From Bacillota bacterium (lineage in GTDB: Bacteria; Bacillota; Proteinivoracia; UBA4975; VEMY01): a DNA stretch of 36,804 nt. Each line of letters begins with the position of its first letter. Positions within the stretch are counted from its first letter, which is position 1. The notes under the pieces are model-generated. The model searched no databases and had not been told where the DNA came from. It saw nothing but the letters and a program-made list of their open reading frames with translations. Shown in pieces: positions 1 to 36,804 of the stretch. The DNA lies in the NCBI GenBank assembly GCA_009711825.1, contig VEMY01000029.1, forward strand, positions 1 to 36,804. The letters are read 5' to 3'. The position numbers and the translations under genes are program-made.

Positions 1-2
1 AC

Positions 3-86
3 TGCCTGCTTTATGGGGCGCAGAATGGGAAAAGGATTATTGATGATCATATGGTGAAGGTAGTTGTCCAGGGAGAATTGCTCTAA
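3..86 (+). CDS. C-terminal end of an unidentified gene running in from the left edge
   Basis: An open frame enters at the window edge and stops at TAA 84-86. The visible 27 residues end in GKRIIDDHMVKVVVQGELL, which I cannot assign to a family. A 9-bp perfect inverted repeat overlaps the stop codon, as expected of a gene end followed by a terminator, and this is the main support for calling it coding. A phage-type recombinase at an island edge would fit the context, but nothing in the short fragment shows that. Confidence 0.35.
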   Translation, partial: CLLYGAQNGKRIIDDHMVKVVVQGELL

Positions 87-100
87 TTCTCCCTTCCCTT
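71..100 (+). terminator. Hairpin over the stop of the left-edge gene
   Basis: GGGAGAATT (71-79) pairs perfectly with AATTCTCCC (85-93) across a 5-nt loop, followed by a pyrimidine-rich tail (ttcccttctgg). The tail has few consecutive T residues, so termination may be weak. Confidence 0.45.
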
Positions 101-232
101 CTGGTCAGCTTGTCCGGCAAATTGCGGACAATTAATAACGTCTACTGAAGGGCATTATGGGTTAGCAGTTACAGAATATTTTTGTTATGCCTTAACAAAA
201 TGATGCTGATTTAAATCCTATCTACATAATAT
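94..232. other. Non-coding leader region with two inverted repeats and a possible promoter
   Basis: No convincing gene is seen here. Two short palindromes are present: TTGTCCG (110-116) with CGGACAA (125-131), and TTTTGTTA (180-187) with TAACAAAA (193-200). A -10-like TAATAT lies at 227-232, with only a poor -35 match about 17 nt upstream. Transcription from it would begin almost at the hairpin at 238. This is the most likely promoter region of the defence operon. Confidence 0.35.
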
Positions 233-277
233 AAAAACCCACCTTTCGAACTGGGTACGTTCCAGGTCGAAGGTGGG
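233..277. promoter_or_regulatory. Strong leader hairpin of the defence operon; terminator-like on the minus strand
   Basis: CCCACCTTTCGA (238-249) pairs with TCGAAGGTGGG (267-277) with one bulged T, and a second short stem (CTGG/CCAG) sits inside. On the plus strand no T-run follows, so it would be a structured 5' leader. On the minus strand the same hairpin is followed by TTTTTATATT, a good intrinsic terminator shape. It ends 38 nt before the effector start codon. Confidence 0.5.
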
Positions 278-315
278 TACAAAGTGGGACAACTATCTTG
301 AAAGGAGTTAACGTA

Positions 316-1437
316 ATGGAATTTAATGATTTCTTCAATCTAATGAAGCCTGTACTAGGTAAAGAAAGAGCAAATGCTAAGTTGCTGCGAAACCTAATAG
401 CTATGATTACTAAAACTGATAGCGATGTTGACCCTTCTCAAGATCAGTCAGACGACACTTTGAAATCTTATGCAAATGGAAAAAGACCTCTGTCTCCTGA
501 ATATGCTAGAGGAATAATCGCAGAGATTGAATTTCAAAATTTTGTTGATTCGGTGAATTCAAATGATGAGGTTGTCATTGAAAGATTGTCAGATGACTTC
601 AAGAAGTACGATCCAACAGTTACCCCTGATATAGTTGGCACAATAGCAGGAAAACTTTTCTTAGATATTCTTTATAAAGCTGCTGGTGAAAACACTGATA
701 TGCAAAAGTCCTTAGTGCCTTCAAAGTACTATTTAAGACATAGATATGGAAATCAATTGTTAGTAGAAAACAAAGGAAATTGCCCTTTTAAGGGGTGTGG
801 TAAGCCACTCTTATTGAGTAACAACGAAGCAACACAAGCATATTTTGACGTGATTATGATAGATAGTAAAAGTGGAGAGCATAGCGAAAATTTAATTGCT
901 CTTTGTCCAGAATGTGCAGCAAAATATTTACTATCTCATACAGAAGAAGATCAAATCGAATTGCAGGATTTAAAGATATCTATGTATGAACATTTATTAG
1001 CTCAAAAGTCACTTACGGATATAAAAGTTGAAGAAGCCATATCGGAAGTTTTGGAAGTTCTTTATGTAACCGATCCAAATGAAATCACCAAGTTAAATTA
1101 TGAGCCTCAATCTGTAAGAGATAAGATTTACAAGAATAATTACCTCTTGTTAAGAACTAATATTTTTAATGTGACTCAGTATTATCCGTTTATTGAAACA
1201 CAGTTTAAATCTTTGTCTAGAGAAAAGAAAATGAATTACAATGTGCTGTCCTCTCAAATAAGACTTGCGTATGTCACAGCATTAGAAAAAACAAGTGTAC
1301 AAGACGAAATTTATAATTCACTCGTTGAGTGGCTTATGGGCATCACAAACAAATCTAGAGTAGCCTGTGAGATAGTTATTTCGTTTTTTGTACAGAAATG
1401 TGAGGTATTTGATGCTCCTTCCAAACAAACTGTTTAG
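316..1437 (+). CDS. ABC-three-component (ABC-3C) system effector/CTD protein with degenerate HNH-like zinc module
   Basis: The 373-aa protein is recognised as the large non-ATPase component of an ABC-3C conflict system. Its N-terminal segment includes the TLKSYANGKRPLS stretch (about residues 48-60), which resembles ABC-3C proteins I know. Residues 156-200 form a zinc-ribbon/HNH-like core: C156, C161, then ENLIALCPEC with C197 and C200. The histidines expected of an HNH nuclease are absent; that position reads YFDVIMID. The C-terminal half is helical and featureless. ATG at 316 was chosen over the upstream TTG at 298 because AAAGGAG (301-307) is correctly spaced. The next gene overlaps it by 26 nt and all three ABC-3C components are present, which supports the assignment. 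Known systems of this type are proposed to sense invading nucleic acid; the effector activity here is unknown. Confidence 0.68.
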   Translation: MEFNDFFNLMKPVLGKERANAKLLRNLIAMITKTDSDVDPSQDQSDDTLKSYANGKRPLSPEYARGIIAEIEFQNFVDSVNSNDEVVIERLSDDFKKYDPTVTPDIVGTIAGKLFLDILYKAAGENTDMQKSLVPSKYYLRHRYGNQLLVENKGNCPFKGCGKPLLLSNNEATQAYFDVIMIDSKSGEHSENLIALCPECAAKYLLSHTEEDQIELQDLKISMYEHLLAQKSLTDIKVEEAISEVLEVLYVTDPNEITKLNYEPQSVRDKIYKNNYLLLRTNIFNVTQYYPFIETQFKSLSREKKMNYNVLSSQIRLAYVTALEKTSVQDEIYNSLVEWLMGITNKSRVACEIVISFFVQKCEVFDAPSKQTV

Positions 1438-1654
1438 CTATAAAGAAAGTACCCTGGCTAAATTTCCAGTACTTATAAAGTGCTTGAATAATAGACCTTA
1501 CTCGGTAGAGGAATTATATAACACAAACAAAAGTCTGTTTTTAGATATAGAAGATTATACAGAAACGTTATGCTGTCTTTATGCATTAAGAAAAATCGAA
1601 CTCGATGAAGAAAGGGGCGTGATTGTCTATGTTGAAGAAGATTCAATGCGATAA
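1412..1654 (+). CDS. ABC-3C system middle component
   Basis: This 80-aa protein begins MLLPNKLFSYKES, the opening I associate with ABC-3C middle components (MC6/7/8 group; which one is uncertain). The rest is a small winged-helix-like region (PYSVEELYNTN, then a beta hairpin ending GVIVYVEED). The start is ATG 1412 with GAGG at 1402-1405; an in-frame TTG at 1388 would add eight residues unlike the family. It overlaps the upstream effector gene by 26 nt and the downstream ATPase gene by 26 nt, so all three proteins are likely translationally coupled and made in fixed ratio. In the family model it bridges the ATPase and the effector. Confidence 0.7.
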   Translation: MLLPNKLFSYKESTLAKFPVLIKCLNNRPYSVEELYNTNKSLFLDIEDYTETLCCLYALRKIELDEERGVIVYVEEDSMR

Positions 1655-3266
1655 ATTTATTTCCAAAGGGCAAGTGCGTCCTCCAATAGAGTTTAAGAAA
1701 GGGCTTAATACGATTCTTGGAGGTGTAAATGCTAATAACTCCATCGGCAAATCAACTTTGCTACTTATTATTGACTTTGCATACGGCGGAAACTCCTACC
1801 TTGATAGCGATGCTGTAAACCAAGTGGGACTTCATACAATTAATTTTGAATTTGAGTTCAGTGGTACATCTTACTTTTTTTCTAGAAGCACCACGCAGAG
1901 AACTACAATTAATAAATGTGATGAGCAATTTAATTTTATTGAGGAAATTAACATTAAGGACTTTTTGTCTTTTTTACAAAAACAGTATGGAGTTAATTTT
2001 TATGGAAGTTCATTTAGAGAGCTAATTAGTCGCTACTTTAGAATCTATGGAAAGAACAACCATGACGAAAAGAAACCCCTACATAGTGATCCAAGAGAAA
2101 AAAATGTAGCCGCAATTACTGCATTAGAAAAGTTATTTAACTCATTTGAGGTTATTGAGTCATATAGAACAGAATTTAAAAAAGTATCTGACAAACTTGA
2201 TGCCCTCAAGAAAGCAAAGAAACAAGATGTTATCTCGTACGGCTCTATCACAACAAAGAAGCGTTATAACGAAAATCTTAATGAGTTAGAAAAACTCAAA
2301 GATGACTTGAGAGATCACACTGTCTCTAATAACTCCAATTATGTAGACCTTGATTTGAAACAGGCAGATCAGATAAGTCAAATCAAGACTCAATTAAACA
2401 TTTTGATGAGAAACAGAACATCAACTAAAACACAGTTAAGTCTTGTTGAGGACAATCTCTCTTCAAATCCGGAAGTTCATCATGGTCCTTATGAAGAGTT
2501 AGAGCAGTTCTTTCCCGGGGTTAATATTCGTAAAATATCTGAAATTGAATCTTTCCATGAAAAATTAAGTGAAATACTAATGGCTGAATATGAGCAACAG
2601 AGAAAAGAGTTGAGCAAAAATTTTGAACGATTAAACCATGAAATTGATAGCCTGAAAAATCAGCTTTCTAAGCATGGAGAGCCAGCAAACTATTCAACTA
2701 CTTACCTGAATAAATACAAAGAGTTAAATCTTGCTATAGAAAGACTTGAAGCACAAAACCGAGATTATCTTTTGGTTGAGGAATTAAATGTTTCAAAGAA
2801 GGGTGTCAAAGAACAACTTCAGAAAGTTGAAGAAGCTGAATTGCGTAGAATTGAGAGTAGCATCAATGAACAAATGGTGCGATTTAACGATAGAATCTAC
2901 GAGAAAAAAAGAAAAGCTCCTGTACTAGATTTAGACAGCGGTACAACTTATGAATTTTATACACCTGATGATAGCGGTACAGGAACTTCATATAAAAGTC
3001 TTATTGTATTTGACTTGAGTGTTTTAGAAACGACTATGTTGCCTGCACTGGCACATGATTCGCTTCTATTTAAAAACATCGGTGACGAACCACTCAATAA
3101 GATTATTCAGCTATACACAGAATTTGACAAACAAATATTCATTGCTTTTGACAAAGGAGAATCTTACTCAGAAGAAACGAGCCTGATTCTTAATAGCACT
3201 GCTGTCATTCGCCTTAACGAAAATGGCGATGAACTATTTGGACGCTCATGGAATATCAAGGAGTGA
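1629..3266 (+). CDS. DUF2326-type ABC/SMC-like ATPase of the ABC-3C system
   Basis: The 545-aa protein has a split ABC ATPase head. The Walker A region is GGVNANNSIGKST (31-43, Lys41), the N-x-N-S-I-G-K-S-T form typical of DUF2326 proteins. Residues of about 170-425 are rich in K, E, L and Q with heptad character and should form a long coiled coil. The second head half follows, with SLIVFDLSVLETTMLPALAHDSLLF and KQIFIAFDKGESY near the C-terminus. It is the energy-using sensor of the three-gene system, related to Rad50/SMC proteins. ATG 1629 matches the usual MLKKI start; TTG 1623, also near the AAGGGG at 1612-1617, is the alternative. The stop codon overlaps the Shine-Dalgarno of the next gene. 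Confidence 0.8.
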   Translation: MLKKIQCDKFISKGQVRPPIEFKKGLNTILGGVNANNSIGKSTLLLIIDFAYGGNSYLDSDAVNQVGLHTINFEFEFSGTSYFFSRSTTQRTTINKCDEQFNFIEEINIKDFLSFLQKQYGVNFYGSSFRELISRYFRIYGKNNHDEKKPLHSDPREKNVAAITALEKLFNSFEVIESYRTEFKKVSDKLDALKKAKKQDVISYGSITTKKRYNENLNELEKLKDDLRDHTVSNNSNYVDLDLKQADQISQIKTQLNILMRNRTSTKTQLSLVEDNLSSNPEVHHGPYEELEQFFPGVNIRKISEIESFHEKLSEILMAEYEQQRKELSKNFERLNHEIDSLKNQLSKHGEPANYSTTYLNKYKELNLAIERLEAQNRDYLLVEELNVSKKGVKEQLQKVEEAELRRIESSINEQMVRFNDRIYEKKRKAPVLDLDSGTTYEFYTPDDSGTGTSYKSLIVFDLSVLETTMLPALAHDSLLFKNIGDEPLNKIIQLYTEFDKQIFIAFDKGESYSEETSLILNSTAVIRLNENGDELFGRSWNIKE

Positions 3267-3271
3267 GAATT

Positions 3272-3505
3272 ATGGGTATCAGTCTAAGCTACAACCGATT
3301 ATGGAAACTGTTGATAGATAGAGGAATGACTAAGCAGGATCTTCGAAAAATCACAGGTCTAAGCTCTGCCCCAATTGCTAAGTTAGGCAAAGGTCAGAAT
3401 GTTAACACTGATGTTCTAATTAGAATATGTAATGCATTGAACTGTGATTTACACGACATTGTAGAAACTGTTCATGATGAAAATAATAATGGTAAGGAGA
3501 CTTAA
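3272..3505 (+). CDS. Small Cro/C1-family (HTH_26, YozG-like) regulator, possible R-M controller
   Basis: The 77-aa protein is one helix-turn-helix domain: LSYNRLWKLLIDRGMTKQDLRKITGLS, then SAPIAKLGKGQNVNTDVLIRICNALNCDLHDIVE. It belongs to the compact xenobiotic-response-element class. ATG 3272 is chosen because AAGGAG lies just upstream and overlaps the ATPase stop. An earlier ATG at 3248 lacks a site. It ends one base before the endonuclease gene, the position that controller (C) proteins hold in many type II R-M systems. It differs from classical C proteins in sequence, so a controller role is inferred from position. It could equally regulate the whole defence operon. Confidence 0.75.
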   Translation: MGISLSYNRLWKLLIDRGMTKQDLRKITGLSSAPIAKLGKGQNVNTDVLIRICNALNCDLHDIVETVHDENNNGKET

Positions 3506-3506
3506 A

Positions 3507-4610
3507 ATGAGTGCTGTTAGTGATAGAAATATAGCGATAAAACGGATTCTGGACACTCTATATGCCAGAGCGATAGATAATAATCTACCAATTGATGAAA
3601 GTGAATATCAAGAATCCTTGGATATGTTATTTTCAACAACGGCTTGGGGATTTAGGGAAATCCTCTTAGTTGTAGTTGTTGGTATGAACCTCGATTCTTC
3701 CTTTAGGGCATCCACAGGTCTTTACGATTGCAATCCAAGGGCAATTTATGAAGGACCTATCAAAGACTTTCTTATAGAAAAAGAGATACCCCACCGCAAA
3801 TCTGGTCCGCTTAACATTGCAAAAGCAACTGTTGGCTTAGATACCACCTGGGCTGCACAGAGAAGACCTGCAAAAGTTGCTTTTGAAGTTGTTAACCTAA
3901 TTCAATACATGGAAAATACAGAAGGTAACTCTATTAATAAAATAAATAATATTGGTGTCTCTTTATTACGCAGATTAATTTCCGAATCAAAACGTATTGA
4001 AGCACTTACTGTTGAAATTGAACCATCGGCAGATCCAGAGTTTTTATACTATTTGTGTTATGAGTTAATTACGAAAGTTCCGGATGCTGGAAACACACCA
4101 CAGAAGATAATTGCTTTCTTGTTGAAAAATTATCATAAATCCATGGATACAGGAATTATTGTAACCGGAGAAGAGGATCGTGCTTCTGTAACAAGCACAA
4201 CAAGTAAAAAACCTGGTGATGTAAATGAGGAATCTTCATGTGGTATCATTTATAAAGTCTACGAAGTTACGGTTAAACCTTTTGACTTAGCTAGAATCCG
4301 AGACTCATACGATAGTATATTAAAATATAACAGAGCAAATAATACTAGTTTAGATGAAATAATGGTAATCTGTCGTAAGGAAGATTGTCCAATCGATATT
4401 AAAAATAGCGGTCTACATTCATTTATTGGTAGCTATGGATATCAAAACATCACGTACTACTATTTAGATATTTACGAGTGGATTTCAGATAGACTTTACC
4501 ATATGACCCAAGAAGGCCGTATTGCTTTCTACAATGATTTGAATTCCTACATATCGGATATAAATACAGCTGAAACTGTTAAGGTATTATGGAGTAATTT
4601 ACATCAATGA
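3507..4610 (+). CDS. Predicted type II restriction endonuclease, SacI-family-like
   Basis: The 367-aa protein carries GLYDCNPRAIYEGP (71-84) and IPHRKSGPLNIAKA (94-107), which I associate with SacI-type endonucleases (RE_SacI). The stretch YKVYEVTVKPF (249-259) could hold a PD-(D/E)xK-type strand, with E253 and K257 as candidate catalytic residues; this is tentative. The start is ATG 3507 behind TAAGGAGA. Pairing with the convergent C5-methyltransferase strongly supports a restriction role. If the family call is right, the site may be GAGCTC or a relative, but specificity cannot be read from the sequence. Co-transcription with ABC-3C upstream is unusual. Confidence 0.65.
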   Translation: MSAVSDRNIAIKRILDTLYARAIDNNLPIDESEYQESLDMLFSTTAWGFREILLVVVVGMNLDSSFRASTGLYDCNPRAIYEGPIKDFLIEKEIPHRKSGPLNIAKATVGLDTTWAAQRRPAKVAFEVVNLIQYMENTEGNSINKINNIGVSLLRRLISESKRIEALTVEIEPSADPEFLYYLCYELITKVPDAGNTPQKIIAFLLKNYHKSMDTGIIVTGEEDRASVTSTTSKKPGDVNEESSCGIIYKVYEVTVKPFDLARIRDSYDSILKYNRANNTSLDEIMVICRKEDCPIDIKNSGLHSFIGSYGYQNITYYYLDIYEWISDRLYHMTQEGRIAFYNDLNSYISDINTAETVKVLWSNLHQ

Positions 4611-4617
4611 ATAATTA

Positions 4618-4670
4618 AAGACATGAGAGGCTAGCGTTATAATCTAACACCAGCCTCTCATGTCTTATTT
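4618..4670. terminator. Bidirectional terminator between endonuclease and methyltransferase
   Basis: AAGACATGAGAGGCT (4618-4632) and AGCCTCTCATGTCTT (4652-4666) are 15-bp perfect arms with a 19-nt loop. T-rich tracts follow on both strands (TTATTTATT on plus, TTTAATTATT on minus). It separates two convergent genes and overlaps the methyltransferase stop codon. Confidence 0.85.
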
Positions 4671-5735
4671 ATTGCTTATTTCTAAATAGTTTATAGTTGC
4701 TTTTGCTACTGCTTCTGCTAATTTACATGGTACGGCATTCCCTATTTGAGTATAGATTTTCCCTTTATTGCCGCAAAATATATAGTCATCTGGAAACGTT
4801 TGAATTCGAGCAGCTTCTTTTATTGTTATACGTCTTAGTCTGGAAGGTGCCTCGTTAAACTCAGGTGCTATTGTCCCATCTTGTAATTTTTTATGATAGT
4901 CAACAACCCAATCTTCGTTAGCATCTCCGTAAAGATAATCTTCATCCACGAATGGTGTCTTGTTCCCTCCCATAGAGGCAGGTAGCGTATTTGCATATCC
5001 ATCAACATCAATCGGTCTTCCTTGCCCGTTAAAGTACATACCTGCATAAGGTGACTTTCTCATCACAGGACGAGTAGCAAATGTTATTTTCGCTGTACAA
5101 GTGAGTGGATTAGACTCTGTTCCAGCACGACCTATTCCATTCAAAACTTCTTTAATAACAGGTGCCTTAGTTTTTTGTTCTTCTAGCAGATTATTCATAT
5201 TATATTCGAAGAAAGGATCTTGATTATCTTTAATTCCAATAAAGAAAACTCTTACTCTTTTTTGTGGAACACCAAACTCTGTCGCATTTAATACAATTGG
5301 AATGCATAAGTATCCCATTTCACGAGTTCTATTCATGAATTTTTCTCTCACTGCGCTCCATTTTTCCAAGACTCCTAAGGCCTTAACATTTTCCATTACA
5401 AATGCTTTAGGTTGTACTATCTCTACCGCATCAAGAAATGTGAATATTAGTTTACTACGCTCATCATCAGGATCCATTTTACCTGCCACAGAAAATCCTT
5501 GACACGGTGGTCCTCCAAAAACAAAATCTATACCTCTATAGAGCGCAAGGCTATCAATAACATTGTTTATATCATCATTTACCATTACACCGTTTGAGTG
5601 ATTCGCATTATATGTTTCTGCAGCCTCTTTCATTAGCTCGTTAGCAAATACAGTTTTAATACCAGCTTTTTCGAAGCCGATATCCATACCCCCAGCCCCA
5701 GTAAACAATGAAATAGCACTATATTGGTTACTCAT
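4665..5735 (-). CDS. DNA (cytosine-5-)methyltransferase, cognate of the restriction endonuclease
   Basis: The 356-aa protein shows the ordered motifs of C5 methyltransferases. Motif I is SLFTGAGG (9-16), which binds S-adenosylmethionine. Motif IV is GGPPCQGFS with catalytic Cys78. Motif VI is ENV (115-117), motif VIII is QKRVR (158-162) and motif X is QIGNAVP near the C-terminus. The short region between motifs VIII and X holds the target-recognition domain. ATG 5735 gives GGGGGG in the right place and the usual N-terminus; an ATG run at 5750-5756 is an alternative. It protects the host genome from the endonuclease encoded on the opposite strand. The 8-nt overlap with the AbrB-like gene upstream indicates coupled translation. 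Confidence 0.93.
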   Translation of the reverse strand: MSNQYSAISLFTGAGGMDIGFEKAGIKTVFANELMKEAAETYNANHSNGVMVNDDINNVIDSLALYRGIDFVFGGPPCQGFSVAGKMDPDDERSKLIFTFLDAVEIVQPKAFVMENVKALGVLEKWSAVREKFMNRTREMGYLCIPIVLNATEFGVPQKRVRVFFIGIKDNQDPFFEYNMNNLLEEQKTKAPVIKEVLNGIGRAGTESNPLTCTAKITFATRPVMRKSPYAGMYFNGQGRPIDVDGYANTLPASMGGNKTPFVDEDYLYGDANEDWVVDYHKKLQDGTIAPEFNEAPSRLRRITIKEAARIQTFPDDYIFCGNKGKIYTQIGNAVPCKLAEAVAKATINYLEISNK

Positions 5736-5922
5736 TATTCGTCCCCCCATCATCATCTTTACAGATGCGTAAAATCAAAGAACCATCGGAAGCATCCAAG
5801 TATATATCAAATTTTGTTTTTCCTTTTTCTACATTCATATTGGAAAGAATTGCTTTGGGTAAACGAACTCTCATGTCCTGTTGCAAAAGATATGTATCTA
5901 AATAAATATATGAATTAGTCAT
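5728..5922 (-). CDS. AbrB/SpoVT-like swapped-hairpin DNA-binding protein
   Basis: The 64-aa protein has the compact beta-rich pattern of AbrB/MazE N-terminal domains: QDMRVRLPKAILSNMNVEKGKTKFDIYLDASDGSLILRI. The VRLPKAILSNMNVEKG core matches the family's R-x-x-L-P-x-x-I-x-x-x-L-x-I-x-x-G pattern. Shine-Dalgarno AGGAGGA precedes ATG 5922. It is the first gene of the minus-strand operon and overlaps the methyltransferase start. No toxin partner is adjacent, so I infer a transcriptional regulator of the methyltransferase rather than an antitoxin. The C-terminal acidic tail (KDDDGGTNNE) is unusual. Confidence 0.72.
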   Translation of the reverse strand: MTNSYIYLDTYLLQQDMRVRLPKAILSNMNVEKGKTKFDIYLDASDGSLILRICKDDDGGTNNE

Positions 5923-5953
5923 ACATCTTCCTCCTAAGCACTAGCTTAGTCTA

Positions 5954-5988
5954 ATTATACCCTAATTTCAGTCTAACTTCAAGACTGA
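5954..5988 (-). promoter_or_regulatory. Promoter and inverted-repeat operator of the AbrB-methyltransferase operon
   Basis: On the minus strand TTGAAG (5977-5982) and TATAAT (5954-5959) are separated by exactly 17 nt. The -35 box sits inside the inverted repeat TCAGTCT-7 nt-AGACTGA (5968-5988), and a third related AGACTAA lies just downstream of the -10. A protein bound here would block the -35, so repression by the AbrB-like or HTH protein is plausible. Confidence 0.72.
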
Positions 5989-5999
5989 TTATAGACAGT

Positions 6000-6045
6000 C
6001 ATCTTGTCAACTCATTATTATTTTGCCAACCATCTTATCAACTCA
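6000..6045. repeat. Imperfect direct repeats at the island edge
   Basis: CATCTTGTCAACTCA (6000-6014) recurs as CATCTTATCAACTCA (6031-6045) with one mismatch, at a 31-nt period. Multiple short repeats of this kind are typical of transposon ends such as those of IS21-like elements, but no transposase gene is intact here. Confidence 0.5.
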
Positions 6046-6163
6046 CTTAGCCATCAGCGGCATTTGCCGATGTCTTTTCAAATTCATCAATCTTGGATAA
6101 CTTCCCTCAAAGCCAAAATCCGTGATTATCCTTCCGGCTTAGAACCAGACCTTAAATCACGGA
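6043..6163. other. Possible insertion-sequence remnant between island and rlmD
   Basis: No intact gene. A 9-bp inverted repeat TCCGTGATT (6119-6127) / AATCACGGA (6155-6163) lies near rlmD. A short minus-strand frame ending at 6043 reads ITDFGFEGSYPRLMNLKR, which weakly recalls a transposase fragment. Base composition changes here from AT-rich to host-like. Confidence 0.25.
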
Positions 6164-6193
6164 AAGCCTTTATTTACTTATCTTGTTACACCC

Positions 6194-7546
6194 TTACTTA
6201 TTCGCCCTTGACATCAATACTACCGTCTCAACGTGGCTTGTATGAGGAAACATGTCTACCGGCTGAGCCTCACGGGTTTCATACCCCAACTCCTTAAGCA
6301 TCTTCAGATCACGTGCCAGAGTTGCCGGATTGCAGCTGACGTAGACAATCCGTTGGGGGTCCGCCTGGGCCACTGCATCCAGCAGCATAGGCGCACACCC
6401 TTTACGGGGCGGGTCCAGTATGACCACATCGGCTCTGAGCCCTTCATTGGCGAGCTTGGGCAAAGTGCGTTCGGCATAGCCGAGATGGAATTCAGCATTG
6501 TCAATAGCATTGAGCTGAGCATTAAAGCGCGCGTCGTTGACGGCGCTTTTGTTGTTTTCGATGCCGATTACCTTTTGAGCATGTTTGGCAATATACAAAC
6601 CAATGCTGCCGGTGCCGCTGTATACATCCAGAACCACCTCACTCCCCTGGAGTGCAGCGTACTTTTTTACCTGTTCATAGATTTTTAAAGCGCCCTGATT
6701 GTTGACCTGCCAAAATGAGCGGGCAGAGATTTTAAACTTCATGTCTCCAAGAGTATCAATAATGTATCCCGGGCCCCAAATGACTTCCTCTTTGCTTCCC
6801 ATGATCACATTGGTGGGATGGGGATTTTGATTCAGAACCAGGGTCTCGAGGGTGGGCAGTGCCTGGCGCAACTTACGAAGAAACTGCTCCCGACCAGGAA
6901 ACTGTAATTTGGCAACGACCAATACTAAAAGCGACTGTCCGGTTGCCTCCGAGTGGCGGGTGACAATGTGCCGGAGCAGTCCATCCCAGGGCACCAGTTT
7001 GCATTCTCTGGCCACTTCCGCAGTAATTCGGGTCAGTTGATTGTTGGGACCATGCTGAATAGCACATTCCTCAACCGGCACCAGTTCATTGCTACGAGGG
7101 CGGTAGAGCCCTGCGGTGGGCCTGCCTTCATAGACAGCAACCGGGGCCTGCATTTTATTGCGATAATTCCAGGACCGGGTAGGCAATGTGTCGCGGACAA
7201 GAGCCGGGTCGACGCCCCCAATCCGCTCCAATGAAGTTTTGGTGGTCTCTGTCTTTATTCTCAGTTGCTCTTCATAATCCAGGTGCTGAAGATTACAGCC
7301 GCCGCATTGACCAAACCACTGACATTTGGGATCTATCCGCTTACCTGTCTCCACTATCTCCTGTATCAAGCCACGGCCATAATCTTTTTGAACGCTGATT
7401 ATTTCAACAGTCACCACATCTTCAGGGGCCGCAAAGGGAACAAAAACGGTATACCCTTCAACTTTGGCCACACCCTCGCCCTGGTGGCTGATTGATTCAA
7501 TTTTAACAGTCGGCTTATCACCAATTTTGACCGGGGCAGCTTTCAT
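6194..7546 (-). CDS. rlmD: 23S rRNA (uracil-C5)-methyltransferase of the RlmD/RumA (TrmA) family
   Basis: The 450-aa protein has an N-terminal TRAM domain (about 10-66), then an Fe-S cluster motif C75-x5-C81-x2-C84 (CQWFGQCGGC) with a further Cys in VPVEECAIQ. The C-terminal Rossmann methyltransferase contains LDVYSGTGSIGLY for SAM binding, LDPPRKGC, and the catalytic cysteine motif VYVSCNPATLARD. It methylates a uracil at C5 in 23S rRNA; Firmicutes carry several paralogues, so the exact position (747 or 1939) is not fixed by sequence. ATG 7546 is preferred to GTG 7555 because GGAG lies 8 nt upstream. Confidence 0.9.
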   Translation of the reverse strand: MKAAPVKIGDKPTVKIESISHQGEGVAKVEGYTVFVPFAAPEDVVTVEIISVQKDYGRGLIQEIVETGKRIDPKCQWFGQCGGCNLQHLDYEEQLRIKTETTKTSLERIGGVDPALVRDTLPTRSWNYRNKMQAPVAVYEGRPTAGLYRPRSNELVPVEECAIQHGPNNQLTRITAEVARECKLVPWDGLLRHIVTRHSEATGQSLLVLVVAKLQFPGREQFLRKLRQALPTLETLVLNQNPHPTNVIMGSKEEVIWGPGYIIDTLGDMKFKISARSFWQVNNQGALKIYEQVKKYAALQGSEVVLDVYSGTGSIGLYIAKHAQKVIGIENNKSAVNDARFNAQLNAIDNAEFHLGYAERTLPKLANEGLRADVVILDPPRKGCAPMLLDAVAQADPQRIVYVSCNPATLARDLKMLKELGYETREAQPVDMFPHTSHVETVVLMSRANK

Positions 7547-7624
7547 AGCTTTCACTCCAAATATGATATACCTTATCTTACCACAAAAAAATGACCGTGC
7601 TCGAGCTGGGTTTTATTCTAACCC

Positions 7625-7653
7625 GGGAGCAAGAGAACCGTCCCCGTGCTCCC
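7625..7653. repeat. REP-like imperfect palindrome with CCGTCCCC core
   Basis: GGGAGCA (7625-7631) pairs with TGCTCCC (7647-7653) around AGAGAACCGTCCCCG. It lies in the gap upstream of rlmD and downstream of the small minus-strand gene. Similar GTCCCC-containing repeats occur at 27602-27649 and 28339-28384. Confidence 0.45.
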
Positions 7654-7655
7654 AT

Positions 7656-7680
7656 GAAAAAGTGGCGCCGAGGCGCCACT
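7656..7680 (-). terminator. Intrinsic terminator of the small minus-strand gene
   Basis: AGTGGCGCC (7661-7669) pairs with GGCGCCACT (7672-7680) across a 2-nt gap (9-bp arms). On the minus strand it is followed by TTTTTC. It overlaps the stop codon of the gene at 7679. Confidence 0.8.
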
Positions 7681-7846
7681 ATTCTGATTGAATTTCGATT
7701 AATCCTGCGTTTACCAGCGCCCGCAGAACATTGCTAACGTCCTGTTTTTGCTCCGCCGGCAACCGGTCGACAAAGGCCTCCATCTCTTCCTGACTGCACA
7801 AACGGGTAACAGTTACACCGCCGACTTGAAATTGTTTTTTTGCCAC
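7679..7846 (-). CDS. Small protein of unknown function (55 aa)
   Basis: The predicted protein starts MAKKQFQVGGVTVTRLCSQE and ends with a helical segment (AFVDRLPAEQKQDVSNVLRALVNAGLIEIQ). I do not recognise a family. GTG 7846 is chosen because GGGAGGT precedes it by 6 nt; no ATG is available. A clear terminator directly after the stop and a good ribosome site support it as a real gene. It is divergent from hslO, with about 110 nt between them. Confidence 0.6.
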   Translation of the reverse strand: MAKKQFQVGGVTVTRLCSQEEMEAFVDRLPAEQKQDVSNVLRALVNAGLIEIQSE

Positions 7847-7956
7847 ATCTCTACCTCCCAAATCTTTTCACCTATAACTTACCTGCCAATTGAAAAATAT
7901 ATGCACTGAATTTTTTTGTATCTGTGATAAAATAGGAAGGACAAGGAGTGAATTGT

Positions 7957-8817
7957 ATGGAAGACAAGCTTATTAAAGCTGTGGCGGCTGATGGAAAACT
8001 GAGAATGACCACAGCCCAAACGATAAACACAGTGCAGCACGCCCGGGACACCCACGACCTGTTGCCAGTAGCAACCGCAGCCCTGGGCAGATTGCTCACC
8101 GGAGCCCTATTGATGTCTGCAGATTTCAAGGGCGAGGAACGCCTGACTATTCGTGTGGCCGGAGACGGTCCTCTAGGCCAATTGGTTGCTGACGCTGGCT
8201 TTGGCAAGGTCCGCGGCTATGTGGAAAATCCCGATGTAGTGCTTCCCTCCACCGACGCCAGCAAAATAGACGTGGCGGGCGGCGTTGGCTCCGGCAACAT
8301 GTATGTGACAAAAGACCTGCGGCTTAAGGAACCCTGGCAGGGAAGCGTCCCGCTTGTTTCCGGGGAAATAGCTCAGGACCTCACCTACTATATGATGCAT
8401 TCAGAACAGATACCCAGCTCTGTCGGGCTAGGAGTAATGGTGACTCCGGAGGCAAAAATTGCCCAAGCGGGCGGTTTCCTGATTCAGGCGTTGCCAGGCT
8501 GTCCGGACCAAGTTCTGGACGTGATGGAAAGCCGAGTAGCGGAGATCAACAGCGTCACTGAAATGTTTGATTATCACGGAACCCCGGAAGGCGTTTTAAT
8601 CTGGATGCTTGCCGGGCTGGACCCACATATCTTTGACCCGGTATCTATAGAGTATCATTGTGACTGTTCCCGGGAGCGGATGGCCCGAGCCCTGGTTAGT
8701 CTTGGCCCGGATGAGCTGAACAAACTAAAGGATGAAGATATTGAAACTGTCTGTCATTTCTGCAACAGCCGTTATACCTTTCCGGTTGATGAAGTGAAGG
8801 CATGGCTCGCCAAATAA
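7957..8817 (+). CDS. hslO: Hsp33 redox-regulated molecular chaperone
   Basis: The 286-aa protein is full length for the family. The C-terminal redox switch has four cysteines that bind zinc in the reduced form: CDC (235 and 237) and CHFC (266 and 269). Oxidative stress releases the zinc, the linker unfolds and the protein becomes a holdase that prevents aggregation. The N-terminal domain shows the usual TGALLMSADFKGEERLTIR and LGVMVTPEAKIAQAGGFLIQ stretches. ATG 7957 follows AAGGAG by 8 nt. It lies 31 nt upstream of the TPR/propeller gene and may be co-transcribed with it. Confidence 0.95.
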   Translation: MEDKLIKAVAADGKLRMTTAQTINTVQHARDTHDLLPVATAALGRLLTGALLMSADFKGEERLTIRVAGDGPLGQLVADAGFGKVRGYVENPDVVLPSTDASKIDVAGGVGSGNMYVTKDLRLKEPWQGSVPLVSGEIAQDLTYYMMHSEQIPSSVGLGVMVTPEAKIAQAGGFLIQALPGCPDQVLDVMESRVAEINSVTEMFDYHGTPEGVLIWMLAGLDPHIFDPVSIEYHCDCSRERMARALVSLGPDELNKLKDEDIETVCHFCNSRYTFPVDEVKAWLAK

Positions 8818-8848
8818 TCTAAGTTTATAAAGTGCGGGAGGTGATTCT

Positions 8849-10804
8849 GTGCAGGTGCCCCATATCAATCTGACCAAGAAACATGTGCAAATTATAACCA
8901 GTGTGGTCCTGGTTTTGGCTGTCGTAACCACTTTAATCTTCAGCTATCCCTGGCTGCAAATGCAGCTTGCTTCACTCATGCTAACGCATGGAAATTATGA
9001 ACAAGCTGAGCAAATATTAATCCGGCTTAATGAACGAAGACCTGAGTGGACTCGACCGCGTCAAAAATTGATTATCAGTCAATTGCATCTAGGCAAACAC
9101 CAGCAGGCAGCCCAAACAGTTATCTCTCTCGCCGACAGAAGCAGCCTTGACCCCGCGATGCTCGCTTTAACCTATGCAGATGTGGCACGAGAGTTAATTT
9201 CATCCGGCCACAGCAGTACCGCCTTGGAATTGTCGTTCCGCGTCCTCAATGAGCGTAACGATCCTCTGCTCAAAGAAGCAGTGATGGAAATTTGCTTCCA
9301 AATTGCCGAGACAGGTGATCTTACCCTTGCCCTAAATGGAATCAACCTCGCCCTTGATCTGGCGGAAGAGAATTGGAACATCCGCCAAAGAGCATTTAAC
9401 ATCCTGCTTACCAAAGCGCTGGAAGCGCCTGCGTCGCAAGCTGAGCCGATTTTGGACCGGGCTCTAGACCTTTACCCCTACAACACACTAGCTGTTACCC
9501 ACAAGGCAAAAATCCTTGCCAATCGGGAGGGGGCGGAAGCGGCGCTTGATTACATGGTGAGCAAGGAACATAATATCTTAAATAACGGCGCCACTCAGGA
9601 ATATATGGATACCAAGCGAGACTTGGTGCTTCGCCTGGCGGAACGCAATGAAGATGTTGATCTGAGTCCATATATTGCGGGCATGGGGGAAGAAGAACTG
9701 CTGGATTTTGTTCTCCAGGGTTTACGCATGGCCTGGAACAACAACCAAACCGGCGAGCAGTTTTACCGATTGTTTCAAACAAGTGTTGAAGTCGTCTACG
9801 CTTACGGTCGCAACCTATTTGAAACCGAGACATGGAGTGATGCACTCTCAGTGTTCCAGCATTTGCAAACGCTGGACCCGGAGCATTCGCCATATGATTT
9901 AATTTTTGCGGCACTCCGCTCTAAGACAGATACCACTCATCAGACTCTAAGCATCAATGGAAGATCGGTAGATATGGCACAGATTTCTCCCAATGGTAAC
10001 TTTATCGCATTTCGGCGCTGGCAAAACTATCCCTGGCTCGATGAGAATGTTCGTTCTCAGTTGGTTCTCCGGGACTTAAGCACGAGCCGCGACATCATCG
10101 TCGGCACCGGCGATCAGTTCGCTTGGTCAGCAAATAGCAACTGGCTGGCTCATGTCACCACCTCCAACACCGGCATGGGTACGCTGCGAATCTATGACCT
10201 AAACTCCGGCGAAAACACAACCCTGGCCGAGGACTATAACGTCATGAATGTGAACTGGGCAAACAATACTTTACTCGTTCAAGCAGAAGAAAAAGAGCTC
10301 GGCGATGTTCGATTACTCAGCTATTCGCTACCTGAACTGGAGCCAGAGGTCAAGGAGTGGGAGTTAAGTGGAGATATCAATCAAACCTTGCACTGGTATG
10401 ATATCGGTAGTTCCCGTCTGGATATTTACCAAGGTCGTAACCGCATCCATTCAGTACATTTAGATAATCAAATTGTCTCAGTTAGTCGCTGGTCCCCGGA
10501 CGGGCGTTACCTGGTTATTGAAAGTATTGGCTCTGAGAACTGGCTTTACGATAACATCAATCAGTCCCTTACCCAGATTGACCTGCCTGGTCAGTTCGCC
10601 GCCTGGGGCAGCGGCAACCAACTATACTGGTACCATCCTCTCTGGGAAAGCGACAATGTGTTGGTACGCCTTAACACCCGCGGTGAAGTCGTCAGCTACC
10701 TTCCCTATTCCTTTTCTGTCACTCATTACGACTTGAGCGTTTCAAACAACGCCAACAAGGTAGTCTGGGTAGTGGACGACCAATTGAAATATAGTCGACG
10801 TTAA
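8849..10804 (+). CDS. Membrane-anchored TPR and beta-propeller protein of unknown function
   Basis: The 651-aa protein has one N-terminal transmembrane segment (about residues 13-33) and no lipobox, so most of it should be outside the membrane. Residues 40-340 are helical, with TPR-like repeats (GNYEQAEQILIRLNERRPEW; SGHSSTALELSFRVLNERND; ALDLYPYNTLAVTHKAKILA). Residues of about 375-645 contain WD40/TolB-like propeller blades (MAQISPNGNFIAFRRW; FAWSANSNWLAHVT; VSRWSPDGRYLVIES). No catalytic motif is visible. GTG 8849 has GGGAGG 8 nt upstream. It could be a scaffold for cell-surface or envelope proteins; I cannot say which. Confidence 0.8.
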   Translation: MQVPHINLTKKHVQIITSVVLVLAVVTTLIFSYPWLQMQLASLMLTHGNYEQAEQILIRLNERRPEWTRPRQKLIISQLHLGKHQQAAQTVISLADRSSLDPAMLALTYADVARELISSGHSSTALELSFRVLNERNDPLLKEAVMEICFQIAETGDLTLALNGINLALDLAEENWNIRQRAFNILLTKALEAPASQAEPILDRALDLYPYNTLAVTHKAKILANREGAEAALDYMVSKEHNILNNGATQEYMDTKRDLVLRLAERNEDVDLSPYIAGMGEEELLDFVLQGLRMAWNNNQTGEQFYRLFQTSVEVVYAYGRNLFETETWSDALSVFQHLQTLDPEHSPYDLIFAALRSKTDTTHQTLSINGRSVDMAQISPNGNFIAFRRWQNYPWLDENVRSQLVLRDLSTSRDIIVGTGDQFAWSANSNWLAHVTTSNTGMGTLRIYDLNSGENTTLAEDYNVMNVNWANNTLLVQAEEKELGDVRLLSYSLPELEPEVKEWELSGDINQTLHWYDIGSSRLDIYQGRNRIHSVHLDNQIVSVSRWSPDGRYLVIESIGSENWLYDNINQSLTQIDLPGQFAAWGSGNQLYWYHPLWESDNVLVRLNTRGEVVSYLPYSFSVTHYDLSVSNNANKVVWVVDDQLKYSRR

Positions 10805-10833
10805 ACCCTTATTCTGGGCTGAGGAGGTAGTTT

Positions 10834-11082
10834 ATGAACAAAGGCATCTGTCCCAAATGCAACAGCACCGAAGTCTATTCCAGTGAAACCTTACGCTACA
10901 AAGCAGGCACGTATAGTTCCAATACCATTCCCCTCAGTTTGTTTCGCTCAATACCTTTAGACAATTATGTCTGTGTAGAATGTGGATACACCGAGAGTTA
11001 TATCGCAGACGCAGAGATGATGCCCCGGATTCGCAATACCTGGAAGCGAGTTATGCCCGAGACCGAACAGACTGAACGCTAG
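10834..11082 (+). CDS. Small zinc-ribbon protein
   Basis: The 82-aa protein has one zinc-ribbon: CPKC (C6, C9) and CVEC (C47, C50), the second followed by GYTESYI as in nucleic-acid-binding ribbons. The loop between the pairs is long. The C-terminal 25 residues are a basic/acidic helix. AGGAGG precedes ATG 10834. It is 29 nt downstream of the TPR/propeller gene, so probably in the same transcript, which ends at the terminator just after its stop. The family is widespread in Firmicutes and uncharacterised as far as I know. Confidence 0.75.
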   Translation: MNKGICPKCNSTEVYSSETLRYKAGTYSSNTIPLSLFRSIPLDNYVCVECGYTESYIADAEMMPRIRNTWKRVMPETEQTER

Positions 11083-11110
11083 GCAGGGCCATTGCCCTGC
11101 CCTTTATTTT
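11082..11110 (+). terminator. Intrinsic terminator after the zinc-ribbon gene
   Basis: GGCAGGGC (11082-11089) and GCCCTGCC (11094-11101) form 8-bp perfect arms with a CATT loop, then TTTATTTT. Confidence 0.85.
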
Positions 11111-11129
11111 ACATAAGGGGGGACTTATA

Positions 11130-12137
11130 ATGAATGTGCCTGTAGTCAAGAAGTATGCTGGCAGCCACTGGGAGCTTGGCCTGCAGCTTGGCAGCTCTTT
11201 GGCCGACAAATTAGTGGAAAACATCAGCGCTTATATCGACCATGTCCACCACGTATATGGAGTGGATAAACAGCGGTTGCCGGTAGACAGCATGCGCTGG
11301 TACGAAAACCTGCCGGAACAGTACCGGAAAGAGCTACAGGGAGTGGCTGCAGGCGCTGGCTGCAACATCGAGCTTTTAGCCAAATGGTATTATTGTGATA
11401 GCTGTCTGGATCAGGGTTGTACCAGCTTCATTGCCACAAACAACGGCAAACTTTGGGTTGGCAGGAACAACGATTATATCTACCCCCGGGGGTGGGGCCA
11501 TGTTACAATCCTTGCCGTAGACAAAAAAATCCCAGTCATGCTCTTTGGCCTGGAAGGCGGCATCTTCTCAGGCACCGGCTATAACCAGGAAAAGCTTTGG
11601 ATTCATTACAACTGGCTGCCGCTCTGGGATGTATCCGAACCAGAGCGGGATAGCTTGCAGCCCTTCGTGTTCCACCGGCTTGCTCTAGAATCCTGCTCAT
11701 CCCTCAACGAAGTAGATAGTCTTTTGCAAAACACTGTCAGGGATGGGGGCATGGGCCTGTTTGTAGCCGATGGCAAAACCGGCGAATACGCGCTTTTTGA
11801 ATGTGCCGGCAAAACATACATTAAACGTCCAATTTCTGAACCGTTTGTCGTTGGCGCCAACCATTATTGCTCGCTGGCAGCACCGGGAGAACTGCGCTCG
11901 CAAAGCTCAATAAACAGGCACCAGCGCATGGAAACCATGCTCCAATCAAAATTGCCGACGACCCCTGAGGACTGCATGGCCATTCTCGCCGACCCGGGCG
12001 TGGAGCAGGACAGTCAATACTCGGGTACAGTCTACGCCAATGTCGTCCAGCCCTTACAAGACCGAATCTGGTATGTTTGGGATGATTACCCGGCTGCCAG
12101 CAAGGGCCGGTGGAACGAATTACAATGGGAATGGTAA
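11130..12137 (+). CDS. C45-family peptidase / acyl-CoA:6-APA acyltransferase-like N-terminal nucleophile hydrolase
   Basis: The 335-aa protein resembles the C45 group (isopenicillin-N acyltransferase-like). The N-terminal WELGLQLGSSLADKL block and QGVAAGAGC stretch match the pro-region. GCTSFIATNNGKLWVGRNNDY (residues 96-116) holds Cys97, the expected autoprocessing site and nucleophile. FGLEGGIFSGTGYN and GANHYCS further on also fit. Family members cleave or transfer acyl groups on amide bonds; bacterial substrates are mostly unknown. The start is ATG 11130 behind AAGGGGGG. It follows a terminator, so it is a separate transcription unit. Confidence 0.82.
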   Translation: MNVPVVKKYAGSHWELGLQLGSSLADKLVENISAYIDHVHHVYGVDKQRLPVDSMRWYENLPEQYRKELQGVAAGAGCNIELLAKWYYCDSCLDQGCTSFIATNNGKLWVGRNNDYIYPRGWGHVTILAVDKKIPVMLFGLEGGIFSGTGYNQEKLWIHYNWLPLWDVSEPERDSLQPFVFHRLALESCSSLNEVDSLLQNTVRDGGMGLFVADGKTGEYALFECAGKTYIKRPISEPFVVGANHYCSLAAPGELRSQSSINRHQRMETMLQSKLPTTPEDCMAILADPGVEQDSQYSGTVYANVVQPLQDRIWYVWDDYPAASKGRWNELQWEW

Positions 12138-12167
12138 AAAAAATCAGAGCATGAGTACAGCTCTGAT
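12135..12167 (-). terminator. Terminator of the MalT-like gene
   Basis: ATCAGAGC (12143-12150) and GCTCTGAT (12160-12167) are 8-bp arms with a 9-nt loop. Read on the minus strand it is followed by eight T residues. It also separates the convergent C45 gene. Confidence 0.85.
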
Positions 12168-12173
12168 AGTGTG

Positions 12174-14261
12174 TCAAGACAGAAGATTTAATTCCCGGGC
12201 CCTGATTACCGCCTGGGCCCTGTTTTTCACTCCCAGTTTTCCATAGATATTACTGGTGTACCATTTTATCGTCCCGGGCGACAAGATGAGTTTTTCAGAT
12301 ACTTCCTGGTTGGAAAGACCCTGACTAATCAGATTAAGCACCGTCAGTTCCCGCTTGCTTAGCTCCTCCACCAGTCCCTGGTCTCTATTCCCAGTGGGTG
12401 TCCCGGGCGCCGCCTGTGCTGAATCTGGGGAAAGCTTCTCGAAGACAGCAGCGGCCAACTCTGCAAGCTCCGGCTTATCAGCCAACCCTTCAAGTACCCT
12501 GGGCCACAGCCCGTCAAGTTCTCTACCTTCATCGATAAATGTCTGGAAAAACCCAGATTCAACTCCTATATTCAACGCCGATACCACGCAGTATTCCGCA
12601 GCTTCCGGGCTGTGTTTTTTTATTTCCATGTCTGCCCGGGCAAGCTGTGTTTCCACATACAAGCGTTTATACCCGCCTTTGTCAGCGGCCTGCTCCACTT
12701 GCATCAATAAATCCGCCACCTGATCTAGCTTGCCTTCCTGCAGTAGAATCCTGGCAAGAACCAGAAATCCTCGTTCCTTACCCCCCTGGACAGGGGCGGT
12801 CTCTTTGATATTTGCAGATGCCAGTGCCTCCCGGGCCCCAGTAATGTCTCCTTGAACTAACAGAATCCTGGCCTTCCAGGCAACGGCCGGGGAAGTGACA
12901 AAAGCCGGCAGCCCAAAGTCCCGGTGGACATTTTCAACCTCACTAAACAAAAGCAATGCTTCTTGGTACTTTTGTTGCGATACTGCCACCGCAATTGCCG
13001 ACAGATAGTTCCACCCCAGGGACGGCTTCTCAGCTTCGTTATATATCAGGCCCCGCTCCACACATCGCTCTGCTTCTGCCAAATCGCCTTTTTCTCTCAG
13101 GATATCTCCCAACAGAGGCCAAAGCAACCCAACCCGGGGCATCCGACTCAAGCCCTCCTCCCGGGCCAAAACCAGAAGCTTACGGGCATATTCTTCTGCG
13201 TCGCCCAGCCGGCCCTGGTAATATAAGCTTGTCCCAACCTTAAAACCTGTGGTCAAATATGCGAAGGTATTGTTCAGCATTTTACTGTCTGTGTGAGCGT
13301 CGAGATAGAGAGGATAGGCTCCTTTGGGATTCCCGGCAAACAATCGCGCATCGCCAGAAAATACGCCAATCAACATACGCCAGTAATAATTGCGGGAAGG
13401 TAACAGCATCAACGCTTCCGCTGCGCTTGAAAGAGCTTTGGGGAAATCATGGTCAAATACATGCAGGTATGTGTTTACAGCAGCCAACATGCCGGCAAAT
13501 TCCTGTTGTTCATCCGGATTTGGATAACTCAAACCCCCGGCCATCTCCAGACACTCCCTGGCCGATTCTGTCCCCTGACGGAGCAAATGGCTAAACGCCT
13601 TTTGCGCAATCAACCGGGGATATTTTCTTAACAAATTTACGGGAAGTTTGTTTAGACATTGATAGGATTGGCCCGCGCCTTCGCTACGGATAACCGCCTC
13701 GTAATGATTATGGAGAATTTGATCAACGATATCCCAATCCTCGCTGGCCAGAGCATGGCGAACAGCTTCGCCAGGCATGCCCACCGACACATACCAACTG
13801 GCAGCCCGTTTGTGAAGATCATCCACTTGCCCGGCTGCTTCTCGTTTCAGACGGTGAAAGAGTAGATCAGCAAACAATGAATGATAACGATACCAGTTTC
13901 CCTGATTATCCAGGGGAATAACAAATAAATTATCCCGCTCTAGACCGGCAAGCAGCTCAGCGCAATCTGTTCGACCGGTGACTGCGTTACATAATGCGGC
14001 GTTAAAGCGACCAAGAATTGAGGTCTGAAGCAAAAAATCCTGAACAAACTCCGGTTCATTATTCAAGACTTCTTCACTTAGAAAGTGCAGCACATGTCGG
14101 TTGATTCCTGCGAAGCTGGCGATAAACTGATCAACATCAGCGCTGGCTGCTAGAGAAGAACCGGCCAACTGCAGCCCTACGACCCAACCTTCGGTCTTGG
14201 AGTACAGGGAATTAAGCTGGTCCTGGGTTAACGGTTTTTTGCACATCTGCTCAAGTAACAT
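12174..14261 (-). pseudogene. MalT/LuxR-type transcriptional activator lacking its N-terminal ATPase domain
   Basis: The 695-aa frame begins in the middle of a normal MalT-like protein: MLLEQMCKKPLTQDQLNSLY followed by TEGWVVGLQLA is the end of the STAND/NB-ARC ATPase region. TPR-like repeats follow (about 190-560). The C-terminal LuxR HTH is intact (LSKRELTVLNLISQGLSNQEVSEKLILSPGTIKWYTSNIY). Whole proteins are about 850-900 aa, so about 200 residues with Walker A and B are missing. An in-frame stop (TAA, 14273-14275) stands four codons upstream of the ATG, and the codons between read DEAG, still family-like. Only 85 bp separate that stop from the divergent ABC gene, so the missing part was deleted. 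A truncated protein could still be made, but ATP-dependent activation could not occur. Confidence 0.8.
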
Positions 14262-14360
14262 TCCCGCTTCATCTTAGGCAAACTAGTGCTGTTATTCCTA
14301 CAGGTAGAAAGAATTGAAAACTGCCCCGACAGGGGAAAAAATGCATTGGAGGTTTGAAAA

Positions 14361-15250
14361 GTGAAACTGGCAATCGAGATAAAGGATCTAAGCAAACACT
14401 ACGGCAAAGTAATTGCCCTGAACGGACTGTCCATGAACGTTAACCAGGGAGAGGTTTTTGGGTTTATCGGTCCCAATGGGGCAGGTAAGACAACAACTAT
14501 CCGCATACTTCTGGGAATGTTGAAAAAGGACTCCGGTTGCGTGGAAGTCCTGGGCGGAGACCCGTGGCATGATGCGGTGGCTCTACACCGCAAGCTCGTC
14601 TATGTACCTGGCGATGTAAACCTCTGGCCGAACCTGACCGGTGGTGAAGTCATAGACCTCTTGGGCAGACTCAGGGGCGGCCTGGATTCAAAACGCCGCA
14701 CAGAATTTGTTGAGCGCTTTAAGCTGGACCCGGGTAAAAAGTGTGGCACTTACTCCAAGGGAAACAGGCAGAAAGTGGCACTGATTGCCGCCTTTGCCGC
14801 CAATGTGGACCTTTAATACTTGATGAGCCCACATCTGGCCTCGATCCTCTGATGGAGTCAGTATTCCAGGACTGCATCGCAGAAGTAAAGAAAGCAGGCA
14901 AAACCGTACTCCTGTCCAGTCATATTCTTGCCGAAGTAGAAAAGCTCTGCGACAAAATCGGAATTATCCGGGATGGCCGCCTGGTGGAATCAGGGTCGTT
15001 GGATAAAATGCGCCACCTGACCCGGACATCTGTAACCGTTGACACCGGTAAACCTGTGAACGGTCTCGACCAGCTGAGCGGGGTCCACAATCTGCGGGTT
15101 GAAGGTAACAGGGCTATCTTCCAGGTGGATACCGATTCCCTGGATGAAACGCTCAAATACCTTGCCCAATTCCAAATTATGGCCTTGACCAGCGCCCCTC
15201 CCACTCTCGGGGAGCTGTTTATGCGCCACTATGGAGACAAGGTGGTGTAG
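14361..15250 (+). pseudogene. ABC exporter ATP-binding protein, frameshifted
   Basis: The ATPase is about 295 aa if repaired. Walker A is [10 protein letters not shown], the signature is YSKGNRQKV, the form seen in this exporter class, and an SSH switch histidine is present. The first frame stops at 14814-14816 (AANVDL then TAA) exactly where Walker B begins; the second frame continues [12 protein letters not shown]. Restoring one T in the CCTTTAAT tract gives [15 protein letters not shown] 14361 follows TTGGAGG. The downstream permease pair suggests a two-component drug or polyketide-type exporter. The lesion may be a real mutation or a sequence error; the permease has independent lesions, which favours real decay. 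Confidence 0.85.
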
Positions 15251-15252
15251 TA

Positions 15253-16855
15253 ATGAAACGACATCATTTCACCGGCACCAGTGACCTCCTCCGGTTTATA
15301 TTGCGGCGAGACCGCATTCGCCTTTGCATCTGGCTGGTCTCCATCACCTTCTGTGTCGTGTTGTTTGCCATCAGCTTTGTGGAAACACTCCCCACCGAAG
15401 CGGATCGGATGGCCAGGGCGGAGTTTATCCAAGTGCCTGCAAATGTCGCCCTGACGCGACCCGGACATGGCATTGATAACTACACCTATGGTGCAATGAT
15501 TGCCAACGAGCTGGGGTTTCTCACCGCAGTGGCGATTGCGCTGATGAATATCTTCCTCATTGCCCGGCATACTAGGGCCGAGGAGGAAAGCGGCCGGAGT
15601 GAATTAATTCGGGCTGCGGTAGTTGGTCGCTACGCCCCACTCACGGCGGCATTGCTTGTCTCACTAGGGGCGAACCTAGTTCTGGGCTTGGCCATCGCCA
15701 CCGGCCTCTTGGCCAGTATGGAATTAAGCGCCACAGGCTGTATTGCCTTTGGTGGCTGGCTGGCGGCATTGGGTATCGTTTTTGCCACTATCACCGCCGC
15801 CATCGTTCAGCTCACCCAACACACCCGGGCCGCCAAGGGATTTTCCGGCCTTGTCCTCGGCGTCGCCTTTGCCCTCAGGGCGTGGGGAGACATCGGTGAC
15901 GGCACCGCGTCCTGGTTCTCACCTTTTGGTTGGGGCCAAGCAACGAAACCATTTGTTGATGAGCGCTGGTGGCCACTGCTGATTTCCCTGGGATTTGCGG
16001 CCCTGCTGACCCTGGCAGCATACTTCCTTTGTTCCCGTGTTCCCGGAGGGACTTTGACGCTGGAATATTCAGACTCATGCCTGGTCGTGAACAGGCCTCA
16101 CCGCTTCTGTCCGGACCTCTGGGGCTAGCATTCCGCTTGCAGCGCTCCAGCCTGATTTCTTGGGTTGTCTGCCTGGGACTGTTCGGAATATTTTTAGGCG
16201 GCCTGGGCCAGGAAGCCCAGACGTTTTTCGCTGACAACCCCCAATTGGAAGAGTTTTATGCCCAAGCAGGGGCTGGCAGTATCTCAGACGGGACTTATGT
16301 AATATTCCTGCGCTTAGTAGCGATTCTAGTTGCCGCCTTCGGCATCATAACCATGTCACGGATGCGAAATGAAGAACAGTCGGGAAGAGTAGAGGCGGTT
16401 TTGGGACAGCCACCTCTCGCTGGCGCTACGCCGGCAGCTATCTGACAGTGGCAACAGTTGGCAGTCTGGCGGCGCTCCTGGTAGTGGGCCTGAGCGCGGG
16501 AGCGACTCTGGCGGCAGCTGGCGGTGAGCTCTCCGAGGTAACCAGACTCCTGGAAGCGGCGCTAGTCAATATTGCGCCCGTATGGCTGCTGGTTGGTCTG
16601 GCCCTGGCCCTCATCGGATTTGTCCCACGCATAAGCGGACTGGTCTGGCTGTTAGTTGTCTATGGTCTGATCTCGGAGCTCATCGGACCGCTTCTGCAAT
16701 TTCCCCAGTGGACCAACAACCTCTCCCCCTTCTATAATGTTCCCAAGCTGCCAGCGGAGGAACTGACACTTGTCCCCCTGTTGATTATGCTGGCGATTGC
16801 TGTCGCTCTCTCCGCCTTAGGTCTTGTTGCATATCGTCGCAGAGTGCGTCTCTAA
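15253..16855 (+). pseudogene. ABC exporter permease (COG3559-like, polyketide antibiotic exporter family), two frameshifts
   Basis: A repaired protein would be about 530 aa with roughly 12 membrane segments. The frame-1 part (15253 to about 16040) holds RAEEESGRSELIRAAVVGRY and the FSPFGWGQATKPFVDERWW signature of this exporter family. Frame 1 is lost at an 8-bp tandem duplication, TGTTCCCG at 16030-16037 and 16038-16045. Removing one copy joins YFLCS to RRDFDAGIF. The second break lies at 16404-16408, where one missing base would give VLGTATSRWRYAG. The end, RRRVRL, is intact. The gene begins 2 nt after the ATPase stop and is followed by a good terminator, so it was a two-gene exporter operon. 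Confidence 0.85.
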
Positions 16856-16863
16856 AACAATAC

Positions 16864-16897
16864 AGCCGGTGAGAATCGTCTCACCGGCTTTCGTTTA
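16864..16897 (+). terminator. Terminator after the exporter operon
   Basis: AGCCGGTGAGA (16864-16874) and TCTCACCGGCT (16879-16889) form 11-bp perfect arms with an ATCG loop, followed by TTCGTTT. Confidence 0.85.
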
Positions 16898-16954
16898 GAG
16901 CTGATAGATATTGTGAAACCTGTCAACTTGGGTCCCAGGCTCTGTTTGGTCTAT

Positions 16955-17389
16955 TTATTTCAGCTTTTCCACCGCTAAACTGGCTTCCCAATTGTCTGGG
17001 TTAAAACCTCTCCTGCCCAGCAGAAAATAGTCAATGTCATGAACAATTCTGTGCATCACTACCCACCGTTCTCTGCTCAAACCCTGTTCAGCCAAAGCAA
17101 TGAACGCTTCTAAATCCCTGGTTAGTGGTTCATAGTAGGATTGCGTTGCCATGCTCTTGAACCTAGGCACATGCACGCTCAGCATCTCCTCAAGATCTTT
17201 ACTGTCCGGGTGTCTGCCCCAGCAAACCGTATCATTCAAGAATTCATGCGCCTGGGTAATATATCCCAGCTGCCCTCTGGACAAACCGGACAACTCCAGA
17301 AGTTTCTGGGTTTCGTTCCGGTCTTCCCCGAACATAACCCAGGCCATTGCGCCGCCTGTTACCAGCACCAACAACAATACCACTATCAC
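16955..17389 (-). CDS. Small membrane-anchored protein of unknown function
   Basis: The 144-aa frame has one N-terminal hydrophobic segment (VVLLLVLVTGGAMAWVMF) and a helical soluble part rich in H, W and charged residues (WVVMHRIVHDIDYFLLGRRGFNPDNWE). I do not recognise the family. GTG 17389 is the first usable start but has no good Shine-Dalgarno. AAGGTGTG lies further up in another frame: a GTG there (GTGAAAAATAGC) runs into a stop after three codons, and dropping one A of the A5 run would give an in-frame MKIAKRVIVV start. So the start is uncertain and the gene may have a small indel. Confidence 0.5.
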   Translation of the reverse strand: MIVVLLLVLVTGGAMAWVMFGEDRNETQKLLELSGLSRGQLGYITQAHEFLNDTVCWGRHPDSKDLEEMLSVHVPRFKSMATQSYYEPLTRDLEAFIALAEQGLSRERWVVMHRIVHDIDYFLLGRRGFNPDNWEASLAVEKLK

Positions 17390-17458
17390 ACGTTTAGCTA
17401 TTTTTCACACCTTCTTACGTTCTTCTTTTGACGAAGGATTACAAGCAGTGTGCATTTC

Positions 17459-18886
17459 CTAGCCCTTCTGTGTGCCGCCTAACTTCTCAGTAAGCAGTTG
17501 CTTGACCAATCGGGGATTGGCCCGGCCGCTGCTGGCCTTCATAACCTGACCGACCAGGAAACCTAAAGCCCGATCCTTGCCCCCTCTATAATCAGCTACA
17601 GATTGGGGGTTATCGGCAAGCGTCTTGGCGACCAAATGAGCAAGCTCCGTTTGGTCACTGACCTGAGACCAGCCCCGGGCCTGGACAATCTCCGCCGGAC
17701 TACCTCCGTGGCTAAGCATTTCTTTTAGCACCTGGCGTGCGATGTTGCCACTGATTACTCCCGATTGCTCCAATTGGATTAGCTCCCCCAGATCCCGGGG
17801 GGTGATTCGCAGCTCTGATAGGGATTGACAGGTCTTGTTTTGGTGCCGCGCGACTTCGCCCAGCAGCCAATTGGCCACTGCCTTTGGGTTGACGCCAAAT
17901 TCAAGTACAGCCTCAAACCAATCCGCGCGATAACGTTCACTAATCAGCAAGTCGGCATCATAAGCACCCAGTCCATACTGCTCCTGAAAGCGGCTCGCCC
18001 GGGCGCCTGGAAGTTCGGGAACCTGCGCCTTAGCCGTGTTTAGCATCGTCTGTGTAATTTGAAGCGGAGGCAGGTCCGGTTCCGGGAAATAGCGGTAATC
18101 GGAGGCCTGTTCCTTATCGCGCATCGGCACGGTGCAGTATCTATTCTCATCCCAGCGCCGGGTTTCCCTGGAGATTTGTTTCCCGGAAGCCAGCAACTGT
18201 CTTTGGCGTCCGATTTCATAATTCAGCGCCCTTTCCAAGGCCCGCAGACTGTTAAGGTTTTTCAGCTCCGTCTTTTCCCCAAATCCCTCGCTGCCAGTCG
18301 GTCGCAAAGAAATGTTAGCGTCACAACGCAGTTCGCCCGCCTCCATCCGACATTCGGAAACCTGACAGTAGCGAAGGATATCACGAATTGCTTCCACATA
18401 CATACGGGCCTCCCCTGGCCTAACAAGCTCCGGTTCTGAGACAATTTCCACCAGCGGAATCCCACTGCGGTTAAAGTCCAGCAAGGTTTCTGTGGCTGTA
18501 TGCTGCGATTTCCCCGCATCCTCTTCCAGATGCAGGCGGGTAATGTTTATTCGCCTGCCGTCCGCAAGTTCCACCCAACCACCTCGGGCTAGGGGCGTCT
18601 CATGTTGAGTAATCTGATACCCCTTGGGCAGGTCGGGATAAAAATAGTTCTTGCGGCTAAAACTGCTCTCGCTGTTAATCTCGCAATTCAGGGCCAAAGC
18701 CGCAATCAGCGCCTTGTCCACAGCACTGCCGTTTAACACCGGCAATGCCCCCGGCAGCCCGAGGCAGACCGGGCAGACCTGGGTGTTGGCAGCGGCGCCA
18801 AATCTTGCGGGGCAGGCGCAGAACAGTTTACTCTCCGTATTCAGTTCAACGTGTAACTCCAGTCCAATTACTGTTTCCCAAGCCAA
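17459..18886 (-). CDS. gatB: Asp-tRNA(Asn)/Glu-tRNA(Gln) amidotransferase subunit B
   Basis: The 475-aa protein is full length. WETVIGLELHVELNTESKLFC at the N-terminus is diagnostic, followed by a zinc site (CAC, then CPVC). The kinase/amidase cradle continues with GIPLVEIVSEPE and DYRYFPEPDLPPL, and the tail domain ends in the usual VGQVMKASSGRANPRLV. GatB activates the Glu or Asp on mischarged tRNA and channels ammonia from GatA. The start is TTG 18886, directly after the gatA TAG, with GGAGGTGGG upstream inside gatA. It is the last gene of the gatC-gatA-gatB operon. Confidence 0.96.
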   Translation of the reverse strand: MAWETVIGLELHVELNTESKLFCACPARFGAAANTQVCPVCLGLPGALPVLNGSAVDKALIAALALNCEINSESSFSRKNYFYPDLPKGYQITQHETPLARGGWVELADGRRINITRLHLEEDAGKSQHTATETLLDFNRSGIPLVEIVSEPELVRPGEARMYVEAIRDILRYCQVSECRMEAGELRCDANISLRPTGSEGFGEKTELKNLNSLRALERALNYEIGRQRQLLASGKQISRETRRWDENRYCTVPMRDKEQASDYRYFPEPDLPPLQITQTMLNTAKAQVPELPGARASRFQEQYGLGAYDADLLISERYRADWFEAVLEFGVNPKAVANWLLGEVARHQNKTCQSLSELRITPRDLGELIQLEQSGVISGNIARQVLKEMLSHGGSPAEIVQARGWSQVSDQTELAHLVAKTLADNPQSVADYRGGKDRALGFLVGQVMKASSGRANPRLVKQLLTEKLGGTQKG

Positions 18887-20314
18887 CTAACCCACCTCCG
18901 GAAGCTGAAGATGCCAATCGCTGAGGCACTGCCAGGTGTGACCAACCTGGATCAACAGGCCCTCCTCATAGCGTGCGGCCACCAATTGCAAGCCAACAGG
19001 TAGTCCATCCGTAAAACCACAGGGCATGGATATCGCCGGTAGGCCGGCGAGACTAGACGGGATTGTATAATAGTCATTCATATACATGGTCAGTGGATTC
19101 GGTTGTTCCCCAAGCTTGAAGGCCGGGCCGGGAGTTGTAGGCAAAAGCAGCACGTCGACTTCAGCGAAAAGACGATCAATGTACTTGCGAATTATCGTTC
19201 TTGCCCGCAGGGCCGCATTGTATAAGTCTTCATCTGCTCGTGCGCCAAGCACGTATGTGCCCAGCATCAAGCGCCGCTTTACCTCCGGGCCGAAATCCCG
19301 ACTGCGTTTGTAAACATCACTGAGTTCAGCAGCGGATGAACGCACGCCAAAGCGGATTCCGTCAAACCGGGCAAGGTTAGAGGAGGCCTCTGCTGGGCCA
19401 AGGATATGATAACAGGCCAGGGCTTCCTTATTGTATGGCAAAGAAACTCCCTGGAGCCGAGCGCCGGCCGTTTCCAGGGCCCGGGCAGCCGACATCACCG
19501 CCGCGCCGGTATCTGTGTCGAGACCGTTATCAAAGGCCTCCTGGATGATGCCAATGCGCAGGCCGGTCACTTCATTGCGGATATAGTCTGTGAAGTCGGG
19601 GACTGGTTCAGAACAGGAAGTGCTGTCACCGGGGTCATGGCCACAAATACTGTTTAATACATAGGCACAGTCTGCCACTGTGCGGGTTAGGGGTCCAATT
19701 TGATCAATCGAGGAGGAAAAGGCCACAAGACCACGACGGCTGACCCGTCCGTAACTTGGGCGCATTCCTACCACACCACAAAAACTGGCAGGCTGCCGAA
19801 TCGAGCCGCCGGTGTCCGAACCTAGGGCGAAAGGCACACAGCCGGCTGCAACGGCTGCTGCCGAACCGCCGCTGGACCCTCCCGGAACCCGGGACAAATC
19901 CCAGGGGTTCCTGACGGGACCAAAGGCAGAATGCTCATTGGAAGAGCCCATGGCAAACTCATCGAGATTGAGCTTGCCCAACAACGGAGACTGGGCCAAG
20001 GCGGTGATAACATGGGCATCTGCCGGCGGCCGATAATCCGCCAAAACCCTAGATGCGCAGGTTAACGGCACTCCCTTAACGGCAATATTATCCTTGACCG
20101 CCACCGGCACCCCTGCCAACAGTGGTAGCTCAGTGCCCTGTTGGCGCAAGGCATCCACTGTCCCGGCTGTAGCCAGAGCCCGCTCCGTAGTCTTGGTTAT
20201 GTAGAGATTAAGCTTTGACGCCCTTTGCTCCCGGGCCAGATATTGTTCTGTAAGACATCGTGAGCTCATGGCGCCGGAAGCCAGTTTGGGCAGAATTTCG
20301 GTCAGAGTCATCAT
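18887..20314 (-). CDS. gatA: Asp-tRNA(Asn)/Glu-tRNA(Gln) amidotransferase subunit A
   Basis: The 475-aa amidase-signature protein has the Ser-cisSer-Lys triad visible: Lys74 in VAVKDN, Ser148 in PGGSSGGSAAAVAAG and Ser171 in GSDTGGSIRQPA. It hydrolyses glutamine to supply ammonia for tRNA-dependent Gln or Asn formation. It overlaps gatC by 4 nt (ATGA). GGAGG lies only 4 nt before ATG 20314 and 7 nt before the adjoining ATG at 20311, so the second Met may be the true start. The presence of the complex suggests a Gram-positive-type indirect tRNA amidation route. Confidence 0.96.
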   Translation of the reverse strand: MMTLTEILPKLASGAMSSRCLTEQYLAREQRASKLNLYITKTTERALATAGTVDALRQQGTELPLLAGVPVAVKDNIAVKGVPLTCASRVLADYRPPADAHVITALAQSPLLGKLNLDEFAMGSSNEHSAFGPVRNPWDLSRVPGGSSGGSAAAVAAGCVPFALGSDTGGSIRQPASFCGVVGMRPSYGRVSRRGLVAFSSSIDQIGPLTRTVADCAYVLNSICGHDPGDSTSCSEPVPDFTDYIRNEVTGLRIGIIQEAFDNGLDTDTGAAVMSAARALETAGARLQGVSLPYNKEALACYHILGPAEASSNLARFDGIRFGVRSSAAELSDVYKRSRDFGPEVKRRLMLGTYVLGARADEDLYNAALRARTIIRKYIDRLFAEVDVLLLPTTPGPAFKLGEQPNPLTMYMNDYYTIPSSLAGLPAISMPCGFTDGLPVGLQLVAARYEEGLLIQVGHTWQCLSDWHLQLPEVG

Positions 20315-20601
20315 TCAACCTCCATCACAGGCGGCACCCGATGTCTGCCCTCTTTGTGCTCTGGCGCCAATGCAAGCGTTTCCCCAATCTCCAGGCCTGG
20401 CTCCACCCGGTCAGGGCGCAGGGGACAGCAATAGGCACAGGTCGTTGTGGTCGGTTTGACAGAGCCCGAGTCCATTGCCTTTAGTACTTGACTGTATTCC
20501 AGCACCGACTGCAACTGCCGGGCAAACTGCTGCTGTTCACTAGAATCTAATTCCAACCGAGCCAGGGCGGCAATTCGATTTATATCATTAGTAGTAATCA
20601 T
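20311..20601 (-). CDS. gatC: Asp-tRNA(Asn)/Glu-tRNA(Gln) amidotransferase subunit C
   Basis: The 96-aa protein shows the GatC pattern: ITTNDINRIAALARLELDSSE, then a helix ending in YSQVLKAMDSG, and a proline-rich, Arg/Asp-containing C-terminal half (PLRPDRVEPGLE) that wraps around GatA and GatB. It is the first gene of the operon. GGGGGATGA precedes ATG 20601. The central CAYCC is unusual; GatC proteins do not normally have this cysteine cluster. Confidence 0.93.
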   Translation of the reverse strand: MITTNDINRIAALARLELDSSEQQQFARQLQSVLEYSQVLKAMDSGSVKPTTTTCAYCCPLRPDRVEPGLEIGETLALAPEHKEGRHRVPPVMEVE

Positions 20602-20631
20602 CGGTCATCCCCCCATGTGTTTTCTTTTTTT

Positions 20632-20660
20632 ATTATAACATGGGAAAAAATTCTAATGAA
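20632..20660 (-). promoter_or_regulatory. Probable gatCAB promoter
   Basis: On the minus strand TATAAT (20632-20637) is preceded, after 17 nt, by TTCATT (20655-20660). The -10 is perfect and the -35 weak. It lies 31 nt upstream of the gatC start. Confidence 0.5.
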
Positions 20661-20667
20661 AATTTTG

Positions 20668-20696
20668 TTGTCAAACGCTTGAGAAATTGGTATCAT
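20668..20696 (+). promoter_or_regulatory. Promoter of the ribU riboswitch transcript
   Basis: TTGTCA (20668-20673) and TATCAT (20691-20696) are spaced by 17 nt. Transcription would start near 20703, about 20 nt before the FMN aptamer. Confidence 0.65.
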
Positions 20697-20718
20697 GAAT
20701 ATACAAAACAATATTGAA

Positions 20719-20836
20719 GGTGCCTTCAGGGCCGGGTGCAATTCCCGACCGGCGGTAAAGCCCGCGAGCCCCCCACGGGGTTGATTTGGTGAAATTCCAA
20801 AGCCGACAGTAACAGTCTGGATGGGAGAAGGGACTT
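20719..20836 (+). ncRNA. FMN riboswitch (RFN element)
   Basis: The conserved RFN segments appear in order: CTTCAGGGCCGGGTGCAATTC, CCGACCGGCGGTAAAGCCCGCGAGC, a variable arm, TGATTTGGTGAAATTCC, then AAAGCCGACAGT and GTCTGGATGGGAGAAGG. P1 can form between CCTTC near 20723-20727 and GAAGG at 20827-20831. FMN binding turns off riboflavin synthesis or uptake genes; here the gene is ribU. Confidence 0.95.
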
Positions 20837-20912
20837 TTTGCTGCCCATGTTTATTTCTGTGCAGCAGTCCTCCTCCTGAAGAAAATACCTTCAGGAATTT
20901 TAATTTTAAGGA
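20831..20912 (+). promoter_or_regulatory. Riboswitch expression platform with terminator and anti-SD possibilities
   Basis: GGACT...GCTGC (20831-20844) can pair with GCAGCAGTCC (20861-20870). A second hairpin, CCTGAAG (20875-20881) with CTTCAGG (20889-20895), is followed by AATTTTAATTTT, a terminator shape. CCTCCTCC at 20869-20876 is also complementary to the GGAGGAG ribosome site at 20910-20916, so translation could be blocked too. Confidence 0.6.
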
Positions 20913-20921
20913 GGAGTTTTT

Positions 20922-21530
20922 ATGGAACGTTCTTTGGCAACAAACAGGTCAATGGTCAGTTACTTAGTGAAAATCGGTTTACTTTCGGCACTGGCATTTA
21001 TCCTCATGTTTTTGGATTTTCCGATTCCGCTTTTCCCGGCATTTTTAAAGATGGATTTTGGCGATGTGCCGGCGCTGATTGCCGGGTTTTCACTGGGACC
21101 GGTGGCAGGTGTTTTTGTGCAACTGATTAAAAATATCCTGTATTTTTTCACCAAAAGTTCGACAATGGGTGTCGGTTCCCTGGGCAACTTCCTCACCGGC
21201 GTGACCTTGATTGTGCCTGCAGCCCTGATCTACCGGCGTATGCACACCCGAGGAGGCGCGCTCCTGGGAGTGCTGGTTGGAACTGCAGTTATGGCCCTGT
21301 TTATGGCCGTGTTCAATTACTACGTGCTGATACCTTTATACATCACCGTTCTGGGATTCAGCATGGAGGCCGTTGTTGGCATGGGGACCGCAGTGAATGC
21401 CAATATTACCGACCTGCGTTCACTTGTTATCCTCGGGGTCACTCCGTTCAACATCTTTAAGGGACTGGCTGTTTCATTGGTCACCTTCCTGCTCTACAAG
21501 CATCTATCGCCAATACTGCGTCAAAAATAA
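20922..21530 (+). CDS. ribU: Riboflavin ECF transporter S component RibU
   Basis: The 202-aa membrane protein has about six hydrophobic segments. The typical RibU features are LSALAFILMFLDFPIPLFPAFLKMDFGDVPALIAGFSLGPVAG near the N-terminus and NYYVLIPLY with a conserved loop. It binds riboflavin outside the cell and works with the shared EcfT/EcfA1A2 module, which is not encoded here. The FMN riboswitch upstream makes the substrate assignment strong. AAGGAGGAG precedes ATG 20922. Confidence 0.93.
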   Translation: MERSLATNRSMVSYLVKIGLLSALAFILMFLDFPIPLFPAFLKMDFGDVPALIAGFSLGPVAGVFVQLIKNILYFFTKSSTMGVGSLGNFLTGVTLIVPAALIYRRMHTRGGALLGVLVGTAVMALFMAVFNYYVLIPLYITVLGFSMEAVVGMGTAVNANITDLRSLVILGVTPFNIFKGLAVSLVTFLLYKHLSPILRQK

Positions 21531-21541
21531 ACTAATTGAAT

Positions 21542-21575
21542 CAGGGCGGCATTAGCTGCCCTGTTCTTTATTTGC
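21542..21575 (+). terminator. Terminator after ribU
   Basis: CAGGGCGGC (21542-21550) and GCTGCCCTG (21555-21563) pair with one G-U pair and an ATTA loop, followed by TTCTTTATTT. Confidence 0.75.
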
Positions 21576-21610
21576 TCGCTATGGTATATTCTTTTACAGA
21601 GGTGGTAAAC

Positions 21611-22690
21611 ATGCTGGAAAAATTGCGGACAAACCCCGTGCTTAAATTGATAGTACAAATAGTAGCAGCCATCCTATTAATAGTTCTGCTCTGGTTGTTC
21701 GGCGCAAAACTGTTGTCCATCCTGATGCCCTTCGCGATTGCCTTCACCATCGCCTATATCTTAAATCCGATGGTTGTATGGCTGCAAAAGCGTAAAATTA
21801 AACGTTTCATCGCTGTAATCATCATTTACTTTATTTTCTTCGGCTTGTTGTTCATGCTCTTCTCCCGACTGGTGCCGGCTGTGGTGGCCGAGGTCAACCG
21901 GTTTTCCGGCCACATCCCCAGGTACATTCAACAAGCCCAGGAGCTAATTCAAGAGTTTGAAGACGCACGTAACCATCTAGAGCTCCCAGACACAGTGCAT
22001 GAAGTAATCAATGACGGTCTGGCCTCTTTGGAGAGCACATTACTGACAACACTATCCAGAATCCCAGAGTATACAACCGGTTTTGCACGCTTTTTATTTG
22101 ATGTATTCTTGGTCCTGATTCTGACCTTCTATTTCCTTAAGGACTTCCACATTATCAAAAAGGGAATCCTCAATGCTATCCCCGCAAATCGCAAACACCG
22201 GGCATACAAAATCCTGCGGGAAATTGATCAAAGTCTTGGAAATTACATCCGGGGACAGTTGATTATCTGCTCAGTGATTGGCGTTTCAACATACTTGGGC
22301 CTGCTCGTCCTTGGCGTTGACTTTGCCATGATGCTGGGCGTTGTCGCCGGCGTTACCAACATCATCCCCTATTTTGGCCCCTTTATCGGCGCCTTCCCAG
22401 CAGTTATCGTCGCCCTGCTGCAATCACCGCTGATGGCCCTGAAGGTAGCGATTGTAATCACCGTAATTCAGCAGGTTGAAAGCCAGCTGATTGCACCCCA
22501 GGTCCTGGGTAAGCGCATGGGCATGCATCCCCTACTGGTAATCGGTGCCCTGATTGCCGGCGGTCAGTTCTTCGGTATTATCGGTATGGTAATCGGGGTG
22601 CCGGTGGTGGCAATTATCCGCGTGCTCATCCGCAATCTAAAGAACCCGTTTGGACAAGACGCCGCCACCCCTGGGCTTGCAAAAAAATAG
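21611..22690 (+). CDS. AI-2E/PerM family membrane transporter
   Basis: The 359-aa protein has seven to eight membrane segments in the PF01594 pattern. N-terminal helices contain AILLIVLLWLFGAKLLSILMP and IAFTIAYILNPMVVWLQ, then an extracytoplasmic or amphipathic section (RYIQQAQELIQEFED), and the C-terminal block GVVAGVTNIIPYFGPFIGAFP and IAPQVLGKRMGMHPLLVIGALIAGGQFFG is diagnostic. The family includes proposed AI-2 exporters and Na+/H+ antiporter relatives, and substrate cannot be deduced. ATG 21611 with GAGGTGG upstream is preferred to earlier in-frame starts that lack a site. Confidence 0.9.
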   Translation: MLEKLRTNPVLKLIVQIVAAILLIVLLWLFGAKLLSILMPFAIAFTIAYILNPMVVWLQKRKIKRFIAVIIIYFIFFGLLFMLFSRLVPAVVAEVNRFSGHIPRYIQQAQELIQEFEDARNHLELPDTVHEVINDGLASLESTLLTTLSRIPEYTTGFARFLFDVFLVLILTFYFLKDFHIIKKGILNAIPANRKHRAYKILREIDQSLGNYIRGQLIICSVIGVSTYLGLLVLGVDFAMMLGVVAGVTNIIPYFGPFIGAFPAVIVALLQSPLMALKVAIVITVIQQVESQLIAPQVLGKRMGMHPLLVIGALIAGGQFFGIIGMVIGVPVVAIIRVLIRNLKNPFGQDAATPGLAKK

Positions 22691-22700
22691 TCTGGAATCG

Positions 22701-22727
22701 AATAAGCCGGCCATGTGCCGGCTTATT
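22701..22727. terminator. Bidirectional terminator between convergent genes
   Basis: AATAAGCCGGC (22701-22711) and GCCGGCTTATT (22717-22727) form 11-bp perfect arms with a CATGT loop. The arms themselves provide the T/A flanks on both strands. It overlaps the stop of the minus-strand gene. Confidence 0.85.
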
Positions 22728-23550
22728 TTGTGTACATCAAGACCAAACCAAGGCCAGTCATCAGCAGTACCGCCAGCAAATAACTGCCGGCCAATACCGC
22801 TAAAGATGCCGGCAGAAGCGCCAGCAATGGGTAAGCGAATACCCGTCCAAAAAAGACTGCCGCCACCAAGATTCCGGTGAGGATTGCAACACCGGCGCCA
22901 CACCAAAGCTTGCAAACCCAGCCCAGGGTCTGAAAACGTCCCCGACGTCCGGCCAGACCGATGACCCCGTAGAGCATGAAAATCAATGACATGAAAAGCA
23001 AGTTGGCGAAGAGAGCGCGCCCCCGGAAATTTGGCGGCAGCCGCCCGGGCGTTTCAAAGGGCGCCAGTGCCTCCATAGCCACCCCCGCCGTCTCTGGCGC
23101 CGGACCCACTAGTACCAGCCAAACGCTACCAAACTGTGGATGATGGGGATGCCAGATTCCTGCCACAGGGAGCTCCATTGACAGACCGTCAATATCCAAT
23201 CCCAGAACATCACCCAAGCCAATACCCCGCCAGCGCCAGATCTCGTGGGATACCAACAGAAACATATCGCCGGATGTTAGGGTCGGCTCATAGCGCCACA
23301 GCCGGTCAGGATCCAGTCCGGCTGCACTTAATACATCCCAGTCCGGCACATGAATCACCTTGCTGTTAAATAAATCTGCAGTTCCCAGGATCCGGACTTC
23401 AGAACTGCCGGGATGCCACAGGCGCTGACTGCGTACCTGGGCATAATCGGGCATAAATCCGCAGGCCAGAATCATGCCGCTGATAATCCCGCTGAAAATA
23501 GAAAACAAAAGTACTCCCGCCAACGTGCGACTGTACAGGCTCTCACTCAT
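22723..23550 (-). CDS. Membrane protein of unknown function (275 aa)
   Basis: One hydrophobic segment lies near the N-terminus (AGVLLFSIFSGIISGMILACGF), followed by a soluble domain of about 130 residues and three to four C-terminal membrane helices (LLFMSLIFMLYGVIGLAG; VAILTGILVAAVFFG; LLALLPASLAVLAGSYLLAVLLMTGLGLVLM). I do not recognise it. ATG 23550 (MSESLYSRTL) is chosen because AAAGGA lies 9 nt upstream. It is divergent from the RnfD-like gene. Confidence 0.65.
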   Translation of the reverse strand: MSESLYSRTLAGVLLFSIFSGIISGMILACGFMPDYAQVRSQRLWHPGSSEVRILGTADLFNSKVIHVPDWDVLSAAGLDPDRLWRYEPTLTSGDMFLLVSHEIWRWRGIGLGDVLGLDIDGLSMELPVAGIWHPHHPQFGSVWLVLVGPAPETAGVAMEALAPFETPGRLPPNFRGRALFANLLFMSLIFMLYGVIGLAGRRGRFQTLGWVCKLWCGAGVAILTGILVAAVFFGRVFAYPLLALLPASLAVLAGSYLLAVLLMTGLGLVLMYTK

Positions 23551-23614
23551 CGCGTCCATTCCTTTACAGTAATTACTGGCTAGTATGTCTGTCAAAAGAG
23601 CGAAAATACCCCTC

Positions 23615-23644
23615 TTGCCCCAAATGATATTTCTATGGCACAAT
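23615..23644 (+). promoter_or_regulatory. Possible promoter of the RnfD-like gene
   Basis: TTGCCC (23615-23620) and CACAAT (23639-23644) are 18 nt apart, 30 nt upstream of the start codon. Both boxes are weak. Confidence 0.35.
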
Positions 23645-23674
23645 ACTGGTAAAGCTTACACGGAGGGGAGAAAA

Positions 23675-24532
23675 ATGAAAATGATGCGTGGCCTGCTGCT
23701 GGCCCTAGTTCCGGCGACGGCAGCGGCCCTCTGGTATTTTCGCCTTGACGCCTTGCTTTTGATGGTGGTCAGTATTGTTTCTGCAGTCGGTGCTGAAGCG
23801 CTTTATCAGTTCATTTTCCGCAAACCGATTAAGATTAAAGATTACAGCGCTGTCGTTACCGGCTTGTTGCTTGCGTTAACGGTCTCGCCATCATTACCAC
23901 TGCCAATGATGGCGGCCGGGGCCGCCTTTGGTATTATCTTCGGCAAACAGGTGTGGGGAGGCCTGGGCAAAAATATCTTCAACCCCGCCCTCACTGGCAG
24001 GATTTTTATTGTCTTTGCATTTCCTGGTGCCTTGAACCCCTGGCTTTCGCCTGTGGAAATGGTAACCACGGCCACACCGCTGCAGGAATTTCAGTCTGAC
24101 GGGATAGTTGCGCCTCTGGTGGATTTGTTTACCGGCAATATCGCCGGCAGCATCGGTGAGACATCCGCGCTTCTTTTGCTTCTGGGCGCAAGTTTTCTGT
24201 TCTGGAAAAAGTTCGCCAACTGGCGGATCCCCGCCGGCATGATTGGGGCAGTAGCAGTCATCGCGCTCCTGTACGGAGATAATCCCCTTTTCCACATCCT
24301 TTCGGGAAGCCTGCTGCTGGGCGCCCTGTACATGGCCACCGACCCAATGACCTCGCCCAAAACCCAGAGTGGCCGCTGGCTGTTTGGAATCCTGGTGGGT
24401 ATTGTCTTGATGGGATTCCGTTATTACAGCACTTATCCCGAAGGCACCACCTTTGCCATTCTAATTGGCAACGCCCTGGTGCCGCTCATCAACAAATATA
24501 CCGCAAAAAAACCGCAAAAAAAAGTTGCCTAA
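23675..24532 (+). CDS. Stand-alone RnfD/NqrB-like membrane flavoprotein
   Basis: The 285-aa protein has eight or more hydrophobic segments and the NqrB/RnfD layout. GKNIFNPALTGRIFIVFAFP (98-117) and VTTATPLQEF (130-139) are the family's key blocks; Thr134 is the expected site of covalent FMN attachment by ApbE. YMATDPMTSPKT and the C-terminal FAILIGNALVPLINKY also match. Normally the gene sits in rnfCDGEAB or nqr operons that pump Na+ or H+ during electron transfer. None of the partners is in this window. GAGGGGAG precedes ATG 23675. It is the only gene before the terminator at 24536. Confidence 0.87.
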   Translation: MKMMRGLLLALVPATAAALWYFRLDALLLMVVSIVSAVGAEALYQFIFRKPIKIKDYSAVVTGLLLALTVSPSLPLPMMAAGAAFGIIFGKQVWGGLGKNIFNPALTGRIFIVFAFPGALNPWLSPVEMVTTATPLQEFQSDGIVAPLVDLFTGNIAGSIGETSALLLLLGASFLFWKKFANWRIPAGMIGAVAVIALLYGDNPLFHILSGSLLLGALYMATDPMTSPKTQSGRWLFGILVGIVLMGFRYYSTYPEGTTFAILIGNALVPLINKYTAKKPQKKVA

Positions 24533-24535
24533 AGC

Positions 24536-24571
24536 AAAGGTGTGTCTCCGCTAAAGAGACACACCTTTTTA
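24536..24571 (+). terminator. Terminator after the RnfD-like gene
   Basis: AAAGGTGTGTCTC (24536-24548) and GAGACACACCTTT (24556-24568) form 13-bp perfect arms, with T residues to 24570. It may also act on the convergent antiporter gene. Confidence 0.9.
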
Positions 24572-25948
24572 CGTTTCTCGAATTGGAGTGTTGCTGCTCC
24601 CGGGTAATTCCAGCCGGGAATCAAGTCGGAATCCAACTAGAACTGTAATCAGCGGAAACAGATAGCACAGAACTGCGTAGGGCGCGTATTCCAGCGCCGA
24701 GATTCCTGTAATCGTAAAGATGATGATTCCATTTACATTCCAAGGCATCAGCGGTGCAATGATCGTGTTGGTGTCTGAGATGGTCCGGGCAAGAATTGTC
24801 CCGTCCAACCCCAATTGCCTGTATTTCTCCCGGTAGAGACGACCGGGCAAGACTATCCCAGAGGACTGATCGCAGGTGACAACTGTCAGCAGACTACCGA
24901 TGAGACCGGTCTTGTAAATCAATTCGCCCCGATGTTCCACATTGGCAATCGGCTCATAAATCAAAGGCTTGAGGGCCCCGGAGCGCTCGAGGATACCACC
25001 CAGGGCAATTACAGCGATGACAATGAAAAGCACTTCCACCATTCCGACCACGCCGCCGCTCTGCAAAATTGCGCTCAACTCAGGAATCAGGTCGGCGCCC
25101 CGAAAACCAAAAATAAGTTCACTCAAAAGTCCCGAGAAGACGACACCCTGGTAAATTAAAGCCAGAACAGTGCCGCCGGCCAGCCCGACGATAACAGTGG
25201 TCAGCGTTCTAAGACCCAACATGGGTAGGGCGACAATTGCCAAGGGAAACAGAAGCAGTAGCGGGTTGAGATTAAAACCGGCTTCAATCCCCTGCTGATA
25301 AGTAGCAATCAGCTCCAGGTCGCCGGCGGCGCTATACCGAGTCCCCAGCAGATAGTAAATTACAGCACTGACAACCAAAACCGGAACCAGTGTTACTGCC
25401 ATCGTGCGCAGCAACTGGCGGTAACGGCTACCGGTAACTTTCATTGTTAGATTCAGCAATCCCGAGATTGGTGAAATCTTATCGGCGACATAAGCACCCG
25501 ACACCAGCGCCCCCATCAATAGAGCCAATGGAATCCCGAAGCCACGTCCAATGCCCAGGAGCGCAATCCCCAAGGTGCTGATGGTGCCCACAGCAGTACC
25601 CATGAAAATTGAAAGCACCGCAGTAAACAGGAAGGCCATGAACAGGAAATTCATTCCCTCCAGGTATTCAAAACCATAGAACATTACCGCCGGCACCACC
25701 CCGGAAGCCATCCACACCGAGATATTGGCGCCAATCAGCAGGATGAACAAATAGAGCTCCCGACACTCCACAACACCCGCCCAGGCCATTGCCAGTAACG
25801 CCCTTACCGAAAGTCCGTCCCGAGAAAGCAACAGAAGACTGAAAGCGATACCCAACAGAAAGGGATAGAGCAGAGATATGTTGATTATCACACTAATTAG
25901 AATCGCAACGCTGACGAAGATGGCAATTGCATAGGCCCGACGCTTCAA
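24569..25948 (-). CDS. nhaC: Na+/H+ antiporter of the NhaC family
   Basis: The 459-aa protein has about 11-12 membrane segments. GAYVADKISPISGLLNL (about 150-167) and DTNTIIAPLMPWNVNG (about 390-405) are the conserved blocks of the NhaC/MleN family. TAVGTISTLGIALLGIG fits the family too. It would exchange Na+ and H+, or in MleN relatives couple to an organic acid. TTG 25948 follows GGGGGAGGGC; no better start is near. Its monocistronic layout and the gap upstream suggest a separate promoter. Confidence 0.87.
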   Translation of the reverse strand: MKRRAYAIAIFVSVAILISVIINISLLYPFLLGIAFSLLLLSRDGLSVRALLAMAWAGVVECRELYLFILLIGANISVWMASGVVPAVMFYGFEYLEGMNFLFMAFLFTAVLSIFMGTAVGTISTLGIALLGIGRGFGIPLALLMGALVSGAYVADKISPISGLLNLTMKVTGSRYRQLLRTMAVTLVPVLVVSAVIYYLLGTRYSAAGDLELIATYQQGIEAGFNLNPLLLLFPLAIVALPMLGLRTLTTVIVGLAGGTVLALIYQGVVFSGLLSELIFGFRGADLIPELSAILQSGGVVGMVEVLFIVIAVIALGGILERSGALKPLIYEPIANVEHRGELIYKTGLIGSLLTVVTCDQSSGIVLPGRLYREKYRQLGLDGTILARTISDTNTIIAPLMPWNVNGIIIFTITGISALEYAPYAVLCYLFPLITVLVGFRLDSRLELPGSSNTPIRET

Positions 25949-26065
25949 CGCCCTCCCCCTCTCAAAAAATATCCACTCCTCTATCTTATGTCTTTGCCTG
26001 AAAAATGCAAGGGAAAATAACTGCCATGACAGATCCCACCGGATGCTTACTGGCTGTAGCTTAGT

Positions 26066-26095
26066 TTGACAATCCCGGCTTTGCCCGCATACATA
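26066..26095 (+). promoter_or_regulatory. Promoter of the CoA-transferase gene
   Basis: A perfect TTGACA lies at 26066-26071. Candidate -10 boxes are ATACAT (17-nt spacing, 26089-26094) or TACATA (18-nt, 26090-26095). Confidence 0.5.
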
Positions 26096-26128
26096 GAACT
26101 ACCGAGTAATTGTTAGGGGCGGTGAACT

Positions 26129-27622
26129 ATGGATGTTAAAATCATGACTGCCCGGGATGCAGTAGACCTGATTCCCTCCCAATGCACCTTGCTCACAGAG
26201 GGCTTTGTCGGCGCCTGTTTTGCCGAGGAGCTGGCCATGGCCTTAGAGCAGCGCTTCCTGGAGACAAAGCTTCCCCGTAATTTGACTTTGGTCTACGCAG
26301 CCGGCCAAGGCGATGCTGGTGACCGCGGTCTCAACCACCTGGGCCACGCCGGACTCTTGCGGCGAGTAATTGGCGGCCATTGGAATCTGGTGCCCAAGAT
26401 TCAGGCACTGGCAATGGCCGAGGAAATTGAGGCATACAACCTGCCCCAGGGTGTAATCACCCATTTAACCCGGGATATCGCTGCCGGTAAGCCCGGCACC
26501 CTTACCAGTGTAGGGCTGGGCACTTTTGTTGATCCGCGCCAGGAAGGTGGGCGCCTGAACCGACGAACCAAAAAGGACATCGTTGAAGTTCTCGAAACCG
26601 GCGGCCGGGAGTTCTTGTTCTATCATCCCTTTTCGGTGGATGTGGCCTTACTTCGAGGCACCTACGGCGATGAGCTGGGCAATGTCAGCATGGAAAAGGA
26701 AGGGCTCACAGCTTCTATGCTGGCGGCGGCGCAGGCAGCTAAAAACTCCGGCGGCCTGGTGCTGGTTCAGGTGGAAAAAATAGTTGCAGCCAACAGCCTC
26801 GCCCCCCGCTCGGTGCAAATCCCCGGGATTTTGGTGGACGTGCTGGTTCCTGTTGCTGTCAAGGAAAACCACATGCAGACTTATCGGACCGGGTATAACC
26901 CCGCATTCTCCGGCGAGATTCGTGCCCCCCTGCAATCGCTGCCACAGTTGGCTCCGGGCGTGCGGCGAATTATTGCCCAACGGGCGCTGAAGGAATTGAC
27001 ACCGGGGGCGGTGGTGAACCTGGGGATTGGCATGCCGGAAGGGATTGCGGCCCTGGCCAATGAAGCTGGTCGGAACGACTTTACCCTCACGGTGGAAGCA
27101 GGGCCAATCGGCGGAATACCCCAGGGCGGCCTCGACTTTGGCTGTGCTGTCAACCCCCAGGCAATCATCGACATGGCCAGCCAATTTGACTTTTATCAGG
27201 GCGGAGGACTAGATATCGCCTTTCTAGGCATGGCCCAGGTCGACCGGGATGGGAATGTGAATGTCAGCAAATTCAGCGGCAAAATCCCCGGCTGCGGCGG
27301 GTTTATCGATATCTCGCAAAACGCCCGCAAAGTTGTGTTTTGCGGCAGTTTTACGGCCAACGGTCTGGAAGCAAAAACAACTGCAAAAGGCGTAAACATC
27401 ATCCGGGAGGGCAGCATTCGCAAATTTGTCCCGCGGGTTGAGCAAATCACCTTTAACGGCAAGCTGGCTGCAGAACGTGGCCAGGATGTGCTCTATATTA
27501 CAGAGCGGGCGGTGTTTCGCCTGACCAAAGCAGGCCTGAAACTAGAGGAGGTCTACCCCGGAATCGACCACAAACGCGACATCCTCGCCCAGCTGCCGCC
27601 AGGAACGTTTCTCACTGGTTGA
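26129..27622 (+). CDS. Family I CoA-transferase (propionate/acetate or 3-oxoacid type, YdiF/Pct-like)
   Basis: The 497-aa protein is a single-chain fusion of the alpha and beta halves. The N-terminal half starts KIMTARDAVDLIP and contains GGHWNLVPKI. The C-terminal half has LGIGMPEGIA and TLTVEAGPIGGIPQGGLDFG (320-339), with Glu323 as the catalytic glutamate that forms the glutamyl-CoA thioester. It moves CoA between short-chain acids, for example acetyl-CoA and propionate or lactate. Substrate is not fixed by sequence. The start is ATG 26129 behind a weak GGGGCGG. The last codons (PGTFLTG) lie inside a REP-like repeat copy. Confidence 0.88.
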   Translation: MDVKIMTARDAVDLIPSQCTLLTEGFVGACFAEELAMALEQRFLETKLPRNLTLVYAAGQGDAGDRGLNHLGHAGLLRRVIGGHWNLVPKIQALAMAEEIEAYNLPQGVITHLTRDIAAGKPGTLTSVGLGTFVDPRQEGGRLNRRTKKDIVEVLETGGREFLFYHPFSVDVALLRGTYGDELGNVSMEKEGLTASMLAAAQAAKNSGGLVLVQVEKIVAANSLAPRSVQIPGILVDVLVPVAVKENHMQTYRTGYNPAFSGEIRAPLQSLPQLAPGVRRIIAQRALKELTPGAVVNLGIGMPEGIAALANEAGRNDFTLTVEAGPIGGIPQGGLDFGCAVNPQAIIDMASQFDFYQGGGLDIAFLGMAQVDRDGNVNVSKFSGKIPGCGGFIDISQNARKVVFCGSFTANGLEAKTTAKGVNIIREGSIRKFVPRVEQITFNGKLAAERGQDVLYITERAVFRLTKAGLKLEEVYPGIDHKRDILAQLPPGTFLTG

Positions 27623-27649
27623 CCAGCTACCGGGGACGTTTCCCACTGG
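27602..27649. repeat. REP-like direct repeat pair over the CoA-transferase stop
   Basis: GGAACGTTTCTCACTGG (27602-27618) recurs as GGGACGTTTCCCACTGG (27633-27649), with two mismatches and a 31-nt period. The first copy encodes the last six codons and most of the stop-codon context of the CoA-transferase. Confidence 0.55.
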
Positions 27650-27691
27650 CTCTTCCAGGACCCACAATCGAAAGCTAGACTCCCAAGATTG

Positions 27692-27728
27692 CAAAACCCC
27701 GCTGGCCTTGCCAACGGGGTTATTACTT
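27692..27728. terminator. Bidirectional terminator
   Basis: AACCCCG (27695-27701) and CGGGGTT (27715-27721), with an inner GGC/GCC stem, are followed by ATTACTTATTT on plus and TTTTGC on minus. It serves the CoA-transferase and nitroreductase genes. Confidence 0.75.
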
Positions 27729-28290
27729 ATTTATCTGGATACCGATTGCTGAAGAAAAACTGCTCCCGACTGAGCCGGGCAGGCCGCTCTTTCTCTGTGG
27801 CCAATTGCTCTTCGCTCAGCAGCTCTGTGGCACTGAGATCATGCTTGCCTACAATCAGCAAAGTGATCACCGTCATTTCCCGGGGAATGTTCAGAATCTC
27901 TTTGACCTTGGCTTCCCTGTACCCGGCAATCGGGTGGGCGACTAGGTCCATCTCGGTGGCTTTGAGGATAATAGATGCCGTTGCCATACCGGTGTCAAAA
28001 AGATAATAATCCCGGCCCTTAATCTGGCAGTCCAAGTCCGGCTGGCTGCAAACGGCAATGATCATAGACCCGGCTTTTGCCCAGGCATTGCCCCGGGGCA
28101 GTGCCTGTTCTTTGAGCTCGCCCAGCACTTCCGGATCCCAGGCCGCCACATAACGCCATGGCTGATTATTAAAGCAGGATGGCGCCAAGGTGGCGGCCTC
28201 CGCCAATTCACTCAGAATCTGCTCCGTTATCTGTACCGGAGCCAGGGCCCGATAGGCACGACGCTTGACAATCGTCTCATTGAGTTCCAT
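27727..28290 (-). CDS. Nitroreductase-family FMN oxidoreductase
   Basis: The 187-aa protein has the family's N-terminal ETIVKRRAYRALAP (the S/R-rich FMN phosphate loop), LAEAATLAPSCFNNQPWRYV and the C-terminal GYREAKVKEILNIPREMTVITLLIVGK. It should bind FMN and use NAD(P)H to reduce nitro, quinone or other small substrates. Length is in the family's short range. ATG 28290 follows GGGGG by about 7 nt; upstream in-frame starts lie in the tandem repeats and lack a site. Confidence 0.85.
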   Translation of the reverse strand: MELNETIVKRRAYRALAPVQITEQILSELAEAATLAPSCFNNQPWRYVAAWDPEVLGELKEQALPRGNAWAKAGSMIIAVCSQPDLDCQIKGRDYYLFDTGMATASIILKATEMDLVAHPIAGYREAKVKEILNIPREMTVITLLIVGKHDLSATELLSEEQLATEKERPARLSREQFFFSNRYPDK

Positions 28291-28338
28291 GTGTTTCCCC
28301 CTCTGTCGAAATTGGTTGAAAATGTCCCAAACAACCTC

Positions 28339-28384
28339 CGTCCCCGAGTGGGCACGTCCCCGAGTGGGCAAAAATGTCCCCGAT
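28339..28384. repeat. 16-bp tandem direct repeat with GTCCCCGA core
   Basis: CGTCCCCGAGTGGGCA occurs at 28339-28354 and again at 28355-28370 with no mismatch, and a partial third copy (TGTCCCCGATGG) follows at 28375. It fills the gap between ligA and the nitroreductase gene. Confidence 0.75.
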
Positions 28385-28386
28385 GG

Positions 28387-30791
<2,405 letters not shown>

Positions 30792-30793
30792 GG

Positions 30794-32932
30794 TCAGTCC
30801 TCGCATGGTGTTAAGGGAGCATACTCTGCCATCAGCTTGCGGCGGCCCTGGCCGGGGAAGTCCACTATAATCACCTGCTGGCTGCCCAAGGTCTCCATGG
30901 CCACCACCGTACCCTTTCCCCATTGGCGATGATTGACCACCATTCCGACAGTGAAATCATGGCGGACAGTGGCTGCGGTAGCACTTTCAGCAGCGGCGCC
31001 GGCCCACTCCTGAATCTGCTGGGGACTGCCGTTGACATAGCGGAGGAACTTGTCATCCACTTCCCGCAAAAACCGGGAGGGGCGGCTGCTGATATGGCGG
31101 CCGAAGATATGACGTGTGCGAGCCCAGATCAGACAGAGTTCCTCCATGGCCCGAGTCATGCCGACATAGCAGAGACGACGCTCCTCTTGGAGCTGGCTTT
31201 CGTCCTCCAGGCAGCGGGAATGGGGAAAGAGCCCCTCCTCCAGCCCGACCAGAAACACTGCAGGAAACTCAAGTCCCTTGGCGCTATGCAGGGTAATCAG
31301 GGTGACCCCCTCGGAATCATTTTCAAAACTATCCAGATCCGAGACCAAAGAAATCTCCTCCAGGAACAAAACCAAATCTCCGCCCACCCGCCGATCATAT
31401 TCTTCGGTAACGGTGAGTAATTCCTGTAGGTTTTCCAGCCGACTATGGGCTTCCACCGTATTCTCGGCTGTGAGCAGGGAGGTATAGCCTGTCCGCTGCA
31501 TTATCTCCTGTAAAGTAATGGTCACCGCTGACTGGCCGGCAATTATGTCCAGCTCTTTCATGAGGTTGGCAAATCCAGCCAGGGCCGAGCCGCTTTTACC
31601 GCCGATCTTTTCTGCGGCTTCAGCCAAATACAGTGCTGGCGCCACACCCTTTTCTGCGGCCAGGGCCAACAGTTTTTCCAGGGTCTTTTGGCCGATGCCC
31701 CGTCGCGGCTCATTAATCACCCGGGCCAAAGACGTGCTGTCCCAAGGATTGACCAACAGTTTCAGGTACGCAAGCATATCCTTGATTTCCTTGCGCCCGT
31801 AGAAAGGAACACCGCCCACCAGCTGGTAGGGTATGTTAGCCCGACGCAGGGCGTCCTCCAGAGTCCGGGACTGGGCCCGGGTCCGGTAGAGCACAGCATA
31901 GTCCGACAGTGGCCGCTGGCCGCTCTGAATAGTGTGGACAACGTAGCCCGCTTCATCGGTTTCCGTCTGGGCGTTGTACACACTGACTTCGGCCCCGTCA
32001 CCAGCTGCAGTCCACAATTCCTTCTGTTTACGCTGATTATTATGGCTGATGATTGAATTAGCGGCCCCGAGGATATTGCCGGTGGAACGGTAATTCTGCT
32101 CCAGCTTAATCACCGTGGCCTCAGGATAATCCTTTTCAAAGTCCAGGATATTGCCGACATCGGCGCCCCGGAACAGGTAAATGGACTGGTCATCATCGCC
32201 CACCACGCAGATATTGCGGTGCGCAGACGCCAATAGATTAACAATTTTATATTGGGCATGGTTGGTATCTTGGTACTCGTCCACATGAATGTAGCGGAAG
32301 CGCTCCTGGTACTGTTCCCGGACTTCCTGATGATTTTCCAAAAGGTTGACGGTTACCACCAAGAGATCATCAAAGTCCAGGGCGTTGTTGGCCTGCAGCT
32401 TGCGCTGGTAGAGTTTGTATACCGTTGCCACCTTCTCGCGGTACCAATCGGTGGCCTGCTTAGAATATTCATCCGGCCCCATCAGCTGATTCTTGGCATT
32501 GCTAATGGCAGAGAGGACCGCCCGGGGCACAAACTTCTTGTCGTCAAGTTCTAACTCCCGCAGGCATTGCTTAACGACCGTCAATTGGTCCTGGTCGTCA
32601 TAAATGCTGAACCCGGGCTGATACCCCGCCTTTTGACCGTGACGGCGCAACATTCGCACACAGGCAGAGTGGAAGGTGGAAATCCACATCCCATCGGTGT
32701 TACCCACCAACGCCTCCACCCGCTCCCGCATCTCGGTGGCAGCTTTGTTGGTAAAGGTTATGGCGAGGATTTCTGATGGCCGGGCCACGCCCGTTTCCAG
32801 CAGGCGGGCAATTCGGTACGTAAGCACCCGGGTCTTGCCGCTGCCGGCGCCGGCAATTATCAACAGCGGGCCGTCGCTATGGCAAACGGCCGCCAGTTGT
32901 TGTTGATTCAGTTCTTGCTCGATTTTTTGCAT
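30794..32932 (-). CDS. pcrA: UvrD/PcrA-type superfamily 1 DNA helicase
   Basis: The 712-aa protein has all SF1 motifs: Q motif, Walker A AGAGSGKT (27-34), ITFTNKAA (Ia), VDEYQDTN (II), VVGDDDQSIYLFRGA (III), LEQNYRS (IV), VTLITLHSAKGLEF (V) and YVGMTRAMEEL (VI). The C-terminal region ends in the PcrA-type VGMVVNHRQWGKGTVVAMETLG domain that binds RNA polymerase. PcrA removes RecA filaments and takes part in repair and plasmid replication. ATG 32932 is chosen for better spacing from GAGAGG; GTG 32941 is possible. It heads the pcrA-fosB-ligA cluster. Confidence 0.95.
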   Translation of the reverse strand: MQKIEQELNQQQLAAVCHSDGPLLIIAGAGSGKTRVLTYRIARLLETGVARPSEILAITFTNKAATEMRERVEALVGNTDGMWISTFHSACVRMLRRHGQKAGYQPGFSIYDDQDQLTVVKQCLRELELDDKKFVPRAVLSAISNAKNQLMGPDEYSKQATDWYREKVATVYKLYQRKLQANNALDFDDLLVVTVNLLENHQEVREQYQERFRYIHVDEYQDTNHAQYKIVNLLASAHRNICVVGDDDQSIYLFRGADVGNILDFEKDYPEATVIKLEQNYRSTGNILGAANSIISHNNQRKQKELWTAAGDGAEVSVYNAQTETDEAGYVVHTIQSGQRPLSDYAVLYRTRAQSRTLEDALRRANIPYQLVGGVPFYGRKEIKDMLAYLKLLVNPWDSTSLARVINEPRRGIGQKTLEKLLALAAEKGVAPALYLAEAAEKIGGKSGSALAGFANLMKELDIIAGQSAVTITLQEIMQRTGYTSLLTAENTVEAHSRLENLQELLTVTEEYDRRVGGDLVLFLEEISLVSDLDSFENDSEGVTLITLHSAKGLEFPAVFLVGLEEGLFPHSRCLEDESQLQEERRLCYVGMTRAMEELCLIWARTRHIFGRHISSRPSRFLREVDDKFLRYVNGSPQQIQEWAGAAAESATAATVRHDFTVGMVVNHRQWGKGTVVAMETLGSQQVIIVDFPGQGRRKLMAEYAPLTPCED

Positions 32933-33021
32933 CGGTTCCACATCCTCTCATATTAATAATAGTGCAAACCGGGCCGGGGCGCAACAATGCAAAGTGGCAG
33001 TGGTTGCCAGAGAAACCAAAG

Positions 33022-33048
33022 AAAAATGCTGGCGTCAGAGCGCCAGCA
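33022..33048 (-). terminator. Minus-strand terminator between divergent genes
   Basis: TGCTGGCG (33027-33034) and CGCCAGCA (33041-33048) pair across TCAGAG. Read on the minus strand the hairpin is followed by TTTTTC. No minus-strand gene ends here: it lies upstream of pcrA and would stop antisense transcripts from the right. Confidence 0.65.
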
Positions 33049-33077
33049 GTGCAAATTACTTTAAGGGGGAAGAGCAC

Positions 33078-33914
33078 TTGCCTAGAATTGTAGTTTTTTT
33101 ATTAATTATCCTCGTAGCACTCACCATCTATGCATGGCAAATTGAACCCAACTGGTTGGAAGTAACTACTGTCGATGTGGAGCTCTTCGGACTGCCCCAG
33201 CAACTGGATGGATTTACAATCCTCCACCTAAGCGATTTGCACCTCAAGCGCTTCGGAAGGGAGCAGGCACGACTTTTGGAGGCGATTGCAAGCCATCATT
33301 ACGACATGATTGCAATCACCGGCGACTTGCTGGATAACCCACGAAACACCGGTCTGGACCCGGTGACAGAACTCCTAGACGGCCTCGATGGACCAGTATA
33401 CTTTGTGTTTGGCAATCATGATTACCACGATTATAATCAACTCACCCAGGAGCTAAAAGCACGGGATATAACAATACTAGCCAATCAACATGTACGCGTA
33501 CGCCATAACGGCACCACTTTGCAGGTGGCTGGTATCCATGACCTCCACACCGCCCGCGTGAACCCATCAGCCCAATACCAACCTGATCTGGAGGCGGCGC
33601 TGGCGAACGCCAGCAAGGCCCTGCCACTAATCCTGCTCAGTCACTCCCCGGCTGTCTTGGAGAACTATCCACTCCCTGATTGGGGAGTCGACCTGGTGCT
33701 TGCCGGACACACCCATGGCGGTCAAATAAAAATTCCCGTCCTTGGGGCGCCTTTTACAGCCAGCGGCCGAATGTTTGACAAATACGTAGAGGGTCTGTAT
33801 AGAGACAGAACGGTTCAGATGTACATTAATAGGGGGCTGGGAACAAGCTCCCTCCCCCTGCGCTTTTTGTCCCGCCCGGAAGTAACTTTTATCAGGCTCG
33901 TCGGTACCCGCTAA
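33078..33914 (+). CDS. Membrane-anchored metallophosphoesterase (YkuE/YaeI-like)
   Basis: The 278-aa protein has an N-terminal membrane segment (IVVFLLIILVALTIYAW) and the calcineurin-like dimetal site: SDLH (D53, H55), TGDLLD (D83), GNHD (N113, H114), LLSHSP and GHTHGGQ. Relatives hydrolyse UDP-diacylglucosamine or other phosphoesters in the envelope. TTG 33078 has AAGGGGG 8 nt upstream; the in-frame extension above it lies over a hairpin and has no site. It stands alone on the plus strand between minus-strand clusters. Confidence 0.9.
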   Translation: MPRIVVFLLIILVALTIYAWQIEPNWLEVTTVDVELFGLPQQLDGFTILHLSDLHLKRFGREQARLLEAIASHHYDMIAITGDLLDNPRNTGLDPVTELLDGLDGPVYFVFGNHDYHDYNQLTQELKARDITILANQHVRVRHNGTTLQVAGIHDLHTARVNPSAQYQPDLEAALANASKALPLILLSHSPAVLENYPLPDWGVDLVLAGHTHGGQIKIPVLGAPFTASGRMFDKYVEGLYRDRTVQMYINRGLGTSSLPLRFLSRPEVTFIRLVGTR

Positions 33915-33918
33915 CCCG

Positions 33919-34236
33919 CTAGCTGTTGTCGGGCAAAAAGATTGGCTGTAACAGGGCCAGAATCAATGACAGCACTGCAATCGGATCAAAACTCAGACCC
34001 CAGAACATCAACTGCTCGGCGATTTCCAGCTTAAGAAATGCCGCTGCCAAGGTCAGACTGACATAGATACCGCCGGCATTGGCGATAACTGTCCTCACCT
34101 CCCGGGAAAGAAAGGTTTCGTTGGGTTCCAGCGAACTGGTCAGTCTTAGACGCTTGCGGCGATGACATAGTCGCAGCCAGGCGCTGAGCAGCACCAAAAA
34201 GATACTGGCAATAATCAGCAGTATACCATAAAGCAC
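33919..34236 (-). CDS. Small membrane protein of unknown function
   Basis: The 105-aa protein has an N-terminal membrane segment (MLYGILLIIASIFLVLLSAWL), a basic stretch (RLCHRRKRLRL) and two more hydrophobic segments (VIANAGGIYVSLTLAAAFL; FDPIAVLSLILALLQPIFL). I do not recognise the family. GTG 34236 follows GGAGGTGA. Both the ribosome site and start lie in a hairpin. It is 64 nt downstream of nagB and may be its last operon gene. Confidence 0.6.
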   Translation of the reverse strand: MLYGILLIIASIFLVLLSAWLRLCHRRKRLRLTSSLEPNETFLSREVRTVIANAGGIYVSLTLAAAFLKLEIAEQLMFWGLSFDPIAVLSLILALLQPIFLPDNS

Positions 34237-34257
34237 CGGAATCTCACCTCCGGTGCT
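34232..34257 (-). promoter_or_regulatory. Hairpin containing the start site of the small membrane protein gene
   Basis: AGCACCGG (34232-34239) and CCGGTGCT (34250-34257) pair perfectly around a 10-nt loop. On the minus strand GGAGGTGA begins in the stem and runs into the loop, and the GTG start is in the other stem arm. It may also act as a nagB 3' end; on plus it is followed by ATTTTATT. Confidence 0.55.
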
Positions 34258-34300
34258 ATTTTATTAAACTGGGTGGAAAAATAGTCCTCCTGGCAACCGC

Positions 34301-35083
34301 TTATCGAGCATCAGCGCCAATCCTTGTCACCCGGGTACCCGGGGGCAGATGTGGAATTCCTTCGCCCCATACTTCCATATCTAGAACCACGGTCAGCTGT
34401 GGGTGCGTACAGAGAATGCTCATGGGATTGCGTGTGGTAATTCCCTTGGTCATTGCAGCCATCACTGCCTCATGCTTGCTGGGACCACTGGCCAGGAGTA
34501 TGACTCTGCGAGACTTCATGATTGAGGCCATCCCCATGCTGATTGCTTGTTTTGGCACCTGTTCTATATCGCCGTCAAAGAACTTATCGGCGTTGACCTG
34601 GATGGTCTCTGAGGTCAGATCAACGACACTGGTTCCATAAAACAGATGCTCCGCCGGCTCGTTAAAACCGATATGGCCGTTGACGCCAACCCCTACCACC
34701 ATCAAGTCGATGCCGCCGGAGGCGACCAGTGCCTGATCGTATTGGTGGCAGGCGACCTGGGGATCATCGGTATCCCCTTGAGGAATATGGATGTGCTCGG
34801 GTGCAAGATTTACATGGTCGAACAAATGCTCATCCATAAACCGCCTGTAACTCTGGGGATGATCAGGCCCGATTCCCAAGTACTCATCGAGATTAAAGGT
34901 GCTGACACGGCTAAAGTCCAACCCCTGACGGTGCAGCTTTCGTAACTGCTTATAGAGACCGATGGGGGTAGAGCCGGTGGGCAGCCCCAGGACGGTACTT
35001 GGTTTTTTCTGTAACTGGCGGGAAACCAGGCCGGCAGCAACTTTGCTCATATGTTGGTAATCTTGGGTGATTAAAATATCCAT
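34301..35083 (-). CDS. nagB: Glucosamine-6-phosphate deaminase
   Basis: The 260-aa protein has LGLPTGSTPIGLYKQL (phosphate loop), FNLDEYLGIGPDHPQSY with the catalytic aspartate region, and VGVGVNGHIGFNEP with the catalytic histidine. It converts glucosamine-6-phosphate to fructose-6-phosphate and ammonia. ATG 35083 follows AGGAGG; the upstream extension is not family-like. It lies 30 nt after a SIS-domain gene, in an amino-sugar use cluster. Confidence 0.96.
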   Translation of the reverse strand: MDILITQDYQHMSKVAAGLVSRQLQKKPSTVLGLPTGSTPIGLYKQLRKLHRQGLDFSRVSTFNLDEYLGIGPDHPQSYRRFMDEHLFDHVNLAPEHIHIPQGDTDDPQVACHQYDQALVASGGIDLMVVGVGVNGHIGFNEPAEHLFYGTSVVDLTSETIQVNADKFFDGDIEQVPKQAISMGMASIMKSRRVILLASGPSKHEAVMAAMTKGITTRNPMSILCTHPQLTVVLDMEVWGEGIPHLPPGTRVTRIGADAR

Positions 35084-35113
35084 TCTCAATCCTCCTTGTG
35101 CCGGCGTAGGCAA

Positions 35114-35872
35114 TTAAAGATTTCTTATCCGGTAAAAGTACTTCTTTATCAAGCGTTCGTTGTGTTCTGTTACAATCTGGGAATTGGCAGATAGGGAACC
35201 ATTGTAATAGACATCAGGTTCAACTCCCCGCGCCAATAAATTATCCACAGTCTGGACCATCAACGCGTTAAGTATATATAGACCGGCAATTGTGGATGAA
35301 GGGCCGACAGACTGCTCCATTCCCGGGAAATCCAAGACCCCGTCGCCAATCGGGCAACAGTTGTCCACCACCACGTCGGCCATATCCTTGAGTTTTTTCC
35401 CCGATGAGTGGAGGGGCTTTAGATAATCTGAATAGGTCACTGAATTGATGGCGATGACTTTAACATTCCGTTTGTGGCTGGCCTCCGCGACTTCAATAGA
35501 AGCGCCGTTGTTACCAGAGTTGGAGGTAACAATCATTACATCCGGCGGGGCCACCCGGTGATAGTCGACGATTATTTCACCGGAACCCTCTAGCTTTTCC
35601 ATCGGTCCGCTTTTAGTGATTTCTGTATGGCCGGTCATACTCGGCTCCAGAATTGCATGCACCGGCGCCAAAGTCGCCGCCCGCCAGTTTACCTCTTCTG
35701 GCATGATAGCAGAATGGCCAACGCCAAACAAGTGGATTAAGCCGTCCTGCTGGATGCAATCAGCCATAATTTCAGCCGCCTGCTCAATCGCTGCTCCCTG
35801 AGACTCCTGTATTTTGGCCACAATTCTGTTGATGGCGGCGAAGTAGCGTTCCCAACCTTTTTGGTTTGTCAT
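35114..35872 (-). CDS. SIS-domain phosphosugar protein, UPF0309-like (copy 2)
   Basis: The 252-aa protein has one SIS domain. Its GVGHSAIMPEEVNWRAATLAP block and the VTSNSGNNGASIEVAEASHKRN sugar-phosphate loop match copy 1 (35930-36667) with clear divergence. GGGAGGG precedes ATG 35872. Members of this family are thought to bind or isomerise phosphorylated amino sugars; the true reaction is unknown. The next gene is nagB, which supports an amino-sugar role. Confidence 0.8.
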   Translation of the reverse strand: MTNQKGWERYFAAINRIVAKIQESQGAAIEQAAEIMADCIQQDGLIHLFGVGHSAIMPEEVNWRAATLAPVHAILEPSMTGHTEITKSGPMEKLEGSGEIIVDYHRVAPPDVMIVTSNSGNNGASIEVAEASHKRNVKVIAINSVTYSDYLKPLHSSGKKLKDMADVVVDNCCPIGDGVLDFPGMEQSVGPSSTIAGLYILNALMVQTVDNLLARGVEPDVYYNGSLSANSQIVTEHNERLIKKYFYRIRNL

Positions 35873-35890
35873 TCAACAGCCCTCCCAGAA

Positions 35891-35930
35891 TTAGTAAAAC
35901 AGTGGGCGCAGCGCACGCTGCGCCCACTGT
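35891..35930 (-). terminator. Intercistronic terminator or attenuator between SIS genes
   Basis: ACAGTGGGCGCAGCG (35899-35913) and CGCTGCGCCCACTGT (35916-35930) are 15-bp perfect arms with a 2-nt gap. On the minus strand it is followed by TTTTACTAATT. It starts right at the stop of copy 1, so part of the transcript should end there and lower expression of copy 2 and nagB. Confidence 0.8.
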
Positions 35931-36667
35931 TACCAGACCCGAATCCGGCCCTGGTATTTCTCGATCAGCTTGTCGTTGCGAATCCGGCCATGGTCCAAAT
36001 TGCCGCTGAGGAATACCGGTGGCTCAATCCCCTTGGCCAGCAGATTTTCCACAGTACACACTACAATAGAGTGGATGATGAAGAAAGCGCTGATGTTCGA
36101 TGTCGGCCCAATCGGTACCTCCAGGCCGTCCAGATGCACAGCGGCATCGCCTAATTCGGTGCAATTGTCAATCACCAGGTCGGCCACATCCATCAGCTTT
36201 TTGCCACTGGAATGGCGGGAAGTGGTTTGCTCCCCATACTGGCGGGAAAGAATTGCCACCACGGGAATCCCCAGCTTTTGGCACTCCCACGCCACTTCGA
36301 TTGGCGCCGCATTGCGTCCGGAATTGGAGATGACAATCATCAAATCCTTGGGCTGGGGCTTGTGATAGTCGACTATGATTTTGCCCCATCCCTCCATCCG
36401 CTCGGTATATTCACTTTTTGTGACATGCTCATTACCGGTGAGACTGGGTTCGAGAATCACATTCACTGGCGCTAGACCACCAGCCCGGTAGACGATTTCT
36501 TCGGCCACCATATGGGAGTGGCCGGTGCCAAATGTATGGACCAGTCCATCCTTGGCAATTGCCTCGGCAGCCATTTCTCCGGCTTTACGTATTTTGTCAG
36601 CCTGGGATTCTTGCACCTTGGCCATGACCTCGTTGACTTTGTCGGTATAAAGTTTGTATGCGTCCAT
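35930..36667 (-). CDS. SIS-domain phosphosugar protein, UPF0309-like (copy 1)
   Basis: The 245-aa protein carries GTGHSHMVAEEIVYRAGGLAP, ILEPSLTGNEHVTKSEYTER, and the SIS loop VISNSGRNAAPIEVA. These are the standard blocks of UPF0309-like proteins. GAGGAGG precedes ATG 36667. It is the first gene of the minus-strand cluster. This copy keeps the canonical GHSHM motif, whereas copy 2 reads GHSAI. Confidence 0.85.
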   Translation of the reverse strand: MDAYKLYTDKVNEVMAKVQESQADKIRKAGEMAAEAIAKDGLVHTFGTGHSHMVAEEIVYRAGGLAPVNVILEPSLTGNEHVTKSEYTERMEGWGKIIVDYHKPQPKDLMIVISNSGRNAAPIEVAWECQKLGIPVVAILSRQYGEQTTSRHSSGKKLMDVADLVIDNCTELGDAAVHLDGLEVPIGPTSNISAFFIIHSIVVCTVENLLAKGIEPPVFLSGNLDHGRIRNDKLIEKYQGRIRVW

Positions 36668-36683
36668 TAGCTAACCTCCTCGT

Positions 36684-36712
36684 ATAATATGTTTAGAAAG
36701 CATATTTCTCTA
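36684..36712 (-). promoter_or_regulatory. Possible promoter and palindromic operator of the SIS-nagB cluster
   Basis: On the minus strand TATTAT (36684-36689) is a candidate -10, with only a weak TTAGAG -35 about 18 nt upstream. AATATG (36686-36691) and CATATT (36701-36706) form a palindrome with a 9-nt spacer, overlapping the -10, which is a typical repressor position. Confidence 0.35.
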
Positions 36713-36735
36713 AATTCCCAGTAATTTTCTTCCAC

Positions 36736-36762
36736 TTTCCCCCTTGCTTTCCGAGGGGGAAA
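36736..36762. repeat. Inverted repeat near the right edge
   Basis: TTTCCCCCT (36736-36744) and AGGGGGAAA (36754-36762) are 9-bp perfect arms with a 9-nt loop. No T-run follows on either strand. Its role is unknown. Confidence 0.5.
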
Positions 36763-36804
36763 TCTTATTAAGGGGTTGGATTTTTCGGGATGTTCCCAGA
36801 CAAT

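Follow-up and report, generated by a model that had tools for sequence, protein, structure and literature searches.

How mobile restriction–modification (R-M) systems balance their methyltransferase against their restriction enzyme upon entering a new host has long been asked, and the answers so far have mostly been C proteins and self-repressing methyltransferases. The locus described here, located in a 36,804-nt contig of a Bacillota bacterium (the window), raises this question for the methyltransferase. Its DNA methyltransferase gene is preceded by a small gene, which the initial annotation described as encoding an AbrB-fold protein that autoregulates the methyltransferase operon, separately from an HTH protein encoded on the other strand. 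We compared this small gene, here named Abr, and its upstream region with related loci. The comparison strongly supports the proposed autoregulation, as the operator and Abr were found together in 28 loci, independently of the methyltransferase family and of a nearby HTH gene. These data suggest, with a probability of about 0.8, that Abr is a dedicated and portable autorepressor of DNA methyltransferase operons, which would cap the enzyme dose through an array of TYAGNCTRA sites phased at 11 bp.

Table 1. Features of the locus in window coordinates
Feature	Position	Strand	Basis
ABC-3C defence genes (CTD11, MC7, DUF2326 ATPase), same apparent operon as HTH and R	298–3266	+	Pfam
HTH_26 (PF13443) Cro/C1-type regulator, upstream of R	3248–3505	+	Pfam
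R, probably a type II restriction endonuclease (predicted fold resembles EcoT38I), transcribed toward the methyltransferase	3507–4610	+	Model
Terminator-like 20-bp hairpin where the methyltransferase and R genes converge	4619–4665		Sequence scan
C5-cytosine DNA methyltransferase (PF00145, E 2e-70), probable start 5735	4665–5735	−	Pfam
Abr, 64-aa protein of probable AbrB/MazE fold, heads the methyltransferase transcript as its proposed autorepressor	5728–5922	−	ORF, comparison, model
Shine–Dalgarno AGGAGG of Abr	5930–5935	−	Sequence
Operator site TTAGACTAA, perfect TYAGNCTRA, over the −10 end and start site	5946–5954	−	Sequence, comparison
Predicted start site	near 5947	−	Promoter scan
−10 element TATAAT, 17-bp spacer from the −35	5954–5959	−	Promoter scan
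Degenerate middle lattice position, TTAG at 5965 merging into the −10	5957–5965	−	Sequence
Operator site TTAGACTGA, perfect TYAGNCTRA, in the spacer directly 3′ of the −35	5968–5976	−	Sequence, comparison
−35 element TTGAAG	5977–5982	−	Promoter scan
Degenerate lattice position TCAGTCTTGA over the −35 (TCAG at 5988)	5979–5988	−	Sequence

The methyltransferase operon and the small protein Abr

The small first gene was said to overlap the methyltransferase, and this was confirmed. The 64-codon ORF of Abr (5922–5728) and the methyltransferase share 8 nt, ATGAGTAA (5735–5728), which hold the stop of the former and the likely start of the latter. A longer methyltransferase ORF starts at 5756, but the start at 5735 is likelier, because most relatives align from residue 7–8 and because a G-rich, Shine–Dalgarno-like stretch precedes it. 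Stop/start overlaps or near-overlaps of the two genes recur among the loci, and their translation is probably coupled. The R gene, which converges on the methyltransferase, had no match in Pfam, NCBIfam or PADLOC. The top PDB match of its AF2 model (pLDDT 82) was the restriction endonuclease EcoT38I (E 6e-7, probability 1.0), and therefore R and the methyltransferase probably form a type II R-M system.

The relatives of Abr are 58–66 residues long and 52–74% identical, and their 19 invariant residues are mostly located within YLDTYxLQQDMRxRxPK, the region with which AbrB/MazE proteins contact DNA. Pfam gave no MazE/AbrB match for the window Abr; one of 22 relatives matched PF04014 weakly (E 0.2), and the match to TIGR02609 was weak. 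Alignment by hhalign of the Abr profile to AbrB/MazE proteins of its own genome covered the core with 91% probability (E 9e-7), while the HTH profile, used as a negative control, reached 0.3%. The AF2 model of Abr, which is of moderate confidence (pLDDT 75), has the strand-(loop)-helix-strand-strand topology (E5–7, H23–28, E38–43, E48–53) of the AbrB/MazE/SpoVT swapped-hairpin superfamily. In a Foldseek comparison its seven best PDB matches were small DNA-binding proteins, including MazE and Sso7c4, the latter a SpoVT-AbrB superfamily member according to its PDB title; the probabilities were 0.23–0.91 and the E-values were not significant (best 0.41). A sequence search of the PDB with Abr returned chance matches only, and the best match in the viral library, 60% identical, is annotated as AbrB family. 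The profile alignment and the structure comparison thus point to the assignment in the initial annotation, and it is highly probable that Abr has the AbrB fold. Fifteen of the 22 relatives also matched weakly the NCBIfam family MHO_1590 from Mycoplasma hominis (best E 0.0016).

The operator upstream of Abr genes

With the methyltransferase as the query, about 85,000 genomes were scanned for comparison loci; 38 were obtained, ten of them with Abr directly upstream. Further Abr genes were found in IMG/VR contigs, in the phages Javan105 and TPDSL_ph1, and in one more genome. The resulting sample comprised 28 loci encoding Abr, which at 75% promoter identity fall into 22 clusters; the loci have common ancestry, so the counts of sites and spacings given below are not fully independent. 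The hosts are mainly Firmicutes, in addition to Atopobium and phages. Abr relatives are rare, being present in two of 398 genomes of the phylum, its own included, and in one of 28 in the family of genome G203, and a search of plasmids found none.

The upstream regions share a common design, in which TTGAYT is followed by TTAGACTRA, by TTAG running into TATAAT, by TAGNCTRA, and often by a further TTAGTCTRA before the Shine–Dalgarno sequence. The unit of this operator is the 9-bp near-palindrome TYAGNCTRA, which recurs across the −35, the spacer, the −10 and the start site. Within 100 bp upstream of the 28 Abr genes 39 perfect copies were found, as compared to a mean of 0.38 (maximum 3) in 500 dinucleotide shuffles, and 27 of the loci have at least one. 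When sites matching at least seven of the eight informative bases were counted, 22 neighboring pairs were spaced at 11 bp and 13 at 22 bp, and no other spacing occurred. One site region lies directly after the −35 and another starts from the −10 end. The best-scoring promoters had a 17-bp spacer in all 28 loci, with 16–18 bp allowed and 17 slightly favored in the scoring, and TTGANN in 27, the −35 of a phage locus (L060) being doubtful. Over the 22 promoter clusters, information is high in the columns of the −35, of the −10 and of the operator sites, whereas the region 5′ of the −35 is for the most part close to random.

The window operator follows this design. Its two perfect copies (5976–5968 and 5954–5946) are 22 bp apart, and the degenerate middle position is 11 bp from each of them and keeps its TTAG in the relatives at 0.8–1.2 bits per column. 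The degenerate position over the −35 is one base off the 11-bp register, and several relatives have TYAGNTTGA in register at the matching position.

These comparisons changed the picture of the window promoter. The near-consensus promoter that had been proposed is present, with ten of 12 consensus matches to a sigma-70-type promoter, but it does not stand out from chance in the window sequence alone, where eight promoter-like sites were found against 7.0 in shuffles. The 7-bp palindrome described over the −35 is also present and perfect, with TCAGTCT at 5968–5974, AGACTGA at 5982–5988 and a 7-bp spacer, but such an inverted repeat occurs in 14% of shuffles of 5900–6060, and its upstream arm, which corresponds to the off-register position, is not conserved in that form among relatives. 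The operator is thus not a single 7-7-7 palindrome but a series of 9-bp units at 11-bp steps; by the sequence comparison, two adjacent lattice sites had been taken for the arms of a palindrome. The third half-site that had been noticed past the −10 is the further copy of the unit located there.

In two loci, L009 and L010, the array runs on for at least six successive 11-bp steps and reaches well past the −35 on its upstream side (about 30–100 bp upstream of Abr), as if systems differ in their number of sites.

Assignment of the operator to Abr and the sign of regulation

The data showed that the operator accompanies Abr and not a particular methyltransferase family. Together they precede unrelated enzymes, which are C5 methyltransferases of two kinds, D12 N6-adenine methyltransferases and enzymes of the N6_N4 type, the phages Javan105 and TPDSL_ph1 included. 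In locus L087, which has two further DNA methyltransferase-like genes, the operator is weaker but in phase. A pattern search found the 22-bp operator pair once in the 3.09-Mb genome of the window, even with one mismatch allowed, and therefore Abr looks like a local and not a global regulator. A strict scan of IMG/VR with the operator alone returned three matches, all directly before an Abr gene, while a looser pattern, for which low specificity is expected, returned seven, of which three were at Abr genes and four apparently arose by chance.

In the mechanism that we propose, Abr would share its transcript with the methyltransferase, and AbrB-fold dimers, presumably one per site and binding cooperatively, would occupy the TYAGNCTRA sites over the −35, the spacer, the −10 and the start site. 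Because the 11-bp repeat is close to one helical turn, these sites would all lie on one face of the DNA. Bound Abr would exclude RNA polymerase from the near-consensus promoter. On entry into an unmodified host the promoter would act at full strength, so that methylation could be established, and Abr accumulating with the methyltransferase would then throttle the promoter down to maintenance. R and the gene of the HTH regulator lie in a separate, convergent operon, where this operator is lacking in the sequence examined. We infer the binding, the repression and its physiological purpose, and repression rather than activation only from the position of the sites.

The sign of regulation is not readable from sequence, and C proteins activate at low dose and repress at high dose (PMC12255303), so Abr could instead bind the array and activate or merely organize the promoter with no repression. 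This is decidedly unlikely, as sites are located inside the spacer and over the −10 and the start site, and the 17-bp spacer and near-consensus elements, present in all 28 loci, make the help of an activator unnecessary. Negative autoregulation is the natural reading, because the sites cover the contacts of RNA polymerase and the promoter is otherwise strong.

Alternatively, the operator could be bound by the product of the HTH_26 gene upstream of R, which would regulate the methyltransferase promoter in the manner of a C protein, while Abr does something else. Small HTH proteins encoded before R are the classical controllers, C-boxes too have an AGTC core (PMC5282649), and the HTH gene recurs as a neighbor in ten of the 28 sampled loci, even beside unrelated methyltransferases (L059, L061). 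On the other hand, the gene was not found in the other 18 sampled stretches, some of these absences being due to short contigs or record ends, and the operator is present without an HTH homolog in L008 and L011 (about 6 kb of downstream sequence) and in phage Javan105 (4.7 kb examined). No operator array was found near the HTH or R genes in any locus, although one distant pair, in L056, fits only loosely. As judged from these sequences, the HTH protein is not needed for the Abr operator, and its role as the binder is decidedly improbable. A lone TTAGACTGA at the start of the window HTH gene (3279–3287), considered as an operator of the HTH protein, was rejected, since it is made by codons absent from relatives, which read MRISYNK.

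A third explanation is that the conserved sequence belongs to the methyltransferase, either as the enzyme's own operator of the SsoII type or as a methylation site. Self-repression at the promoter is described for methyltransferases that carry an HTH at their N-terminus (PMC3874152, PMC3978073). However, a Pfam search found no additional N-terminal domain in the window methyltransferase, and wherever Abr is encoded the same operator stands before the C5, D12 and N6/N4 enzymes, unrelated as these are. It is missing upstream of homologs without Abr, as the 10.6 kb of sequence upstream of 27 such methyltransferases (26–73% identical) contained not one perfect site. This makes the explanation very improbable. 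That the palindrome arose by chance over an ordinary promoter, with an unrelated small ORF, can practically be set aside despite the 14% frequency of such repeats expected from the window sequence alone, given the footprint over 22 promoter clusters, the 11-bp phase and the co-occurrence with Abr.

The autorepressor reading can be extended further. Abr and its array may be a self-contained cassette that is swapped between unrelated methyltransferase families and phages, in which AbrB-fold dimers polymerize along one face of the DNA in 11-bp phase and the methyltransferase ceiling is set by how many lattice sites are present (two to about six). We regard this extension as tentative, with slightly less than an even chance.

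Comparison with known regulators, and the neighborhood of the locus

The closest functional precedent is RptR, the repressor of type I R-M/DarTG2 defence islands, which is encoded by the first ORF of the type I R-M island and represses itself through three copies of the repeat TTTAGCTAA that overlap the −10 (Zhang et al. 2025, PMC12255303). Both proteins would act on their own promoter through a short palindromic repeat array at the −10, the protein and its sites are conserved together, and in the Abr loci, too, the gene that opens the methyltransferase operon is preceded by repeated palindromes which cover the −10. RptR differs in being a 79-aa, all-helical protein, found mostly in Gammaproteobacteria with type I systems, which recognizes the 6-bp TAGCTA in 9-bp direct repeats. 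Abr has about 60 aa, a beta-rich model of the AbrB type, sites with an unpaired central base (TYAGNCTRA) at 11-bp steps, and type II-like methyltransferases as partners. Because the fold, site, period, host range and R-M type differ, Abr is not an RptR.

C proteins resemble Abr as small, dedicated, R-M-borne regulators that act on R-M promoters at repeated palindromic boxes. They are, however, HTH proteins in an operon with R, whose expression they time, whereas Abr is a protein of probable AbrB fold in an operon with the methyltransferase and has its operator on that promoter. The Abr operator shares the GACT/AGTC core with C-boxes, but not their arrangement of inverted AGTC core repeats. Abr was rejected as a C protein because it has no HTH and its gene is in an operon with the methyltransferase, not R, and as an HsdC-type Mollicute controller because the sites there are (GTGTTAN5)2.

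MazE/AbrB antitoxins have the same probable fold, the same position as the first gene of an autoregulated operon and a palindromic operator over the promoter, and in an R-M addiction pair the antidote function falls to the methyltransferase. Antitoxins pair with a toxin, whereas Abr pairs with a DNA methyltransferase, and no toxin-binding C-terminal extension is evident in its 58–66 aa. The assignment as a type II toxin–antitoxin antitoxin was rejected, since the downstream genes checked encode DNA methyltransferases and not a toxin. The self-repressing methyltransferases of the SsoII/Ecl18kI type likewise exert negative feedback on methyltransferase expression by operator occlusion, but there the repressor is the HTH domain of the enzyme itself, whereas Abr is a separate, coupled protein that occurs with many methyltransferase families.

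No AbrB-type regulator of R-M genes was found in the literature searched, a scope that falls short of most subscription journals, bioRxiv and REBASE notes. One paper with many mentions of "AbrB" and methylase (PMC11473606) was rejected as a precedent, as it concerned a plasmid name. Abr with its repeats looks like a portable dose governor for R-M systems with no description in that literature. If it is such a cassette, it would constitute a hitherto undescribed class of regulators for R-M systems, with modification and not restriction as the controlled step. A repressor on the methyltransferase side, with a short readable operator code common to unrelated enzymes, would make the dose question testable. 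TYAGNCTRA could also serve to recognize R-M and phage methyltransferase operons by their sequence, and Abr would be a compact 60-residue repressor with phased operators.

Several observations concern the restriction side. A complete ABC-3C module, with HTH_26 and R, adjoins the Abr–methyltransferase operon (298–4610), and a strong hairpin at 236–281 lies just upstream of it, near the contig end. No operator copy was found in window positions 1–297, and no Rfam RNA family in 1–7600. R probably represents an unannotated type II endonuclease family, as judged from its model, with relatives that are 62–69% identical. The seven-gene order of the window is identical in Atopobium locus L014 (5274–9615); the ABC-3C/HTH_26/R arrangement was also noted in L050, and other loci have different accessory genes there. 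The HTH_26 gene itself recurs near R beside methyltransferases of other families (in L059 and in L061, 10409–10612), which suggests that it is a second portable regulator. Loci L050 and L051 have the same Abr, operator and methyltransferase but different convergent genes downstream, which suggests that the restriction side is exchanged while the modification side stays fixed.

Follow-up and report, generated by a model that had tools for sequence, protein, structure and literature searches.

A conserved stand-alone RnfD lineage that appears to lack the arms by which RnfD grips RnfC

The window analyzed here is a stretch of 36,804 nucleotides that constitutes the entire contig C29 of a 3.09-Mb, 77-contig genome (G000). 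On its forward strand it encodes a protein of the RnfD family, 285 aa long by translation, which scores 254.6 bits against the TIGR01946 rnfD model (curated cut-off 207.05) and 329.6 bits against PF03116 (cut-off 27.7; E 2.4e-98), so that the family match is far from chance. The features of this gene (hereafter, the orphan) and of its surroundings are as follows.

20718..20836, + strand: FMN riboswitch 5' of ribU (115.7 bits)
20922..21530, + strand: ECF S component, ribU-like (PF12822), called ribU on account of the FMN riboswitch
21536..22690, + strand: AI-2E/YtvI-like membrane protein between ribU and the orphan (profile matches)
22700..22728, no strand assigned: stable stem-loop between the ytvI-like gene and the facing gene (-18.6 kcal/mol, z -3.9)
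22723..23550, - strand: predicted 275-aa membrane-like protein, divergent from the orphan, with no Pfam or NCBIfam match
23662..23666, + strand: ribosome-binding site GGAGG just 5' of the ATG at 23675, supporting a start without an N-terminal arm
23675..24532, + strand: stand-alone, apparently arm-less RnfD (TIGR01946, PF03116, alignment, AF2 model)
23981..23983, + strand: Asn103 codon, equivalent to Asn124 in C. tetanomorphum and to Asn123 of A. woodii, a riboflavin ligand
24065..24082, + strand: TTATPL block, residues 131-136 (translation, alignment)
24074-24076, + strand: T134 codon, corresponding in the alignment to Thr153, which bears FMN in C. tetanomorphum RnfD
24341..24343, + strand: Asp223 codon, equivalent to Asp248/Asp249 (riboflavin site, proposed Na+ site)
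24536..24568, + strand: intrinsic terminator with a 13-pair stem behind the orphan (consensus scan; -20 kcal/mol, z -5.8)

An earlier note on this DNA had described the protein as a solitary RnfD/NqrB-like subunit that keeps its flavinylation block, and both observations hold. The TTATPL block contains the [ST]xATPL FMN threonine of the RnfD family (T134), and the Asp and Asn of the family's riboflavin site are also in place (D223 and N103). No rnf gene lies beside the orphan: when RnfC, G, E, A, and B from the same genome served as phmmer queries, no match was returned among the ORFs of the window, and the gene has its own terminator. A strict consensus scan found no + strand promoter 5' of it. 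As the note had also stated, ribU is roughly 2 kb away, ending 2.1 kb upstream. The stem-loop at 22700-22728, which the consensus scan did not call a terminator, probably separates the ribU transcript from the orphan, and because this stem-loop and the facing gene set the ribU run apart, and a terminator follows, the orphan looks monocistronic.

Proximity to ribU raises the question of flavin supply, in which the protein would carry or store flavin in the membrane and supply it to ApbE, RnfG, or RnfD. In a second genome of the window's order (G002), the FMN riboswitch and ribU directly abut the orphan, with 26 bases between ribU and the orphan. However, when orphan loci were scanned for riboswitches (36 loci, L212 and L230 left out, and some of them short), the FMN riboswitch was found at two, the window and L049, both from the window's order; the other 34, some with little upstream sequence, have none. 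The riboflavin link is therefore local to the window's order, and we rejected the ribU neighborhood as a general explanation. Covalent attachment, moreover, suits a fixed cofactor rather than a carrier, and we regard a role in flavin supply as improbable.

The earlier note had proposed a genome-wide search for rnf subunits, ApbE, and FMN-binding proteins. All are present, and none could be tied to the orphan. Contig C26 holds a complete rnfCDGEAB operon (L016: 8094-14082) whose own rnfD is the only other PF03116 match in the genome, and both PF02508 (RnfA/E) genes of the genome are on that contig. The absence of Rnf that the note had implied is thus contradicted, and one half of what it had named as counting against its proposal, a full rnf operon including its own rnfD, exists in this genome; the other half concerns a lack of expression of this copy. 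The orphan is not the sole RnfD of its genome, nor is it encoded with rnfC, G, E, A, or B, as Rnf subunit D is. The two RnfD proteins share 48% identity, and this distance, together with their placement in separate groups of the tree described below, led us to reject a recent copy of the operonic gene. The genome also has two ApbE genes and further FMN_bind proteins outside the rnf operon, and its rnf genes, mrp-like genes (Mrp named by eye), and apbE form one long run.

To place the orphan among its relatives, we searched 119 related genomes and 398 genomes drawn from the phylum. Matches at 59-68% identity occur in nine further genomes, all without rnf neighbors, and one more match without rnf neighbors was found at 49% identity (G017:C12); the remaining matches listed are at 52% identity or below. 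The orphan is thus present in at least 11 of the 398 genomes, a count for which the neighbors of part of the 41-52% matches were inspected. It occurs in 2/8 genomes of the window's order and in 7/8 genomes of the family of G029. A scan of contigs from GTDB genomes (best 80 of 540 relatives) added further loci, giving 129 distinct RnfD-family ORFs, a non-random set selected for similarity to the protein of the window. An ORF was classed as operonic if rnfC, G, E, or A was found on its strand at a distance of no more than 1.2 kb and as orphan otherwise, which yielded 91 operonic and 38 orphan ORFs, with the orphan loci L192, L194, L212, L216, L218, and L220 being short or cut.

A tree of the protein core, with the arm columns left out, places all 37 orphans on one side of a single branch (SH-aLRT 100, stem 0.6), apart from the 91 operonic sequences; it was built by a quick method with SH-aLRT support from 128 rows, the fragment L212 having been dropped. 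Members of the orphan group come from records named Bacillota, Spirochaetota, and Bipolaricaulota, and the dropped fragment is titled Chloroflexota. Spirochaetota orphans adjoin a Halanaerobiaceae sequence in the tree, which suggests that the orphan may have been transferred between lineages. Among orphan pairs, the five with dS <1 have dN/dS of 0.042-0.112; when every pair for which dN/dS could be computed is included, many of them saturated, the range is 0.035-0.112. The group is under purifying selection. These values bear directly on the suspicion that the orphan is a decaying, functionless duplicate of rnfD, as might be expected of a single gene with no neighbor conserved across lineages among the loci listed and with a patchy occurrence in the window's order. 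Low dN/dS contradicts decay, as do the existence of one deep group in three phyla and the retention of the orphan by nearly all genomes of one family, and we consider this explanation hardly credible. The orphan belongs to a conserved stand-alone RnfD lineage and is no stray duplicate. A broken RnfD frame was seen elsewhere (L122:9268-11304, G063:C2), where internal stops interrupt the frame and an RnfG-like frame lies next to it; that genome has several further RnfD matches.

The most distinctive property of the lineage concerns the two ends of the protein. In the Rnf complex of C. tetanomorphum, the N-terminal 20 residues of RnfD are described as buried in RnfC and the C-terminal 10 as lying on the RnfC surface (structural description in PMC9588780), and both RnfD end loops of A. 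woodii are described as binding in RnfC cavities (account of RnfD in PMC11889175). We looked for these arms in ORFs taken from stop to stop, so that start-codon choice plays no part in the result. The N-terminal arm was scored as "PH" within 32 residues upstream of helix I, a position-based test adopted because an earlier, stricter expression (42/91 operonic and 0/38 orphan ORFs) missed true arms. "PH" is present in 84/91 operonic ORFs versus 0/38 orphans, or 0/35 if only the truly testable orphans are counted, L212, L216, and L218 being without the N-terminal part; the SPH motif of the Rnf subunit D arm is accordingly absent from the window's protein. Fifteen of the 38 orphan ORFs have <10 residues ahead of helix I, and five of the seven operonic exceptions have SPF, TPF, or APL instead of SPH. 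At the other end, a hydrophobic residue plus G, a motif selected after the tails had been seen, marks the C-terminal tail in 85/91 operonic sequences versus 0/36 orphans, the window's protein having no such tail; a stricter expression (G then E, K, or R) matched 57/91 operonic sequences versus 2/38 orphans. Judged from these motifs, the orphan group appears to be without both cytoplasmic arms by which RnfD grips RnfC.

The cofactor residues tell of retention rather than loss. The FMN threonine (Thr153 equivalent) is present in 37/38 orphans, the remaining one, a fragment, having Ser, and the equivalents of Asn124, Arg130, Glu185, and Asp248 are each kept in 38/38; the treatment of A. woodii RnfD in PMC11889175 has Asp249 and Asn123 binding riboflavin. 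A regional conservation comparison returned few orphan-specific positions (S71, L110, P122, S212, M248, and T258), too few to name an interface, and its topology boundaries were transferred by us from literature numbering. An AF2 model of the orphan has middling confidence (mean pLDDT 72, pTM 0.72), with pLDDT <50 for residues 121-134, which include the FMN threonine. Among the hits returned by Foldseek, to which the fold comparison (a second look) was limited, RnfD chains match best (9eri_D, Z 34.0, rmsd 2.7 Å, 282 aligned residues), and the alignment to 9eri_D begins at chain residue 21, which we read as the position after the arm.

The same fold comparison keeps in view a different kind of function, a flavin-gated ion channel or transporter with a urea/ammonium-transporter-like fold that was co-opted to maintain Na+ or pH balance in alkaline habitats. 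The fold is related to those of urea and ammonium transporters (Z about 12-14), a relationship also described for RnfD in the structural part of PMC9588780, and the equivalents of Asp248 and Asn124 are kept. Sample names also point to alkaline places: among the scan matches listed, record titles carry soda-lake or serpentinite tags for 25/27 named orphan loci versus 2/49 operonic loci, an operonic control that comes from the same scan, differs from the orphans in taxa, and shares L196 with them. Before identical proteins were merged, 29/32 orphan loci were tagged by our own reading of the scan matches listed, and the closest orphan relative of the window among them (L187) is a soda-lake assembly (CSSed10). 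The tags GEM2, PLM2, and DLM2, which account for five of the 25 orphan loci, we take to be Cariboo soda lakes. The sample naming CSSed, B1Sed10, HKB2xx, and BS5xx appears in the sections of the literature consulted, T1Sed10 appears there as T1Sed only, and CROMO and NSHQ14 are given there as serpentinite sites. This alkaline distribution is what keeps a sodium or pH role alive, but the habitat comparison spans differing taxa, the passages on RnfD in PMC11889175 report no Na+ path in the A. woodii protein, and the equivalent of Asn90, part of the proposed Na+ path, is Asn in 0/38 orphans, although this position is variable in operonic copies too. The retained FMN threonine argues instead for redox work, and we consider a channel or transporter distinctly unlikely.

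Redox work would require partners, and these were sought in the genomes that carry the orphan. PF02508 was found in 11/11 orphan genomes of one set and 31/32 of the other, or 37/38 after merging, since five genomes are in both sets by matching coordinates; the one genome without a match is a 1.6-Mb assembly that may be incomplete, and the genome of L212 has weak PF02508 matches only (best 59.6 bits). A run of rnf genes is present in seven of the 11 (G000, G002, G017, G029, G144, G215, and G291), and outside these seven PF02508 is no proof of Rnf, because the family covers RnfA/E and NqrD/E alike. For comparison, 68 of the 119 relatives have any RnfD match. Because the orphan genomes are related, the joint occurrence of the orphan and Rnf-type genes is no more than suggestive. 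ApbE is present in 11/11 orphan genomes; FMN_bind proteins, sorted by our own reading into loose kinds, include one of 135-169 aa in 7/11 and a mostly two-domain one of 259-327 aa in 10/11. No neighbor family is common to the orphan lineages among the loci listed, and those that recur group by close relatives. In three loci of one genus (L104, L105, and L107), the orphan has as neighbors a TPP riboswitch, a thiW/thi-like cluster, and a 2-oxoacid:acceptor oxidoreductase-like pair (names by eye).

The co-occurrence of the orphan with Rnf-type genes equally allows the orphan to be an exchangeable Rnf subunit that replaces operonic RnfD under some condition, such as high pH, low Na+, or a particular flavin status, giving an Rnf without firmly held RnfC and with another electron acceptor. 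The retained cofactor residues fit such a role, as does L196 (2898-9792), where 1.4 kb separates the orphan from a downstream rnfC operon that has an rnfD of its own; among the listed loci, no other close pair was found. On the other hand, both RnfC-holding arms are gone, and L196 is the sole orphan locus among those listed with rnfC, rnfE, or rnfA in the fetched stretch. We rate the exchangeable subunit as a rather unlikely explanation.

Since both flavin sites are retained while both grips on RnfC are gone, the orphan is most simply read as a solo transmembrane two-flavin wire that operates outside the canonical Rnf pathway and has another cytoplasmic partner, a proposal whose chances we put a little short of even. 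The protein would have ten membrane helices and is predicted to bind two flavins, an FMN that ApbE attaches to Thr134 close to the outer face and, close to the inner face, a riboflavin. Because both arms are absent, that is, the N-terminal arm buried in RnfC and the C-terminal tail lying on it, the orphan should not pass electrons to RnfC and NAD in the manner of RnfD. Its most likely outer partner would be a flavinylated shuttle with which it exchanges electrons. This shuttle may be RnfG of the accompanying Rnf, favored because Rnf-type genes co-occur with the orphan, or a different FMN_bind protein; on the inner side, the orphan would serve a carrier other than RnfC. Against a solo wire, no partner is linked by gene order and neighbors differ among lineages, the PF02508 co-occurrence may mean that the orphan works inside Rnf and not beside it, occurrence in the window's order is patchy, and the AF2 model is least certain around the FMN threonine. 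The extracytosolic flavin-based electron route suggested in the earlier note is plausible given a conserved solo lineage; its candidate distant partners were not tied to the orphan. A more specific form of the solo wire, which we offer as a tentative possibility, is a one-subunit, two-flavin conduit derived from RnfD by loss of the arms that dock the NAD module, spread among phyla in alkaline habitats, branching off Rnf at the outer FMN shuttle, and exchanging electrons, in one direction or the other, with an acceptor in the cytoplasm or membrane that is not NAD.

Comparison with known systems helps to define what the orphan may be. With RnfD (C. tetanomorphum 7zc6_D and A. woodii 9eri_D) it shares family, fold, FMN threonine, riboflavin-site Asp and Asn, Arg130, and Glu185, and it differs in the missing N-terminal RnfC-docking arm and C-terminal hydrophobic-G tail, the absence of adjacent rnf genes, and its separate tree group. 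Family and fold make it an RnfD, but by its complex-binding features it is not an Rnf subunit. NqrB of Na+-NQR has the same fold (Z about 30) and shows a MATDP block in alignment with the orphan, and its FMN residue is presumably a threonine, as in the orphan. NqrB chains are longer, however (415 aa versus 285 aa), and no nqr genes were seen beside the orphan. The sections of an NQR review that deal with NqrB describe FMN attachment by threonine and a quinone site built from two additional N-terminal helices (PMC12174285), helices that have no counterpart in the orphan. An RnfD-type membrane part outside the six-subunit complex also occurs in an NQR/RNF-like two-subunit system, for which one-way electron export is proposed and in which a PF00175 NAD-binding domain is fused and the FMN threonine lost, as portrayed in portions of PMC8238504 and PMC10979944. 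The orphan has PF03116 only, with no C-terminal PF00175, and keeps the threonine, which rules out its assignment to that system. Listeria-type flavin-based extracellular electron transfer uses ndh2, eetA/B, demethylmenaquinone genes, and pplA, and is not known to include an RnfD-type wire. It is akin to the orphan in ApbE-type flavinylation and ECF flavin transport, two traits covered in the relevant part of PMC9973259.

In the open-licence papers searched, we found no description of such a stand-alone RnfD. Whether RnfD/NqrB proteins carry electrons only or also ions is disputed, with two published views as set out in the RnfD sections of PMC9588780 and PMC11889175, and a natural RnfD without an operon or RnfC docking could let this dispute be tested on one protein. 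If the orphan does act as a wire, it would represent a transmembrane flavin conduit of very small size, and anaerobes living in alkaline places would possess a branch of Rnf bioenergetics that has gone unrecognized.

Several FMN_bind genes encountered in these genomes deserve mention in their own right. RnfG of the main rnf operon in the window's genome (L016:10335-11999, 554 aa) has five tandem FMN_bind domains, as does that of G002. Elsewhere in the window's genome (L175:8414-10155, G000:C38), a small FMN_bind lipoprotein-like gene adjoins a gene for a lipoprotein-like FAD-binding protein, possibly an extracytosolic flavin reductase pair, with functions assigned by eye. In three genomes of family f21 (L065, L172, and L173), the rnf operon is rnfC-D-E-A-B without rnfG, and in five (L167-L171) an apparent Mrp antiporter operon elsewhere (Mrp by eye) begins with a gene that is RnfG-like and encodes two or three FMN_bind domains.
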